Part shown: piece by piece, positions 1-64,000 of the stretch
Layout of the letters: each line of letters opens with the position of its first letter
Numbering within the stretch: position 1 is the first letter of the stretch
DNA from: Litorimonas cladophorae
Lineage (GTDB): Bacteria > Pseudomonadota > Alphaproteobacteria > Caulobacterales > Maricaulaceae
Length of the DNA: 64,000 nt
NCBI RefSeq assembly: GCF_014652455.1
Contig: NZ_BMYV01000001.1
Coordinates: 310,001 to 374,000 of the forward strand
Direction of reading: 5' to 3'
The notes under the pieces: generated by a model
What the model was told of the DNA's origin: nothing
The model's input: only the letters and a program-made list of their open reading frames with translations
The model's database searches: none
Made by a program: the position numbers and the translations under genes

Positions 1-1035
1 GCTTTGTATATCTTGGCTGCGTTTAACCGCGATAGTTTGCGAGCCTCGGAAGCGGGTCTGAAATATTTTGTACTGGGTGCGTTGTCTTCGGGCTTGCTGC
101 TTTATGGTGCGTCGTTGATCTACGGCTTCACTGGCTCACTCGACTTTGAAACTATCCGCGCCAGCATTGCCCTTACAGGTCCAACGACAGGTATCATTGC
201 GGGCATGGTCTTCTTGCTCTGCGGTTTGGCTTTCAAAATCTCGGCGGCACCGTTCCACATGTGGACGCCCGATGTTTATGAGGGCTCTCCCACGCCTGTC
301 ACAGGTTTCTTTGCGGCGGCACCTAAGCTCGCAGCCATGGCCATCATCACACGTCTCTTGATCGTGCCTTTCGGTGACATCATCGGTCAGTGGCAACAAG
401 TCATCGTGGTTCTCGCGGTTCTATCTATGGTCGTCGGCGCATTGGGCGCGATTATGCAGACCAATATTAAACGTCTGATGGCCTATTCCTCCATCGCGAA
501 TATGGGCTACGCGCTTGTGCCTTTGGCAGCGGGTACCGTGGCTGGCGTTCAAGGCATGCTTGTCTTCATGACGATTTATATCATCACCGTAATCGGCGTC
601 TTTGCGATTATCCTGCAAATGCGTCTGCGTAATGGCATGGTCGAGCAAGTCAGCGACCTCTCTGGTCTGTCCAAGTCCAATCCGGGCATGGCCTTTGGAT
701 TGACGATGCTCATGGTGTCTTTGATCGGTATTCCACCTTGGTTGGGCTTCTTCGGTAAGCTATTTGCCTTTGTGCCCGCTGTCGAAGCTGGCCTTCTCTG
801 GCTCGTCGTTGTTGCGCTTGTCGCTTCGGTGATCAGTGCGTTCTATTATCTCCGCATTATCAAAACGATGTGGTTTGACGAACCCAACCGCGAGTTCATT
901 CGGGCGCCGCGCACAACGCGCGTCATTGCGATTGCCTCAATCCTTTTGGTTATTCCGGTTTTGATCTTGCCTGGACTTTCGGGTGCGGCCCTTGGGCTCG
1001 CCGATTCCGCAGCTCAAGCTCTGTTTGCGCAGTAG
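1..1035 (+). CDS. nuoN: NADH-quinone oxidoreductase subunit N, 5'-truncated by window edge
   Basis: This is the C-terminal part of the ND2-like antiporter subunit of respiratory complex I, an inner-membrane proton-pumping subunit. The frame is open from the first base, so the start lies outside the window; about 344 residues remain of a family usually near 480. What is visible is a run of hydrophobic helices with the proton-antiporter core (KISAAPFHMWTPDVYEG at about residues 78-94) and the following motif KRLMAYSSIANMGYAL. NuoN is normally the last gene of the nuo operon, and birA follows 29 bp downstream, as in many alphaproteobacteria. No terminator is visible between them, so read-through is likely. 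Confidence 0.97.
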   Translation, partial: ALYILAAFNRDSLRASEAGLKYFVLGALSSGLLLYGASLIYGFTGSLDFETIRASIALTGPTTGIIAGMVFLLCGLAFKISAAPFHMWTPDVYEGSPTPVTGFFAAAPKLAAMAIITRLLIVPFGDIIGQWQQVIVVLAVLSMVVGALGAIMQTNIKRLMAYSSIANMGYALVPLAAGTVAGVQGMLVFMTIYIITVIGVFAIILQMRLRNGMVEQVSDLSGLSKSNPGMAFGLTMLMVSLIGIPPWLGFFGKLFAFVPAVEAGLLWLVVVALVASVISAFYYLRIIKTMWFDEPNREFIRAPRTTRVIAIASILLVIPVLILPGLSGAALGLADSAAQALFAQ

Positions 1036-1064
1036 GCGTCTCAGGCTGGTAAAAGAGCCGAAAC

Positions 1065-1799
1065 GTGAAGTTCTTCCAATATGAGGCCCTCGGCAGCACA
1101 AGTGTCGAGGCCGATAGGTTGTTTGACTCAGGCGAAGCTCCGGCCTTTTGGGTAAGAGCCGATCAGCAAACGGCGGGTCGCGGACGACGCGGGCGCGAAT
1201 GGTCTTCGCCGAAAGGGAATTTCTACGGCACTGCCTGTTACGCATTTGACGGAAAGCCCAATGAGGCGGCGAAGTTGAGCTTTGTGGCCGCGATCGCGGT
1301 CGCGAAAACCTTAAATGCCTACACCCTCACATCCGAGCCGACTCTAAAATGGCCAAATGACGTTCTGATAGACGGTCGTAAGATCGCGGGTCTCTTGTTA
1401 GAGGCGAAGCCCGGGCGCGTGTTAATCGGGATTGGTATCAACTTGATCTCCCATCCGGACGGCGGGAACGTTCCGCCCACGCATCTATTGGAACATATGG
1501 ATCCTGCCGTTCTCAATTCGGAAGAGCCAGAGTTCACAGGCGTGGAGGGGGTTCTTGCCATTCTCGCACGTGAATTTGATCAAGCCTTCCGCCGTCACCT
1601 GGCCTATGGGTTTTCTGCTACCCGTGCCGATTGGACGGCACTGTCCAAAGGAATCCCTGGTCCTGTCACGGTTCGCTTGCCCGACGAAACCTTCACTGGC
1701 GAGGCGCAGAGCCTTCTTGAAAACGGAGCGTTGCGCGTTGTCGCAGGGGATGGCACGATACGGGACGTCCACGCTGGCGATGTCTTTTCTGGAAGCTGA
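1065..1799 (+). CDS. birA: Biotin--[acetyl-CoA-carboxylase] ligase (monofunctional BirA)
   Basis: This cytoplasmic ligase adenylates biotin and attaches it to the carrier lysine of biotin-dependent carboxylases. The 244-residue protein has the biotinyl-AMP loop GRGRRGREWSSPKGN at 38-52 and KWPNDVLIDGRKIAGLLLE at 95-113, with the biotin-contacting Lys at 106. The C-terminal domain occupies about 190-244. There is no N-terminal helix-turn-helix, so unlike E. coli BirA it should not act as a repressor. The start is GTG; no ATG of suitable length is available. coaX follows after 4 bp, so the two genes are surely co-transcribed. Confidence 0.95.
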   Translation: MKFFQYEALGSTSVEADRLFDSGEAPAFWVRADQQTAGRGRRGREWSSPKGNFYGTACYAFDGKPNEAAKLSFVAAIAVAKTLNAYTLTSEPTLKWPNDVLIDGRKIAGLLLEAKPGRVLIGIGINLISHPDGGNVPPTHLLEHMDPAVLNSEEPEFTGVEGVLAILAREFDQAFRRHLAYGFSATRADWTALSKGIPGPVTVRLPDETFTGEAQSLLENGALRVVAGDGTIRDVHAGDVFSGS

Positions 1800-1803
1800 T
1801 TGA

Positions 1804-2574
1804 ATGTTACTCGCGATTGATAACGGCAATACGAACATCCTATTCGCCATTCACGATATGAAGTCGGAGTGGCTGTTCGAATGGCGTATTGCGACCGACC
1901 CAGCGCGCACTGCCGATGAGTATGCGGTGTGGTTTCATCAGCTAATGTGCATGGTGGGGTTGGAGTTCAACAATATCTCGGCCTGTGTGATTTCTTCAGT
2001 TGTCCCACAGTCAATCTTCAACTTACGTAACTTAGCCAGACGTCATCTCGATGTGGAGCCAATCATTATCGGTGAGCCAGGTGTCGACATTGGGATTGGC
2101 GTCCGCGTGGACAATCCTGAACAAGTCGGCGCAGATCGTCTCGTGACAACATTGGGAGCCGTCCAACGTTACGAAGGCCCATTAATTATCATCGATAGCG
2201 GCACGGCCACGACATTTGATGTGGTTTCAGCGGATAAACATTTCGAAGGCGGCGTGATTGCGCCAGGCATTAACCTATCTATGCGGGCCTTGCATGAAGC
2301 CGCCGCTCAACTTCCTCGGATCGAGATCAAAAAACCAGATCATGTTATCGGCAAAAATACCGTCGCCGCGATGCAATCTGGCGTATTCTGGGGCTATATC
2401 GGTTTGATCGACGGTTTGGTCCGCCAAATTCAAAAAGAAGATAAGCGCGACTTCACCGTCATCGGTACAGGCGGCGTCGCCTCGCTCTTTGAGGGTTCAA
2501 GTGAGACAATTACGCACTATGACTCGAAACTGACGATTGATGGTCTATATGAGGTATGGCGTCTCAACAGTTAG
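1804..2574 (+). CDS. coaX: Type III pantothenate kinase
   Basis: CoaX phosphorylates pantothenate, the first step of coenzyme A synthesis, in the cytoplasm. The 256-residue protein shows the ASKHA-fold motifs of type III enzymes: DNGNTN at 6-11 (phosphate loop), GADRLV at 109-114 and [11 protein letters not shown] at 131-141, followed by [12 protein letters not shown]. Type III enzymes are not feedback-inhibited by CoA, unlike E. coli CoaA. The gene sits 4 bp after birA and 60 bp before the RNase J gene, the usual alphaproteobacterial order. Its length and motifs are standard. Confidence 0.95.
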
Positions 2575-2634
2575 ACGCGACTCATCTGGATGCGATGCGA
2601 AACGGCCTCTCGCTCCTCACAATAAAGAACCATT

Positions 2635-4323
2635 ATGACAAAAAACAAAAACCAAGACGAACTCGTCTTCCTCCCACTCGGGGGATCCGGGGAAATTGGT
2701 ATGAACTTGAATATGTTTGGCTTCGGGCCAGAACATAATCGCAAATGGATCATCGTCGATATCGGCGTGACCTTTGGCAATGCTGATACACCCGGCGTCG
2801 ATATTATTATGCCGAATATCGATTTTATTGAGCAAAACCGAAAAGACATTCTCGGCATCATTCTCACACATGCACATGAAGATCACATGGGGGCCTTGGC
2901 TCGCCTTTGGGACCGCATTCGCTGCCCCGTCTGGGCGACACCTTTTACCATGTATCTGGTCAAAGACCGCCTCGCGGAAGTCGGATTATTGGACGACGTG
3001 CCGCTAAATATGGTCGAGCTTGGCGGAAAGATTGAAATTGGCCCGTTTGATATCGACCTAATTACGCTAACCCATTCCATTCCCGAACCGAATGCGCTCG
3101 CAATCCGAACGCCGCTCGGCACGATTTTGCATACGGGCGATTGGAAGATCGATGCCAATCCGCAAATCGGTGAACCTGTCGACGAAAAAGCACTCCGCGC
3201 TTTGGGTGACGAGGGTGTGCTGACGATGATCTGCGATTCGACCAACGTGTTCTCACCGGGTGAAGCGGGCTCGGAAGAGGGCGTTCGTGAAGAACTCATC
3301 AAACTCATTGGCGAGTATAAGGGCAAAGGTATTGCCGTTGCGTCTTTTGCGTCCAATGTGGCGCGGATGGAATCCGTGATGATGGCTGCGAAAGCCAACA
3401 ATCGCTCTGTCTGCCTCATGGGGCGCTCCATGAAACGTATGACGGCCGCGGCGAAATCCATTGGTTTGCTGTCCGAAACGGGTGTTTTGCTCAGCGAAGA
3501 CGAAGCGCAGGCTATGTCGCCTGGCAATGTCCTCTATCTATGCACGGGCAGCCAAGGCGAACCTCGCGCAGCTCTGTCGCGCATCGCGCATGGCGAACAC
3601 CGCACGTTGAAGTTCAAAAAAGGCGACGTCGTCGTCTTCAGTTCCAAAATCATCCCGGGCAATGAGAAGGGTATTTTCGCCCTCCAAAATGCACTGGCTG
3701 ATGATGGCGTAGAAATTATCACGGAAAAAATGCGTGATATTCATGTGTCTGGACATCCTTGTCGTGACGAACTGGCCCGCATGTATGAGTGGGTGCGCCC
3801 GCAAACGGCCGTCCCTGTGCATGGTGAACGCCGTCATTTGCTGGAACATGCGAAGCTGGCCAAAACGTTTGGCGTGAAGAGAACATATGCGCCGCGAAAT
3901 GGTGAGATGATCCTCCTCGCTCCACAAGGACCAGAGGTCATTGATATTGTTGCCTCAGGCCGTTTGCATCAGGACGGCAAAGATATTGTCGGAGCTACGG
4001 ATGACGGTCTGCGCTTGCGTCGGAAAATGGCCTATGCTGGCCATGTATCCGTTAGCTTGGTTGTCGACCATAAGGGCAAACTGATTTCTGGACCTGAACC
4101 TCGTGTCAGTGGCTTTCCAGAAGGCCACAAAGGTAAGCTGATGGACCAGCTGCTGGATGCGATCGCCGATTCCGCGGAGGCCGCCTTCAATTCTCTCGCG
4201 CCGCGCGCGAAGAAAGATGAAGATGCGATCGAAGATCGCGTTTCTGCCAAGGTAAAGCGTTTGGTACGCGATCGCACAGGCAAGCGTGCTTTGGTCGAAG
4301 TCGTTGCGCATAAGGTGAAGTGA
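2635..4323 (+). CDS. rnj: Ribonuclease J
   Basis: This metallo-beta-lactamase/beta-CASP ribonuclease combines 5'-exonuclease and endonuclease activity and takes part in mRNA decay and rRNA maturation in alphaproteobacteria. The 562-residue protein begins with the LPLGGSGEIGMN signature (14-25). The zinc-binding HAHEDH is at 79-84, followed by LTHSIPE, HTGDWK and the beta-CASP region, where VSGHPCRDELARMYEW and VPVHGE lie near the C-terminal part of the core. A charged C-terminal tail follows. Its stop is directly followed by the ATG of the epimerase gene, so the two are translationally coupled. I see no strong Shine-Dalgarno at the chosen ATG. Confidence 0.96.
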   Translation: MTKNKNQDELVFLPLGGSGEIGMNLNMFGFGPEHNRKWIIVDIGVTFGNADTPGVDIIMPNIDFIEQNRKDILGIILTHAHEDHMGALARLWDRIRCPVWATPFTMYLVKDRLAEVGLLDDVPLNMVELGGKIEIGPFDIDLITLTHSIPEPNALAIRTPLGTILHTGDWKIDANPQIGEPVDEKALRALGDEGVLTMICDSTNVFSPGEAGSEEGVREELIKLIGEYKGKGIAVASFASNVARMESVMMAAKANNRSVCLMGRSMKRMTAAAKSIGLLSETGVLLSEDEAQAMSPGNVLYLCTGSQGEPRAALSRIAHGEHRTLKFKKGDVVVFSSKIIPGNEKGIFALQNALADDGVEIITEKMRDIHVSGHPCRDELARMYEWVRPQTAVPVHGERRHLLEHAKLAKTFGVKRTYAPRNGEMILLAPQGPEVIDIVASGRLHQDGKDIVGATDDGLRLRRKMAYAGHVSVSLVVDHKGKLISGPEPRVSGFPEGHKGKLMDQLLDAIADSAEAAFNSLAPRAKKDEDAIEDRVSAKVKRLVRDRTGKRALVEVVAHKVK

Positions 4324-4779
4324 ATGTCCAAAGCGGAGATAGCTGAATTTCAACTTGGCCCGATGAACCATGTCGGGGTCGCGGTCCCAGATATTGAGAA
4401 CGCCATTGCGTTTTACCGCGACGTGATGGGCGTTATAGATATCTCTAAGCCCGAGGTTTTAGCTCCACAGGGTGTGAAATACGCCTTTGTCAATCTACCT
4501 TCAGGGCAAGTGGAGTTGATCGAGCCTTACGGCGAAACCTCTCCAATCCTGAAGTTTCTAGAGCGAAACCCCAAAGGTGGGCAGCATCATATGTGTTTCG
4601 AAGTTGAAGATATACACGACGCGAAATCCGTCATGGAAACCCGTGGCATGCGGGTATTGGGGGAGCCTCGTATCGGCGCACATGGAACGCTTGTTGTCTT
4701 CTTGCATCCTGGAGACGCGGGCGGGGTTTTGATCGAGTTGATGGAAAGCCACAAATCTTGCGACGGAGTGGATCACTAA
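4324..4779 (+). CDS. mce: Methylmalonyl-CoA epimerase
   Basis: This vicinal-oxygen-chelate (glyoxalase fold) enzyme interconverts (2R)- and (2S)-methylmalonyl-CoA in propionyl-CoA catabolism. It has 151 residues with two VOC repeats. Likely metal ligands are His16 (in MNHVGVAV), His88/89 (in GGQHHMCFEV) and Glu138 (in VLIELMES). The start ATG abuts the RNase J stop. The downstream DUF1467 gene starts 1 bp after its stop, which gives a tight three-gene unit that is common in this class. A more generic VOC-family role cannot be excluded, but the motif set is typical of Mce. Confidence 0.93.
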   Translation: MSKAEIAEFQLGPMNHVGVAVPDIENAIAFYRDVMGVIDISKPEVLAPQGVKYAFVNLPSGQVELIEPYGETSPILKFLERNPKGGQHHMCFEVEDIHDAKSVMETRGMRVLGEPRIGAHGTLVVFLHPGDAGGVLIELMESHKSCDGVDH

Positions 4780-4780
4780 A

Positions 4781-5044
4781 ATGAACTGGTTCTCAGCCCT
4801 TGTCGTATGGCTCATCATTTGGTGGTTGGTGCTCTTCGTTATCTTGCCCATCGGAATTCGCGGGCAGGCTGAAGAGGGAGATGTTGTCGAAGGGTCTGAA
4901 CCCGGTGCGCCCCACACATTGGATATTAAGCGCAAATTCAAACAGACCACCATTATCGCCTCTATACTCTGGGTGTTGACCTGTGGGTTAATCGTCTCTG
5001 GTTTGCTGAGTTGGGAAATGTTGGGAAGCTTTTTCCAGCGTTAA
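4781..5044 (+). CDS. DUF1467 family small membrane protein
   Basis: This 87-residue protein has two predicted transmembrane helices (about 5-26 and 56-80) around a short polar loop containing an acidic stretch (EEGDVVEG) and a basic stretch (DIKRKFKQT). The N-terminal WWLVLFVILPIGIRGQ segment is the family hallmark. DUF1467 proteins are restricted largely to alphaproteobacteria, often between mce and proS as here. No function is established for the family. The position at the end of the mce unit shows co-transcription but not a role. Confidence 0.85.
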   Translation: MNWFSALVVWLIIWWLVLFVILPIGIRGQAEEGDVVEGSEPGAPHTLDIKRKFKQTTIIASILWVLTCGLIVSGLLSWEMLGSFFQR

Positions 5045-5169
5045 ATTCATGGTAAATGGCCCATTAACAAATGGTTTGCATTCAAGTGCTTGCCGCTGTC
5101 TAGGGCCTCAGCTATGCCCGCTCTCTACCGGACCTTAATCACCGGACAAAAACTAAAAGAGATCGCTCA

Positions 5170-6492
5170 ATGCGCCTGTCCCGATATTTTCTCCCTGTCT
5201 TAAAAGAGACGCCCGCCGACGCGACCATTGCCTCGCATCGCTACATGTTGCGCGCGGGAATGATTAAACAGAACAGTGCAGGCATTTATACTTGGTTGCC
5301 GCTGGGCCATCGCGTCCTCAAGAAAATTGAACAAATCGTCCGTGAAGAGCAAAATAAAGCGGGCGCGATTGAAATGCTGATGCCAACGATTCAGTCGGCT
5401 GATCTCTGGCGCGAAACAGGGCGTTATGACGCCTATGGCCCAGAAATGCTGCGAATCACGGATCGTCACGATCGTGAAATGCTCTTTGGTCCAACCAATG
5501 AAGATATGATCACTGATGTATTTCGGTCGTTTGTTCGGTCCTATAAAGATTTGCCGAAAATGCTTTACCACATTCAGTGGAAATTCCGCGACGAAACTCG
5601 CCCACGCTTTGGCGTGATGCGCGGCCGTGAGTTTTTGATGAAGGACACATATAGCTTCGATCTGACCAAGGAAGATGCGGTGAAGTCCTATAATAAAATG
5701 TTTACGGCCTACCTCAACACCTTCGCGCGTCTGGGCATCAAAGCAGTCCCGATGAAAGCCGATACAGGTCCAATTGGTGGTGATCTGTCCCATGAATTCG
5801 TGATCCTTGCTGAGTCAGGTGAAAGCGAAGTTTTCTGTCACCGTGACCTAGTTGAAATGGCCCCTCCGGGAGATGTCGATTTTGATGGGGATTTGAGCCA
5901 TATTTTCGACGAACGCACGTCACTCTATGCTGCGACCGAAGAGATGCATGACGCCGAAGAATTTGCAAAAATCCCTGAAGACAAACAGCTCTCTGCGCGG
6001 GGTATCGAAGTCGGGCATATTTTCTATTTTGGTGATAAATATTCGGCCCCGATGAACGCCACCGTGATGGATTCCAACGGAAAGCCTCAAAATGTCATGA
6101 TGGGCAGCTATGGCATCGGGGTGTCTCGCCTTGTGGGTGGGATTATTGAAGCTTGCCATGATGAGAATGGAATTGTCTGGCCTAAATCTGTTTCGCCATT
6201 TGGTGTCGGTATCATCAATCTGAATCTGAAGGATGAGGATTGCGGCATCGCAGCAACGGACTTCTACGAAAAATGCCAAGCTGCTGGACTCGACCCACTT
6301 TACGACGACAGTAATGATCGTGGCGGCGTTAAATTCTCACGTATGGATCTAATCGGTTTGCCTTATCAGGTCGTAATCGGACCGCGGGGTCTGAAAGAGG
6401 GCATTGTCGAAGTTAAAGACCGTGCAACGGGTGAACGTCAGAACTTGTCTCCAGACGCCGCACTAAACCTGCTCATTGAGGCATTTGCCTAA
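5170..6492 (+). CDS. proS: Prolyl-tRNA synthetase (short alphaproteobacterial type)
   Basis: This class II aminoacyl-tRNA synthetase charges tRNA-Pro in the cytoplasm. At 440 residues it matches the short ProRS of alphaproteobacteria, which lacks the INS editing domain found in the roughly 570-residue E. coli enzyme. Motif 2 reads [17 protein letters not shown] at about 141-157, motif 3 is GSYGIGVSR at about 314-322, and a C-terminal anticodon-binding domain follows. The editing of Ala-tRNA-Pro is therefore presumably done in trans, which is an inference from family knowledge. lolC begins 1 bp after the stop. Confidence 0.97.
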
Positions 6493-6493
6493 G

Positions 6494-7795
6494 ATGCAAT
6501 CCGGCGCAGAAACATCGGGCCAAAGCAGTCCCTTCGGAAAGATCGAACGTCGCATCGCGACACGCTATTTGCGCGCGAAGAAAAACCAAGGCGGCGTTGG
6601 TCTGATTGCTGCGATTTCCTTCGTCTGTATCGCACTCGCGATTTGGGCGATGATCGTGATCATGTCGATCATGAATGGGTTTCGGGATGAAGTCATTCGC
6701 CTGACGATTGGTAGCGAAGGCCATATCTACGCTGAACTGGCGGACCCTGCTGTCACGGCTATGGATATGCAGGCCATTGAGGACAGGCTCTCCGCAATCG
6801 ATGGCGTGGATGAGGCGTTTCAATATACCCAACATTTTACGGGCGTGCAGGCCAATGGCGTTTTTGGTTTAGGCCAAGTGATTGGTATTCGCCCCGGGAA
6901 CCTTAACGGGTTCGAGCTCATCTCTTCGAACATTGTGCAAGGATCGCTGGATAATTTCGGGGAGGGAAGCGGTTCAAACCATGAGATCGCCCTGGGCTCT
7001 CGTCTGGCTGCCAATCTGGGGCTGACTGTCGGTGATAAGATCACAATCTACTCGCCGCGCACCCGTACTACCGTGACGGGGCCACAGCCGATCCGCAAGA
7101 ATTATACCGTAGGAGCCATCTTCTCCGTCGGCCTTTTGCAGACGGATTTATCCTATATTTATATGGAGTTTGAACAAGCAACGATGTTGTTTGAAGGCGG
7201 TAAACTGACAGGGCAAATTCAGTTGCGCCTCGATACTCCGGACGACGTTGATGCGTTAGAGCCCGCTGTCTACGACGCGATCCAAGCACCTGCATTTTTG
7301 CAAACTTGGCGAGACAAAAACGCGGCCACAGCGACGGCTTTGCGAACTGAACAAATTGCCATGCGCTTTATCTTTATGATCGTTGTCATTATCGCCGCGT
7401 TCCCTGTTCTGGCCTCCATGATTATGTTGGTGAAAAACAAGTCAAAGGACATCGCGATCCTACGCACCATTGGCGCGACGCAGGGCAGTATCCTCCGAAT
7501 ATTCTTAATGTCGGGCGCAATGATCGGGATACTTGGTACGCTAATCGGTTTGGTGATTGGTATTTTATTTTGCTTGAATATCGGCATGATCCAGTCGGCC
7601 ATTGAAGCCATCACAGGGCAACCTTTGTTCCCCGAAGATGTCTATCAGCTCTCCGGGGGTATTCCTGTGAAAATTGTATGGACCGAAGTCTTCGGCGTGG
7701 CGTTCTGGGGCTTTATGATTTCTGCCCTAGCGACGTTGCTGCCTGCACTATCAGCGTCCAAAATCGACCCTGTTGATGCTTTGAGGTACGAATAA
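6494..7795 (+). CDS. lolC: Lipoprotein-releasing system permease LolC/LolE
   Basis: This is the inner-membrane subunit of the LolCDE-type ABC transporter, which extracts outer-membrane lipoproteins for hand-over to LolA. The ATG at 6494 gives 433 residues with no overlap with proS; an ATG 18 bp upstream, inside proS, is also in frame. One transmembrane helix follows the cytoplasmic N-terminus (about 40-62, SFVCIALAIWAMIVIMS). A large periplasmic domain then precedes three C-terminal helices of the FtsX/MacB permease type (from about 285). Alphaproteobacteria commonly use one LolC/E-like protein as a homodimer with LolD. lolD overlaps by one base (TAATG). Confidence 0.95.
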   Translation: MQSGAETSGQSSPFGKIERRIATRYLRAKKNQGGVGLIAAISFVCIALAIWAMIVIMSIMNGFRDEVIRLTIGSEGHIYAELADPAVTAMDMQAIEDRLSAIDGVDEAFQYTQHFTGVQANGVFGLGQVIGIRPGNLNGFELISSNIVQGSLDNFGEGSGSNHEIALGSRLAANLGLTVGDKITIYSPRTRTTVTGPQPIRKNYTVGAIFSVGLLQTDLSYIYMEFEQATMLFEGGKLTGQIQLRLDTPDDVDALEPAVYDAIQAPAFLQTWRDKNAATATALRTEQIAMRFIFMIVVIIAAFPVLASMIMLVKNKSKDIAILRTIGATQGSILRIFLMSGAMIGILGTLIGLVIGILFCLNIGMIQSAIEAITGQPLFPEDVYQLSGGIPVKIVWTEVFGVAFWGFMISALATLLPALSASKIDPVDALRYE

Positions 7796-8502
7796 TGGCG
7801 CGTCCCATTCTTTCCGTCCGTAACTTGCATCGATCCTACCCATCGGGTGGGGGGATCCTGACTGTAATGGCAGGGGCAGATATCGATATTTACCCGGGCG
7901 AAATGGTCGGTTTGGTTGGGCCGTCAGGCTCGGGCAAATCTACATTGCTCCATGCTGCAGGATTGCTGGAAAAACCTAATGCGGGCGAAGTCTATATTAA
8001 TGGTCGTGAGTGTTTGAAACTCTCTGACGACATTCGCACGCGTATCCGACGCGAGAGTATCGGTGTCGTCTATCAATTTCACCATTTGCAGAAAGAATTC
8101 ACGGCATTGGAAAATGTCGCCATTCCGCAAATGATTGCTGGGGTGTCGGCCAAAGTTGCCGAAGCCGAAGCGGCTCGCCTATTGTCAAATATGGGGTTGG
8201 CTGAACGCTTAACTCACCGTCCTAGCCAGATGTCAGGTGGGGAACAACAACGTGTTGCGATTGCGCGGGCCCTCGCGAATAAGCCACAACTTCTATTGGG
8301 TGACGAGCCGACGGGGAACCTTGATCCAGCGACGTCAGATGTTGTCTTCCGCAGTCTCTTTGATCTGACCCGCAGTGAAGGTGTGTCCACTTTGATCGCG
8401 ACACATAATATGAACCTTATTCCGTTCTTTGATCGGGTTTTGACGGTGCGTGATGGCCTAGTCGTGCCGTGGACGCCGCCCGTTATTCCCGCGCTCGGAT
8501 AA
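7795..8502 (+). CDS. lolD: Lipoprotein-releasing system ATP-binding protein LolD
   Basis: This is the ABC ATPase that powers lipoprotein release. The 235-residue protein carries Walker A GPSGSGKST (about 42-50), the signature MSGGEQQRVAIARAL (about 145-159), Walker B LLLGDEPTGNLD and the H-loop ATHN. Its first base overlaps the lolC stop. The 3' end overlaps the oppositely oriented permease gene by 45 bp; the last residues are proline-rich (VVPWTPPVIPALG) and not part of the ABC fold. In many relatives dnaE follows lolD directly. Here a permease and a small SOS-boxed ORF intervene. Confidence 0.96.
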   Translation: MARPILSVRNLHRSYPSGGGILTVMAGADIDIYPGEMVGLVGPSGSGKSTLLHAAGLLEKPNAGEVYINGRECLKLSDDIRTRIRRESIGVVYQFHHLQKEFTALENVAIPQMIAGVSAKVAEAEAARLLSNMGLAERLTHRPSQMSGGEQQRVAIARALANKPQLLLGDEPTGNLDPATSDVVFRSLFDLTRSEGVSTLIATHNMNLIPFFDRVLTVRDGLVVPWTPPVIPALG

Positions 8503-9786
8503 CCACCAAAACACAAAACCTAAAGCGATCAATGCCAATCCGCCCAAAGCGGCTTTGGGCCGATCCATCACCACGAAGACAAGTGTTACCGCTGTAATCG
8601 TGAGATAAATTAGCGGCACGAAGGGATAACCCCACGTCTTATAGGGGCGCGGTAAATCGGGTTGTTGCCATCGCAAAACAAACAAGCCGACAATGGCGAG
8701 CAGGCTGTTAAATGCCAGCATGGCTCCTGCAAAAACTAAGATCTGATCGAATGTCTGGGTCAGGATGAAAAATATCGCGATCCCCGATTGAAACAAAATC
8801 GCGGCCCATGGCACGCCTTCTGGGGTGCTACGCGCCAGCCAGCGCATAGCCTTATAATCTTCGCCCACGGCTTGCAGGGCACGCGGGCCCGCTAGCGTCA
8901 TCGCGCTGACGGTGGAGATCAGAAGCAGTGCCAGCATCCCGCCAACTAAGCGTCCGCCCGTCTCGCCAAAAATATGATCAGCAGCGATGTACCCAATCTC
9001 GACTTTACCCTGCAACGCGTCCGTCGGCGCGGCGTAAAGAAAAGCGAGATTTAGCAAAACATAGAGGACGGTGACGAGCGCCGTGCCGAGAAACAGAACT
9101 TTCGGGAGATCGCGCTGCGGCGCCTCCATTTCCCCTGAGATGTAGGTTGCCGCGTTCCATCCCGTGTAAGCATAGGACACGTAAATGAGGGCGATCCCAT
9201 ATGGCACGCTCGTCATGACCTTTGGGTCAGTCGCTTTGGGCGTGAGGTCGAGGTGCTGCGGATCAGAGGTTAGGGTGAAGGCCGCGAGTATGAAAGCCGT
9301 GATCAGAACGATTTTGATCGCGGTAAAGACCGTTTGCGTCATGCCTGAAACATTACGGGATCGTGCATGTAAAATCGCAAGTGTCAGAACAAGACCGCAC
9401 GCCAGTGTCTTTTGCGCGGTGGGTCCCATGTCGCCAGGTAAAATGGCGCCAGAATATTTGGCAAAGGCGATTGCAACCACTGCCGTCGGTGCCGCAAAGC
9501 CAATCGTTACGCTCACCCAGCCCGATATGAACCCAGCCGCCGGGTGATAAGCTTCACCCAAGAACGTATATTCTCCACCTGAACGGGGCAGGGACGCCCC
9601 CAATTCAGCGTAGGACAACGCGCCGCAGAGCGCGGCCAATCCCCCGATGACCCACAACATGATGATCGCGAAGAGGCTGTCGATATCGGCCAGTTGATAC
9701 CCAAGCGCGGTGAACACGCCAACGCCAACCATATTGGCGATGATGATGGCGGTCGCGGTGCGCGGCGTGAAAGTGGTTCGGCTCAT
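8458..9786 (-). CDS. APC-superfamily amino-acid permease
   Basis: This is an inner-membrane amino acid/polyamine/organocation transporter of 442 residues with about twelve predicted helices. The N-terminal helix 1 carries the substrate-site glycine motif (ANMVGVGVFTALGYQL, about 18-33). Conserved APC features include SYAELGASLPRSGGEYTFL and the helix-8-region AGPRALQAVGEDY. Substrate cannot be told from sequence. It lies opposite to its neighbours, its 3' end overlaps lolD by 45 bp, and it shares a divergent upstream region with the SOS-boxed small ORF. No good Shine-Dalgarno precedes the chosen ATG. It looks like an insertion into an otherwise conserved lolD-dnaE block. Confidence 0.9.
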   Translation of the reverse strand: MSRTTFTPRTATAIIIANMVGVGVFTALGYQLADIDSLFAIIMLWVIGGLAALCGALSYAELGASLPRSGGEYTFLGEAYHPAAGFISGWVSVTIGFAAPTAVVAIAFAKYSGAILPGDMGPTAQKTLACGLVLTLAILHARSRNVSGMTQTVFTAIKIVLITAFILAAFTLTSDPQHLDLTPKATDPKVMTSVPYGIALIYVSYAYTGWNAATYISGEMEAPQRDLPKVLFLGTALVTVLYVLLNLAFLYAAPTDALQGKVEIGYIAADHIFGETGGRLVGGMLALLLISTVSAMTLAGPRALQAVGEDYKAMRWLARSTPEGVPWAAILFQSGIAIFFILTQTFDQILVFAGAMLAFNSLLAIVGLFVLRWQQPDLPRPYKTWGYPFVPLIYLTITAVTLVFVVMDRPKAALGGLALIALGFVFWWLSERGNNGRRPRHD

Positions 9787-9897
9787 TCCGAATCTATGGA
9801 GCGTGACCCCTGCGGACGCAATCGGCGTTGGAGCTAAACCTTAATATCCACAGGGAAGCTATTCACAGTATGTTGACGTTTTGTTCTCATAAATACA

Positions 9898-9912
9898 GAA
9901 CAAAGATAGAAC
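9898..9912 (+). promoter_or_regulatory. LexA (SOS) box upstream of the 31-codon ORF
   Basis: The sequence is a perfect GAAC-N7-GAAC (spacer AAAGATA), the alphaproteobacterial LexA operator. Its first GAAC is also the right half of an inverted repeat TGTTCT-N9-AGAACA (9882-9902). It ends 27 bp before the ORF start. The same 15-bp pattern occurs upstream of lexA and recA in this window. Confidence 0.88.
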
Positions 9913-9939
9913 ATAAGTAAACGAACTGAGGAAAAGCCC

Positions 9940-10035
9940 ATGACACGTCAACTCATCCACGACATTTCATCTGCACTCGTCTTGGCAGGCTTCGTTGCTG
10001 TCGTCACGATATGGATGATGGTGATCGGTGGTTAG
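9940..10035 (+). CDS. 31-residue single-pass membrane peptide, candidate SidA-type SOS division inhibitor
   Basis: A short ORF begins at an ATG with a GAGG Shine-Dalgarno (9928-9931) and encodes 31 residues. The N-terminus MTRQLIHDISSA is polar. It is followed by one hydrophobic helix from about residue 13 (LVLAGFVAVVTIWMMV) ending in IGG. A perfect LexA box lies 27 bp upstream and dnaE starts 66 bp downstream. In Caulobacter, SidA is a 29-residue SOS-induced inner-membrane peptide that inhibits division through FtsW/FtsN, and I recall its gene lying beside dnaE. Size, topology, control and position fit; sequence homology was not tested. The alternative is an unrelated small SOS membrane peptide or toxin. 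Confidence 0.75.
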   Translation: MTRQLIHDISSALVLAGFVAVVTIWMMVIGG

Positions 10036-10101
10036 CCTGTCCCCAAAAAACGGGAGACACTTTGTCGCCGAGTTTGAAAATGGGAAAGTATAAAACGATC
10101 T

Positions 10102-13100
10102 ATGATCAGACCTGCTCGAGATTTTGTCCATCTGCGTATGCGGTCTCCCTATTCCATGTTGGAAGGGGCGCTTAAGATCAAAGAAACGGCAGAACGTGCC
10201 GTGAGATATCGCCAACCTGCTTTGGCGATTACAGATACAAACAACCTCTGCGGCGCGCTTGAGTTTTGCGAAAAAGTTGCGGGCGAGGGTATTCAACCTA
10301 TCATCGGCGTTACGCTCAGTATCGATTTGGAAAAGCCGCGCCAACCTGGCCAAATTCATCACGACCCCGAAGGGACGCTTGTCCTCTTAGCGCAAGATGA
10401 GACCGGTTATGCCAATTTGATGGATTTATCGTCTGCGGCGTTTTTAGAGATTGAGCCGACAGATACCCCGCATATCAAAGCCTCACGACTAGAGGGTTGG
10501 ACAAAGTCCGTTATCGCTCTGACGGGCGGGCAGGACGGCGTTTTCAATCGTCTTATTAAAGCGGGCAGATTGGCAGAGGCTGAGAGTTGGCTCGCACGAC
10601 TAAAGGAACTTTTCCCAAATCGGCTTTATGTCGAAATACAGCGTCACACACCTGAAGAAAGTGCGGCGACCGAAGGCCCATTGATTGATCTGGCCTATAA
10701 ATACGATCTTCCGCTGGTCGCGACGAATGATCCCTATTTCCTCGATCCTGATATGCATGAAGCCCATGATGTTCTGCTGGCCATGTCCGAGGGCAGTTAT
10801 GTTCTGGAAAAAGATCGCCGGAAGTTATCTTTGCATCATTACTTCAAATCGACTGAGGAGATGGTCAAGCTTTTTAGCGATCTTCCGGAGGCTATTGAAA
10901 ATACGCTCTTAATTGCAGAGCGATGTGCCTACCGCGTTCCCAAACATGACCCTATTCTTCCAAACTTTGGGGATGGGTCCTATTCAGAAGATGAGCTTCT
11001 TGTTCGACAAGCCAAAGCAGGGCTAGAGAAACGTCTACAAGTGGTGGAACTCGCCGAGACTCGCGAGGCCTATTTCGAACGTTTGGAATTTGAGCTCAAT
11101 ATTATCAAAAATATGGGCTTTCCGGGATATTTTCTGATTGTTGCGGACTTCATTCAATGGGCCAAAGATAACGGAATTCCTGTGGGTCCTGGCAGGGGCT
11201 CCGGTGCGGGGTCTGTCGTCGCTTGGGCGTTGACGATTACCGATTTGGACCCGCTGCGTTATGGTCTTCTGTTCGAACGGTTCTTGAACCCTGAACGTGT
11301 GTCTATGCCCGATTTCGATATCGACTTTTGCCAAGAACGTCGCGGTGAAGTGATCGAATATGTTCGAAACAAATATGGCAATGGTCAGGTGGCCATGATC
11401 ATCACCTTCGGAACGCTACAAGCCCGCGCGGTGGTTCGCGACGTGGGGCGCGCTATGCAAGTCCCATTGGGGCAGGTGGATCGTCTGGCCAAACTTGTGC
11501 CGTCTAATCCCGCTAATCCTGTGTCATTGCGTCAGGCCATCACTATGGAATCGGGCCTACGGGAGGCGCGAGACTCTGAGCCTAAAATTAGACGGCTGCT
11601 CGATACGGCGCTTAAGCTGGAAGGCCTCTACCGAAACGCATCTACTCATGCTGCGGGGGTTGTGATTGGGGATCGCCCACTGACGCAAATCGTGCCGCTT
11701 TATCAGGATCCGCGTTCCGACGTGCCTGCAACACAGTTCACGATGAAATGGGCCGAGAAGGCAGGTTTGGTAAAGTTTGACTTCTTGGGTTTGAAAACGC
11801 TGACCGTGATTCAACGTTGTGTCGGATATCTCAAGAAACAGGGTATCGACGTCGATGTCGAACATCTGAAAACTACGGTCCCAGAGGCTTATAAACCACT
11901 AGCCGACGGTTTGTCAGCGGGCGTCTTTCAGTTGGAGAGCTCGGGGATGCGAGATGTCCTGCGAAAACTGGCGCCTGACTCGATTGAAGAATTGACAGCT
12001 TTAATTTCACTCTATCGGCCTGGGCCGATGGGAAATATTCCCGACTATGTGGAACGAAAATGGGGCCGACAGGAGATTAGCTATCCGCATCCGAAACTCG
12101 AAAATGTCCTAAAAGAAACATACGGCATCATCATTTATCAGGAACAGGTGATGGAAATCGCCAAAATCCTGTCAGGGTTTACACTGGGGGATGCCGACCT
12201 TTTGCGTCGGGCGATGGGTAAAAAAGACCAAGCGGAAATGAACCGTCAAAAAGGTAAGTTTATCGACGGCGCGGTTGAACGTGATGTTGATGGAAAACTC
12301 GCCGCCGAGATTTTTGAATTGGTCAATGAATTTGCAGGCTACGGGTTTAACAAATCCCATGCGGCGGCTTATGCCATGATTACCTTCCGTACGGCGTATT
12401 TGAAAGCGTTGCATTCGACGGAGTTTTTGGCTGCCATCATGTCTTTGGACTTAGCCAACGTCGAAAAATTGGCGCAGTTTTATCAAGAGGCGAAACGGAT
12501 GGAGATCGAGGTGACACCACCTTGTATCAATCGGAGCCAAGCTGACTTTGACGTGGCGGATGGCGCCGTTCTTTATGCGCTGGGGGCTTTGAAAAATGTT
12601 GGTCTCGAAGCCATGAAACATCTCGTTGATGTGCGCGAAACGGATGGCCCTTTTACGTCCATCAATGATTTCGCTCGTCGTGTGGACATGCGACAGGTCA
12701 ACAAGCGCGCGATTGAAAACTTAGCCCGTTCGGGCGCTTTTGATTGCGTTGAGCCTAACCGCGCAATGGTCCTAAAAAATGCGAGTTTGATCCAGAATAT
12801 TGGCACGCTTGCGGCGCAAGAGCGCGAGAGTGCGCAGGTCAGCTTGTTTGGCGATGCCACTGTCGAAATCAAAGACCCGGAATTGGAATGGTGTGAACCT
12901 TGGGGGCAGATGGAAGCATTGGAGCACGAATTGGGTGCTGTCGGCTTTTATTTGGGGGGACATCCGTTGGACGAGCATATGGATAACCCAAAACTGAAAA
13001 GCGTCATTTTTGCCGAACGTCTAGAGGATGTGGGGGCAGGGAACATTACGGTGGCTGGCGTGGTTCGAAAGAAGCAAGAGCGTGTGTCAAAACGTGGCAA

Positions 13101-13569
13101 GCGTTTCGCGTTTGTCGAACTGTCTGATCCGACTGGCGATTTCGAAGTCTTGGTGTCGGAAAATGTCCTCACGCCTCATCGCGAAAAGCTAGCGGCAGGC
13201 AATATTATTCGGATGAAGGTGAAGGCGGAACGAAATGATGGCGAAACGCGTCTCTTCGCGGATGCGGTGGAGTTGTTAGAAGGTATGGGAGACGCGCCAA
13301 GCACGGAGAAAGCCCCCGTTGCTCCCGCAGGGCTGAAGATACGTTTGCGCAATGCGGACATCGAAACTTTGGATGAATTGCAGGCGACATTAGAACAGCT
13401 CCGGAATACGCCGTATCAAATGAGCGGATATATCGAACTTGTTCTTCCTTTGACCGAGAAACGCGAAGCGGCTTGGCGATTAGATGGGAAGTGGGCGATT
13501 GATCCGTCGATCCGCAAAGCGATCAAGGCGAATAGCGCCGTTGAGACAATTCTGGAAATCGCAGCTTAA
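10102..13569 (+). CDS. dnaE: DNA polymerase III subunit alpha (replicative DnaE1)
   Basis: This is the catalytic subunit of the replicative polymerase. The 1155-residue protein begins with the PHP domain (FVHLRMRSPYSMLEGA at 8-23). The polymerase palm carries the catalytic pair in MPDFDIDF (about 402-409). A helix-hairpin-helix region and an OB-fold (TVAGVVRKKQERVSKRGKRF, from about 983) follow, then a C-terminal tau-binding region. Length and N-terminus match DnaE1 rather than the error-prone DnaE2, and no imuA/imuB genes are adjacent. It follows the SOS-boxed small ORF by 66 bp, so some damage-induced read-through into dnaE is possible. Confidence 0.97.
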   Translation: MIRPARDFVHLRMRSPYSMLEGALKIKETAERAVRYRQPALAITDTNNLCGALEFCEKVAGEGIQPIIGVTLSIDLEKPRQPGQIHHDPEGTLVLLAQDETGYANLMDLSSAAFLEIEPTDTPHIKASRLEGWTKSVIALTGGQDGVFNRLIKAGRLAEAESWLARLKELFPNRLYVEIQRHTPEESAATEGPLIDLAYKYDLPLVATNDPYFLDPDMHEAHDVLLAMSEGSYVLEKDRRKLSLHHYFKSTEEMVKLFSDLPEAIENTLLIAERCAYRVPKHDPILPNFGDGSYSEDELLVRQAKAGLEKRLQVVELAETREAYFERLEFELNIIKNMGFPGYFLIVADFIQWAKDNGIPVGPGRGSGAGSVVAWALTITDLDPLRYGLLFERFLNPERVSMPDFDIDFCQERRGEVIEYVRNKYGNGQVAMIITFGTLQARAVVRDVGRAMQVPLGQVDRLAKLVPSNPANPVSLRQAITMESGLREARDSEPKIRRLLDTALKLEGLYRNASTHAAGVVIGDRPLTQIVPLYQDPRSDVPATQFTMKWAEKAGLVKFDFLGLKTLTVIQRCVGYLKKQGIDVDVEHLKTTVPEAYKPLADGLSAGVFQLESSGMRDVLRKLAPDSIEELTALISLYRPGPMGNIPDYVERKWGRQEISYPHPKLENVLKETYGIIIYQEQVMEIAKILSGFTLGDADLLRRAMGKKDQAEMNRQKGKFIDGAVERDVDGKLAAEIFELVNEFAGYGFNKSHAAAYAMITFRTAYLKALHSTEFLAAIMSLDLANVEKLAQFYQEAKRMEIEVTPPCINRSQADFDVADGAVLYALGALKNVGLEAMKHLVDVRETDGPFTSINDFARRVDMRQVNKRAIENLARSGAFDCVEPNRAMVLKNASLIQNIGTLAAQERESAQVSLFGDATVEIKDPELEWCEPWGQMEALEHELGAVGFYLGGHPLDEHMDNPKLKSVIFAERLEDVGAGNITVAGVVRKKQERVSKRGKRFAFVELSDPTGDFEVLVSENVLTPHREKLAAGNIIRMKVKAERNDGETRLFADAVELLEGMGDAPSTEKAPVAPAGLKIRLRNADIETLDELQATLEQLRNTPYQMSGYIELVLPLTEKREAAWRLDGKWAIDPSIRKAIKANSAVETILEIAA

Positions 13570-13715
13570 CATCAGTCCCCATCTTGGCGTTGGTATCGCG
13601 GCCCTGAATTTCATATTTGATTAACTAAGAGGTCAAACTCTCTCTTTATTTTCCCTATGTAGACCGTCGAATGGGGCGATTAAGTTAGAGGGTGGGCTAA
13701 ACGGCCGTCTTGGAT

Positions 13716-14987
13716 ATGTTGAGTAAAGTAAGAAGCATGGCGGCATCTTTGCGCAAAGCTGAAGGCGGGCACGTTGCTGTCATCTTTGGTTTAGCCGCAT
13801 TGCCACTACTGGTCGTCACGACGGCCGCACTCGACATGCACGAAGTCGACCGCTTCGAAACCCATATTGAAGCGGCGCTCGACGCCGCAGCCCTCGCTGC
13901 CGTGTCAAACCAGAGCATTTCCGAAGCAGAGCGAGGGGATCTGGCCAAAAAATTCTTCTGGGACAATGTCTCGAAATATCCAGAACGGGTTTCGTTGGAC
14001 GTGGTGAGTTCCAAGGCGGAGCGCGTAGAGTTGAGCGCGACTTCAAAAATTCCAACTTCAATTCTCGCGTTAACAGGCCGAGACGCCTTCAAGGTTCAGT
14101 CAGATAGTGCCGCCTCCATTACTCAGGGCGGTGTTGTTTGTATGATGACGCTAGATCCCAACTCCGCGCGAAGTTTTGAAATTTCCGGTGGTGCGACGTT
14201 GGATGCTGAAACTTGCGCTGTTCAAATCAACTCCAAGAACAGCGCCGCTGCGGTTATTGATCATGGCGGCAGGGCGAAGGCTGCGGATTTTTGTGTTGCC
14301 GGCGGGGCAACTGGGCCTTTCGAACCGCATGTGAATACAGAATGTGGCGTGATTGCGGACCCCTATATTGATCGCCTTGCGCCAGATACGGGTGACTGCG
14401 TAGATGACGTTGCGTTGACGGAAAAACTCAGCTCATGGCAGGCAGAAAGTTTAGGTGTAACTTTGGAACCCGGGACATATTGCGGCGGACTAACCTTGCG
14501 CGCAAAGGTCGTCACTTTCGCCCCTGGAGTATATACGATCACCGACGGACCTTTGTTCTTTGACTATGGGACAGTCGCGAGCGCTGAAGGCGTCACTTTC
14601 GTTTTTCGCGGTCGCGATGCATCGTTGGAGATTAGTGAGGGATCGAAATTCCACATCAGCGCGCCAAAAACGGGCCCGACTGCGGGATTAGCTTTCTTCC
14701 AAGATACGAAAACAAATGCCAAGAATTTTCCTGTTCTCCCCAGCGCCGAGACAACAATTCGAAGTGGTGGGAACCTAGAAATCATTGGGACGGTATATCT
14801 GCCCCATCAAACAGTCCTGTTCAGGGGCGGAAGCTTGTCGCAGTCTCAAGCTCCGTCAACATCGTTTATCGGATACCGCATTAGAATTGTGGACGGTGCG
14901 AAGATTGGCGTAGCTGTTGATCATCAAGCCGCTGGCTTGCCGCCTATTGAACCTCGTCATGATGAGGGTGTTCGCCTTGAGAGGTAG
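13716..14987 (+). CDS. Tad/TadG-like protein with beta-helix-like C-terminal region
   Basis: The protein has about 423 residues. Its N-terminus has the Tad-domain pattern of TadE/TadG pilus proteins: a polar start, GGHVAVIFGLAALPLLVVTT as a single membrane anchor (about 18-37), then an Ala-rich helix (AALDAAALAAVSNQ). The remainder is rich in short beta and Gly/Asp/Thr turns, as in a right-handed beta-helix, with several cysteines. It is probably membrane-anchored with an extracytoplasmic body. No tad/flp genes surround it. The start is uncertain: TTG 13710, ATG 13716 and ATG 13737 are all possible, and the last has a weak purine-rich ribosome site. I do not assign a specific function. Confidence 0.7.
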   Translation: MLSKVRSMAASLRKAEGGHVAVIFGLAALPLLVVTTAALDMHEVDRFETHIEAALDAAALAAVSNQSISEAERGDLAKKFFWDNVSKYPERVSLDVVSSKAERVELSATSKIPTSILALTGRDAFKVQSDSAASITQGGVVCMMTLDPNSARSFEISGGATLDAETCAVQINSKNSAAAVIDHGGRAKAADFCVAGGATGPFEPHVNTECGVIADPYIDRLAPDTGDCVDDVALTEKLSSWQAESLGVTLEPGTYCGGLTLRAKVVTFAPGVYTITDGPLFFDYGTVASAEGVTFVFRGRDASLEISEGSKFHISAPKTGPTAGLAFFQDTKTNAKNFPVLPSAETTIRSGGNLEIIGTVYLPHQTVLFRGGSLSQSQAPSTSFIGYRIRIVDGAKIGVAVDHQAAGLPPIEPRHDEGVRLER

Positions 14988-15009
14988 CGCCATAAGGCGA
15001 ACAAAAGAC

Positions 15010-15037
15010 TTGCATTCATACCCCTTATCTCTATGTG
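15010..15037 (+). promoter_or_regulatory. Possible sigma70-type promoter for rpsB-tsf
   Basis: TTGCAT and TATGTG are separated by 16 bp, 135 bp upstream of rpsB. A small hairpin, ATTGCC-ATATA-GGCAAT (15069-15085), follows inside the presumed leader. Weak evidence, based only on a consensus match. Confidence 0.3.
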
Positions 15038-15171
15038 GCGCACATCAATTCGCGTCTGCGGTCTGGTGATTGCCATATAGGCAATTGTCAATTCCGGTCG
15101 AACTCATTGTTTTTATGACATAAGTTCGTCACCCCGCAGGCTTAGGTTAACCGGAAGTACGGAGATATCCC

Positions 15172-15999
15172 ATGGCTCTTCCTGAATTTTCTATGCGTCA
15201 GCTGCTCGAAGCCGGCGTTCACTTTGGTCACCAGACACATCGCTGGAACCCAAAAATGGCACCTTACATCTATGGTGCACGTTCAAACATTCATATCATG
15301 GACCTGTCACAAACAGTTCCATTGCTTCACCAAGCCCTAAAAGAAGTCCGTGATGTTGCTGCTAAAGGCGGCCGCGTTCTTTTCGTTGGCACAAAGCGTG
15401 CAGCGTCTGATCCTGTTGCATCTGCTGCTACGCGTTGTGCGCAGTATTATGTCAATCACCGTTGGTTGGGCGGAATGCTCACAAACTGGCAGACAGTTAC
15501 AAAGTCCATCGCACGTTTGAAAGAACTTGAAGCTCTTCTGGGCGACCAAGGCGCTGATGCCGAAACAGGTCTCACCAAGAAAGAGAACTTGAAGCTTGAT
15601 CGCGAAATGCAGAAGCTTGAAAAAGCTCTCGGTGGTATCAAGGACATGGGCGGTAAGCCTGACCTGATGTTTGTCATCGACACAAACAAAGAAAACATTG
15701 CGATCAAAGAAGCGCGTCGTTTGGGCATCCCTGTTGTGGCGATCTTGGACACAAACTGTGATCCTGCATCCGCTGACATGCCTATTCCAGGCAATGACGA
15801 TGCTGCACGTGCAATCCAACTTTATTGTGAGCTAATGGCTGACGCCGTTCTCGACGGGATGACAGAAGCTCAGGCTTCCGTCGGTCAAGATCTTGGCGCT
15901 GCTGAGCATATCGAAGAAGTCATGCTGCAAGTTCCTGCTGCTCCAGAAGCTGAAGCGGCTCCAGCCGTTGAAGCCGCAGCTGAAGCTCCAAAAGCTTAA
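15172..15999 (+). CDS. rpsB: 30S ribosomal protein S2
   Basis: S2 is a small-subunit ribosomal protein that bridges the 30S head and body. The 275-residue protein starts [20 protein letters not shown], contains the S2 signatures ([28 protein letters not shown]) and ends in an Ala/Glu/Pro-rich acidic tail (about 245-275) typical of alphaproteobacteria. A GGAG ribosome site precedes the ATG. The upstream 184 bp hold a possible promoter and a small hairpin. A strong stem-loop separates it from tsf, the partner it is nearly always transcribed with. Confidence 0.98.
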
Positions 16000-16009
16000 G
16001 CCCCTTACA

Positions 16010-16046
16010 TTCCGCGCTCACCCTTCTTAAATGAGCGCGGAACTTT
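16010..16046 (+). terminator. Stem-loop between rpsB and tsf (attenuator or processing site)
   Basis: An 11-bp perfect stem (TTCCGCGCTCA at 16010-16020 with TGAGCGCGGAA at 16032-16042) has an 11-base loop and is followed by CTTTTCTC. It resembles a rho-independent terminator with a short T tract, which would make expression of tsf lower than rpsB. Processing or stability control is the alternative. Confidence 0.65.
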
Positions 16047-16075
16047 TCTCAAAATGACTAGAATAGGAGACCGAT

Positions 16076-16996
16076 ATGGCTGCTATCACAGCTAAACTGG
16101 TTAAAGAGCTGCGCGACATCACGTCTGCCGGCATGATGGACTGTAAAAAGGCCCTCAATGAATCAAATGGTGACATGGAAGCTGCAATCGACTGGTTGCG
16201 CACCAAAGGCATCGCGAAAGCCGACAAAAAAGCTGGCCGTATTGCCGCTGAAGGTCTTGTCGCTGTCGCAACTGACGGCACATCAGGTGTCTTGGTTGAA
16301 GTAAACTCAGAGACTGACTTCGTCGCACGTAATGACGGTTTCCAAGCCGCTGTCGCAAAAGTGGCTGCCGCGGGATTGACCGTGAACAACACAGAAGAGC
16401 TTCGTGAGGCGCACGTCGATGGAAAGACTGTTACAGATTATTTGACAGGTCTTGTCGCGAAAATCGGTGAAAACATGACATTCCGCCGTATGGAAAAGCT
16501 GACTGTTTCCTCCGGCGTCGTCGAAGGTTACGTTCATAACGCTGCTGCACCTGGAATGGGCCGCATCGGTGTTTTGGTTGCGCTTGAGTCGACTGGCGAT
16601 TCAGCGAAGCTTGCTGAATTGGCGAAAAAGATTGCGATGCATATCGCAGCGACATCGCCTTTGGCGTTGACACCCGCTGATCTTGATCAGGACCTCGTCG
16701 CAAAAGAGCGCAAAGCGCTTAAAGATGAAGCCCTTGATTCAGGCAAGCCAGAAGCGATCGTCGACAAAATGGTCGAAGGCCGCATGGTTAAGTTTTTCAA
16801 GGAATCAGTGTTGATGACACAAATGTTTGTCATGGACCCTGACCGCAACGTCGAACAAGTTGTTGCTGACGAAGCCGCTGCGCTTGGCACGGACGTCAAG
16901 ATGACTGGCTATATCCGTATGGAAGTTGGCGACGGCATCGAGAAAAAAGAAGAAAACTTCGCAGCAGAAGTCGCTGCGGCAGTTGCCGGCTCTTAA
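16076..16996 (+). CDS. tsf: Elongation factor Ts
   Basis: EF-Ts is the guanine-nucleotide exchange factor for EF-Tu. The 306-residue protein has the N-terminal UBA-like region (VKELRDITSAGMMDCKKAL, about 7-25), the conserved VEVNSETDFVARND core (about 76-89) that contacts EF-Tu, and two dimerisation-type repeats. The length is usual. It is preceded by AGGAGA and by the rpsB-tsf hairpin, and is followed by a clear rho-independent terminator that ends the rpsB-tsf unit. Confidence 0.98.
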   Translation: MAAITAKLVKELRDITSAGMMDCKKALNESNGDMEAAIDWLRTKGIAKADKKAGRIAAEGLVAVATDGTSGVLVEVNSETDFVARNDGFQAAVAKVAAAGLTVNNTEELREAHVDGKTVTDYLTGLVAKIGENMTFRRMEKLTVSSGVVEGYVHNAAAPGMGRIGVLVALESTGDSAKLAELAKKIAMHIAATSPLALTPADLDQDLVAKERKALKDEALDSGKPEAIVDKMVEGRMVKFFKESVLMTQMFVMDPDRNVEQVVADEAAALGTDVKMTGYIRMEVGDGIEKKEENFAAEVAAAVAGS

Positions 16997-17019
16997 GTCA
17001 GGCCCAATTCTGAGAATTT

Positions 17020-17051
17020 AGCCGCGTCCTGAGAGGGGCGCGGCTTTTTTT
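17020..17051 (+). terminator. Rho-independent terminator after tsf
   Basis: AGCCGCG (17020-17026) pairs with CGCGGCT (17039-17045), with further partial pairing in the loop, and runs into seven T residues (17045-17051). This ends the rpsB-tsf transcript. Confidence 0.9.
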
Positions 17052-17093
17052 ATAAAAAGACCTTCATATCGGCATTTATGAACGACAAATAAC

Positions 17094-17124
17094 GGGCTGG
17101 GAAAACCCTAACTTTTCCTAGCCC
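17094..17124. repeat. 12-bp inverted repeat upstream of pyrH
   Basis: GGGCTGGGAAAA (17094-17105) and TTTTCCTAGCCC (17113-17124) form a 12-bp stem with one G-T pair and a 7-base loop. No T tract follows, so it is not an obvious terminator. It lies 75 bp upstream of the pyrH start, with a possible -10 (TATATT, 17141-17146) in between, so it may be an operator or a hairpin just upstream of the promoter. Confidence 0.6.
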
Positions 17125-17199
17125 TCACGCGTCTCATGCCTATATTCACAAAGTTATAAGGGAGTCGTATGTCGTGCTTCCGTATTTAGGACCCTGACC

Positions 17200-17916
17200 T
17201 TGGCTGAATACAAATATAAACGCGTTTTGCTTAAAATCTCTGGCGAGGCTCTAATGGGATCGCTGGCCTACGGCATTGATACCGAGACCGTGAAACGCTT
17301 CGCCGGTGAAATCAAAGCCGCGCATGACAAGGGTTTGGAAATTGCCTTAGTCATTGGCGCGGGGAATATTTTCCGCGGCTTGTCCTCCGCTGCCGCGGGC
17401 ATCGAACGCTCTACAGCGGACTACATGGGTATGCTTGCGACGGTGATGAACGCTTTGGCAATGCAGTCTGCGCTTGAAGAGCTCGGTGTGGATACACGGG
17501 TACAATCGGCTATTCCGATGCAAACCGTCTGTGAGCCTTATATTCGTCGCAAAGCGGCTCGGCATATGGCCAAGGGCCGTGTTGTGATTTTTGCGGCTGG
17601 CACGGGCAACCCATATTTTACGACCGATACGGCTGCGGCGCTTCGCGCGGCAGAGATGGAATGTGATGCATTGCTAAAAGGAACGCAGGTTGATGGGGTC
17701 TATGATAGTGATCCCAAAACTAATCCGAATGCCAAGCGTTATGACAAATTATCCTATCATAAAGTCCTCTCCGATGACCTTCGGGTCATGGACGCATCGG
17801 CCGTGACCTTGATGCGCGAGAATAAAATCCCAATTATAGTGTTCTCCTTGGCTGACCAGGGCGGTTTTGACCGCGTTATGGCTGGACAGGGTGTGTGTAC
17901 CATAATCGGGTCCTGA
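17200..17916 (+). CDS. pyrH: UMP kinase
   Basis: PyrH phosphorylates UMP to UDP for RNA, sugar-nucleotide and envelope synthesis. The 238-residue protein is an amino-acid-kinase-fold enzyme with [15 protein letters not shown] (6-20), [10 protein letters not shown] (about 47-56) and [17 protein letters not shown]. The start is TTG, giving the family-typical [15 protein letters not shown] lies 10 bases upstream and no better ATG exists. frr follows 48 bp later. The pair is conserved across bacteria. Confidence 0.96.
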
Positions 17917-17964
17917 TTTCGCCGCATACGGCGTATAGACCTGTCGAAGACTAAGGAGGGCCGA

Positions 17965-18522
17965 ATGGCCGATGAATTCAAACTCGCGGATTTCCGCAAA
18001 CGCATGGACGGTGCAGTTGCCGCGCTGCGTACGGAATTTGGTGGATTGAGAACTGGCCGTGCAAGCGCCGCACTTCTCGATAACATCACCGTTGCCGCCT
18101 ATGGTTCGCAAATGCCGCTCAATCAGGTTGCCAATATTACGGTACCAGAAGCGCGCATGTTGGTCGTAAACGTCTGGGATAAGACGATGGTCGCGGGCGT
18201 TGATAAGGCGCTACGTCAATCAAACCTGGGCTTGAACCCCGTTATGGATGGTCAAACGCTCCGTATTCCAATGCCGCCTTTGACGGAAGAGCGTCGCCGT
18301 GACCTGACGAAAGTTGCGGGAAGCTATTCTGAAAACGCCAAGGTCGCTGTGCGGAACGTCCGTCGTGATGCCATGGACCTTCTCAAAAGAGCCGAAAAAG
18401 ACGGTATGAGCGAGGACGAACGAAAGGCCCATGAAGGTGACGTTCAGAAGGCGACCGATGCGGTGATTTTAGAAATCGAAAAAGCCCTCGCGACCAAATC
18501 CGCAGAGATCATGCAGGTCTAA
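17965..18522 (+). CDS. frr: Ribosome recycling factor
   Basis: RRF splits post-termination ribosomes together with EF-G. The protein has the standard 185 residues, with the long three-helix bundle and the LRTGRASAALLDNITVAAYG segment (about 28-47). A perfect AAGGAGG ribosome site (17953-17959) precedes the ATG, among the strongest in the window. uppS starts immediately after its stop, so the two are translationally coupled. Confidence 0.98.
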   Translation: MADEFKLADFRKRMDGAVAALRTEFGGLRTGRASAALLDNITVAAYGSQMPLNQVANITVPEARMLVVNVWDKTMVAGVDKALRQSNLGLNPVMDGQTLRIPMPPLTEERRRDLTKVAGSYSENAKVAVRNVRRDAMDLLKRAEKDGMSEDERKAHEGDVQKATDAVILEIEKALATKSAEIMQV

Positions 18523-19248
18523 GTGTCTGTTGCGCCGACATATGGTTTGATGCCGGCGCATATCGCCATCATCATGGACGGTAATGGGCGTTGGGCGAGA
18601 GCGCGCCATCGCCCACGCGTGTTTGGACATGCCCAAGGCGTAAAAACCGTGCGTCGTGTCGTTGAGGGCGCGTCGCAAATTGGCGTGAAATGCCTCACGC
18701 TTTATAGCTTCTCAACGGAAAACTGGACTCGACCAAAGGCTGAAATAGCGGCGCTTTTCAACTTGTTGCGAGAATATGTTGAGAGTGATTTGGATACGCT
18801 GCACGAGAAAAACGTACGTGTACGTATTTTAGGTTCGCGATCCGGGCTGTCATCCGATCTCCTTCAACTGATCCAACGCGTTGAAGAGACAACACAAAAC
18901 AACACGGCCTTTAACTTAAACATAGCGTTCAACTACGGTGGACGTGATGAGCTGTTGCGGGCTGCTGCGCGTGCTGTCGCTGACGGTCAAGATTTGACTA
19001 AAACGTCTGAGGCAGAGTTTGCAAAATATCTCGATACGGCAGGGTTGCCAGATGCAGATCTCGTCATCCGAACATCTGGTGAAAAACGGATTAGCAATTT
19101 TTTGCTCTGGCAAGCCGCCTATGCGGAGTTTGTTTTCACCGATGTGCTTTGGCCTGATTTTGGTCTATCGGACCTGGAGTCAGCGATTGCGGACTTCAAT
19201 CGACGCGAACGTCGATTTGGCAACCTCGATCAGTCGGAAGTCGCATAA
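18523..19248 (+). CDS. uppS: Isoprenyl transferase (undecaprenyl diphosphate synthase)
   Basis: UppS makes the C55 lipid carrier for peptidoglycan and polysaccharides by cis-prenyl chain elongation. The 241-residue protein carries HIAIIMDGNGRWARARH (13-29, catalytic Asp19), FSTENW and the RTSGEKRISNFLLWQ diphosphate-binding region. Most family members have RxSGExRxSNF(L/M)xWQ here, so it is standard. The start is GTG abutting the frr stop; ATG 18550 is a shorter alternative. cdsA begins with its ATG directly after the uppS TAA. Confidence 0.96.
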   Translation: MSVAPTYGLMPAHIAIIMDGNGRWARARHRPRVFGHAQGVKTVRRVVEGASQIGVKCLTLYSFSTENWTRPKAEIAALFNLLREYVESDLDTLHEKNVRVRILGSRSGLSSDLLQLIQRVEETTQNNTAFNLNIAFNYGGRDELLRAAARAVADGQDLTKTSEAEFAKYLDTAGLPDADLVIRTSGEKRISNFLLWQAAYAEFVFTDVLWPDFGLSDLESAIADFNRRERRFGNLDQSEVA

Positions 19249-20097
19249 ATGACTCAGACCCAAATCAAAAAACCTAAATGGAGCGGACTGGGTGTTCGCT
19301 TCATTTCCGCCGTTGCCTTGCTTTTGCTTTGTTTAGCGCCGTTTTATTTTGGCGGCTGGCTATGGGCGGTACTCGCAGGCTTGTTCGGTGGGCGGATGAT
19401 TTACGAGTGGGTCCGAATGAGCGACCCCAGCCCGAGGCTGCCAGCTTATCTTGCGCCGATTCTGGGTTTGCTGGCGGGGATCGTCTATACTGTTGAAAAT
19501 GAGATTGGATTTTCGGTCGTCGCGGTGTTCGTGACAGCATTTGCTGTTGCAGGTATTCAGTTCGCGCGCAGTCAAAAAGAGGGGTCTTCGCGGGTCATAT
19601 GGGCCATTCTTGGTGTTTTCTACATCATCGTGCCGACGCTTTTAATGATTGGCATGCGTGGCAATCAGGTGGGATTCGACACCGTTGGATTTCAGCGCCT
19701 GCTCTTTATTATGGCCTGTGTGATCGGTGCAGATGTAGGCGCCTATTTTGGCGGCTCGACAATGGGCGGACCAAAGCTTGCGCCTAAATTATCACCGAAT
19801 AAAACGTGGTCAGGCTTTTTTACCGGGCAAGCCTTAGCCGTTTTGTTAGGCGCGATCATCGGCAGTGCAGTCGGAATCGGTTGGATGGCAGGGGCGGCTT
19901 TGGCCTTACCTATCGCAATTTTGTCTGTTCTCGGCGACCTATTCGAGTCTGGCGTGAAGCGAAAATTGAACGTTAAAGACACGGGCGGATTAATGCCCGG
20001 CCATGGTGGATTGCTGGATCGTTTAGATAGTCTCATGGCCGCGATTATTGGTGCGGCTGTGTGTCTGGCTCTCTTCCCTGGAATTTGGCCCGGCTGA
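19249..20097 (+). CDS. cdsA: Phosphatidate cytidylyltransferase
   Basis: CdsA is an integral inner-membrane enzyme making CDP-diacylglycerol, the branch point for phospholipids. The 282-residue protein has about eight hydrophobic segments and the family signature near the C-terminus (LSVLGDLFESGVKRKLNVKD, then PGHGGLLDRLDSL). The SPNKTWSGFFTGQ loop is also present. It sits between uppS and dxr, with its stop overlapping the dxr ATG by one base (TGATG). Confidence 0.96.
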   Translation: MTQTQIKKPKWSGLGVRFISAVALLLLCLAPFYFGGWLWAVLAGLFGGRMIYEWVRMSDPSPRLPAYLAPILGLLAGIVYTVENEIGFSVVAVFVTAFAVAGIQFARSQKEGSSRVIWAILGVFYIIVPTLLMIGMRGNQVGFDTVGFQRLLFIMACVIGADVGAYFGGSTMGGPKLAPKLSPNKTWSGFFTGQALAVLLGAIIGSAVGIGWMAGAALALPIAILSVLGDLFESGVKRKLNVKDTGGLMPGHGGLLDRLDSLMAAIIGAAVCLALFPGIWPG

Positions 20098-21266
20098 TGA
20101 CCAAACGTATCTCTGTATTAGGCTCTACCGGCTCGATCGGTAAGAGTACGCTGGATATTGTGCGACGTTCACCTGTTGGCACGTATCAACTCGTTGCGCT
20201 CACCGCCAATCGAAGCGTTGATGAAATCGTTGCGCAGGCACTGGAGTTTCAGCCCGAATTTGTTGCCCTAGCTGATATTGAACAAGAACCAGCGTTGAAG
20301 GCGAAATTGGCTGACACCAATATAGAAATTGGCGTCGGTCCAGAAGCGCTTATCGAAGCGGCACGGCGACGCGCTGACTTCACAATGGCCGCCATTATCG
20401 GCTCAGCAGGGTTGGAGCCTACCTTGGCGGCGGTTGAGCAGGGGCAACATGTTGGGCTGGCCAACAAAGAATGTCTCGTCTGCGCTGGCGAAACGTTTAT
20501 GGCTGCGGTTCGACGGTCTGGCGCTAAACTTCTACCTGTCGATTCTGAACATAACGCGATTTTCCAAGTGTTAGAGGATGATCCAAAAGGTGTTCGTCGT
20601 TTGATTCTCACGGCTTCAGGTGGGCCGTTTCGCGAAGCGTCTTTGGAAGCCTTAGGCAAGGTCACTCGCGCAGATGCGCTCAACCATCCAGTTTGGTCAA
20701 TGGGGGCAAAGATCTCCATCGACTCGGCGACCTTGATGAATAAAGGTTTGGAATTGATCGAAGCTAGTTGGCTGTTTGAGCGGCCAAGTGCTGAGATTGA
20801 CGTCATTGTTCACCCGCAGTCGATCATTCATTCTATGGTCGAATATGTTGACGGGTCCGTTTTGGCGCAATTGGGAAGTCCCGATATGCGAACCCCCATT
20901 GCTTATTCTATGGGCTGGCCTGCGCGTATTTCAGCCCCGGTGGAGCGGCTTGATTTCGCAAAGATATCGGGATTAACTTTTTTCGAACCTGATACGACCA
21001 AATTCCCATCATTGCGTTTGGCTCGCGAAGCTCTGGAAGCGGGGGGACAGGCGCCATGTGTCTTGAACGCTGCAAATGAGCAGGCTGTTGAAGCGTTTTT
21101 ACAGGGAGAGATCTCGTTTCTAGATATTGCCAATGTCGTTGAATCTACACTCAACGCATTTGTAAAATTCTCCAGTTTTGGCTGCGCACCAGATACGGTT
21201 CAGGCCGTGCTGTCGTTGGATAAATCCGCGCGAACGACTGTAGATGAGCAGATTGTAAACTTGTAA
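20097..21266 (+). CDS. dxr: 1-deoxy-D-xylulose 5-phosphate reductoisomerase
   Basis: Dxr converts DXP to MEP with NADPH, the committed step of the non-mevalonate isoprenoid pathway that feeds UppS. I chose ATG 20097 (TGATG overlap with cdsA) rather than an upstream in-frame ATG within cdsA, because the family begins close to the GSTGSIGKSTLD NADPH motif (here 9-20). The protein has 389 residues. LLPVDSEHNAIFQ and ASGGPFRE, the metal and substrate region, are present, as is KISIDSATLMNKGLELIEA. Confidence 0.97.
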   Translation: MTKRISVLGSTGSIGKSTLDIVRRSPVGTYQLVALTANRSVDEIVAQALEFQPEFVALADIEQEPALKAKLADTNIEIGVGPEALIEAARRRADFTMAAIIGSAGLEPTLAAVEQGQHVGLANKECLVCAGETFMAAVRRSGAKLLPVDSEHNAIFQVLEDDPKGVRRLILTASGGPFREASLEALGKVTRADALNHPVWSMGAKISIDSATLMNKGLELIEASWLFERPSAEIDVIVHPQSIIHSMVEYVDGSVLAQLGSPDMRTPIAYSMGWPARISAPVERLDFAKISGLTFFEPDTTKFPSLRLAREALEAGGQAPCVLNAANEQAVEAFLQGEISFLDIANVVESTLNAFVKFSSFGCAPDTVQAVLSLDKSARTTVDEQIVNL

Positions 21267-21332
21267 GTTTAGGCGCTTTGCGGCATCCCAACATCGTAAG
21301 GCTTCGTTAAGGCCGTAGCGTCAGGGAACAGC

Positions 21333-22532
21333 ATGATAGCAGGATTGATCTATACGCTCATTGCCGCGCTAAGCTTTGTCATGGTCCTATCATTTCTCGT
21401 CTTTTTTCACGAGTTGGGCCACTATTCTGTTGCCCGTTTTTTCGGCATTTCAGTGGACCGTTTCTCAATCGGATTTGGTAAACCAATTTGGCGACGTACC
21501 TCCAAAGCGGGCGTGGAATGGGTAATCTCTCGTATCCCCCTGGGGGGTTATGTGAAATTTGCTGGTGATGCTGGCGCGGCGAGCAATCCCGATGCAGAGA
21601 AACTTGCGGAACTCCGTGCAGAGTATGAAAAGGACCCCGATGGTCCGTCTATCGATAATGTTTTCCATTTTCGCCCCGTTTGGCAGCGCGCATTGGTCGT
21701 TCTGGCGGGGCCTGTAGCTAATTTCATCTTAGCAATCATTTTGTTTGCAGGCATTGGCCTGACGATTGGCAATCAATATTATCCGTCGAATGTCGGCAGC
21801 GTGATTGAAGGTAGTCCTGCTGCCGCCGCAGGGTTTGAACCTGGCGACAAGATCATCAGTTTGGACGGGCGCGATGCCCGAAATTTTTCGTTCGTGCAGC
21901 AATATATTTCCCTGCGCAAAAACACGACGATTGAAGCCGTTGTTGAACGCAATGGGCAGGACGTACCATTGACCGTCACACCTCGAGCGGAAGATGTGAA
22001 TGACGCTATCGGTGGGAACGCGAACATTGGACGCGTGGGTTTAGGTCTGGCTGAGGGCACGCAGCCGATTCGCGAAGAGTTCGGCGTTTTGGGCTCTCTC
22101 AATTACGGCGTCACCCAAACGACAGGCGTGTTGAAAGCGACGGGCACTTATATCGGCCGCATCTTTAAGGGCAAAGAAGACGGCAAGCAGCTCGGAAGTG
22201 TTGTCAAAATTGCTACCGTTGTGGGGAAGGTCGCATCTGATACCGCGAAAGCCGATGTTCCGCTCGGCGTGAAGATAAAGGCGTGGGCTATACGTATGGC
22301 GGCATTGGCGGCCTCCATTTCCATAGCGTTAGGTGTCGCGAATTTAATGCCTCTTCCCGTGCTCGATGGTGGACATCTGATGTATTACGGCTATGAAGCC
22401 GTCGCAAGACGACCATTGAGTCAAGAAAAACAGGAGTTTGGGTTTAAGATCGGGTTTGCAATTTTGCTCACTCTCTTTGTGGTGCTAACGATAAATGACA
22501 TTGGTTATTTAAGCAGCATCGACTTCTCCTAA
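21333..22532 (+). CDS. rseP: Site-2 intramembrane zinc protease RseP
   Basis: RseP is an inner-membrane S2P metalloprotease that cleaves anti-sigma factors and signal-peptide remnants. The zinc motif HELGH is at 26-30 in the first helix (VFFHELGHYSVARFFG), a PDZ domain occupies about 150-230 (GSVIEGSPAAAAGFEPGDKI), and the third ligand lies in MPLPVLDGGHL at about 337-347. Length is 399 residues. It is always next to bamA in this class, and the pair links envelope stress with outer-membrane assembly. A 66-bp gap separates it from dxr. Confidence 0.97.
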   Translation: MIAGLIYTLIAALSFVMVLSFLVFFHELGHYSVARFFGISVDRFSIGFGKPIWRRTSKAGVEWVISRIPLGGYVKFAGDAGAASNPDAEKLAELRAEYEKDPDGPSIDNVFHFRPVWQRALVVLAGPVANFILAIILFAGIGLTIGNQYYPSNVGSVIEGSPAAAAGFEPGDKIISLDGRDARNFSFVQQYISLRKNTTIEAVVERNGQDVPLTVTPRAEDVNDAIGGNANIGRVGLGLAEGTQPIREEFGVLGSLNYGVTQTTGVLKATGTYIGRIFKGKEDGKQLGSVVKIATVVGKVASDTAKADVPLGVKIKAWAIRMAALAASISIALGVANLMPLPVLDGGHLMYYGYEAVARRPLSQEKQEFGFKIGFAILLTLFVVLTINDIGYLSSIDFS

Positions 22533-22544
22533 GCTGGACGAAAT

Positions 22545-25034
22545 ATGAATTTTCATCAAAATTTTTTAGTAATCTGGCGCATCGCTATTGCCGCAGTGTT
22601 GCTCGGGGTGGCGACCATTGGGGCATCCGCCCCAGCCATTGCGCAAGAGAGCGCCGCGCCCACTGTTATTCGATCCATTCAGGTTCAGGGCAACCAGCGT
22701 GTGGAAGCGAACACGGTTGCGTCTTACCTCCTTTTCTCTCCAGGTGATCCATATTCCGAAAGCCGCATGGATACATCTGTGAAGACCCTCTACGGGACTG
22801 GGCTATTTGCTGATGTTTCGATAGACCCGCGCGATGGCAATGTCCTTGTTTCGGTCATCGAGAACCCGATCATCAACCGCGTTATTCTCGAGGGGAATAA
22901 GTCCCTGAAAAGTGATAAAATCACGGATGAAATTTCAGCCGAACCGCGCGCAATTTTCACGCGAGCAAGCGTGCAAGAGGATGTGACGCGCATCATCGAG
23001 CTCTATCGTCAGTCAGGTCGTTTCGCGGCGACAGTCGCACCGAAGGTTGTTCAGCAACCGCAAAACCGTGTTGACCTCATTTTTGAAATTACTGAGGGTC
23101 CGGTAACGGGCGTAAAACGCATCAACATCATTGGTAACGCCGAGTTCCCAGACCGCCGTTTGCGCAAAGAATTGGCGACGACCGAGTCCAGCTGGTACAA
23201 ATTCTTCAGCTCAAACGACAATTATGACCCAGGTCGTTTGCAGTATGATCAAGAACAACTTCGGACATTCTACACCAATCGGGGTTTCGCCGATTTCCGC
23301 GTCGTCTCTGCGGTCGCGGAATTGACCCCCGATCAAGAAGATTTCTACATCACTTTCACTGTGGATGAGGGTGACGAGTACACATGGGGCGACATCTCCG
23401 TTGAGACTAAACTGGATACGCTCAATAAAGACTTCCTTCAAAATCTGGTTCCGTTTCGCAAAGGCGAAATCTACAATGCCAGTCGGGTTGAAGATGCCAT
23501 TGATAGCTTGAACTTTGCTGCCGGTATTGGCGGATATGCCTTCGTTGACATCCAACCGCAGATCGAACGGAATCGCGACACGAAGACCGTGGATATGGTT
23601 TTCAACGTTGTTGAGGGTCAGAGAACTTACATCGAACGGATCGATATTGTCGGCAACACCACCACATTAGATTCGGTCATTCGCCGTGAAATGGAACTTG
23701 TCGAAGGGGATGCCTTTAACCGTATTCTATTGGAACGCTCACGCTCTCGCGTACGCTCCTTGCGTTTCTTTGAAAACGTAGAAATCACAGAGACTCAAGG
23801 CTCTGCACCTGATCGCGCAGTTGTTGAGGTCGAAGTAACCGAGCAGCCCACTGGTGAACTCTCATTCTCGGCGGGATTCTCTTCAGCAGATGCATTCCTT
23901 GTCGATCTATCGATCACGCAGCGGAACTTGCGCGGACGAGGGCAGCTCCTTCGATTTGTGATCCGTGCCTCTTCTAATCGTCGTGAGGTCGATTTGCGGT
24001 TTACTGAGCCCCGCTTCCTTGGTCGAAACCTGGCTGCCAGCTTCAATCTTTTTGACGTCGTTATCGATTTGATTGATGAAGCCAACTTCCGCCAACGTCG
24101 GACGGGTGGACAAATTAGCTTCGCATTTCCGCTCACCGAATATACAAATTTCAACGGACGCTACACCTTACGCCAAGAAGACATCGAATTTCCACGTCAG
24201 GATGAATGCCCGAGCCTTTTGTCTGGTGCAGGGACGTCAACCAACACCGGTAACAATCGTCAGCTATTGAACTTATGTGATCAATTGGGTGGGCGGTTGT
24301 CATCAATCTTCGGCTACACTTTTGCTTGGGATCGTCGAAACGACCCCATCACGCCAACAGGGGGCTTTGATGTGCGCCTTAGCCAAGACATCGCTGGCAT
24401 TGGTGGGGACGTTCAATATCTCCGCACAGATATTCGCTCAAATTACTACAAAGGCCTTTTTAAAGACGTCATTGCTTCTGCAACATTAGCGGGTGGCTAT
24501 ATCCGTGGCTGGGGCGGCGATACCGTTTCAATCAATGACCGTTACTTCAAAGGTAACTTTGAATTCCGCGGGTTTGATAATGCTGGCGTCGGACCGCGTG
24601 TTCTCCAGTTTAATGCGGATACAGGTGATACTCTCGTATTCGGTCAAGATGGCCGTCGTGACGCCTTGGGTGGTAACATATTCGGCTTGGCTTCGACCGA
24701 GGTGAGTTTCCCCGTGGGTATCGACTCTCTATTGGGCAGTGTCTTCTTGGAAGCCGGGACGGTTGGGTCCTTGGATGACAGTGACACTTATAACATAATC
24801 ATCAGCAGTGATGATGCCAATTTCACCGTGGGTTCATCTTGTGAAGGTATTACAGCCGTAGGCGTGATCTGTGAACGCACGGAGGACGGACTTGATCCTC
24901 GTGTCACAGTCGGCGCCAGTGTTTTCTGGGAAAGCCCCTTCGGACCAATCAGGTTCGACTTTACCCAGCCTCTCGTCAAACAACAGTATGACGATAGACA
25001 ATCATTCCAGTTCACCACACGAACAAGGTTCTAA
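22545..25034 (+). CDS. bamA: Outer-membrane protein assembly factor BamA
   Basis: BamA is the Omp85 core of the BAM complex that inserts beta-barrel proteins into the outer membrane. The 829-residue protein has an N-terminal signal peptide (cleavage near APAIAQES, about residue 33), five POTRA domains over about 38-420 and a C-terminal 16-strand barrel ending in aromatic Phe (TTRTRF), as expected of a BAM substrate. skp follows by 2 bp. The arrangement rseP-bamA-skp-lpxD-fabZ-lpxA couples barrel and lipid A assembly. Confidence 0.97.
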   Translation: MNFHQNFLVIWRIAIAAVLLGVATIGASAPAIAQESAAPTVIRSIQVQGNQRVEANTVASYLLFSPGDPYSESRMDTSVKTLYGTGLFADVSIDPRDGNVLVSVIENPIINRVILEGNKSLKSDKITDEISAEPRAIFTRASVQEDVTRIIELYRQSGRFAATVAPKVVQQPQNRVDLIFEITEGPVTGVKRINIIGNAEFPDRRLRKELATTESSWYKFFSSNDNYDPGRLQYDQEQLRTFYTNRGFADFRVVSAVAELTPDQEDFYITFTVDEGDEYTWGDISVETKLDTLNKDFLQNLVPFRKGEIYNASRVEDAIDSLNFAAGIGGYAFVDIQPQIERNRDTKTVDMVFNVVEGQRTYIERIDIVGNTTTLDSVIRREMELVEGDAFNRILLERSRSRVRSLRFFENVEITETQGSAPDRAVVEVEVTEQPTGELSFSAGFSSADAFLVDLSITQRNLRGRGQLLRFVIRASSNRREVDLRFTEPRFLGRNLAASFNLFDVVIDLIDEANFRQRRTGGQISFAFPLTEYTNFNGRYTLRQEDIEFPRQDECPSLLSGAGTSTNTGNNRQLLNLCDQLGGRLSSIFGYTFAWDRRNDPITPTGGFDVRLSQDIAGIGGDVQYLRTDIRSNYYKGLFKDVIASATLAGGYIRGWGGDTVSINDRYFKGNFEFRGFDNAGVGPRVLQFNADTGDTLVFGQDGRRDALGGNIFGLASTEVSFPVGIDSLLGSVFLEAGTVGSLDDSDTYNIIISSDDANFTVGSSCEGITAVGVICERTEDGLDPRVTVGASVFWESPFGPIRFDFTQPLVKQQYDDRQSFQFTTRTRF

Positions 25035-25036
25035 TC

Positions 25037-25612
25037 ATGTTTATTCGTACTTTTATTCGCGCAGCTACAGGCATGGCCGTCGCGTTCGCTTTCGCAGGGA
25101 CTGCTTTTGCGCAATCAACTATTTTGGTCGTTGATACGCAAAAAGTCCTCAAAGACTCGCTCGTTGGGCAACACGTCGCGCGTCAACTTGAAACCATTTA
25201 CACGTCGGCTCAATCTGAGATGAAAGCCAAGGCGACCCCTTTGCAGACCAAAGGGAAATCGCTTCAAGATCAGTTGAAATCAAAAGGCAGCATGGAAAAT
25301 GTGCGCGCAGATGCAGGCCTAACGGCCCAGCTTCAAGCTTTTCAGAACGATCAACAAAAGCTTCAAGTCGAAGAATATTACACAACGAATGAGCTAAAGA
25401 TCACAGAGCAAAAAGCGATCTCACAGGTCTCCAAACGCGTTAAGACAATCATTGACCAAATCGCTCAGGAACGTAATGCGGACGTGGTTCTGGAAAAATC
25501 TCTCGTGATCTACGGCGGTCCTGCCGATGTCACAGATGTCGTAATTTCTCGTCTGAACAGCCAGATGACAACGGTTCCCGTGACCCGCGAACGCTTGCCG
25601 CGTAAGGGTTAG
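25037..25612 (+). CDS. skp: Periplasmic OmpH/Skp-family chaperone
   Basis: Skp is a periplasmic holdase that carries unfolded outer-membrane proteins to BamA. The 191-residue precursor has a signal peptide ending near GTAFAQS (about residue 22). Long charged helices (about 55-135, rich in Lys/Gln) form the jellyfish arms, and a small beta body contains VLEKSLVIYGG. Length and position between bamA and lpxD are standard. A terminator-like hairpin follows at 25673, so lpxD may need its own promoter or read-through. Confidence 0.92.
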   Translation: MFIRTFIRAATGMAVAFAFAGTAFAQSTILVVDTQKVLKDSLVGQHVARQLETIYTSAQSEMKAKATPLQTKGKSLQDQLKSKGSMENVRADAGLTAQLQAFQNDQQKLQVEEYYTTNELKITEQKAISQVSKRVKTIIDQIAQERNADVVLEKSLVIYGGPADVTDVVISRLNSQMTTVPVTRERLPRKG

Positions 25613-25672
25613 AATTACCTGAAATTCCTAGGCGAAGCGTACTTTACGTAACGTCTGGTAACAGTTGGTTAT

Positions 25673-25709
25673 AGAGCTGATGCGTGTTTTCCGCGTATCA
25701 GCTCTTTTT
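25673..25709 (+). terminator. Rho-independent terminator between skp and lpxD
   Basis: AGAGCTGAT (25673-25681) pairs with ATCAGCTCT (25697-25705), extended by GCG/CGC inside, and is followed by a T tract (25705-25709, then ATTT). It splits the envelope cluster into a bamA-skp part and an lpx part. Confidence 0.8.
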
Positions 25710-25748
25710 ATTTGTGCGTTGGCGCGCCTTTCCCGCTAAGAGGCCCCT

Positions 25749-26741
25749 ATGATCGATCCTCATTTTTATACAATTTGTTCGCCACTCGACGTCGAGGAGA
25801 TCGTAAAACGGTTTGGGTCCGACGGGTCTGCTCCCAGCGAAAGCCATGAGCCGATCACCGCGCCATCTTCATTGGGCGAGAGCGAATCTGGCGACATCAC
25901 CTTTTTCTCGGACAAGCGTCGCCGCGACCAACTCCTGACCGCAAACGCCACGGCATGCCTGACGACGGAAAAACTAGCCCCGCTCGTCGCAGAGGCTGGC
26001 ATGATTGCAATTGTCACAGATAATCCGCGCGCTGCATTTGCGCGAATATCTGGCGAGATGGTCACCATTGGGAGCGCATCAAAACCGTCCGGTCAAATCC
26101 ACGACACGGCCCAGATTCATCGCTCCGCTGTAATTGGGGAAGGCGTTTCGATCGGTGCTCGGACACGGATTGGCGCGAATTCTGTGATTGAGGACGGTGT
26201 TGTGATCGGGGATGATTGCGTGGTTGAGTCTTTGGTAAGTGTGTCATTCACTAAAATGGGAAATCGGTGCCATATTAAGTCTGGCGCCATAATTGGTGGC
26301 GCTGGCTTTGGAATGGCGTCTGATGGCGGCGTTATCATTACAATTCCGCATTTGGGACGCGCCATACTTCACGACGATGTGCACGTCGGTTCTAATAGCT
26401 GCGTGGATCGCGGGCAGTTGGGGGACACGGTCCTGATGAACAATGTGAAAATCGATAATCTCGTGCAAGTCGGGCACAATGTTTTCATTGATGAGGGCGC
26501 TATGTTGGCCGGACATTCCGGTGTTTCGGGAAGCTGCCGCATCGGTAAAAATGCGATGTTTGGCGGTCGAGCGGCAACGGCGGATCATGTTGATATCGGC
26601 GAAGGCTCTATCTTAGCCGCCTTTGCAGGTGTGATGAGTAATGTTCCAGATGGAGAAATGTGGTCCGGCGTTCCAGCGATGCCAATTCGCGAACATATGC
26701 GGAGCGTTGCCGTTTTGAAGAAACTTGGAAAACGAAAGTGA
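25749..26741 (+). CDS. lpxD: UDP-3-O-(3-hydroxyacyl)glucosamine N-acyltransferase
   Basis: LpxD adds the second 3-hydroxyacyl chain in lipid A synthesis, using acyl-ACP, in the cytoplasm. The 330-residue protein has an N-terminal uridine-binding domain (about 1-100) and a left-handed beta-helix of hexapeptide repeats (about 105-300). The catalytic-His region reads NLVQVGHNVFIDEGAMLAGH (His about 242 and 257). The C-terminal helix is short. fabZ overlaps its stop by 4 bp (GTGA). Confidence 0.96.
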   Translation: MIDPHFYTICSPLDVEEIVKRFGSDGSAPSESHEPITAPSSLGESESGDITFFSDKRRRDQLLTANATACLTTEKLAPLVAEAGMIAIVTDNPRAAFARISGEMVTIGSASKPSGQIHDTAQIHRSAVIGEGVSIGARTRIGANSVIEDGVVIGDDCVVESLVSVSFTKMGNRCHIKSGAIIGGAGFGMASDGGVIITIPHLGRAILHDDVHVGSNSCVDRGQLGDTVLMNNVKIDNLVQVGHNVFIDEGAMLAGHSGVSGSCRIGKNAMFGGRAATADHVDIGEGSILAAFAGVMSNVPDGEMWSGVPAMPIREHMRSVAVLKKLGKRK

Positions 26742-27181
26742 ACCCCGCCTTTCCTATCGAGAAAGACGCTATCATGGCGATCTTGCCTCATCGCGACCCC
26801 ATGTTGTTTATCGACCGCGTCCTGAACGCTACCGAGAGCAATTTGACGGCAGAGACACATGTCGATCCAGCTTGGCCCGTGTTTGACGGCCATTTTCCTG
26901 AGTTTCCTATCATGCCAGGCGTCTTGTTGATTGAGACAATCGCGCAGGCGGGTTCTTTGATTTTAGGTCTAAGGCAAAGCGTTGCGCCGGGAAGTTTTGT
27001 TGGTTTGGCGAGCGTGAGTTCGGCCAAATTTCGACGCGCGGTTAAACCCGGCGATCGGATGAATATACACGTCAACTTGGTTCAAGAACGTCGCGGTTTT
27101 TACAAATATGAAGGCGTCATAGATGTCGACGCTCAACGTGCGGTCGAAGTCGAATTTGCTGCCGTCCAAATGTCGCTGTAG
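26738..27181 (+). CDS. fabZ: 3-hydroxyacyl-[ACP] dehydratase
   Basis: FabZ dehydrates 3-hydroxyacyl-ACP in fatty-acid elongation and competes with the Lpx acyltransferases for the same substrate, which explains the gene order. I chose GTG 26738, overlapping the lpxD stop, because longer in-frame starts lie within lpxD and give an atypical extension. This yields 147 residues with LPHRDPMLFIDRV (16-28) and the hot-dog active site FDGHFPEFPIMPGVLLIE (49-66; His52, Glu66). lpxA starts 9 bp after the stop. Confidence 0.96.
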   Translation: MNPAFPIEKDAIMAILPHRDPMLFIDRVLNATESNLTAETHVDPAWPVFDGHFPEFPIMPGVLLIETIAQAGSLILGLRQSVAPGSFVGLASVSSAKFRRAVKPGDRMNIHVNLVQERRGFYKYEGVIDVDAQRAVEVEFAAVQMSL

Positions 27182-27190
27182 GATATAAAG

Positions 27191-27985
27191 ATGACCGTTG
27201 AAATTCATGAGACAGCTCTTGTCGACCCTAAGGCACAACTCGGCGAAGGCGTGAAAATTGGGCCGTTCTCGCTGGTAGGCCCAGAGGTCAAATTGGGTGA
27301 TAATGTCGAACTTGTGGGGCACGTAAACTTAGTCGGAAACACCTCAATTGGTGAAAGCAGCAAGCTCTACCCGTTCGTTTCTATGGGGTATGATCCGCAA
27401 GATTTTAAGCATCGAGGTGGACCAGTCGGGATCGAAATCGGGGCGAGGTGTACGTTTCGGGAAAACGTCAACATACACCCAGGCACGGATATTGGCAAAC
27501 CCATCACGCGAATAGGGCATGATTGTTATTTCATGGTCGGAACCCATCTCGCGCATGAGGGGCAGATGGGCAATCATGTCGTGGTCTCTAATGGCGCACA
27601 AATTGGTGGGAACGTAACTATTGGCGATCATGCGATATTAGGCGGCCTCTGTGCCATTCACCAGCATACGCGTATAGGCGCGCATGCCTTTGTCGGGGGC
27701 ATGGCGACTGTCATCAAAGACGTGATTCCATACGGCTTTGTACTTGGCAATTCCGCGCATCTTGCAGGATTAAATATCGTCGGATTGAAACGCCGTGGAT
27801 TTACGCGCGAAAAAATTCGGGAGATGCGGGCAGCTTACCGTCTACTCTTTGCGCAGGAAGGCACGTTTGCTGAACGCTTAGAGGATACGAAAAACCTATA
27901 TGGCGAGCACCCAATTATAAAAGAGATTGTTGCCTTTATTAGCCAAGATTCAACGCGGGCCTTAACTATGCCTAACGGCAAATAA
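27191..27985 (+). CDS. lpxA: UDP-N-acetylglucosamine acyltransferase
   Basis: LpxA catalyses the first, reversible acylation of UDP-GlcNAc in lipid A synthesis. The 264-residue protein consists of a left-handed beta-helix of hexapeptides from the N-terminus to about 190, then a helical C-terminal domain (GFTREKIREMRAAYRLLF). The catalytic histidine lies in VGTHLAHEGQMGNH (about 117-130). The lpxI gene starts 1 bp after the stop. Confidence 0.97.
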   Translation: MTVEIHETALVDPKAQLGEGVKIGPFSLVGPEVKLGDNVELVGHVNLVGNTSIGESSKLYPFVSMGYDPQDFKHRGGPVGIEIGARCTFRENVNIHPGTDIGKPITRIGHDCYFMVGTHLAHEGQMGNHVVVSNGAQIGGNVTIGDHAILGGLCAIHQHTRIGAHAFVGGMATVIKDVIPYGFVLGNSAHLAGLNIVGLKRRGFTREKIREMRAAYRLLFAQEGTFAERLEDTKNLYGEHPIIKEIVAFISQDSTRALTMPNGK

Positions 27986-27986
27986 A

Positions 27987-28817
27987 ATGCGGATCGGTCT
28001 AATTGCGGGTGGCGGAAAATTACCGAAATACGTTGAAGCGGCTGCACTCGAAAATGGCACACTCGCGACGCTAATTGCCCTTGATCCTTTCGTATCCGAG
28101 GGTTCGTTTGAAGCCGCGCAGCACTTGCGGGTCGGGCAGATGGGTAAGATTATCAAGCTGCTCAAACGCGCAAAATGCACACATGTCTGCTTTGCCGGGG
28201 TGGTGAATCGGCCGGATTTCTCAAAAGTCAGGCCAGATTTTAAAGCCGTACGAAACTTGCCAGGCATCATCCGCGCAGCCGGGAAGGGCGATGATGCGCT
28301 CATGCGGCACATGCTGACCTTATTCGAGAATGAAGGGTTTGAGATTATTTCACCTCAGGAGGTCTGTCAGGACCTTATGTTAAGTGACGGTGTGTTGGGG
28401 GCTGTTCCCATGCCAGAAGCCCATCGGACCGACGCTCTGAAAGCCTGCGAGATTGCCGCCGCGATTGGAGCTTTGGACATCGGACAAGGCGTCGTCGTGG
28501 CGCGCGGAGTGACACTTGCCGTCGAAGCGCAGGAAGGCACGGATGCCATGCTTTCGCGCGTTGCATCGCTGCCAATCGAATTGCGTGGTTCCCTCACTGA
28601 ACGTGTGGGAGTGTTAGCGAAGCTGGTAAAACCGACACAGGATACGCGTGTTGATTTGCCGACAATCGGACCAGAAACGATCCGACGCGCTGCTGCGGCG
28701 GGTCTGGCAGGGATAGTTGCAGAGGCTGGCGGGGCTTTTGTGATCGACCGTACTCAGACTGTCCGACTGGCAAATGAAGCGGGCCTATTTATCGCTGGTC
28801 TGCCCACAGCAAAATGA
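27987..28817 (+). CDS. lpxI: UDP-2,3-diacylglucosamine pyrophosphatase LpxI (DUF1009)
   Basis: LpxI hydrolyses UDP-2,3-diacylglucosamine to lipid X. It replaces LpxH in alphaproteobacteria and attacks a different phosphorus atom. The 276-residue protein starts MRIGLIAGGGKLPKYVEAAA (family N-terminus) and includes FAGVVNRPDFSKVRPD (about 70-85) and a C-terminal DUF1009 domain with DLPTIGPETIRRAAAAGLAG. It is placed exactly between lpxA and lpxB, overlapping lpxB by 4 bp (ATGA). Confidence 0.95.
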   Translation: MRIGLIAGGGKLPKYVEAAALENGTLATLIALDPFVSEGSFEAAQHLRVGQMGKIIKLLKRAKCTHVCFAGVVNRPDFSKVRPDFKAVRNLPGIIRAAGKGDDALMRHMLTLFENEGFEIISPQEVCQDLMLSDGVLGAVPMPEAHRTDALKACEIAAAIGALDIGQGVVVARGVTLAVEAQEGTDAMLSRVASLPIELRGSLTERVGVLAKLVKPTQDTRVDLPTIGPETIRRAAAAGLAGIVAEAGGAFVIDRTQTVRLANEAGLFIAGLPTAK

Positions 28818-29965
28818 ATATCTACCTGATCGCAGTAGAGCCTTCTGCGGATCAATTGGGCGCTGACCTCGCCCAAGAGCTTCGAGCGCTCGATCCGAAC
28901 CTCGTCTTGTCCGGTATCGGTGGTGCGCGCATGGCCGACGTTGGCATAGCTAGCGCCGTGAACACCAACGGTTTGGCGATACTTGGCATCACCGAAGCTC
29001 TAATGCGCTTGCCGTTAGTTTACCGAAAGATTGCGGAAGCCTCAGCCGATATCGAGGCAGCGCAACCCGACATGGTCGTGATGATCGACAGTTATGGGTT
29101 TATGGTACGGTTGGCGGAGCGCTTACGCAAACATGGGTTCGAAAAGACCCTCGTGAAGTATGTTGCGCCTCAGGTCTGGGCGACGCGTCCATCGAGAGCC
29201 AAACGTTTGGCGCGCTTGTTCGACCACTTGCTGACGCTGCACCCTTTCGAAGCCGATTGGTTCACGCCATTGGGCCTACCGACGCAGCATGTTGGAAACG
29301 CTGTTTTTGACACAGACTACAAGTCGGGAGATCCAAATGCCCTGCGTCAGAAATATGACCTTGGTGATCGTCCGATTTTGTCAGTCTTCTTCGGAAGCCG
29401 TCCCTCAGAAATCAAGCGTCTGGCAAAGCCGTTCAGCGCGACGGTGCAGGCTCTGAAGGAACAGATACCTGACCTGGCTATTCTTAGCCCTGTATCTGCA
29501 TCAGTCGCAGAAGATGTCGGCGCCGCTGCGGGTTCCGATCCATCCATGAATGACATCATACTTTTGCCTGAAGACACGAAACTGGACGTTATGGCGTGTT
29601 CAATGGCGGCATTGGCATGTTCGGGAACGGTAACGACACAACTCGCCTGCGCAGGCGTGCCTACTGTTGTTGCTTATCGAATGAGTTGGCTAACGTCTGT
29701 TTTGGTCGGCATGATGTTGAATTCAAAATATATTTCGATGGTCAACATCGATGCGAAGGCGTCCCTGATGCCCGAATTTGTTCAAAAATCTGTCACTGTT
29801 GATAATCTGGTCAGAGCAGTGTCGCGTTACCTCATCGATACAAAAAAACGCGCCGCTGCGAGCGACGCGTTGATTTTACAAACTAATCTGATGCGAGGGT
29901 CAAAGACCCAATCCGCCAGCGCGCAAGCCGCGCAAGCGATTGTCGAGCTCTTACAAGCGCCTTAG
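28814..29965 (+). CDS. lpxB: Lipid-A-disaccharide synthase
   Basis: LpxB is a GT19 glycosyltransferase that condenses lipid X with UDP-diacylglucosamine to form the lipid A disaccharide at the inner membrane. The 383-residue protein begins [20 protein letters not shown] and has [10 protein letters not shown] (about 33-42), [21 protein letters not shown] and [21 protein letters not shown] (donor site). It is the last gene of the lpx block. Its TAG overlaps the oppositely oriented gltA stop codon inside a perfect inverted repeat. Confidence 0.96.
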
Positions 29966-29972
29966 CGCTTGT
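29953..29972. terminator. Inverted repeat spanning the lpxB and gltA stop codons
   Basis: ACAAGCGC (29953-29960), loop CTTA (29961-29964), GCGCTTGT (29965-29972) form a perfect 8-bp stem with a tetraloop. The gltA stop (complement of TTA, 29962-29964) lies in the loop and the lpxB TAG (29963-29965) crosses into the right arm. No T tract follows on either strand, so a bidirectional terminator is plausible but unproven. Confidence 0.6.
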
Positions 29973-31263
29973 TGAGAGGCGTGTAGACGCGTGGCTCAGC
30001 ACCAGAATAGAGCTGGCGTGGACGGCCAATACGCTGGCTAGGATCTTCCAACATTTCGTTCCACTGTGAAATCCAACCGACTGTCCGCGCGAGCGAGAAG
30101 AGCACGGTGAACATCGACGTCGGGAATCCAAGAGCTGAGAGCACGATGCCGGAGTAGAAGTCGACATTTGGATAAAGCTTCTTGGAAACGAAATACTCGT
30201 CTTCTAACGCGATCTTCTCAAGTTCTTTCGCGACGTCCAGAATTGGATTGCTGATGTCGAGTTCGTCCAGAACCTCGTGCGCAACTTTCTGCATAACACG
30301 GGAGCGCGGATCGAAGTTTTTGTACACGCGATGCCCAAAGCCCATAAGACGGAAAGGATCATTCTTATCTTTTGCACGAGCAATGAACTCAGGAATGCGA
30401 TCAACAGTTCCAATTTCCTGCAGCATTTTCAAACAAGCTTCGTTTGCGCCGCCGTGGCTCGGTCCCCAAAGGCAAGCGATGCCAGACGCGATACAGGCAT
30501 AAGGGTTCGCACCCGAAGAGCCAGCCAAGCGCACGGTTGATGTCGATGCGTTTTGCTCGTGATCGGCATGAAGGATAAAGATTTTATCCATAGCGCGGGC
30601 GATAGTGGGGGAAACCTTGTAAGGTTCTGCTGGAACGCTGAAACACATTTTCAAGAAGTTTTCGGCGTATGACAATGAGTTATCGGGATAGACTGTCGGT
30701 TGTCCTATGGAATATTTGTAAGCGCGGGCCGCGATTGTAGGGATCTTCGCGATCAAACGGTGGATCGCCATGTCGCGAGCTGCATCAACAGTTGTGTGGG
30801 TGTCATCATGGTAGAAACCTGACAACGCGCCAACCGTACCGCACATCATCGCCATAGGGTGACTATCGCGGCGAAAACCATTGAAGAAATGTTCAATTTG
30901 GTCGTGCAACATTGTATGCGATGTGATGGTGTTCGTGAACTTCGTGTTCTGCTGTTGGTTCGGCAATTCACCATTGATTAGAAGATAAGCGACTTCGAGG
31001 AAGGTCGAGTTTTCGGCTAAGTCTTCAATGTCATAACCACGATAAAGGAGCTGTCCTTCATTGCCGTTGATAAAGGTGATTTGGCTTTCTGTGGAACAAG
31101 TCGACGTATAGCCTGGGTCGAAAGTAAAATGGCCCGTCTGTTTATACAGAGATCGGACATCAATCCCGGGAGCGCCCATTGTACCCTTCATGATCGGAAG
31201 CTCATAGCTTTTCCCATCAATCGTAACGGTTGCCGTTCCCGTATTTGTAATTTTGTTTTCCAT
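29962..31263 (-). CDS. gltA: Citrate synthase (type II)
   Basis: Citrate synthase condenses acetyl-CoA and oxaloacetate in the TCA cycle. The 433-residue protein matches the hexameric, NADH-sensitive type II of Gram-negative bacteria, with an N-terminal beta domain (about 1-60). Active-site segments include [18 protein letters not shown] (catalytic His), [13 protein letters not shown] (oxaloacetate His and Arg) and [16 protein letters not shown] (catalytic Asp). AGGAAGG precedes the ATG. It lies 49 bp downstream of gltX on the same strand, a conserved alphaproteobacterial pair. Confidence 0.97.
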
Positions 31264-31312
31264 ATTCAGTTAGCCTTCCTGTGCGTATCGTCTTCTTATT
31301 GAGTCAGTTATC

Positions 31313-32722
31313 TTATCCAAATGCAGCGATGGCATCGTCCAAACGACCCAAAGTCTCGTCGGGGCCCAAAAGGGCCAGAACGACGGAAAGATCGGGTGAG
31401 GGCGAGCCGCCCGTCAGAGCCGCACGAACGGGTTGTCCAATGCGGCCAAAGCCGAGCTCACGCTGCTCTGCAAAGTCTTTGAGTTCAGTATCCAGCGCCT
31501 CTGCAGTCCACGGCGCGTCTTTGCGGGATTTTAACGCCAGAGTCAAAGCCGAGAGAAGCTCAATTACGCCGTCGCGTTTCAAGGGTTTTGCTGTTTTTCC
31601 GGAGATGTCGAGCGGCCGAATATCCATGAGATAGCGGGCTTGGTCCGCCAGTTCGATGAGCGTTTTTGATCGAGGCTTCAGTGTCGGCATCCCGCGCAAA
31701 ATCCGGTCTTGAACGATCGGCGCAATGGGCCCTGCATTGACCGTTTCAAGAAATGGAAGCGCGTGTTCCATCAGAGCTGCATCTGACATATGCGTCATAT
31801 GTTGGGCGTTGATATAATCCATTTTATCAAAGTCCAAACGGGCCGCCGATGCCGTAATTCCTTGCAGAGAGAACGCCTGCGTGAGTTCGGCGTCATCGAG
31901 AAAAATTTCTGTATCCCCGTAACTCCAGCCGAGTTTAACGAGGTAGTTGCGCAACCCAGACGGCAGATAGCCCAAATTCGCATAGGCATCGACACCTAGC
32001 GCGCCATGCCGCTTTGACAGTTTCTTCCCATCGGGGCCGTGGATGAGCGGTACGTGGGCCCATTCAGGAACATCCCAACCCAGAGCTTGATAGAGCTGCG
32101 TCTGACGACCTGCATTGATAAGATGATCGTCACCGCGAATGACATGCGTAACGTCCATATCTCGGTCATCCACAACCACTGCCAACATATATGTTGGGGT
32201 TCCGTCTGCACGGAGAAGAACAAGGTCATCAAAGCTGTCGTTCTGCCACGTTACCTCGCCTTGAACATGATCTTTTATTGTTGTCACGCCTTCCGGAACT
32301 CGGAATCGAACTGCGAAAGGTAGATCGGGTTGATCGGTTCGCTCGCGACAAGGGCTACGAAACGCGCGATTATTTTCGCGAGCCTGTGCTTTCAAATCTT
32401 CGACTTGCTCTGGAGTTTGATAACATCGGTAGGCTGCGCCGCTTTCGAGCAATGCGTTGGCGGCTGCGACATGTGCATCGACATTTTTGCTTTGGTAAAC
32501 GATCTCTCCATCCGCGTGCAGGCCGAGCCAATCCATGCCTTTCAGAATGGCGGCCGTGGCGTCATCGGTACTGCGGGCTTTATCTGTATCCTCGATGCGG
32601 AGTTTAAACTGGCCGCCCATTTTTTTGGCAAAATACCAATTAAACAGGGCCGTACGCGCCCCGCCAATATGCAGATAACCCGTCGGCGACGGAGCAAAAC
32701 GAGTGACAACTGGACGCGACAT
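31313..32722 (-). CDS. gltX: Glutamyl-tRNA synthetase
   Basis: This class Ic synthetase charges tRNA-Glu. The 469-residue protein has the HIGH-region FAPSPTGYLHIGGAR (9-23), the KMSKS-equivalent KKLSKRHG (about residue 240) and a C-terminal helical anticodon domain. Many alphaproteobacteria have two GltX proteins, one charging tRNA-Gln for amidation by GatCAB; which type this is cannot be judged from the window. It is divergent from comEC across a short region. Confidence 0.96.
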   Translation of the reverse strand: MSRPVVTRFAPSPTGYLHIGGARTALFNWYFAKKMGGQFKLRIEDTDKARSTDDATAAILKGMDWLGLHADGEIVYQSKNVDAHVAAANALLESGAAYRCYQTPEQVEDLKAQARENNRAFRSPCRERTDQPDLPFAVRFRVPEGVTTIKDHVQGEVTWQNDSFDDLVLLRADGTPTYMLAVVVDDRDMDVTHVIRGDDHLINAGRQTQLYQALGWDVPEWAHVPLIHGPDGKKLSKRHGALGVDAYANLGYLPSGLRNYLVKLGWSYGDTEIFLDDAELTQAFSLQGITASAARLDFDKMDYINAQHMTHMSDAALMEHALPFLETVNAGPIAPIVQDRILRGMPTLKPRSKTLIELADQARYLMDIRPLDISGKTAKPLKRDGVIELLSALTLALKSRKDAPWTAEALDTELKDFAEQRELGFGRIGQPVRAALTGGSPSPDLSVVLALLGPDETLGRLDDAIAAFG

Positions 32723-32781
32723 GGAGGTTTAATACTTTCGGGGTTGCATTGTTCCTAAACTTGGGCGCTCTATGGCATGCG

Positions 32782-34911
32782 ATGGTTGACGTGAATAGAG
32801 ATTTTCAGGACGGGTTTACGCAATCCGCACCTTCAAAAATGAGGGTGTCTCAAGCCCTTGAGACTGTCGATTCTTCGATCGGGTTCAATTCTGGGATTAT
32901 CGCATTCGGAGTAGGCATTGCTGCCTATTTCGCGTGGTCTGGTGAGCCATCGTCTACCGTGATTGCGGGTATGCTCAGTCTCGCCGCCTTCATGTGGTGG
33001 ATATTCGACCGCAAGGGCTGGCAGGGTTTAAGCCTCGTCTGGATCATATTGCTTGTTCTGCTGGGTTTGGGGCGAGCGAGTTGGCACACGACAATAGCCG
33101 ATGCGCCCAGATTGCCCGCTGTCGAGCGGACCTATCGCATTGAAGGTTGGGTAAGCGCGATTGAAAAATCCGGCAAGAGTGAGCGTTATGTTGTTGAAAC
33201 ACATAAAGTTCGCGGGCTGACCGCCGAGAGAATGCCAGAACGCTTGCGCATTCGGATTACCAAAAAACCTGAGCCGCCGATTGTCGCGGGTGATACCATC
33301 AATTGGCTGGTTGCCGCGAGGGCGCCTCCGTCGGCTGTTGTGCCGAGTGGATATGATTCGGGACAGGTGGCCTATTTTCGTCAGATCGGAGGGTTTGGGT
33401 TTGGATATGGCGCGCCGCAGCGTCAAGCCGATGTGGACTTGCCGCCGCTGGACTCACTGCGTCGGGCGGTTGTTCGGTGGCGATACCACATTGCGGATCG
33501 TGTCATGGCTGCAGCCCCGCCAAAAACGGCGGGTCTGCAAGCCGCGTTGATGACGGGTGTACGGCGTTTCATTCCGACTGAACAAACCGAAAATCTCCGC
33601 ATAGCGGGTTTGGCCCATATACTCGCAATTTCGGGTTTGCATATGGCTTTGCTAGCAGGCGGAACATACTCCGCCATAACATTCGTCCTAGCCTGTATCT
33701 TGCCCCTATCGCGGCGATATGACGTGCGAAAATTCGCTGCTGTGACGGCCATTGGCGCGGCGACGTTTTACTTGGTTCTGTCTGGCGCATCTGTCGCAAC
33801 GCAGCGGGCTTGGGTCATGTCGACGATTTTCTTTTTGGCGATTGTCCTAGACAGACGAGCGATCTCGATGCGGTCAGTGTCTGTGGCGGCTTTGATTACA
33901 TTGGCTCTACATCCAGAAAGCTTGATATCGGTGGGCTTTCAGATGTCTTTCGCCGCCGTGGTGGCGCTGGTTGCGACCTATCAAGCCTGGCAAACGATGC
34001 GCCCCGCATTCACTCAGCGGAGTATTTCTAGGAAGATGGTCGATTTCTTTGCCTCTCTAAGCGTCACCAGTTTGGTTGCTGGTTTCGCGACCGGGGCCTT
34101 CGCCTTATTTCACTTCAACCGAATTGCGCAATATGGTTTTGCGGGAAACCTTTTGGCGATGCCGCTCTTCTCACTTTTTGTGATGCCTTTGGCGGTTCTT
34201 TCGCTGCTGACAATGCCTTTTGGGTTGGAGGGACTTCCCCTTCAGCTCATGGGGTTGGCCTTAGAACCCATCTTGAAGGCTGCCGAATGGGTGGCAGGTT
34301 GGCCTGGTGCGATGGCCTATATTGGGGCGGCTCCAAATTGGGTGTTGCCCCTATTTAGTCTGGGTTTTGTGGCTGTATGCATGGGGCAGAAATGGGTGCG
34401 TCTGCTTGGACTTGGGGCGATCCTGCTGGCATTCTTAGGATGGAATACAGCTTCAACGCCAGATCTGCGCATTTCTGATTCGGCTAAGGTTGCATTTTGG
34501 CAGCCACCTGAGAGTGGGACAGGGGACCCGGTCCTTATGGTTGGATCACGCAGGCCCGACCGATATGGCCGAGAGCAATTTGCGCAACGAGCGGGCCTCA
34601 ATGATGTGGATTGGGCACCCTATACAGACCGTATTGCGCAATGCGACGCGCTGGCCTGTCGCGCAAAGATTGGCGCGTGGCAAATTTCGATCTTACAAAA
34701 CCCATCTGAAGTCCCAGAGGAGTGCGAAGCGTCCGATCTTGTCATTCTCGCGGTACGGAGTGCTGGACCCGTTGCACGAAGAAATTGCTCTGCGGTACTG
34801 GTCGATGAGTCGACCTTGCGGGAGACGGGGGCGCTGGATGTTTACCTCAAGGATCACCTTACAATAAAGGCCGCGCGCCCCTCGGAGGAGAAGCGGCGGC
34901 CTTGGCATTAG
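32782..34911 (+). CDS. comEC: ComEC/Rec2-type DNA uptake channel, lacking a catalytic MBL domain
   Basis: This is an inner-membrane competence protein thought to pass single-stranded DNA during transformation. With the ATG at 32782 it has 709 residues; an in-frame TTG at 32749 gives 720, and no convincing ribosome site decides. An N-terminal DUF4131 region with helices and an OB-like fold (about 40-190) is followed by the Competence domain, with LAHILAISGLHMALLAGG at about 279-296 and many helices to about 560. The C-terminal 140 residues resemble the degenerate tail of alphaproteobacterial ComEC (CSAVLVDESTLRETGALDVY) and lack the HxHxDH motif of a working beta-lactamase-fold nuclease. Confidence 0.88.
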   Translation: MVDVNRDFQDGFTQSAPSKMRVSQALETVDSSIGFNSGIIAFGVGIAAYFAWSGEPSSTVIAGMLSLAAFMWWIFDRKGWQGLSLVWIILLVLLGLGRASWHTTIADAPRLPAVERTYRIEGWVSAIEKSGKSERYVVETHKVRGLTAERMPERLRIRITKKPEPPIVAGDTINWLVAARAPPSAVVPSGYDSGQVAYFRQIGGFGFGYGAPQRQADVDLPPLDSLRRAVVRWRYHIADRVMAAAPPKTAGLQAALMTGVRRFIPTEQTENLRIAGLAHILAISGLHMALLAGGTYSAITFVLACILPLSRRYDVRKFAAVTAIGAATFYLVLSGASVATQRAWVMSTIFFLAIVLDRRAISMRSVSVAALITLALHPESLISVGFQMSFAAVVALVATYQAWQTMRPAFTQRSISRKMVDFFASLSVTSLVAGFATGAFALFHFNRIAQYGFAGNLLAMPLFSLFVMPLAVLSLLTMPFGLEGLPLQLMGLALEPILKAAEWVAGWPGAMAYIGAAPNWVLPLFSLGFVAVCMGQKWVRLLGLGAILLAFLGWNTASTPDLRISDSAKVAFWQPPESGTGDPVLMVGSRRPDRYGREQFAQRAGLNDVDWAPYTDRIAQCDALACRAKIGAWQISILQNPSEVPEECEASDLVILAVRSAGPVARRNCSAVLVDESTLRETGALDVYLKDHLTIKAARPSEEKRRPWH
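34862..34903 (-). terminator. Possible lexA terminator inside the 3' end of comEC
   Basis: GCGGCCTT (34896-34903) and AAGGCCGC (34867-34874) pair across a 21-base loop; read on the minus strand, the stem is followed by TTTATTGT. It lies 25 bp past the lexA stop, within the comEC coding end. The T tract is short, so confidence is modest. Confidence 0.45.
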
Positions 34912-34927
34912 GATGGTTGCAAACGGT

Positions 34928-35569
34928 TTATTGGTAACTTCTGACCAAGCCGACCAAAACGCCTTGAACTTCAACGCGGTCTGGACCGTAGGTCTTTGTT
35001 GGAAAGTCTTTGTTTTCGGCGATCAACTCGACTTCATTTCCTGTGCGATAAATACGCTTGAGGGTCGCTTCGTCTTGATCGACGAGGGCGACCACAATTT
35101 CATTGTTCCGCGCTGTATTGGCTTTGCGAATAACGACAATATCGCCATCCATAATACCCGCTTCGATCATTGACTCGCCTTCGACTTCCAAAGCGTAGTG
35201 ATCGCCATTGCCCATCATAGAGGGCGGTACGGCCATCAGATTATGTGTATCTTCAATCGCCGCAATCGGCAGACCCGCCGCGATCTTGCCGACAAATGGA
35301 ATCTCGTAAGTGTCATTAGCCGCGACAGGCGTTAGCGCGGAGTCGCTACTGTAGCCTTCGGGGAGTTTCAGGACTTCTAGGGCTCTCGCTTTGTTGGGGA
35401 GGCGGCGGATAAAGCCGCGTTCTTCCAAGGCGCTGATCAAACGATGGATACCCGACTTAGACGCCAAACCCAGCGAATCCTTCATCTCGTCATATGACGG
35501 CGGCACACCAACGGCTTGAATCCGCTTATCAATGAGAATGAGTAGGTCTCTTTGTTTTTGGGTTAGCAT
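34928..35569 (-). CDS. lexA: LexA repressor
   Basis: LexA represses the SOS regulon and cleaves itself when RecA forms filaments. I start at ATG 35569 (GGAGAT ribosome site; family start [10 protein letters not shown]), not at an in-frame ATG six codons upstream. The 213 residues comprise a winged helix-turn-helix (about 1-65), the cleavage site Ala98-Gly99 (KIAAGLP) and the Ser133/Lys171 catalytic dyad (GESM; ATLKR). A perfect GTTC-N7-GTTC box lies upstream, so it is autoregulated. It lies at the distal end of the trp cluster but has this private operator. Confidence 0.97.
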
Positions 35570-35606
35570 CCAAATATCTCCGAACAAAATAGCAACATCA
35601 TCTTTT

Positions 35607-35621
35607 GTTCTATGGATGTTC
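35607..35621 (-). promoter_or_regulatory. LexA (SOS) box upstream of lexA
   Basis: GTTC-TATGGAT-GTTC on the plus strand (GAAC-N7-GAAC on the coding strand), a perfect alphaproteobacterial LexA operator, 37 bp upstream of the lexA start. It supports autoregulation and defines the local consensus. Confidence 0.92.
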
Positions 35622-35635
35622 TTTTATTTGTCAAG

Positions 35636-35902
35636 TTAGAACCAAACCCTCTGCATTGCTTCAAGAAATTTTTCATCAATATCAAACGGGGAACTATCGC
35701 CAATTACGCCAGCAACAACGTATTTGGGGCACATTGCAGTTGTGCCGCCGTCTACCCAATCGATAATTTTCTGCGGTTTGAATAGATGTCGACAATGGAA
35801 GCAGCCACATTGGAAGCTATCGGTGATTTCTTGACGATGGTTGGATGAGTGTTTGTGCGCTACCCTCAACCAGTGATCCGGGGGTAAATCTAAGATACCC
35901 AT
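35636..35902 (-). CDS. Small zinc-ribbon-like conserved protein with one missing ligand
   Basis: This 88-residue protein starts with its ATG directly after the trpC stop, so it is translationally coupled to the trp cluster. The core resembles a widespread family of small cytoplasmic proteins with two cysteine pairs. The first pair is present (CGCFHC, Cys34 and Cys37) and is followed by KIIDWVDGGTTAMCP; the second pair reads CPKY, with Cys58 kept and Tyr at position 61 where cysteine is expected. An extra Cys32 could substitute. The C-terminus DIDEKFLEAMQRVWF fits the family end. Function is unknown. In many relatives moaC and moeA lie between trpC and lexA; here they are absent. Confidence 0.72.
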   Translation of the reverse strand: MGILDLPPDHWLRVAHKHSSNHRQEITDSFQCGCFHCRHLFKPQKIIDWVDGGTTAMCPKYVVAGVIGDSSPFDIDEKFLEAMQRVWF

Positions 35903-36703
35903 TTACGTTACCAAAAGAGCCCGCGTCGCCCCTGCAACATCATCCTGCCGCATTAGGCTCTCGCCAATCAAATACCCCTGCGCGCCATCACCTGCGAGGC
36001 GTTTGATGTCTTCACGTGTGAAGATGCCTGACTCCGCGATCAACGTGCAACCATTTGGAGCCAGCGGGGCGAGGCGGGTGAAGGTGTCTAATGATGTATC
36101 GAATGTGCGCAGGTCGCGGTTATTGATCCCTAGCAGCGTTCCACCAAGTTTAATCGCGCGGGCAAGTTCGTCTTCGTCATGGGTCTCAATCAGGGCGTCG
36201 AGGCCAAGAGCATTAGCTTCATCTATGAGGGCTTTGCCGGTGGCATCATCAATCATCGCCATGATGATCAAGACACAATCCGCGCCCATCGCCGCACTTT
36301 CTACAATCTGAATTGGGTCGAGCATGAAGTCTTTGCGGAGTAGAGGCAGGGTTGTTGCTGCGCGGACCTGCGCGAAGATCGCGTTGCTGCCTTGGAATCC
36401 TGGTCCATCCGTCAGGACAGAGAGGCAGGTTGCACCGCCTGTTTCATAGGCTTTGGCAATCGCTTCGGGGTCAAAGTCCTCTCGGATGATTCCTTTGGAG
36501 GGGCTGGCTTTTTTAACCTCGCAAATCAGGGCAGGGCCTGTAGCGGCGAGTATAGCGGCTTCAAATCCGCGTGGTTTAGATAAAAGGGCGGCGTCGGCGC
36601 GAAGCGCTTCAATCGTCGTTTTGCTTTTAAGGTCTTCAACTTCATCGGCCTTATAGGCAGCAATGCGTTTCAACACATCTGGCGCGTCCATCAAGCTACC
36701 CAT
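35903..36703 (-). CDS. trpC: Indole-3-glycerol phosphate synthase
   Basis: TrpC closes the indole ring from CdRP in tryptophan synthesis. The 266-residue TIM barrel includes FEAAILAATGPALICEVKKA, with the substrate-phosphate and catalytic-Lys strand ICEVKKASPSKGIIREDFDP (catalytic Lys in KKASPSKG), plus GINNRDLRTF and LIAESGI near the C-terminus. The first ATG (36703) has GGAG seven bases upstream and overlaps trpD by 8 bp; a second ATG at 36691 is less favoured. It is monofunctional, without a fused TrpF. Confidence 0.96.
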   Translation of the reverse strand: MGSLMDAPDVLKRIAAYKADEVEDLKSKTTIEALRADAALLSKPRGFEAAILAATGPALICEVKKASPSKGIIREDFDPEAIAKAYETGGATCLSVLTDGPGFQGSNAIFAQVRAATTLPLLRKDFMLDPIQIVESAAMGADCVLIIMAMIDDATGKALIDEANALGLDALIETHDEDELARAIKLGGTLLGINNRDLRTFDTSLDTFTRLAPLAPNGCTLIAESGIFTREDIKRLAGDGAQGYLIGESLMRQDDVAGATRALLVT

Positions 36704-37661
36704 GAGAGAACTCCACCAAGCGTGAAAGGATGGTTTTTGCGTTGCCCGTGTCGATGGATTTGGCGGCCATCTCCAGACCTTCGGCGACGTCGGTGACCTT
36801 GCCTGCGATGGTCAATGTGGCGGCAGTGTTTAGTCTGACGATTTCACGATAGGGCGATAGTTCACCGTTCAACAAAGCGTCGAGTGCCGCGGCGTTTCGC
36901 TCTGGCGCGCCGCCCGCGAGTGCCGATAGAGGTACGGAGGATAAGCCAAATGTTTCGGGTACAATTTCAAATTCTGTTATGGTGCCGTCTTTCAAATGAG
37001 CGACGGTGGTCGGGCCAGTGGTTGTAATCTCATCCATGCCATCCTGCCCGTGAACCACCATTGCAGACGTTACTCCATTTGCTTTGAGCGCTTCGGCCAT
37101 TGGGCGCACAAGATGGGCTTCTGCGCTACCGACCAACATATGTGTGACGCTGGCGGGGTTTGAAAGCGGGCCTAAGCGATTGAAAATCGTGCGTGTCCCG
37201 ATCTGTTTCCGAGCAGGTCCGACATGGCGCATGGCAGGGTGATAGGTTGGAGCGAACAGGAACCCCATGCCGACGTCTGACACGGCCGCAGCGGCCCGCT
37301 CTGGACTCATGCCTATATTCACACCCAGTTCTGAGAGTGTATCTGCTGTACCTGTCGGGCTGCTCGCGCCGCGATTTCCGTGTTTTGCGACGGGTACCCC
37401 TGCGCCCGCGACAACGAAAGCCGTCGCGGTTGATATGGACAAAAGCTTGAGACCCGTTCCGCCTGTGCCGACGATATCAACCGCGCCTTCGGGCACGACG
37501 ACGCGGCGCATATGTTCGCGCATCACGGCAACGCCAGCGGTCAGTTGTTCCGCGCCCACGCCTTCAGCCTCAATTTGAACCAAGGCTTTGACGATGTCGG
37601 GAGCTTCCATTTCGCCCGACAGCATAGCCGTCAGTGCGGCACGGAGATCGTCGGCATTCAC
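36696..37661 (-). CDS. trpD: Anthranilate phosphoribosyltransferase
   Basis: TrpD transfers phosphoribose from PRPP to anthranilate. The 321-residue protein has an N-terminal helical dimer domain and the glycine-rich PRPP loop DIVGTGGTGLKLLSIST (about 62-78), followed by VAKHGNRGASSPTGTAD (about 92-108). The metal-binding DE pair is in HGQDGMDEITTT. The start is GTG overlapping the trpG stop (GTGA), giving MNADDLRAALT. The length is at the short end of the family. Confidence 0.96.
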   Translation of the reverse strand: MNADDLRAALTAMLSGEMEAPDIVKALVQIEAEGVGAEQLTAGVAVMREHMRRVVVPEGAVDIVGTGGTGLKLLSISTATAFVVAGAGVPVAKHGNRGASSPTGTADTLSELGVNIGMSPERAAAAVSDVGMGFLFAPTYHPAMRHVGPARKQIGTRTIFNRLGPLSNPASVTHMLVGSAEAHLVRPMAEALKANGVTSAMVVHGQDGMDEITTTGPTTVAHLKDGTITEFEIVPETFGLSSVPLSALAGGAPERNAAALDALLNGELSPYREIVRLNTAATLTIAGKVTDVAEGLEMAAKSIDTGNAKTILSRLVEFSHG

Positions 37662-38227
37662 GCCATCAGCTCCAAAAACTTGCCGATCAATTTGTGACCA
37701 TTTTCGGATGCGATAGATTCGGGGTGAAACTGCAGACCGTGGATGGGGCGGGTCGCGTGGCGTAGACCCATGATTTCGCCGTCATCAACCCAGGAATTCA
37801 CGAGCAATTCGCCGGGGAGGCTTTCACGTTCCACAGATAATGAATGATAGCGCGTGGCGTTAAACGGACTTTCCAATCCCGCAAACACACCCGTACCATC
37901 ATGATGCATTGGAGAGATTTTGCCGTGCATGATTTCCTTGGCGCGAATGACTTTCCCGCCAAAGGCCTGACCAATACTTTGCATGCCAAGACAAATACCG
38001 AGGATCGGCAGGTCGTCTGGCGCGTTTGCGATGAGGTCAAGGCAGATGCCCGCTTCATTCGGTGTGCAAGGACCCGGTGACAAAAGAATGCCCTTTGCGC
38101 CCATTGCGAGGGCCTCTGCCGCGCTCAGGTCATCATTTCGGATGACTTTGGTATCTGCGCCTAATTCCTGCGCATAGTGCACAAGGTTATAAGTAAAGCT
38201 GTCGTAATTATCGATGACGAGGAGCAT
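37658..38227 (-). CDS. trpG: Anthranilate synthase component II (glutamine amidotransferase)
   Basis: TrpG supplies ammonia from glutamine to TrpE. The 189-residue class I amidotransferase has the nucleophile Cys79 in LGICLGMQ, the oxyanion region LLSPGPCTPNEAG (48-60) and the His/Glu pair in GLQFHPES near the C-terminus. The gene is separate from trpE (3-bp gap), unlike the fused TrpEG of rhizobia. It could also serve p-aminobenzoate synthase (PabA role) if no other pabA exists, which is inference. Confidence 0.96.
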   Translation of the reverse strand: MLLVIDNYDSFTYNLVHYAQELGADTKVIRNDDLSAAEALAMGAKGILLSPGPCTPNEAGICLDLIANAPDDLPILGICLGMQSIGQAFGGKVIRAKEIMHGKISPMHHDGTGVFAGLESPFNATRYHSLSVERESLPGELLVNSWVDDGEIMGLRHATRPIHGLQFHPESIASENGHKLIGKFLELMA

Positions 38228-38230
38228 GGC

Positions 38231-39700
38231 TTAGCGATTGCCTCCGAACCTGACACTTTGTTCGGCGGCGCGGAACAGAGCGTTGGATTTGTGGATCGTT
38301 TCTTCAAATTCCATCTGGGCGACACTGTCCATAACAATGCCTGCACCCGCGCGGACATGCAGCGTGCCATCTTTGACGATGGCGGTCCGCAGCGCGATGG
38401 CCGTATCCATGTCACCCGTGACAGAGAGGTAACCAATAGCGCCCGCATAGATGCCGCGCTTTTCGTCTTCCAATTCGTCGATAATTTCCATCGCGCGAAC
38501 CTTAGGTGCGCCGCTAACAGTACCGGCCGGAAATCCTGCGAAGAGGGCATCTAGCGTGTCCAAACCATCGCGGATTTCACCGATGACATTAGAGACAATG
38601 TGCATGACGTGGCTGTAGCGTTCGATCGTAAAACGCTCGGTGACTTTGACTGTGCCGGGTTTTGCGACACGGCCAACATCATTGCGACCCAAATCGAGCA
38701 ACATCAGATGTTCTGCGCATTCTTTTGGATCGGCGAGCAAATCCGCTTCGAACTGGTTGTCTTCGACCGTGGTTTTTCCGCGCGGGCGCGTGCCTGCGAT
38801 GGGCCGAACTGTGACGGTGTTATCGCGCAAACGGACAAGGATTTCGGGGCTAGAACCAATGACCTGATGGTCGTCGAAATCTAGGAAATAGAGAAAAGGC
38901 GATGGGTTCATGCGGCGCAAGGATCGGTAAAGCGCAAAGGGCGACGCGGGCAATGGGGCGGATAGACGTTGGCCGATGACGACTTGGAAGACATCACCCG
39001 CGAGAATGTAGTCTTTCGCCTTGGCAACGCGTGCGCCGAATGTCGACGCATCCGTTCCCATGGTTGGCGTTAAGGTGGGAATGGCAACGTCCCGACTGAA
39101 ATTGGCTGAGACGGGCAGGGCAAGATCGGCGGCAACGCGTTCAATCCGTGCACAAGCTTCGTCATAATTTCCATTCGCTGGCAGAGGCGACGCAATGATA
39201 ATTTCTTGGGCAACTTGATCAAAGATACACACAATTCGAGGGCGGACTTTAATCGCGTCGGGTGTGCCAATTGGATCGTGCTTTGCGCCGGGCAAGCTTT
39301 CGACCTGACGCACCATGTCATAGCCGAGGTAACCAAAAAGCCCTGAAGCCATCGGGGGAATGTCTTCGGGTAAATCAAAGCTGACTTCGTCTTGCAGCGC
39401 GCGCAAAGCGTCCAGAGGTTTGCCTTCGTAGGGCGAATATGTCGAACCACCATCTCGGCTGATCTCGCTCTGGTCGCCATGAGAGCGCCAGACGATGTCG
39501 GGATCGAAACCGAAAAAACTATAACGCCCGCGCTGTTCACCGCCTGTTACAGACTCGAACAAAAACGCATAAGGCTTTCCTAATCCCGCTTTGAGGAAAG
39601 CCGAGACAGGTGTGTCGATATCATTAATGACGCGCGCGTGGACCAATTGGGCCTTTTGCGTATCAACGGTATCACGCGATGGAAAAAACGTGAGTGTCAT
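38231..39700 (-). CDS. trpE: Anthranilate synthase component I
   Basis: TrpE converts chorismate and ammonia to anthranilate and is normally inhibited by tryptophan. The 489-residue protein has an N-terminal regulatory domain with FLFESVTGGEQRGRYSF (about 47-63, the LLES-like tryptophan site) and the C-terminal chorismate-binding domain with PIAGTRPRGKT, LLADPKECAEHLMLLDLGRND and AGFPAGTVSGAPKVRAMEII. It starts 8 bp after ppiD. No trpL leader peptide or attenuator is visible in that gap, so regulation must come from upstream of ppiD or be enzymatic. Confidence 0.96.
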   Translation of the reverse strand: MTLTFFPSRDTVDTQKAQLVHARVINDIDTPVSAFLKAGLGKPYAFLFESVTGGEQRGRYSFFGFDPDIVWRSHGDQSEISRDGGSTYSPYEGKPLDALRALQDEVSFDLPEDIPPMASGLFGYLGYDMVRQVESLPGAKHDPIGTPDAIKVRPRIVCIFDQVAQEIIIASPLPANGNYDEACARIERVAADLALPVSANFSRDVAIPTLTPTMGTDASTFGARVAKAKDYILAGDVFQVVIGQRLSAPLPASPFALYRSLRRMNPSPFLYFLDFDDHQVIGSSPEILVRLRDNTVTVRPIAGTRPRGKTTVEDNQFEADLLADPKECAEHLMLLDLGRNDVGRVAKPGTVKVTERFTIERYSHVMHIVSNVIGEIRDGLDTLDALFAGFPAGTVSGAPKVRAMEIIDELEDEKRGIYAGAIGYLSVTGDMDTAIALRTAIVKDGTLHVRAGAGIVMDSVAQMEFEETIHKSNALFRAAEQSVRFGGNR

Positions 39701-39708
39701 CGCGGTAT

Positions 39709-41643
39709 CTATTCGCCTTCAATACCCATAATTGCACGTACCTGCTCTGGATATTCGCGTAACTCATGTTCTTTTAAAATCGCTAGGCGATAGGCATTCT
39801 GAATATCGCCGCTGATTTCGGAGCCAATATTACGCTGAACAACGTCAAGAATTTCACCCGCCAAACCATCCGAGTTGGGCGTAATCGCGTCCAAACGTGC
39901 GATTGTGTAAGTCAACGGCCGTCCGCCAGACCCGCGGGCGAGGTCACCGACATTTGCCTTCAACAAGTCAACAACGACTTGGCCAGCGATATCGCGTGGC
40001 GGTTGCGCGCGCGAAATACCGCGATCCTGCAGATCAGCGGCACTGCCAAGCTCCTCTGCAATGTCTTCTAGGCTGCGACCGTCGCGGACTTCTTGTAGAA
40101 TCTCCAATCCGCGAGCGTTTAACGCCGTCTGGATTTGTTCATTTTTCCAAGCGGTCAAGACATTGTCTCTGACCTCAGAGAGGGGACGAACGGTACTATC
40201 AATCACATCCGTCACGCGGAATGACACATATCCCTCTTGCGCGGTTGGATAGATGTCCGTGTCAAAACCGATGTCTTCGGTAAAGATCAGACGCAGCAGT
40301 TCATCATCCTGAGCAATACCGGGGATGTTGGCAGAGCCGTTCATGACTAAGCCGTCGCGCGTTTTGCCAACGCGATCAATATGGTCATAGCTCTCCATTG
40401 GAAGGTTTAGCGCTTCCGCAATCGTCTCGAGAGTTTCTCCGTTGAGGAGACGTTCGTCGAGAGAGTCACTGATTTCGAAGATTTTTCCTTTTGCGCGATC
40501 CAGTCCAATTTCGCGTCGAATTTGGGCTTCGACTGATGCAAAGCGTGGCGTCGTTGCGGCCGTGACATTGGAAACGAAAACGGCCTCCCAGCTACCCAAG
40601 CTATTCTCGCTGGCCTTGGCTTCACCTTCGGACAATGAGAAAGCCGTCGCATCGGTAACGGAGTCGAGAAGCTGGTTTTCTTGGATGGCGTCAAAGCGAT
40701 CTGGCGCCAGAAGGCCAAGCGCTGTGGCAACGCTCTCAGGTTCCTCGCCTGCATTTAGGCGGGTGGCCGCAGCTTTGGCTGTCGCTTCATCGGATGCCGT
40801 AATCACGACCACATCTCGTGACGCTTTCGTCCCGATATCGCCGCGCGCAATCCGAGCGTCAAATTCGTTCTGAACGTCTTCTTCGGTGATCTCACCTGCA
40901 ACGTCAGGCAAAAAACCTGATGGCTCAAGACGGATCATGGTGACTTGGCGATATTCTGGCGCCGTGTAGCGAACGGCATTCGCGTCTAGATAGGCTTGCA
41001 AGACATCGTCCTCTGGTGTCTCGGGTGTTGGGACAGCGTCTTTGTTCAATGTGAGTACGGTGGCCTTGCGTTGTTCCGATAGGAAATCAAACTGACGCTT
41101 TGCATATCCAGAAGGGGCCTGAATGCCACCGACGATGGCTTCAACCGTTTGGATTCGACGTAAGTCCCGCAGGGTGTCTTCTTCAAATTTTTTGACCGAG
41201 TAGCCATTTCGCAATCCGCCGAGGGCTTGCTCGAGCCGTTCGCGAGAAAATTGCCCTGTCACGTTGGATTGAAAGGCAGGTATCGATTCGATGTAAGCCT
41301 TCGCATCCGCGCGGTTCACACCCACACCCAAATCTTGCGAATCTTTCTCTACCGCTAGCGTGACTTGATATTGGGCTAGTAACTCCTGGTGGATACCTTG
41401 TTGGTAGGCCTCTTCGTTTGTGAGGCCTTCACCGCGTTGTGTCGCAATTTCGCGAAGGCGGGTTTGCAGGTCGCGGTTGAAGTCACGTGTCGGAACGCTG
41501 GCGTCACCGACACTGATTACGGCATTTCGTACGCCGGGCACAAAAATATCGTTCACGCCCCAGACCGCAAAGGCCAGAACAAGAAGACCAACGAGGATCG
41601 CGACAAACGCCCCTCTGATTTTTCCACCGATGGATTGAGCCAT
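39709..41643 (-). CDS. ppiD: Membrane-anchored periplasmic folding factor (PpiD-like, SurA_N domain)
   Basis: This 644-residue protein has a short cytoplasmic N-terminus (MAQSIGGKIRG), one transmembrane helix (about 12-32) and a large periplasmic part. A SurA-type chaperone domain occupies about 40-200, a parvulin-like region lies in the middle, and a second SurA-like helical segment follows. It likely helps newly exported outer-membrane proteins to fold. The parvulin part is divergent, so isomerase activity is doubtful. It heads the trpEGDC cluster with an 8-bp gap to trpE, a conserved alphaproteobacterial linkage, and is divergent from tpiA. Confidence 0.88.
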   Translation of the reverse strand: MAQSIGGKIRGAFVAILVGLLVLAFAVWGVNDIFVPGVRNAVISVGDASVPTRDFNRDLQTRLREIATQRGEGLTNEEAYQQGIHQELLAQYQVTLAVEKDSQDLGVGVNRADAKAYIESIPAFQSNVTGQFSRERLEQALGGLRNGYSVKKFEEDTLRDLRRIQTVEAIVGGIQAPSGYAKRQFDFLSEQRKATVLTLNKDAVPTPETPEDDVLQAYLDANAVRYTAPEYRQVTMIRLEPSGFLPDVAGEITEEDVQNEFDARIARGDIGTKASRDVVVITASDEATAKAAATRLNAGEEPESVATALGLLAPDRFDAIQENQLLDSVTDATAFSLSEGEAKASENSLGSWEAVFVSNVTAATTPRFASVEAQIRREIGLDRAKGKIFEISDSLDERLLNGETLETIAEALNLPMESYDHIDRVGKTRDGLVMNGSANIPGIAQDDELLRLIFTEDIGFDTDIYPTAQEGYVSFRVTDVIDSTVRPLSEVRDNVLTAWKNEQIQTALNARGLEILQEVRDGRSLEDIAEELGSAADLQDRGISRAQPPRDIAGQVVVDLLKANVGDLARGSGGRPLTYTIARLDAITPNSDGLAGEILDVVQRNIGSEISGDIQNAYRLAILKEHELREYPEQVRAIMGIEGE

Positions 41644-41701
41644 GAGATTCCGAAGCCTATTGAGTAAAACGAGCTAAAACTTGGCCCGTCTTAAACACGG
41701 C

Positions 41702-41726
41702 TAACGCGCCTTACAAGGCCGCGTTA
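41702..41726. repeat. Inverted repeat in the ppiD-tpiA divergent region
   Basis: TAACGCGCCTT (41702-41712) and AAGGCCGCGTTA (41715-41726) pair with one bulged C. It lies 59 bp from the ppiD start and 57 bp from the ATG at 41783. It could be an operator shared by the two promoters or a short RNA hairpin; no known regulator motif is recognised. Confidence 0.4.
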
Positions 41727-41782
41727 CGCTTGCAATTCGTGTGTTTTCAGGGTCTTTTGATTTTGAATATCGGAGACCCATG

Positions 41783-42496
41783 ATGCCCCAGACTTTACGC
41801 CCGTTAATTGCCGCGAATTGGAAAATGCACGGCGGCTTAAGCTGGACCTCCAAACCCTCAGATTTCGAGGCCATTTATCCATCGTCAGAGCGGCGACATT
41901 TGGATGTTCTGATTTGCCCGCCAGCGACGTTACTAGCCTCCATGAATGACGGAGTATTCTTAGGCGGGCAGGATTGTCATGCCGCTGTATCGGGGGCGCA
42001 CACAGGTGATGTGTCGGCTGAGATGCTAAAAGATGCTGGCGCCACATATGTTATTGTGGGTCACAGCGAACGTCGCGCGGGCGGTGATACAGATGAAGAT
42101 GTCCATGCGAAAGCCGAGGCCGCAAAACGGGCCGGCCTAATTCCAATCATTTGTGTGGGCGAGACTGAAAGCCAACGCGATGCGGGGCAGGCCGAACATG
42201 TTGTCTCTGAACAAATTAAAGCCAGCGTGCCAGATATCGCAAATTATGTCATAGCGTATGAACCCGTCTGGGCGATTGGCACGGGAAAGACTGCGACACC
42301 CGATGATGTCGATGAAATGCACAACGCCATTCGGGCTCAGGTGGGGCCAGATGTTCAGTTGCTTTACGGAGGGTCCGTCAAACCCGCCAATGCTGAAAGT
42401 TTGCTGGCGTTGAAAAACGTCAATGGTGCGTTAATTGGCGGCGCTGGTTTGGAAATGGAAAGCTTGGCAGCAATCGCCAGAGCCGCGCCGAAATAG
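41783..42496 (+). CDS. tpiA: Triose-phosphate isomerase
   Basis: TpiA interconverts dihydroxyacetone phosphate and glyceraldehyde 3-phosphate. Of two adjacent ATGs, 41783 sits at the better distance (7 bases) from GGAG, giving 237 residues (MPQTLRPLIAANWKMHGG); 41780 adds one Met. Catalytic residues are Lys14 (NWKM), His94 (VGHSERR) and Glu160 (YEPVWAIGTG), with loop 6 intact and the phosphate-binding YGGSVKPAN. It is slightly short for the family (about 250) because of a compact region after residue 18. It is divergent from ppiD, as in most relatives. Confidence 0.96.
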   Translation: MPQTLRPLIAANWKMHGGLSWTSKPSDFEAIYPSSERRHLDVLICPPATLLASMNDGVFLGGQDCHAAVSGAHTGDVSAEMLKDAGATYVIVGHSERRAGGDTDEDVHAKAEAAKRAGLIPIICVGETESQRDAGQAEHVVSEQIKASVPDIANYVIAYEPVWAIGTGKTATPDDVDEMHNAIRAQVGPDVQLLYGGSVKPANAESLLALKNVNGALIGGAGLEMESLAAIARAAPK

Positions 42497-42618
42497 GCGC
42501 GCGTCAGTTAGAGCTTAACAAACAGGGTTAACCAAGCGTCAACGCCTTGCTGGCAATCATTGGACAACGATTCGAAACTTGTCGGATTTGTCTGAAGTGA
42601 TTGCCTTGCGAGGATACC

Positions 42619-43788
42619 ATGCGTTTTTTGACGGCCGCCCTTTTCACAACGATTTTATCGGCGCCCGCATTTGCGGCCGATTTGGGCATGTATCGTCCGG
42701 GAACACCTTATAGCAGCTCTGTCGCGGCGGGCGCTGATGTGTGTGACAATCAATGCGCAGGGGATGCCCAATGTCGTGGCTGGAACTACGTCAAACCAAA
42801 TCCGCGCGCGGCTGGGGTTTGCGAGTTTTTGTCATCCGTTTCTGCGCCGATTTCATCCCAAATTTCAATCTCGGGCGAGAGCCAAAGCGCCGCGCCTTTC
42901 TCGACGCGTGTCACACAGGGCGCAACAAATACCGTAAGAGTAGGGACCACAGTAACGCCGCGCACGAACTCGGTCAAAGTTGGTCAAACGCCTTCGGGTC
43001 GCCGCATTGTGCGCCAGGCGCCAAGCCAACAGATCGCGCCGCAGACTGCGAGCACGCGCCCAATTCAAGATATGAGCCTCACCGCTCAACAAAATCGGTA
43101 TCGACAGGGGCAAGCACCAGTCAAACAACCGATGACGACGCGAGGCCAACCCGTCCCGCCACAGCCAACGCGCCAAATGTTCCGTCCAATTCTTGACGCT
43201 CCCGCGCCGCAGCAAGCCCCCATTTCACAGCAGACCCCTCGGCCACAGCAAGCGTATGCACCACAGCGTCCGGTCGCGGCACAACCACAGCCGCAATATG
43301 ACCCGCGTCATGCTGCAACCCAGCGCCGAGCAACGGGACCGCGCAATATAGCGCCAAGAAGCAATCCTCGGGGTATTCAACACCCCATGTCGTCAATGGG
43401 CCAGCCCGCTGCGCCGCATCCGCAGTCTTCTCGCCCGCCGATCGGACAGCCTATCCCCGCGCCTCACGCCATGCAGTCACAAGCTATGCCGCCCCGTGCG
43501 ATGCAAAGCCGCGCTACCACACCTTCTCAGCGGGTTGCGCAGCTGACGGCGCAGTCGCGAGAACAAGCCCAGCTACCGTCGGTGGGACAATCCATTCCGC
43601 CCCAAGGTCCGATTGCGCTCAGCCCAGAGCAAGCCCGACGCAGTCTGTTCGGCCGTTTAAATGATGATGTAAAGGCGCCTGAGAACACGCCTCAAGATAT
43701 GCCAATCGTGACGGCCGTGCCGAGCAAACCTGTGACGCAAGAGGCGTTGAGTTCGCCTTATGGCGACCTACTAGCTGGCGGACGCTAG
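42619..43788 (+). CDS. Exported PAN/Apple-domain protein with long Pro/Gln-rich tail
   Basis: The 389-residue precursor starts at ATG 42619 (GAGG five bases upstream). A signal peptide (MRFLTAALFTTILSAPAFA) is followed by a small PAN/Apple-like domain with four cysteines (Cys42, 46, 52, 68) and the CRGWNYV motif. From about residue 90 the protein is low-complexity: rich in Pro, Gln, Ala, Arg and Ser, with local repeats such as AMQSQAMPPRAMQSRA. PAN domains bind proteins or carbohydrates, so a periplasmic or surface adhesion role is possible but unproven. The 3' end overlaps the convergent small membrane gene by 18 bp. Confidence 0.75.
   Translation: MRFLTAALFTTILSAPAFAADLGMYRPGTPYSSSVAAGADVCDNQCAGDAQCRGWNYVKPNPRAAGVCEFLSSVSAPISSQISISGESQSAAPFSTRVTQGATNTVRVGTTVTPRTNSVKVGQTPSGRRIVRQAPSQQIAPQTASTRPIQDMSLTAQQNRYRQGQAPVKQPMTTRGQPVPPQPTRQMFRPILDAPAPQQAPISQQTPRPQQAYAPQRPVAAQPQPQYDPRHAATQRRATGPRNIAPRSNPRGIQHPMSSMGQPAAPHPQSSRPPIGQPIPAPHAMQSQAMPPRAMQSRATTPSQRVAQLTAQSREQAQLPSVGQSIPPQGPIALSPEQARRSLFGRLNDDVKAPENTPQDMPIVTAVPSKPVTQEALSSPYGDLLAGGR
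43771..43788. terminator. Short inverted repeat at overlapping convergent stops
   Basis: CTAGC (43771-43775) and GCTAG (43784-43788) pair over an 8-base loop. The stop codon of each convergent gene forms the outer edge of one arm. It is short, with no T tract; a bidirectional terminator is only a possibility. Confidence 0.3.
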
Positions 43789-44115
43789 GCGTTTCTTAAA
43801 CCAGTAAGACAATCCAGCCGTGATCGCTTTGAATGAGAGGCGAAACCAGCCAAACATCACGAAGATGACGAAGCAAACCGTTAGTGCCGTTAAAAGGGCT
43901 TCAGATGTCAACGTGACGTCATAGCGGAACAGAGCCAGCGTTTGTGCGCCGCCAGAAAAGGCCGCGATCATTGCCAGGAATATCCAGACGCCCACCCAGT
44001 AAAAACGGATTAATTCGTCTTTTTGCTTGAACGCAGTAACCGGGATAAAAAACAGTGTGACGAAGGCCAAGGTGATGGCGAACATGATCAATCCGGGTAA
44101 TACGTGTATCAGCAT
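43771..44115 (-). CDS. Small multi-pass membrane protein of unknown function
   Basis: This 114-residue protein has three hydrophobic segments (about 4-27, 38-60, 70-95) and a basic C-terminus (YWFKKRLASAS). I recognise no family or motif. The hydrophobic pattern and the positive cytoplasmic end make a real gene likely. It converges on the PAN-domain gene with an 18-bp overlap, and an inverted repeat (44129-44150) lies just upstream of its start. Co-transcription with prfC (94 bp upstream) is possible. No function is proposed. Confidence 0.65.
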   Translation of the reverse strand: MLIHVLPGLIMFAITLAFVTLFFIPVTAFKQKDELIRFYWVGVWIFLAMIAAFSGGAQTLALFRYDVTLTSEALLTALTVCFVIFVMFGWFRLSFKAITAGLSYWFKKRLASAS

Positions 44116-44128
44116 GAAACGGGTCTCC

Positions 44129-44150
44129 GGAGTAGGGTTAAGTCTACTCC
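44129..44150. repeat. Perfect 7-bp inverted repeat upstream of the small membrane gene
   Basis: GGAGTAG (44129-44135) and CTACTCC (44144-44150) with an 8-base loop lie between prfC and the membrane gene. No T tract follows on either strand, so it may be a processing hairpin or operator. Confidence 0.45.
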
Positions 44151-44209
44151 AGCTGTTTCAATTGCTGTGCCAGTCTGTCAAAAATCTGGTCGTCCGATAA
44201 AGGAGTGGA

Positions 44210-45799
44210 TTAAGCGCGCTCTTTCGTCGTCAGAAAGCGAAGCTCTGGATTTTTCTCCTGAGCATATCCGACATCCCAAGAAGATTTCGCGAGAAACACA
44301 GGTGCGCCGTCGACATCTGTACCCGTCGTCATCATGTTCTTGTCAACAAAGGCTTTGATCAAAGCCTCGTCATCCGCGGCAATCCAGCGCGCGGTTTGGT
44401 AGGGCGGGGCCTCGAAAGTCACCTCTAATCCATATTCGGTTTTGATACGCTCGCGCATAACGTCGATCTGTAGCGACCCCACCGCGCCAACAATCATGTC
44501 GGAGCCAAAGTTTGGTTTGAACAATTGCGTTACGCCTTCCTCTGCGAGGGACTCGAGAGCCTTGCGAAGATGTTTGGCTTTCAACGGGTCTTTCAATTGG
44601 GCGCGGCGCAAAATTTCAGGTGCAAAGTTTGGAATACCCGCAAATATGATCTTGCCGCTCTCGGAGAGGCTATCGCCGACCCGTAAGGCCCCGTGGTTTG
44701 GGATGCCGATAACGTCGCCCGCATAAGCATTCTCGGCCAGTTCGCGGTCTTGAGCGAAAAACAAGATCGGATTGTGGACGGAAACGGTTTTTCCCTCTGC
44801 TGTTTTCAATTTCATACCGCGTTTAAACTCGCCAGAACACATCCGAAGGAAAGCCACGCGATCTCTGTGGTTCAGGTCCATATTCGCTTGAACTTTGAAA
44901 ACAAAACCCGCGACTTCCTTACTGGTTGGCTTAATCATGACCGATTGGCCCGCTTTCTTCGCCGCTTCAGCTTGTGGTTCAGGGCATAATTCGGCGAGGG
45001 CGTTAATGAGTTCCAACACCCCAAATTTACGTAGCGCACTCCCGAAATAAACAGGTGTCATATGTCCTTCGCGGAAAGACTGCTCGTTAAAGTCGGGATA
45101 TTCCTTTGCGAGTTCTTGTTCTTCCATGAATTCGTCGAAGAGGTCGTCATTGTTAAACATGGCCTGAATGCTGTTCCCGTCGACTTGCGTCATCACATGC
45201 TCGCCGCCATCTTCGGGTTTGACGAAATGTAAGAACGCGCCAGTCCGAAGGTCTGCGACCCCTTTAAAGCGGCGGCCAGAGGCGGCAGGCCACTGCATTG
45301 GCACGACGTCGAGCGCGAGTTTGTCTTGGATTTCAGCGATGATCTCAAATGTATCGCGGCCTTCGCGGTCAAGCTTGTTGACGAAAGTAATGATCGGAAT
45401 GTCGCGCAGGCGGCAGACTTCGAATAGCTTCAGCGTTTGCGGCTCAATACCTTTGGCGACATCGAGCACCATAACGGCGCAATCGGCGGCCGTAAGCGTG
45501 CGATAGGTGTCTTCGGAAAAGTCTTCATGGCCCGGCGTGTCGAGCAGGTTGAAAATCAGGTCCTTATGCTCAAATGTCATCACAGAGGAGCTGACGGAAA
45601 TCCCACGTTCTTGTTCGATTTTCATCCAGTCAGATTGGGTGCGGCGGGCTTCGCCCCGCGCAGCGACCTTACCGGCTTGATGGATCGCGCCAGCTGCCAA
45701 GAGCATATTTTCCGTCAGTGTTGTCTTACCCGCATCAGGGTGAGAGATGATCGCAAACACGCGACGACGTTTAGGTTCGATTTCAATAGCCTTGGACAT
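44210..45799 (-). CDS. prfC: Peptide chain release factor 3
   Basis: RF3 is a GTPase that releases RF1/RF2 from terminated ribosomes. I use ATG 45799, which gives 529 residues and the usual N-terminus MSKAIEIEPKRRRVFAIISH; an in-frame upstream ATG adds 35 Pro/Arg-rich residues atypical of the family. G motifs are SHPDAGKTTL (19-28), DTPGHEDFSEDTYR and NKLDRE, followed by domains 2 and 3 with PPYQTARWI near the C-terminus. RF3 occurs only patchily in alphaproteobacteria, so its presence is notable but not strange. Confidence 0.96.
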   Translation of the reverse strand: MSKAIEIEPKRRRVFAIISHPDAGKTTLTENMLLAAGAIHQAGKVAARGEARRTQSDWMKIEQERGISVSSSVMTFEHKDLIFNLLDTPGHEDFSEDTYRTLTAADCAVMVLDVAKGIEPQTLKLFEVCRLRDIPIITFVNKLDREGRDTFEIIAEIQDKLALDVVPMQWPAASGRRFKGVADLRTGAFLHFVKPEDGGEHVMTQVDGNSIQAMFNNDDLFDEFMEEQELAKEYPDFNEQSFREGHMTPVYFGSALRKFGVLELINALAELCPEPQAEAAKKAGQSVMIKPTSKEVAGFVFKVQANMDLNHRDRVAFLRMCSGEFKRGMKLKTAEGKTVSVHNPILFFAQDRELAENAYAGDVIGIPNHGALRVGDSLSESGKIIFAGIPNFAPEILRRAQLKDPLKAKHLRKALESLAEEGVTQLFKPNFGSDMIVGAVGSLQIDVMRERIKTEYGLEVTFEAPPYQTARWIAADDEALIKAFVDKNMMTTGTDVDGAPVFLAKSSWDVGYAQEKNPELRFLTTKERA

Positions 45800-45934
45800 A
45801 GGCGCGCAGATAGGCGGCGGCGCCCGTCGGGGCAAGTAAGAAGGTGAGCCTCGTCCCATCAAGTGGGGATTTGGTGTTTCGACACTCAACTTCGCTGTGG
45901 ACATGCAGCTTTAGGATTGTCACTCATCCAGTCT

Positions 45935-47272
45935 ATGACCGCATTGAGTGAGACACAATTTGAAGCCGCGAAATTAGCCGCCAAGGCGCTGGATCGTGCC
46001 GCTGGCGACATGCGGGTCCTGACGTCATTAGAATGGGACGGCGATATGCGTCGTCGATTTCTGGGGCAGGGCATAATGCCTGATCCCCAATATGCAGAAA
46101 TCGACACGTCATCGGCGCGCGAGGCGATTGATTATGCGAAGCAGCAGATCGATGGCGATCACGTCGTTATGCAATGGCTAGGACGCTTGTGTTCGACGCT
46201 CGAAACAACGGCAAACCTAATCGAAACGCGAGGCACACCAGAATTTTTCGACCATTCAGCGCAGCTTTACGGCCGGCCGACCCGTTTCATGTTGGATAAG
46301 AAAACGCGGGTTTTGGACTTAGCCCATCATATGGACGCGACCTTAGACGGGATCGACTTCGATCATTTAGTGCTGGAGGGTGCGCAGGATGAACTAGATG
46401 CTGACGCTTTTGCACTGGCATTGGGAGGTCGAATTTCTGACTATTTCGGTGAGGACGGACCAGAGGTTATTGTCTCCGAAGAGGTCTCCGCGAAAGCTGC
46501 GGCAACATCCAGCCGTATCCGCGTTCGGGCAGATGCGGGGTTCACATCGCGTGATATCGAGCAATTACTGCATCATGAAGCCCTGATTCATTCCGCGACG
46601 GGTTTGAACGGGAAACAGCAAGATAACTTTCCGATTTTAGGGCGAGGGCATCCGGGCACGACCGAAATTCAAGAGGGTTTAGCCGTCTTTGCTGAAATCA
46701 TCACCGGATCAATGGACCCGCGCCGCTTTCGGCGGCTGTCACGTCGGGTCATTGCCATTCAGATGGCCATTGATGGCGCTGATTTTAAAGAGGTTTTCGA
46801 CTATTTTGACGATCAGATTGATGATCGAGAACAAGCCTATGAAAACGCGAGACGAATTTTTCGTGGCGGCGTGATTTCGGGTGGCGCGCCCTTCACAAAA
46901 GACATGGTTTATTTGAACGGATTGCTCCGCGTTCACAATTTCATCCGCACGGCAGTGAAGCTGCGACGCTCCGATTTAATCCGCGTTCTTTTTGTCGGGA
47001 AACTCGATATTGAGGATATCCCAGCGCTCGCACAACTTGCCAGCAAAGGGCGGATACAGCCGCCAAAGTTCATGCCGCCTTGGGCCAGCGACCTCCGCTT
47101 TCTGGTCAGCTACATGGCTTATTCAGCCTTCCTGAACCAAGTCAAAATGCCTGGTTTCCAAACCTACTATGAGCAGGAATTAAACGAAGTGCCATCTGTA
47201 TGGGGCTTTGCAGGCCGCTCGGCTGATAGTGCAGCAAGCGGTCGCGACATATTGGATTTTGAAGCGACTTAG
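45935..47272 (+). CDS. DUF1704 (QEGLA-motif) putative metallopeptidase
   Basis: This soluble protein has 445 residues from ATG 45935; an upstream in-frame start at 45863 is possible but adds an unlikely extension. It carries HHEALIH at about 213-219 (an HExxxH zinc motif, His214-Glu215-His219) and EIQEGLAVFAE with QEGLA at 246-250. This places it in the DUF1704 family, often annotated as flavohemoglobin expression-modulating QEGLA proteins. The same fold occurs in the eukaryotic MATCAP tubulin carboxypeptidases. Peptidase activity is inferred from the motif; the bacterial substrate is unknown. Confidence 0.87.
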   Translation: MTALSETQFEAAKLAAKALDRAAGDMRVLTSLEWDGDMRRRFLGQGIMPDPQYAEIDTSSAREAIDYAKQQIDGDHVVMQWLGRLCSTLETTANLIETRGTPEFFDHSAQLYGRPTRFMLDKKTRVLDLAHHMDATLDGIDFDHLVLEGAQDELDADAFALALGGRISDYFGEDGPEVIVSEEVSAKAAATSSRIRVRADAGFTSRDIEQLLHHEALIHSATGLNGKQQDNFPILGRGHPGTTEIQEGLAVFAEIITGSMDPRRFRRLSRRVIAIQMAIDGADFKEVFDYFDDQIDDREQAYENARRIFRGGVISGGAPFTKDMVYLNGLLRVHNFIRTAVKLRRSDLIRVLFVGKLDIEDIPALAQLASKGRIQPPKFMPPWASDLRFLVSYMAYSAFLNQVKMPGFQTYYEQELNEVPSVWGFAGRSADSAASGRDILDFEAT

Positions 47273-47278
47273 CGGCCT

Positions 47279-47300
47279 GCGAGAGCCACCTAGCTCTCGC
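47279..47300. terminator. Perfect stem-loop with the MoxR stop codon in its loop
   Basis: GCGAGAGC (47279-47286), loop CACCTA, GCTCTCGC (47293-47300). The MoxR stop (complement of CTA, 47290-47292) lies in the loop and the DUF1704 stop lies 7 bp to the left. No T tract; a likely bidirectional terminator for the convergent pair. Confidence 0.6.
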
Positions 47301-48135
47301 GACGTGTGAGGAACGCCAAGCGTTCAAAAAGATGCACGTCTTGCTCGTTTTTGAGCAAGGCTCCGTGAAGCGGTGGGATCATCTTCTTCGGGTCGGCTTC
47401 CTTGATGATCTCTGGATCGATATCCTCAACCAGCAAAAGTTTCAGCCAATCGAGCAATTCTGACGTCGAGGGTTTCTTCTTGAGACCAGGCATCGCACGA
47501 ACTTCGAAGAAGCGTTTCATCGCCGCAGACAGCATACGTTGCTTAATGTCAGGGAAATGGACTTGGACGATTTTCTCCATCGTCTCATCATCTGGGAACT
47601 GAATGTAATGGAAGAAACAGCGGCGCAGAAATGCGTCGGGCAGGTCCTTTTCATTATTCGACGTGATGATGATAATTGGACGCTGCTTCGCCGTGATCGT
47701 TTCACCCGTTTCATAGACAGAAAACGCCATCTTATCGAGTTCATGCAAAAGATCGTTTGGAAATTCGATATCGGCCTTGTCGATTTCGTCAATCAGCAGG
47801 ATCGGGCGAACATCCGATTCGAAGGCTTCCCAAACTTTGCCTTTTCTGATGTAGTTTTTGATGTCGTGGACCCGGTCATCGCCCAATTGCGAATCGCGCA
47901 GGCGCGCAACGGCGTCATATTCATACAGCCCCTGTTGGGCCTTTGTCGTTGATTTCACATTCCATTCAATGAGTGGCGCGCCGAGGCCCTTGGCGATTTC
48001 ATGTGCCAAAACGGTTTTACCCGTGCCGGGTTCGCCTTTGATCAAAAGGGGACGCTCTAGCGTGATCGCTGCGTTTACAGCCATTTTTAGGTCATTCGTT
48101 GCGACGTAATTGTCGGTGCCGTCAAATCTTGCCAT
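47290..48135 (-). CDS. MoxR-family AAA+ ATPase
   Basis: MoxR ATPases act as chaperones that insert cofactors or activate complexes, usually with a von Willebrand factor A (CoxE-like) partner. The start at 48135 has a clear GGAGG site and gives 281 residues (MARFDGTDNYVATNDLKMAV); upstream in-frame ORF sequence is non-coding. Walker A is GEPGTGKT (34-41), Walker B LLIDEIDKAD, sensor 1 IIITSNNEKDLPDAFLRRC, and FHYIQFPD follows. The expected VWA gene is not next to it: the downstream neighbour is the convergent DUF1704 gene. Confidence 0.93.
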   Translation of the reverse strand: MARFDGTDNYVATNDLKMAVNAAITLERPLLIKGEPGTGKTVLAHEIAKGLGAPLIEWNVKSTTKAQQGLYEYDAVARLRDSQLGDDRVHDIKNYIRKGKVWEAFESDVRPILLIDEIDKADIEFPNDLLHELDKMAFSVYETGETITAKQRPIIIITSNNEKDLPDAFLRRCFFHYIQFPDDETMEKIVQVHFPDIKQRMLSAAMKRFFEVRAMPGLKKKPSTSELLDWLKLLLVEDIDPEIIKEADPKKMIPPLHGALLKNEQDVHLFERLAFLTRRES

Positions 48136-48351
48136 CGTGGCCTCCAGAATCTTTGGCGTCGTTTTACGGTATCCATCCATGGGGGCAAGCGAACAGCACT
48201 GAATATCGGTATTTGAAATTTTTGTGACCTCTGCCAAATGCACTTGCTGGATTTTGAACTCACGGTTATGACCGCGCGAAATCGTGAAGCTAGCACAACT
48301 GTGAAAACACAGGTGCGAGAGACACGCAGTATTTGGAAAATAGGGGATGCT

Positions 48352-48783
48352 ATGACCAAGGCGGCTAGAAAAACTGTGAAACTTCCTAAGGGCTATGTGC
48401 CGACGGAAGACGAAAAATTCATGAACCCAAAGCAACGTGAGTATTTTCGTCAAAAGCTTTTGGCTTGGAAAGCCGATATTGTCGAAGAAACCCGCAACAC
48501 GGTTGAATACCTCAAGGGCGAGAATGTCTCGCATCCAGATCCTGCAGATACGGCCACGGCCAATGCGGATCGCCAGTTGGAGCTATCCACGAAAGATCGC
48601 CTACGCAAGCTGAGCAGCCAAATTGATAAAGCCCTCGCGCGGATTGAGGCCGGGACTTACGGATATTGTGAAGAAACCGGTGATCCGATCCGGTTAAAGC
48701 GTTTGGATGCACGTCCGATCGCAAAGCTGTCGATCGAAGCGCAAGAAATGCACGAGCGTAGTGACAGCCTGAAAGCGGGTTAG
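48352..48783 (+). CDS. dksA: RNA polymerase-binding transcription factor DksA (Cys-poor)
   Basis: DksA binds the secondary channel of RNA polymerase and, with ppGpp, adjusts transcription. ATG 48352 has AGGGGA upstream and gives 143 residues. The coiled-coil tip DPADTA (63-68) keeps the functional acidic pair. The finger region GYCEETGDPIRLKRLDARPI retains only Cys106; the other three zinc ligands are Thr109, Ser127 and Ala130. This substitution pattern is common in alphaproteobacterial DksA, so the fold probably holds without zinc. It is divergent from moxR and followed by a strong terminator. Confidence 0.94.
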   Translation: MTKAARKTVKLPKGYVPTEDEKFMNPKQREYFRQKLLAWKADIVEETRNTVEYLKGENVSHPDPADTATANADRQLELSTKDRLRKLSSQIDKALARIEAGTYGYCEETGDPIRLKRLDARPIAKLSIEAQEMHERSDSLKAG

Positions 48784-48804
48784 GCTTCAACGTCACCTCG
48801 AAAG

Positions 48805-48839
48805 AAAAAAGCCGGAGGCTCTCGCCCCCGGCTTTTTTT
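48805..48839. terminator. Bidirectional rho-independent terminator (dksA / DUF885)
   Basis: AAAAAAGCCGG (48805-48815) pairs with CCGGCTTTTTT (48828-48838), with a T tract on both strands. It sits between the convergent dksA and DUF885 genes and fits both. Confidence 0.92.
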
Positions 48840-48859
48840 ATGCACGATGTTTTGGGGCG

Positions 48860-50719
48860 CTATCCAGCCTTTGCCTCGGCAATATATAGATCGACTTGCT
48901 CTTCCATAATGCTCAAGGGGACGGGACCCGTGGCCAAGATGGCATCGTGGAAATCACGAATGTCGAACTTATCGCCGAGTTCGGCTTTGGCGCCTTCGCG
49001 TAGCTCCAGAATTTTATTCATGCCAATTTTATAGGCTGTCGCCTGACCCGGCATCACGATGTAGCGCTCAATTGCTTTCAAGCAGTCAGACTCGGGGTTT
49101 GGCGTATTTGTCATCAAATAGGCGGTGGCTTCCTCACGCGTCCATTTTTTGTCGTGTAAGCCCGTGTCGACGACCAGACGCGCGGCGCGCCAAAGTTCCA
49201 TCGCCAAGCGGCCGGAGTCCGAATAGGGGTCCTGATAAAGCCCCATCTCTTTAGGTAAATATTCGGAATATAGCCCCCAACCCTCTGAATAGGCTGTGAA
49301 ACGTCCATATTTCCGGAAAGATGGAATGCCTTCCAGCTCCTGGCTAATTGATAGCTGCATGTGATGTCCCGGAATACCTTCGTGATAGGCAAGGGCCTCC
49401 ATTTGATACACAGGCATGGCGTCCATCCGGTAAAGGTTGGCGTAATAAATGCCGGGGCGCGTCCCATCTGGGGCAGGGCGGTTGTAGAAGGCTTTGCCCG
49501 CAGCTTTTTCGCGGAAGGCTTCGACAGCCCGAACCTCTAGCTCCGCTTTTGGCAGGCGGTTAAAGACTTCCGGCAAACGCACTTTCATGTCGTCGATAAA
49601 TTTGGTGGCCTCTTTCAAATAGGCGGCTCGTCCGCGCGCCCCTTCTGGCTTAAAGAACTGGGAGTCCGTTCGCGTGAACTCAAAGAATTCCTGCAGTGTG
49701 CCGTCAAACTCGACTTGTTTCATAATCTCGCGCATTTCCGAATGGATACGGTCAACTTCGGATAGGCCGAGTTCGTGAATTTCAGTGGCAGACATATCTG
49801 TGGTCGTCATGACCTCAAGTCGGGCACTGTAATAGTCTCCACCGTCAGGCAGTTTCCAAGCGCCATCGTCGGATGATGAAAGTGGTTTTTGACGCTCCAT
49901 CTCAGCGATGATGCGCTCATATGCAGGGGTCAGGTCATTGACGATGGCCGCAATTGCGCGTTCGTAAAGTCCGGTGCGTGTCGGCTCGTCCAAATCTAGC
50001 TTTTCAACTTTCTTCTTAAAGTCACCCAGCAGAAGATTGAGGTCTTCACTCTCAGCGTCATTTGGGTTGCCCGCGATGATGTTTCGGGAGCTTTCAATCA
50101 CGAAATCATAGACGAATGTTGGCGGGGCGATGCCTTTTTCAAATTTAGCTTTGGCTTGACGGGTGTATTCATCCAACGGCACATCGATTGTTTCAAGACG
50201 CGTCAGGTAGTTCTCTGCATCCTCCAAATCGTTGATCTTGTGATTGTTCATCAAAAATGTGGGAAGTGAAGAATGGGCGCCGCGCATTTGCGTATAGGTG
50301 TACTGATGATCCCACCATTCGCGACCGGCCAGAGCGTTGTCAGCATTTTTCTCGAACAAACGGTAAGAAAGCTGCCCGTCTGCATCCAACGCATCATAGT
50401 CAAATAACTCGCGCATTTCGGCAAGGTCTTCCCGGGTGCGGTCGAGTTGCTCTAACGCATAAGCGCGGCTGGGGTCATTCCACTCGTCTTGGCGTTCATC
50501 AATTCCAAGTGACGTCAGTTGCTGCGGATAAGCTCGAACGCTCTCCATGAAGCGATCCTCAAACCAAGCATTGAGACGGGCTTTCTCTGTCGCGGCTGTC
50601 GTCGTCGTGTCAGTTGTTTCAACATTGGCTTTGGGTGTCGGCGCCTCGGTAGCAGGCGCACATGCGCCAAGGACAAACAGAGAGGCGAGAATAAGCGTAT
50701 GAGGGGCGATGCGTCGCAT
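48860..50719 (-). CDS. DUF885 lipoprotein (putative metallopeptidase), copy 1
   Basis: The 619-residue precursor begins with a lipoprotein signal (lipobox LGAC, Cys20), a Thr/Glu-rich linker (about 21-48) and a long helical DUF885 domain. YHEGIPGHHMQ at about 445-455 (His446, Glu447, His452) is the family zinc-like motif. Its ATG overlaps the stop of the upstream paralogue by one base (TAATG), so the pair is an operon. DUF885 proteins are thought to be M2/M3-like peptidases, but substrates are unknown. It is probably anchored in the outer membrane, facing the periplasm, where LolCDE cargo ends up. Confidence 0.88.
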   Translation of the reverse strand: MRRIAPHTLILASLFVLGACAPATEAPTPKANVETTDTTTTAATEKARLNAWFEDRFMESVRAYPQQLTSLGIDERQDEWNDPSRAYALEQLDRTREDLAEMRELFDYDALDADGQLSYRLFEKNADNALAGREWWDHQYTYTQMRGAHSSLPTFLMNNHKINDLEDAENYLTRLETIDVPLDEYTRQAKAKFEKGIAPPTFVYDFVIESSRNIIAGNPNDAESEDLNLLLGDFKKKVEKLDLDEPTRTGLYERAIAAIVNDLTPAYERIIAEMERQKPLSSSDDGAWKLPDGGDYYSARLEVMTTTDMSATEIHELGLSEVDRIHSEMREIMKQVEFDGTLQEFFEFTRTDSQFFKPEGARGRAAYLKEATKFIDDMKVRLPEVFNRLPKAELEVRAVEAFREKAAGKAFYNRPAPDGTRPGIYYANLYRMDAMPVYQMEALAYHEGIPGHHMQLSISQELEGIPSFRKYGRFTAYSEGWGLYSEYLPKEMGLYQDPYSDSGRLAMELWRAARLVVDTGLHDKKWTREEATAYLMTNTPNPESDCLKAIERYIVMPGQATAYKIGMNKILELREGAKAELGDKFDIRDFHDAILATGPVPLSIMEEQVDLYIAEAKAG

Positions 50720-52563
50720 TAGTTAGTCTCCGATTTTGTATCTTGAATATAAGCGTCTACGAGTTCTTCCAGCACGCTTAGCGGTACTGAACCATTCGCA
50801 AGGACCGTATCATGAAAACGGCGAATGTCGAATTGATCGCCGAGTTCGGACTCGGCTTTCTTCCGAAGCTCTTCAATTTTAAGTTTTCCGATCATGTAAG
50901 CCGTCGCTTGGCCAGGCCACACAATATAGCGGTCAATCTCTGCGCGAACATCACCTTCCGGATTAGGGATATTGTCGAGGTAATATTGGACCGCTTGTTC
51001 TCGGTCCCACTTTTTGGCGTGGATGCCTGTGTCGACCACAAGGCGTGCGGCTCGGAATATCTCCATGCCAAGCTGACCAAATTCTTTGTAGGGGTCTGTA
51101 TAAAGCCCGATCTCTTTGGGTAGGGCCTCGGAGTAAAGTGCCCAGCCCTCAATAAAGGCTGTGTGACCGCCCAGCGTGCGAAACTTAGGCAAGCCTTCTA
51201 ACTCTTGTGCAATTGCGATTTGCATATGATGACCTGGGATGCCTTCGTGATAGGCGAGGGCTTGCATCAGGAATTTGGGCTGATCCGCCATCGATTTCAG
51301 ATTAACGTAATATGTCCCAGGGCGAGAGCCATCCAGAGCAGGGGAATTATAAAATGCGCCAAATGCGGTGTCTTCCCGGAAAGGTTCGACGCGCTGGACG
51401 ACCATATTGGCTTTTGGCTTGGTGATGAACATGCCATCCAGCTGCAAGCGCATTTCGTCGATCAAAGCCGTCGCTTCCGCCATATAGGCATCGCGGCCCT
51501 CGTCGGTTTCGGGGAAAGTGAATTGTGGGTCCGTGCGCAAGAAGGTGAAGAAGTCTTTCAGGCTACCTTCAAACCCAACGCGGTCCATAATTTTTTGCAT
51601 TTCGGCTTGAATGCGCGCAACTTCGCTCAGGCCAATTTCGTGGATCTCATCCGCCGTGAGGGCGGTGGTGGTGTAGTGTTTCAGGCGAACATTATAATAA
51701 TCCGACCCATCAGGAAGTTTCCAAGCGCCATCTTCTGACGATGCTTCGGAGGCGTGACGGTCAAACATTGCAAGTAAAGACAGATAGGCCGGTTGTACGG
51801 ATGAGAGAAGTGCGTCCTGTGCGTCTGCTAGCAGCGCATCTTTCTCTGACTGCGTTATCTCCAGCGCATTGAATTTTTTTTGAACGTCGGCCCAAAGCGG
51901 GCTATCTTCGCCTTCGCTAAAAGGCGCGCCAGTTATTACATTGCGAGAGGCGGCGCTGATCTTGGGATAGACGAATTTTGGCATAGAGACGCCAGCCTTA
52001 AATTGCGCCTCGGCGCGCGCTTGGGCTTGCCCCAAATAGGTTTGTACCGCGGTTAAACGCGAAATGTAGGCGCTAGCATCTTCGGCGGTCTTCACGGATT
52101 GAAAATTGATCAGAAAGCTTGGAATATTGGAATGCGGGCCAGACATATGGGAAAACACGTAATCGTTTTGCGACACGTCATGGGTCGCAAGGCTATCTTC
52201 CATGTCGGCCTCGAATAGACGATAGGACAGGCGGGTCTGTTGATCTAGGCGATCAATATCGAACTCGCGGCGCATTTCGTCCAGCCACGCTTGTGCAAAT
52301 GCCGCCTCTTCATCCAAAGCCGTCTGGGAAGTGTCGTCCAGTTGATCCTTGCCGTCATCCATGCCGAGATAGGTGCGTGACATTGGGGAGCGCGCTAGGC
52401 GCTCTTCATATCGCGCCGCGAACCAGTCATTCAGGCGCTGGCTTTCGGCTTTGATCAAAGATTCGCGCTGCGGAATATCGGCTCCGCTGCCCAAGCAGCC
52501 ACTCAGCAGGGAAGTTGTACCTATCGATAGCAAAGCTGTCGCAAGCAAAAGTGTCTTTTTCAT
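50719..52563 (-). CDS. DUF885 lipoprotein (putative metallopeptidase), copy 2
   Basis: This is a paralogue of the downstream gene with the same layout: signal with lipobox LSGC (Cys23), helical DUF885 domain and YHEGIPGHHMQ (His439). ATG 52563 is preceded by AGAGGA; an in-frame TTG six bases upstream is less likely. The 614 residues align with copy 1 over nearly the full length (for example DGAWKLPDG, RPGTYYVNL, GWALYSE in the equivalent places), which indicates tandem duplication followed by strong divergence. It is divergent from cckA. Function is unknown beyond a probable peptidase. Confidence 0.88.
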   Translation of the reverse strand: MKKTLLLATALLSIGTTSLLSGCLGSGADIPQRESLIKAESQRLNDWFAARYEERLARSPMSRTYLGMDDGKDQLDDTSQTALDEEAAFAQAWLDEMRREFDIDRLDQQTRLSYRLFEADMEDSLATHDVSQNDYVFSHMSGPHSNIPSFLINFQSVKTAEDASAYISRLTAVQTYLGQAQARAEAQFKAGVSMPKFVYPKISAASRNVITGAPFSEGEDSPLWADVQKKFNALEITQSEKDALLADAQDALLSSVQPAYLSLLAMFDRHASEASSEDGAWKLPDGSDYYNVRLKHYTTTALTADEIHEIGLSEVARIQAEMQKIMDRVGFEGSLKDFFTFLRTDPQFTFPETDEGRDAYMAEATALIDEMRLQLDGMFITKPKANMVVQRVEPFREDTAFGAFYNSPALDGSRPGTYYVNLKSMADQPKFLMQALAYHEGIPGHHMQIAIAQELEGLPKFRTLGGHTAFIEGWALYSEALPKEIGLYTDPYKEFGQLGMEIFRAARLVVDTGIHAKKWDREQAVQYYLDNIPNPEGDVRAEIDRYIVWPGQATAYMIGKLKIEELRKKAESELGDQFDIRRFHDTVLANGSVPLSVLEELVDAYIQDTKSETN

Positions 52564-52649
52564 TGTCAAAAGTCCTCTGAAACGCCCTCAACAGGGCTAC
52601 TCGAAAATTTGCACGCGTCAAACTGGGAAATCATGCCTAAGGTCGCGTC

Positions 52650-55145
52650 ATGGTAGACATGATTCGCACAGATATGCCCCCCTCGAAAAGCGCGCTCCCA
52701 CTTTGGGCAGGGGTTTTCCTTGCCTCAGTCGTTCTGATGGGAACCTTAGCCGTGGTTTGGATAGGGCAAGATGAACTGGAAATGGGCGCCTTTATTCTCT
52801 TGGCAGGGATCGCAATCGTCGCTGTCTTGGCGTTGATGACATTGATAATCATGGCGCGAAACCGTGGCTTGACAGAACGCCGCAAAGTGCATCGCGACAC
52901 GCTCTACGCGGGCGCTTTCTATAACAGCCTTGTGCCTTGTCTGATCATCAAGGATGGGAAGGCCGCACACGCTAATCGGGCCTATCGGCAGTTGGCAGAG
53001 CAGTTGGGTGCTGAAACGGTTGGCGATACGCCGCCTGTTATAGATCGTCTTTTCACATCAGCGGGCAGTGAAGCGGCGGCAGCAATTTTTCGTTTGCATC
53101 ATATGACCTCAGGCGTCGAGACCGCCGAAGAAATCATCGATCTGGTGTCGCCAGAGAATGAACTCAAACGCTATCAATTGCGCGTCCAACGTTTGGGGCG
53201 CGAGAGCACGCTGTGGCAAGTCGTGGAATCCGACGCCGAAGGCGATGTGGGACATGAAGTTTTAGCCGAAGCGCCCGTCGGATTGTTCACAGTCACGAAA
53301 GACGGGCGGGTATTGGCCACGAATGACGTACTTCTGCGGTGGTTGGGCGGCAATAAAGGTGACCTGCCCACAACATTAGCCAGCTTCATTGAAGACCCGA
53401 GTGCCCTGTTAGATAGTCCTGCGGAGCCAGGGCGAACTGTGCGCACGGATACACGTTTGATCACGCGCAAAGGCGTCGTGACGCCGACGGTCATGGTCGC
53501 GAATTGGCACAAGCTCAGTAGCGGTAATGTCGTCGCAAGCGTGGCGCTTTATGGGCATTCAACGCTATCGCGCGCAGAAGGGGTTCGCACCGAGACGGGT
53601 GATGTTGAGATTGCAGCGGAAACTTATGCGGCCGCGCCTCTCGCTGTTCTAAAACTAGATGGCACACGGTTAGGGGATGCCAAGATTTTATCAGCCAATC
53701 CCGCCTTTGCCAAGATGACGGATGGTCTTGATGGCGTGGGGCAATCCTTTGCGGAAATTTTTACTGAGAACGACGTTGAGCATAGGTTCCTTAATCAAGA
53801 TGCGGCGCAGACCTCGCCAGAGGTCCCCTTTGACGGAACATTGAAAACCACGTCTGGCAATGGCTTACCCGTTTCAATTTACATCGTGAGTGACCCGCAG
53901 AATCCGACACAATCCCAAGCCTATCTCGTTAATGTGAGCGCGCGGAAAATGCTGGAAGATCAGCTTGTGCAAAGTCAAAAGATGCAAGCCATCGGACAGT
54001 TAGCGGCTGGGGTTGCACATGATTTCAACAATCTGCTGACGGCAATCCGCCTGAACACGGACGAATTATTGCAACGTCACCCCGTCGGTGACCCGTCCTA
54101 TCCTGAACTGCAGAATATCAACACGACGGGCGCGCGTGCTGCGGCTTTGGTCAAAAAACTGCTAACGTTTTCGCGTAAAGCCACACGGCGTATGGAACGG
54201 TTGGACGTGACGGACACGCTGTCCGATATGGTGGTAACTCTACGCCAGACCTTGGGCGAGCGCGCACAGCTCAAAATGATACATGCGCGCGGCCTGCCGC
54301 CTGTCAATGCGGACAAGTCTCAGATCGATACGGTTCTCATGAACCTCTGCGTCAACGCTCGCGATGCGATGGAAGACCAGGGCGGTGGCACAATCACCAT
54401 ACAATCCTCGCTCTTGCCGAGAACCGCGATCACAGACGTGCACCTTTTGGAGGCGTTAAAGCCAATCCCAGGGGACGACTTTGTCGTGATCAGTGTCGCT
54501 GACACGGGGACCGGAATGCCGGATGAGGTGAAGTCGAAAATATTTGAACCTTTCTTCACAACTAAAGAGCAGGGCAAAGGAACGGGACTTGGTCTCGCCA
54601 CCGTTTACGGCATCGTCCAGCAATCTGGCGGACACCTGACCGTCGACTCCGTCGTTGGTAAAGGCACGACCTTCCGTATCTATCTACCTGCTGCGGGGGC
54701 CGCACCCGAGGTCAGTGAGCTTCCCGTGGTGAAAACGCCGCCACCGCCACGCAAACCGTCGGATCTGGCAGGGCAGGGTAACATCCTGTTCGTCGAGGAT
54801 GAAGCGTCTGTTCGAGGTATTGCCGCTAAAGCTCTGCGCAAGAAAGGCTATCGCGTAATCGAGGCAGAGGACGGGGAGGAAGCTTTAGAAATTTTGGAGG
54901 AGACGAAAGTGCCATTTGATCTCATGATTTCAGACGTCGTAATGCCGGGCATGGACGGTCCGACGCTCTTACGCGCGGGTCGAAAACTCTTAGGTGACGC
55001 TCGCATCGTATTCATATCTGGATATGCAGAAGAAGAATTTTCTGAACTATTATCGGAAGAACCAGATGTGACATTTTTACCGAAGCCCTTCACTTTTGCG
55101 CAACTTGCCGAAAAGGTGAAATCGGAAATCGGAGAAGTGTCTTAA
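52650..55145 (+). CDS. cckA: Hybrid histidine kinase CckA (cell-cycle control)
   Basis: CckA is the bifunctional kinase/phosphatase that feeds phosphate through ChpT to CtrA and CpdR in alphaproteobacteria. The 831-residue protein has two N-terminal membrane helices (about 19-40 and 47-68), two PAS-like regions (about 90-420), HisKA with phospho-acceptor His457 ([13 protein letters not shown]), HATPase with [20 protein letters not shown], and a C-terminal receiver with phospho-acceptor Asp762 ([12 protein letters not shown]). AAGG precedes the ATG. The order cckA-recA-alaS is common in relatives. The CtrA and ChpT genes are not in the window. Confidence 0.95.
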
Positions 55146-55247
55146 GCGTACCAACGGAATAATACACACGTTCAAATCGATTAAAAGCGCGGTGTTCGGG
55201 CTCTAGAAAGTTCGTTAACAAACTGAATTAAAACAAATAAAAAATAC

Positions 55248-55262
55248 GTTCAGCATTTGTTC
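55248..55262 (+). promoter_or_regulatory. LexA (SOS) box upstream of recA
   Basis: GTTC-AGCATTT-GTTC is a perfect alphaproteobacterial LexA operator, 117 bp upstream of the recA ATG. A second, imperfect site GAAC-N7-AAAC lies at 55283-55297. Confidence 0.9.
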
Positions 55263-55378
55263 CATTTCCGCTTGCGGAGTGAGAACAAATGTGAAACAAA
55301 CTGATCACGGCAGTCCGATTACAGCCGTAACTTTACGATCCGGCGAAGGGCTCCGTCGGTTTTATTGGAGTTGAACTC

Positions 55379-56485
55379 ATGGCGAGAAACAGCACACCTC
55401 TTAAAGTCGTCGAAAAGGCGTCAGACAAAAACAAAAGCGCAGCACTGGATGCGGCGCTCTCACAAATTGACCGTGCCTTTGGCAAAAACTCGGTCATGAA
55501 ATTGGGCGACAAGACAACGATGGACGTTGCCGCGATTTCAACAGGATCCATTGGTTTGGATGTCGCGCTGGGCATAGGCGGTCTACCGAAAGGTCGCGTA
55601 ATTGAAATTTATGGTCCTGAATCCTCAGGTAAAACAACTCTCACATTGCATGCGATCGCAGAATGTCAAAAAGCGGGCGGCGTTGCGGCCTTTATTGATG
55701 CAGAACATGCCCTTGATCCAGTCTATGCCGCTAAATTGGGTGTGGACGTGAATGAGCTGCTGATTGCGCAGCCTGATACAGGTGAGCAAGCGTTAGAAAT
55801 CGCTGACACGCTCGTACGGTCTGGTGCCGTGGATATTCTTGTCGTTGATTCGGTTGCCGCTTTGACACCTCGCGCTGAACTTGAAGGCGATATGGGTGAC
55901 AGTCTCCCGGGTCTGCAAGCTCGCCTTATGAGCCAAGCGCTACGGAAACTAACGGGTTCGATTTCGAAGTCGGGTTGTATGGTGATCTTCATCAACCAAA
56001 TTCGGATGAAAATCGGCGTAATGTATGGTTCGCCAGAAACCACAACAGGCGGTAATGCGTTGAAATTCTACGCGTCTGTGCGTCTCGACATCCGCCGTAT
56101 TGGCGCGATCAAGTATCGGGACGAGGTTATTGGTAACCAGACACGGGTCAAAGTGGTTAAGAACAAAGTGGCGCCGCCGTTCCGTCAAGTCGAATTTGAT
56201 ATCATGTATGGCGAAGGTATCTCCAAGACGGGCGAAATCATCGATCTTGGCGTGAAGGCCGAGGTTGTTGAGAAATCAGGGTCTTGGTACTCTTATGGCG
56301 ATGAGCGCATTGGCCAAGGTCGCGAGAATGTACGTAAGTTTCTTCTGGAAAACCCAGAGATGGCTGACGAGATCGAGCGTAAAATTCGGATGAATGAAGG
56401 CCTCATCGAAGAAGAATTGCTGATGCCTAAGTCTGAGCGAATTACAGATGAAGGGGAAGAGCCGAAATTGGGCCTTGGCGCCTAG
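55379..56485 (+). CDS. recA: Recombinase RecA
   Basis: RecA forms filaments on single-stranded DNA for homologous recombination and triggers LexA self-cleavage. The 368-residue protein has Walker [10 protein letters not shown] (79-87), Walker B-like [12 protein letters not shown], loop L2 region [21 protein letters not shown] and a C-terminal acidic tail. The 233 bp upstream contain a perfect LexA box, so expression should rise with damage. Two hairpins lie between recA and alaS. Confidence 0.98.
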
Positions 56486-56504
56486 GAACTGATAGATTTT
56501 GAAT

Positions 56505-56531
56505 TTGGGATTGTCTTCTCGCCAATCCCAA
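56505..56531 (+). terminator. Stem-loop after recA, T-poor
   Basis: TTGGGATTG (56505-56513) and CAATCCCAA (56523-56531) form a perfect 9-bp stem with a 9-base loop 20 bp past the recA stop. It is followed only by GTTTGATG, so termination may be weak. Confidence 0.5.
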
Positions 56532-56637
56532 GTTTGATGATTGGAAAGTGACGGAAGCCATGTTTTTAGAAGCCCTATAATTGGTTTCTGGTCTCGTCCC
56601 CGCTGTCCCCGCAGTTAGAGACCTCACATTCTGATCA

Positions 56638-56668
56638 AAAGAGCGCTTGGCACTGTCAGGCGCTCTTT
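56638..56668 (+). terminator. Stem-loop just upstream of alaS
   Basis: AAAGAGCGC (56638-56646) and GCGCTCTTT (56660-56668) form a 9-bp stem ending 33 bp before the alaS ATG. The arm itself ends in TTT followed by CTATAT, so it may end recA transcription or act as a leader hairpin of alaS. Confidence 0.5.
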
Positions 56669-56701
56669 CTATATGTGCCGTCCGCATTATGGATTTTTCG
56701 C

Positions 56702-59347
56702 ATGACATCACTCGCTGACATTCGCTCCCAATTTTTGAACTTCTTTGATGGAGCGGGACATACGATCGCGCCGAGCTCTCCGCTTGTTCCCGATAATGAC
56801 CCAACGTTGCTTTTTGTGAATGCGGGTATGGTCCAGTTCAAGGACTGGTTCACGGGGGCGCTCTCGCCTGATTTCCCACGGGCTGCGACGTCCCAAAAAT
56901 GTGTCCGCGCTGGCGGCAAACACAATGATTTGGATAATGTTGGCTACACAGCGCGCCACCATACGTTTTTTGAGATGCTCGGAAACTTTAGCTTTGGGGA
57001 CTATTTCAAGGCCGAGGCAATCGAACACGCGTGGAAACTAATCACCGAGGAATTCGGACTGCCGAAGGAAAAATTACTCGTCACTGTGTATCACACTGAT
57101 GATGTCGCCTTTGATCTTTGGAAAAAAATTGCTGGGCTACCGGATGATCGTATCATCCGCATTGCGACCGACGATAACTTTTGGGCCATGGGCGAAACGG
57201 GTCCTTGTGGCCCCTGTTCGGAAATCTTCTTTGACCACGGCGCCGACATTCCAGGCGGTCCGCCAGGATCGCCCGATGAAGATGGTGATCGGTTCATTGA
57301 AATTTGGAATCTGGTTTTCATGCAATATGAGCGCCGGACAGATGCGGGTGGCAAGATTGTACAAATTGACCTACCGAAGCCGTCTATTGATACGGGCATG
57401 GGCTTGGAACGCACAGCGGCGATTTTGCAAGGCAAGCACGACAATTACGATATAGACCTATTCCAAACTTTGATTGGGGCCTCCGTTGATTTGACGGGCG
57501 TGAAGCCTATTGGCGATGCGAAGTTCAGCCATCGCGTGATTGCGGATCATCTGCGGAGCTGTTCATTCCTCATGGCAGATGGTGTTTCACCATCAAACGA
57601 GGGGCGCGGTTATGTCTTGCGTCGCATCATGCGCCGCGCGATGCGTCATGCGCATCTGCTGGGCGCGAAAGATCCGTTGATGCACCGTTTGGTTCCGACT
57701 TTAGTTGCTGAGATGGGCGGCGCTTATAATGAGCTGAAACGTGCACAGGCCAATATCGAAGCCGTCTTCGAGCAGGAAGAAGTCCGTTTTCGCCGCACAT
57801 TGGGACGCGGCACAGCCTTGTTGGAAACCGCGACGGAAGGTCTGCAAGCGGGCGATAAGCTTGACGGCCGTACCGCGTTCAAACTCTATGACACCTACGG
57901 CTTTCCACTCGACCTCACACAGGATGCTTTGCGGGCCAAAGGAATCGAAGTGGATCAGGCTGAATTTGATGCCGCGATGAGTGAGCAACAGGAACAATCG
58001 AAAGCTGATGGCGGGAAATTTGCGGGCGCAGGTACAGAAGACGTGTTTAAAGCTGTGCGGGAAGCCAGCGGCCCAACCGCGTTCACTGGCTATGATCATC
58101 TCACGGCCGACCACGCCATCGTGGCTTTGTTGCAAAACGATGACTCGGTTGATTCCGCTGAGACAGGGGACATTGTCTTCATCACACGCGAAACACCATT
58201 CTATGCTGAATCGGGCGGTCAAGCGGGCGATAAGGGCGTTGCTACTTTTGAAAATGGCGCTCGGGTAGAAATCACAGATGTCCAAAAGCGGGCAGGCGAT
58301 CTCCACGCGCATATCGGGACCTTGTCGGGTTCGGTGAAGCTTGGCGATATTGCTCATCTTGCGGTCGACGCGGACAATCGAGAGCGCACGAAGCGTAATC
58401 ATTCGGCCGCGCATTTGCTGCATGAGGGGTTACGGCGCGTCTTAGGCGAACATGTGGCCCAGAAGGGCCAAATGGTCGACGGAGAGCGCATCCGCTTTGA
58501 CATCAGCCACGGCGCCGCGATTACGCGAGAGGAACTGGCCAAAGTCGAAGACGAGGTGAACGCGATCATCCAGCAGAACGTTGCGGCTGAAACGAAACTC
58601 ATGAATCCAGATGAAGCGATTGCGGCAGGGGCCGTGGCGTTGTTTGGCGAAAAATACGGCGATGAAGTTCGCGTATTGTCGCTCGGCAACCCTTTGGATG
58701 ATAGCCCAAAGGCTTACTCCGTGGAGCTTTGCGGCGGTACCCACGTCGCCCGTACGGGTGATATTTCACTCTTCAAAATTACAGGTGAAGGCGCGGTGGC
58801 CGCAGGTATTCGTCGGGTTGAAGCTGTGTCAGGTGAAGCTGCACGTCAGTACCTCGAAAGCCAAGCTGGCCTCACACGTCAGGCCGCTGATTTGTTTAAG
58901 TCAAAGCCCGAAGACGTTCCGGCGCGGATTGAGGCCTTGATGGCAGACCGCAAACAGCTTGAGAAAGATCTGTCGGAAGCGAAAAAGCAGCTCGCTTTGG
59001 GTGGTGGAGGCGCGGCCTCTGGACCCGAAGACATCAACGGGGTCAAATTCTTAGGCCGCGTTCTTGATGGCGTTTCAGGCAAAGATTTGCGGTCAATGTT
59101 GAATGAACAATTGGACCAGATTGGGTCTGGCATTGTGGCCTTTATTGCGCGTGATGGCGGAAAAGTGGCCGTCGCTGTGGCTGTCTCCGATGACGTTCAG
59201 GCGACACACTCCGCGTCTGATTTGGTCAATAAGGGCGCGGCAGAAGTCGGCGGTCGTGGGGGCGGTAAGGCCGGCATGGCCCAAGCTGGCGGCACCCAAC
59301 CCGAAAATGCGGAGGCCGCATTAGAGGCGATCCGCGCGGCGATCTGA
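56702..59347 (+). CDS. alaS: Alanyl-tRNA synthetase
   Basis: This class II synthetase charges tRNA-Ala and edits Ser/Gly mischarging. ATG 56702 (MTSLADIRSQFLNFFDGAGH) is the family start; an upstream GTG adds nine atypical residues. The 881 residues comprise the catalytic domain (CVRAGGKHNDLDNVG; GMGLERTAAILQGK), the tRNA-binding helices, the editing domain with HNHSAAHLLHEGL and CGGTHVARTGDI zinc ligands, and a C-terminal Gly-rich C-Ala domain (GGRGGGKAGMAQAGG). arfB starts 4 bp after the stop. Confidence 0.98.
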   Translation: MTSLADIRSQFLNFFDGAGHTIAPSSPLVPDNDPTLLFVNAGMVQFKDWFTGALSPDFPRAATSQKCVRAGGKHNDLDNVGYTARHHTFFEMLGNFSFGDYFKAEAIEHAWKLITEEFGLPKEKLLVTVYHTDDVAFDLWKKIAGLPDDRIIRIATDDNFWAMGETGPCGPCSEIFFDHGADIPGGPPGSPDEDGDRFIEIWNLVFMQYERRTDAGGKIVQIDLPKPSIDTGMGLERTAAILQGKHDNYDIDLFQTLIGASVDLTGVKPIGDAKFSHRVIADHLRSCSFLMADGVSPSNEGRGYVLRRIMRRAMRHAHLLGAKDPLMHRLVPTLVAEMGGAYNELKRAQANIEAVFEQEEVRFRRTLGRGTALLETATEGLQAGDKLDGRTAFKLYDTYGFPLDLTQDALRAKGIEVDQAEFDAAMSEQQEQSKADGGKFAGAGTEDVFKAVREASGPTAFTGYDHLTADHAIVALLQNDDSVDSAETGDIVFITRETPFYAESGGQAGDKGVATFENGARVEITDVQKRAGDLHAHIGTLSGSVKLGDIAHLAVDADNRERTKRNHSAAHLLHEGLRRVLGEHVAQKGQMVDGERIRFDISHGAAITREELAKVEDEVNAIIQQNVAAETKLMNPDEAIAAGAVALFGEKYGDEVRVLSLGNPLDDSPKAYSVELCGGTHVARTGDISLFKITGEGAVAAGIRRVEAVSGEAARQYLESQAGLTRQAADLFKSKPEDVPARIEALMADRKQLEKDLSEAKKQLALGGGGAASGPEDINGVKFLGRVLDGVSGKDLRSMLNEQLDQIGSGIVAFIARDGGKVAVAVAVSDDVQATHSASDLVNKGAAEVGGRGGGKAGMAQAGGTQPENAEAALEAIRAAI

Positions 59348-59351
59348 TCTG

Positions 59352-59777
59352 GTGGATAAGCCGCTTTACATTGATAAGCGGCTATCCGTTCCGCCACATG
59401 CGATTGAAACGACGGCCATCCGCGCCTCTGGTCCGGGTGGTCAATCGGTGAATAAGACGAACTCGGCTGTTCAACTTCGATGTGATTTGAACAGCTTTCA
59501 TATTCCCGAAACTTACCGTCGCCGCATTGCTCGTTTTCGCGATGGGCGGATTACGGAAGAAGGTGTGATCGTCATCAAGGCACAAAACCACCGCAGTCAG
59601 GCCCGCAATTTGGAAGACGCAATTCGTCGCCTGCAATCACTATTGCGCAAAGCTATTCATGTGGATCCCGTCCGTATCAAAACCCGCGCCAGCTATAGCA
59701 GTCAACAACGCGCCGTAAAAAAATCAAAACGACGTAGTGAAATCAAAGGCTTGCGTGGAAAAGTTAAAGACTGGTGA
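59352..59777 (+). CDS. arfB: Alternative ribosome-rescue factor ArfB (peptidyl-tRNA hydrolase, GGQ)
   Basis: ArfB hydrolyses peptidyl-tRNA on ribosomes stalled without a stop codon. The 141-residue protein has the GGQ motif at 29-31 in ASGPGGQSVNKTNSAVQLR. A long basic C-terminal tail (SSQQRAVKKSKRRSEIKGLR) should enter the empty mRNA channel. The start is GTG, 4 bp after alaS, so it is probably co-transcribed. In Caulobacter ArfB backs up trans-translation. A small palindrome follows the stop. Confidence 0.94.
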   Translation: MDKPLYIDKRLSVPPHAIETTAIRASGPGGQSVNKTNSAVQLRCDLNSFHIPETYRRRIARFRDGRITEEGVIVIKAQNHRSQARNLEDAIRRLQSLLRKAIHVDPVRIKTRASYSSQQRAVKKSKRRSEIKGLRGKVKDW

Positions 59778-59779
59778 TC

Positions 59780-59793
59780 TGGGTCTCGACCCA
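59780..59793. terminator. Palindrome between the convergent arfB and PhyH stops
   Basis: TGGGTC-TC-GACCCA lies between the arfB TGA (59775-59777) and the PhyH stop (59797-59799). It is a short hairpin with a tight loop and no T tract; possibly a weak bidirectional terminator. Confidence 0.35.
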
Positions 59794-59796
59794 AGC

Positions 59797-60969
59797 CTAA
59801 ATGCTCAAATCCATCAGATTATAGTCTAGCAAATCCGCCTGCGCCGCGGCGTCCCAAATGAATTCATCCTGTTTGGCCGCAAGCGGCGCATAGCTATAAG
59901 GCGTTTCATCGGGGAAACGGGCTTTGCGCGCGGCAATGGCCAATCCCATGACTTTGGAGCGTTCAGCGATGAAGGCGTCGTCAAAGGTTGCGGCTTCCGC
60001 ATGAATGCCGGCGCCTTTGACGTTGAGTACAGATGATCGGCGGTGAAAGCCAAAATTCGCCGTGACGCGGGTTTCATACCCCGTGTTGGCAAAAGACCCA
60101 TGCACCAATTGGCGATTATTGATCACGACATCACCAGCATTACAGATGATCGGCAGGGCTTGGGGCAGGCGTTCTGTGCCCGCGTCCGCCACGAGTTTCG
60201 TGATATCAATTCGGCCGTCTTTATGCGTGCCCGGGATAACCCAAACGCCATTGACCGCTGTGCTGCCGTAGATTTGACCCATGAGGTTAAATCCGTGAAT
60301 GTTCTCGTCAAAGTCGGGGCTGTCCCAATGCGTGTCGCCGTCCTGATGCCACGACACCGCTGCGCCGAGCCCGGCTTCTTTGATGAAGAGGCCTTCGTGG
60401 AAGGGGGTGAAATCCTCGCCATTTATAGTCTCAACGACTTTCAGCAAGCCGGGATGAGCGTAGAGCCGCAAACAAGCCGGCGAGAACTGCAGAGACCCCG
60501 CAAGATAAAAAGGCGACGCTGCGGGTGCATCGGCTTTGGCTTTGGGCTCGAAGAGTTTGACTTGGTGACGGCCATTGGCCAGCGCCGTACCCCCCAAAGG
60601 GTCAGACAAAGGCTTGGCCCATTGCAACGCCATCGCCTTATTCCGAGAGCCAATTGCGGGGCGGCCCTGAGCGTCAGTGTCCGCGCCCATATGTGTCGGG
60701 TAATTGGCGCGTATGGCGTCCAAATCGGCTTTCAGATCCGCAACCTCTTCATCGCTCAAGGCGTTTTCAAAAATATAGAACCCATATTTAGAGTAGGCGG
60801 CCAGAATGTCGGGGTGAACCTCGCCTGCCTCGTCAAAACGGAGCGGACCCCGATTGGGCAGGGCGAGTGCGCGGGCTTGTCCCTCGATCAAATAGGTGCG
60901 GACGGCATCTGCATCTTCGCCATAATGGGCGGCGCACGCCTCGATAGAGCGGCTAATATCCTGAACCAT
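59797..60969 (-). CDS. Phytanoyl-CoA dioxygenase (PhyH) family protein
   Basis: This 390-residue Fe(II)/2-oxoglutarate dioxygenase family member has the facial triad His208/Asp210 (SWHQDGDTHW) and His290 (QLVHGSFANTG), followed about ten residues later by the 2-oxoglutarate-binding arginine (YETRVTANF). The family hydroxylates varied lipids and small metabolites, so the substrate is unknown. The N-terminal part contains ILAAYSKYGFYIFENALSDE, a usual PhyH opening. It lies 98 bp downstream of adenine deaminase on the same strand, with no clear functional link. Confidence 0.86.
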   Translation of the reverse strand: MVQDISRSIEACAAHYGEDADAVRTYLIEGQARALALPNRGPLRFDEAGEVHPDILAAYSKYGFYIFENALSDEEVADLKADLDAIRANYPTHMGADTDAQGRPAIGSRNKAMALQWAKPLSDPLGGTALANGRHQVKLFEPKAKADAPAASPFYLAGSLQFSPACLRLYAHPGLLKVVETINGEDFTPFHEGLFIKEAGLGAAVSWHQDGDTHWDSPDFDENIHGFNLMGQIYGSTAVNGVWVIPGTHKDGRIDITKLVADAGTERLPQALPIICNAGDVVINNRQLVHGSFANTGYETRVTANFGFHRRSSVLNVKGAGIHAEAATFDDAFIAERSKVMGLAIAARKARFPDETPYSYAPLAAKQDEFIWDAAAQADLLDYNLMDLSI

Positions 60970-61067
60970 GCTGCAGTTTCCCCGATGTTGTTTTTCAACA
61001 CGCTAGGGCGAAGCGTTCAAAATGGCAAATACAGGCGCGAATGCCGTCCCGTCGCAAATATTGGGAC

Positions 61068-62108
<1,041 letters not shown>

Positions 62109-62651
62109 TTAATCGCGTATTGCGAGGGCCATAATTTTATTGGCTGAGCGTAAGTTTCTGGCGGTTGTATGAACCCCGAGTGTTTTCTCAACGCCCGCCG
62201 CCAGCTTTGATTTCCAAATGCCATTCGGGGCATGCAGATAGAACACGCTGTCTGACAAGGTGTAGGCCTCAGATTCGTGGCACAGGTCTTCGATCCGTTG
62301 AACGTCTGCGTCCACAGCGGGAGCCGAGAGAAAAAAGAGGTGCACGTTTTTCGCGGCGGCATCGTCGACGTCGTAGGGGTTCGCCGCAATTGCGGTCTCC
62401 ATGTCAGCAGAGGTCATGGCGAATGTTGGTACGTCATAATCGAATTGTAGCTTTATCGCGGTGGCAATCATTGCCTTAAGTTCTCCCGCGTCTGCGATTT
62501 CCGAATCCAAAACGCAATTGCCGCTTTGGATATAGGTTTTGACGTTTTGACATCCAAGCCCGCCCAACAAGCCCCGCAGGTCAGCCATTTTCAAAACTCG
62601 GTTGCCGCCAACATTAATCCCGCGAAGCAGTATGATCCATGTCTTCATCAC
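62109..62651 (-). CDS. DUF1697 family protein
   Basis: This 180-residue cytoplasmic protein carries the family hallmarks WIILLRGINVGGNRVLKMAD (4-23), LGCQNVKTYIQSGNCVLDS and a C-terminal NLRSANKIMALA. DUF1697 proteins are widespread and structurally characterised, but without an established function. There are two adjacent ATGs at the start (62651 and 62648). It is the first gene of a probable operon with adenine deaminase (18-bp gap). Confidence 0.87.
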   Translation of the reverse strand: MMKTWIILLRGINVGGNRVLKMADLRGLLGGLGCQNVKTYIQSGNCVLDSEIADAGELKAMIATAIKLQFDYDVPTFAMTSADMETAIAANPYDVDDAAAKNVHLFFLSAPAVDADVQRIEDLCHESEAYTLSDSVFYLHAPNGIWKSKLAAGVEKTLGVHTTARNLRSANKIMALAIRD

Positions 62652-62703
62652 GTTGGCCTAAATCAGAATTTCTTAAGGTCGAACGACAAATTTAGTTCAA
62701 TCG

Positions 62704-63501
62704 TCACGACTTAACCTCACACAATCCATTGAGTTTGTTTGCGGCTTCAGACGCGCCAAATACCTTTATCGAATTTCGCGAAAAATCCTCATCACGTAAA
62801 TTATTGATCGGCAGTGTTAACTCTAATGGTGAACGTCGACCCTTGTAGTCTTTGTCCAACCACCACTGGCTATATTGGGACAAGGCTTCAAGACGATCAG
62901 ACTTCCATTCCCTGTACCAAGGCTCATCAGTTATGCGCAAAGCATTGCTTTCCTCCCCTTGGGCAGTCTTGATAGCTACAACCAAACTTAGATTGTTTTT
63001 GTTCAAATCTTTCGCTTCTACAAAATCATTCAAATTGTCAAAATACTCTCCATCGCCTTGGGGGTTAATGACGACGACACGAAAATCCTGTTGGTGCGCA
63101 TTAACCAGCTTTTTTTCGTCATCGGGAAAACTACTAAACAACTTTTCCCTTGATCTGTTGTAGTGCTCACCTTGCTCCGCAGAGCTTTTTAAAATCATGC
63201 CCGCTTGTGATTTGGGCCAGAGAAAAACAACGTTCCCAAGCTCTGGCACATTCACATATCCACCAGACCCAGACCAATCATTATTGAAACTATGGGGGGA
63301 CATACCTTGGAGCTTTCCCGCGTGATAAACACATAATCGGCTAAATCCCTCCGCTGTGTAGATCTCACCGCCACGTTCAAATGACACCTTCATCGCCAGG
63401 TCCCAAATTCGGCTATCAGGAAAACCGTCTCTAAACTCCTTAATCGGCTTGCAGGACGCCACGGCTAGTAAAGCGAACAAAGCAAATATTAGTTTTTTCA
63501 T
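62704..63501 (-). CDS. Putative lipoprotein of unknown function
   Basis: The 265-residue precursor has a lipoprotein signal (MKKLIFALFALLAVASC, Cys17) followed by a soluble domain with many aromatic and charged residues and no motif I recognise. Composition differs from the neighbours: more Lys, Asn and Ser codons and visibly lower GC, as expected of an acquired or fast-evolving gene. No clear ribosome site precedes the ATG. It is separated from DUF1697 by 52 bp on the same strand. Presumably exported and membrane-anchored; no function is proposed. Confidence 0.72.
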   Translation of the reverse strand: MKKLIFALFALLAVASCKPIKEFRDGFPDSRIWDLAMKVSFERGGEIYTAEGFSRLCVYHAGKLQGMSPHSFNNDWSGSGGYVNVPELGNVVFLWPKSQAGMILKSSAEQGEHYNRSREKLFSSFPDDEKKLVNAHQQDFRVVVINPQGDGEYFDNLNDFVEAKDLNKNNLSLVVAIKTAQGEESNALRITDEPWYREWKSDRLEALSQYSQWWLDKDYKGRRSPLELTLPINNLRDEDFSRNSIKVFGASEAANKLNGLCEVKS

Positions 63502-64000
63502 TGAGCAGTGTCGTCCATTCTACATTCGCCAAGCTCTATGCTTGACCTCTCGAAGACGTATTCTCGTAATAAACTTCAAGAGTCAGAGTGAATCCTAGTA
63601 AAAGTCAGCTAATTTTAAGTTAGCTGCAGGATCTGCTTTATGAAACTGTATGAGAATTCCGAGCGCCCCATGATCTCTTTTTTGGGATGCCAAGGCCTTC
63701 GCTCACACCCTCACGGCCCGATTAGGCCGATCTATCCTTTTTATGTTAAATAAAATATTCAGGCGGTTCAAAGCTTTATGAGCAATTTTGAGAGAATGAT
63801 CCTCGCTTTCAAAACCTGTGATAACTTACACAGGTTCTTTCGGACAGGGGACAGGGTAGCGCTCTCTATCTCGTTCGGAGGACGGTGGGTCTGAGCGTTT
63901 TGGTGTGAGAACCAAAATGGTGCCGGGACTTTTAGAGCGAGCGCACGACATTGCGTGTCCGGGTCTGGTAGGCAGGCTCCGACGTGTAACTATGACCAGC
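63502..64000. other. Gene-free 499 bp at the window end with several inverted repeats
   Basis: No convincing coding sequence is seen on either strand. The first half is AT-rich, with one short stem (CGGCC-CGATTA-GGCCG, 63714-63729) followed by a weak T tract that could be a plus-strand terminator. The second half holds closely packed inverted repeats (next entry). I found no tRNA, rRNA or tmRNA tag sequence here. Confidence 0.7.
63813..64000 (+). ncRNA. Candidate structured leader or small RNA, cut by window edge
   Basis: Inverted repeats follow one another. AACCTGTG/CACAGGTT (63813-63820 with 63829-63836) is first. CGCTCT/AGAGCG (63860-63865 with 63934-63939) encloses the perfect hairpin TTTTGGT/ACCAAAA (63898-63904 with 63911-63917). 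GACA/TGTC (63947-63950 with 63956-63959) and CTGGT/ACCAG (63965-63969 with 63995-63999) follow. This density suggests a folded RNA, perhaps a cis-regulatory leader of a gene beyond the window. I do not recognise the family, and the strand is a guess. Confidence 0.35.

Follow-up and report, generated by a model that had tools for sequence, protein, structure and literature searches.

The window, i.e., the whole 64,000-nt stretch analysed here (C1:310001-374000 of a 3.02-Mb assembly), runs out in a densely folded non-coding segment, 63813-64000, which raises the question of what kind of RNA or regulatory DNA this is. The original prediction, made from the packing of inverted repeats, was a regulatory leader (e.g., of a ribosomal-protein operon) or a small RNA outside known families. 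Its inventory of the segment was borne out: nine pairs of inverted repeats of at least 6 nt were found, one of them a self-palindrome; both the CGCTCT/AGAGCG pair (63860-63865 and 63934-63939) and the perfect 7-bp hairpin (TTTTGGT, 63898-63904; ACCAAAA, 63911-63917) were present; and the ORF list held no frame of at least 60 aa there. Repeat density as a signal fared less evenly: the repeats are present, folding was no better than chance, and only conservation and covariation among copies went beyond it. Folded as RNA, 63836-64000 reached z = -0.89, with 41 of 200 shuffles folding equally well or better, and the 367-nt RNA reached z = -1.47 (5 of 100 shuffles equal or better); folding energy, not being significant, was therefore left out of the evidence. 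Only part of the window's inverted repeats turned out to be conserved helices. The CGCTCT/AGAGCG pair, which had been singled out as enclosing the hairpin, exists in the window but is rarely kept as a pair (both halves in 3 of 123 copies, singly in 12 and 13), and AACCTGTG/CACAGGTT (63813-63836), which straddles the promoter, could form 7 or 8 of its 8 pairs in 9 of 17 copies of the same genome and in only 15 of 71 aligned copies.

The folded stretch is only the 5' part of a larger RNA, of which ~200 nt more lie beyond the window (Table 1), and the many-copy family with a linked protein to which it belongs is invisible from the window sequence alone. With a 401-base query from the window end, BLAST found 32 places in the same genome, representing 30 copies (L009-L038), as two places (L025 and L028) were second pieces of the same copies and were dropped. 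The 30 copies align over ~420-480 bp, starting before and ending past 63813-64000, and are intergenic, between unrelated genes and on both strands (gene settings divergent for 11, co-directional for 12, and convergent for 7, by crude ORF calls). A covariance model of the 3' domain, R1, gave 43 matches in this 3.0-Mb genome; the match of the window copy lies at C1:374002-374132, and R1 has no significant match in the window itself since the 3' domain lies past the window end. Downstream of the RNA of the window copy, the + strand showed no terminator-like site.

Table 1. Features of the window copy and its upstream neighbour (window positions unless a contig coordinate is given).
Feature	Position	Strand	Basis or remark
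Lipoprotein-like ORF, 265 aa, divergent upstream neighbour	62704..63501	-	ORF list; outside element
Less conserved upstream region with second ATCC box (63734-63737)	63728..63798	+	Inspection
-35-like element ATCCTC (family mostly ATCCYC)	63799..63804	+	17-nt spacer to -10-like element
-10-like element TAACTT	63822..63827	+	Near-invariant in the family at positions 2 (A) and 6 (T)
Structured RNA, first 167 nt, predicted start G63834	63834..64000	+	Alignments of copies
Whole window-copy RNA, 369 nt	ends ~C1:374202 (~200 nt past window)	+	Conserved 3' end of copies
Helix P1, 5' strand UCUUUCGGAC	63836..63845	+	A3 covariation count
Helix P2 core, 5' strand GUAG	63856..63859	+	A3 covariation count
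Helix P2 core, 3' strand CUAU	63866..63869	+	A3 covariation count
Helix P1, 3' strand GUUCGGAGGA	63873..63882	+	A3 covariation count
Hairpin TTTTGGT-GTGAGA-ACCAAAA	63898..63917	+	Inverted-repeat scan; variants by eye
AGAGCG, candidate central-helix 5' strand	63934..63939	+	Alignment by eye

Four helices of this RNA covary, i.e., show the compensatory base changes that mark a structured non-coding RNA, and we have little doubt that the copies form a structured RNA gene family. Named helices were counted on three alignments: A1 (49 of 64 listed rows, with ten copies without clear anchors and near-identical rows excluded), A2 (67 distinct rows, fitted to the covariance model and hence leaning towards it), and A3 (71 of 86 listed rows, with 19 copies, most of them with inserted hairpins, excluded). 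In the 3' domain, the outer helix CCGCGTG/CACGCGG was paired throughout A1 (49 of 49 sequences) and showed double changes at 4 of its 7 pairs, and the inner helix was paired in 86.8% of cells; the A1 covariation score was 0.381 (shuffles, 0.217; slid, 0.144 at most), and one measure (pair types) was matched by 9 of 500 shuffles. With distant copies added (A2), 99.6% of outer-helix cells were paired and double changes were seen at 6 of 7 pairs, for a score of 0.507 (0.221 in shuffles). Near the 5' end, P1 (UCUUUCRRAC/GUUYGRRRGA) was paired in 98.0% of cells over the 71 copies of A3 with double changes at 4 of 10 pairs, and P2 in 93.6% of cells with double changes at 3 of 7 (score 0.377 vs 0.239 in shuffles, with two of five measures matched by 9 and 7 of 500 shuffles).

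Beside P1 and P2, the predicted fold includes the helix CCGCGTGG/CCACGCGG, and by eye the central GTGAGA-loop hairpin and further helices vary in step, e.g., the counterparts of the 7-bp hairpin change their stems around the GTGAGA loop and the central helix appears as GGAGTG/CGCTTC or AGAGCG/CGTTCT. The AGAGCG of the window copy would thus probably pair with the CGTTCT just beyond the window end. Hairpin modules are exchangeable at fixed points of the RNA, and the copies are mosaics as a result. The size of the RNA and its conserved unpaired motifs, GUAAAACA and GGUAUUCCAUC, would also be compatible with a ribozyme. Rfam, with its families of leaders, 6S, tmRNA, RNase P, HEARO, and introns, gave 0 matches in the window at the gathering threshold, and among the rows listed for 18 loci of this genome and genus at E up to 10 and for 13 diverged loci at E up to 1, none fell on the element; an identity as tmRNA, 6S, or RNase P RNA was dropped, and a tRNA/tmRNA scan of the window found none. 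Covariation without a covariance-model hit is what the original prediction had named as the mark of a new RNA, and both searches it had proposed came out in this way, with helices that covary among copies from relatives and no Rfam match on the element. In the parts of the literature and of the family libraries consulted, no such RNA is described in this group.

Upstream of the RNA, the copies share a promoter-like arrangement, i.e., a box that is mostly ATCCYC, a spacer of 17-18 nt, a YANNNT box, usually 6 variable nt (6 nt between TAACTT and G63834 in the window copy), and then the near-invariant GTTCTTTC, with the change to near-invariance falling abruptly at the RNA start. Among 71 aligned copies, the -10-like box has A at position 2 in 70 and T at position 6 in 69. 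The pattern NTCC-N19/20-YANNNT-N5-7-GTTC was found in 124 of 138 genus copies, compared with 0.55 in shuffles, and a looser pattern in 19 of 35 distant copies, compared with 0.25 in shuffles, failing in the other 16. This arrangement is suggestive of a sigma-70-type -10 element with a start at G63834, and it is very probable that the RNA has its own promoter. As the -35-like box is not TTGACA, involvement of an activator or another sigma factor seems likely; a consensus promoter scanner did not report it, and the -35-box motif was not enriched elsewhere in the window (2 matches vs 1.72 expected). Many copies of the same genome have a second ATCC-like box ~65 nt upstream (by eye), and the region at 63728-63798 may possibly contain an activator or operator site. 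At L055, L069, and other loci, ATCCYCRTTT-like motifs recur at least twice within ~150 nt upstream of the RNA in the manner of an operator cluster (by eye). A candidate coding start at ATGATCC was dropped, as it sits in the promoter region.

In some copies, few per genome, a small ORF follows ~60-170 nt after the 3' domain and encodes a protein of ~63-162 aa with an M[PST]R start, a KL..LE stretch, and often then a Y.DLPPP.PE motif. A profile from 13 sequences gave 1-5 matches per genome. In the genome of the window, the ORFs lie at C1:1439135-1439581 and C4:16321-16656, with a third, weak match at C1:84079 that has no RNA; behind the RNA of the window copy, no M[PST]R ORF was found and rpmF comes next. 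Differences at codon positions 1, 2, and 3 numbered 435, 298, and 791 (ten pairs of five sequences), and this excess at third positions fits translation under purifying selection. The protein profile matched 30 of 137 family genomes and the RNA 34, with an overlap of 27 (Fisher p 6e-19, genomes treated as unrelated). The three protein-positive genomes without an R2 match (G001, G385, and G331) all have weak protein matches, and in G331 the RNA appeared at E 0.001 when the protein locus was searched; the protein was absent from 7 of the 34 RNA-positive genomes (G007, G163, G358, G428, G429, G211, and G431).

At the level of loci, the RNA lies just upstream on the same strand at 32 of the 42 distinct protein places examined (63 listed), i.e., at 25 of the 30 best places and 7 of 12 further distinct ones, a count that is partly built in because 11 of the 42 are profile seeds picked for adjoining RNA; among the 31 non-seed places, the RNA is upstream of 21. 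At L286, a tandem ORF of the protein family stands between the RNA and the protein place. Ten places have no RNA, of which three are at contig ends (L279, L303, and L305); those away from contig ends (L284, L288, L293, L295, L300, L306, and L308) are mostly weak or partial protein matches. For ten proteins, no family came near its cut-off, and searches of Pfam, PHROGs, NCBIfam, and PDB sequences gave no credible relative; weak PHROG rows were phrog_24564 (E 3.7e-4) and phrog_17698, a 'transposase' (E 1.3e-4 over 33 residues). AlphaFold2 modelled one protein subfamily (four sequences) as helices only, with low global confidence (pTM 0.27). We consider it likely that the M[PST]R protein is the true partner of the RNA. 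Small proteins of genus g23, at L283 (G187) and L286 (G424), have a CPxCGR stretch resembling half a zinc ribbon, L253 (G361) has two tandem small ORFs after the RNA instead of one, and in G003 an RNA+protein unit is followed at a distance of a few hundred nt, on the opposite strand, by RNase P RNA (L216:3496-3875).

The element was found in a narrow range of genomes. R1 matched 13 of 18 genus genomes, with 1 to 50 matches per genome, and 17 of 398 genomes from a sample of the order, none of them outside the family; R2, a model built from near and distant copies, matched 34 of the 137 genomes of the family, spread over 6 of its 19 genera, and 1 of 385 genomes sampled across the class, namely that of the window. 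Searches over more than 40 genomes used stricter filters, so that absences in the large searches may hide weak matches. Named relatives among the matches listed were uncultured Caulobacterales MAGs and Hellea sp. MAG-194 (Hellea being placed in Maricaulales, Robiginitomaculaceae at NCBI), and the Agathobacter (L076), Verrucomicrobiales (L095), and Clostridia (L115) loci were without the element by profile. Plasmid and phage collections gave no match by DNA or by one protein, and one exact pattern found 0 stretches in viral contigs. A number of RNA copies lie within ~200 nt of contig ends in G005, G008, G011, G013, and G343. Copy numbers from drafts may be underestimates, as the repeat may break assemblies.

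Many copies occupy sites that are shared between species. The flanks of the 30 copies were compared with 168 loci, a partly redundant subset of the copies from other genomes, and 22 of 30 downstream flanks matched flanks of other species' copies, 19 of them positionally (the others being L015, at another operon end; L027, through paralogous GTPases; and L014, through the small protein itself). Upstream flanks matched for 10 of 30 copies, nine on the same side and one (L018) with a downstream flank, and matches across species almost always agreed in side and orientation. At rpmF, the RNA was present in 6 of 15 retrieved loci (G000, G005, G008, G010, G013, and a fragment in G002); G016 carries the RNA elsewhere and has an rpmF locus without it. 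At hslU, 5 of 18 genomes (G000, G002, G005, G008, and G009) have the RNA no more than ~170 nt upstream, and in G011 and G013 the same pair of flanking genes encloses no RNA; the flanks of these empty sites are too diverged for a target-site duplication to be recognised.

The copies have also exchanged sequence within genomes. For 91 full-length copies from eight genomes (G010 excluded), the nearest neighbour was in the same genome in 59 cases (mean 16.0 and maximum 29 in 500 shuffles), and positional counterparts were closer than the mean of that genome's other copies in only 9 of 21 comparisons. A copy is thus as similar to others in its genome as to its positional counterparts, which argues for exchange between copies. 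Recent copying was seen in five groups only, too few to tell gene conversion from insertion: three near-identical units at unrelated sites in G187 (96.6% identity over ~320 bp) and recently copied pairs in G003, G004, G015, and G358, with RNA and ORF both shared by the G003 pair (L216/L217). Tracts of identity mostly stop near the RNA 3' end and vary in their start points, and in three copies no pair of terminal inverted repeats joins both ends. In G010, another dispersed palindromic repeat, GATAGGTCCCGCATCT...GCGGGATGACA, stands directly before the RNA of copies L046, L097, L130, L138, L100, and L063.

The best explanation that we can offer is a new RNA-protein repeat element that exists as RNA+protein and RNA-only units, a statement to which, taken as a whole, we give even chances. 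The sequences themselves show the copy number, the covarying fold, the promoter pattern, the RNA-protein linkage, the sharing of sites with exchange between copies, and the near-identical copies at unrelated sites; we infer transcription, RNA-protein binding, a division of labour in cis and trans, an element rather than a housekeeping role, and the function of the RNA-protein system. The unit would consist of a promoter, a structured RNA of ~350 nt, and, in few copies, the M[PST]R protein gene. Each copy would be transcribed from its own promoter and then fold, and the protein, made only from RNA+protein units, would bind the core of the RNA, both in cis and in trans; RNA-only copies, the window copy included, would be derivatives in which, as we propose, the RNA is retained owing to the action of the protein on it. 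Copies may stay long at intergenic sites while recombination swaps modules among them, and occasionally a unit would be copied to a new site. As the small protein has no enzymatic-family match, such mobility would need host recombination or an unrecognised enzyme. We lean slightly towards element character over a cellular role. A bolder version, in which a ribonucleoprotein genetic element (i.e., an independently transcribed, ribozyme-sized RNA that spreads and exchanges modules in the genome, assisted by a tiny RNA-binding protein from few master copies) has settled the same intergenic sites in many species, is in our view less likely than not.

Shared sites are also compatible with a conserved cellular family of regulatory or structural RNAs, in which dozens of paralogous genes would provide dosage or diversity, the protein would be a dedicated chaperone, and copies, far from selfish, would persist through their function, with gene conversion keeping them alike. 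The sites before rpmF and hslU that are common to several species, helices maintained by compensatory change, and a promoter pattern on 124 of 138 genus copies are all in keeping with this idea, but the distribution is patchy (R1 is absent from 5 of 18 genus genomes and R2 from 103 of 137 family genomes), matches range from 1 to 50 per genome, and hslU sites are found empty and occupied with the same flanking genes; we regard a cellular family as rather unlikely. The possibility that the RNA is an autoregulatory 5' leader of the small protein gene, with other copies leading other genes, draws on the position of the RNA upstream of the protein gene and on several copies with a housekeeping gene less than ~120 nt downstream on the same strand. 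It is improbable given that neighbouring genes are unrelated, that the next downstream gene is on the opposite strand for 11 of the 30 copies (crude ORF calls), and that this genome has two clear protein matches (the third being weak) and 43 RNA matches. The gene beyond position 64000, which the original prediction had suggested reading, does encode a ribosomal protein (rpmF, L32, starting 486 nt past the window end and followed by eno), but the leader of a ribosomal-protein operon that it had suggested finds no support here, as rpmF is one of ~43 neighbourhoods, with neighbours on either strand, and homology with the RNA-free rpmF locus of G016 begins ~120 nt before rpmF, beyond the RNA 3' end. 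An rpmF leader was likewise dropped, since only 6 of 15 rpmF loci have the RNA and one of the 43 matches in this genome is at rpmF.

A type III toxin-antitoxin-like system, in which the RNA would neutralise the small protein encoded downstream and RNA-only copies would be orphan antitoxins, could account for the order of RNA and protein, the patchy distribution, and the RNA-only copies; we think it very improbable, as a 7-bp unit is the only tandem repeat of the window copy and the protein, predicted to be helical with low confidence, has no family match. Least probable is a plain DNA repeat of the MITE, REP, or BOX type whose hairpins have no role as RNA: the copies are indeed dispersed, modular, and intergenic, but compensatory changes extend across genera, the promoter pattern is present, and terminal inverted repeats are not.

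To our knowledge, large structured bacterial RNAs that occur in dozens of copies and have a protein family of their own linked to them are few. Provided that RNA and protein are indeed a pair, hundreds of natural variants of a compact RNA-protein system become available for structural studies. One could also test whether RNA families of this kind are selfish elements, cellular RNAs amplified for dosage, or regulators, and in what way paralogous RNA genes of one genome exchange sequence when they sit at shared sites. HEARO / IscB omega-RNA elements, which Rfam includes, are similar in having a large structured RNA in many copies per genome, some with a protein gene and many RNA-only, whereas the element has no Rfam match and its protein is 63-162 aa long, lies downstream of the RNA, and has no recognised nuclease domain; a linked nuclease gene would mark a HEARO/IscB or TnpB-type RNA-guided element, and none of the linked small ORFs matched a nuclease when compared with Pfam, NCBIfam, and PDB sequences. 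Type III toxin-antitoxin loci share the order of RNA gene and small protein gene but differ in the tandem-repeat antitoxin, as the window copy has only a 2.1-copy 7-bp unit, and in the toxin families, none of which the protein matches. Ribosomal-protein leaders resemble the window copy in its position upstream of rpmF, and the difference is that rpmF is one of many neighbourhoods. BOX, ERIC, and MITE repeats are likewise dispersed, modular, and intergenic with hairpins, in contrast to an RNA of ~370 nt with covarying helices, its own promoter pattern, a linked protein, and no terminal inverted repeats found. The large ornate bacterial RNAs GOLLD, ROOL, and OLE (PMC12286853) are comparable as large multi-helix RNAs; the element differs from them in having no Rfam match and in being found here in one alphaproteobacterial family only, with dozens of dispersed copies and a small protein family of its own.
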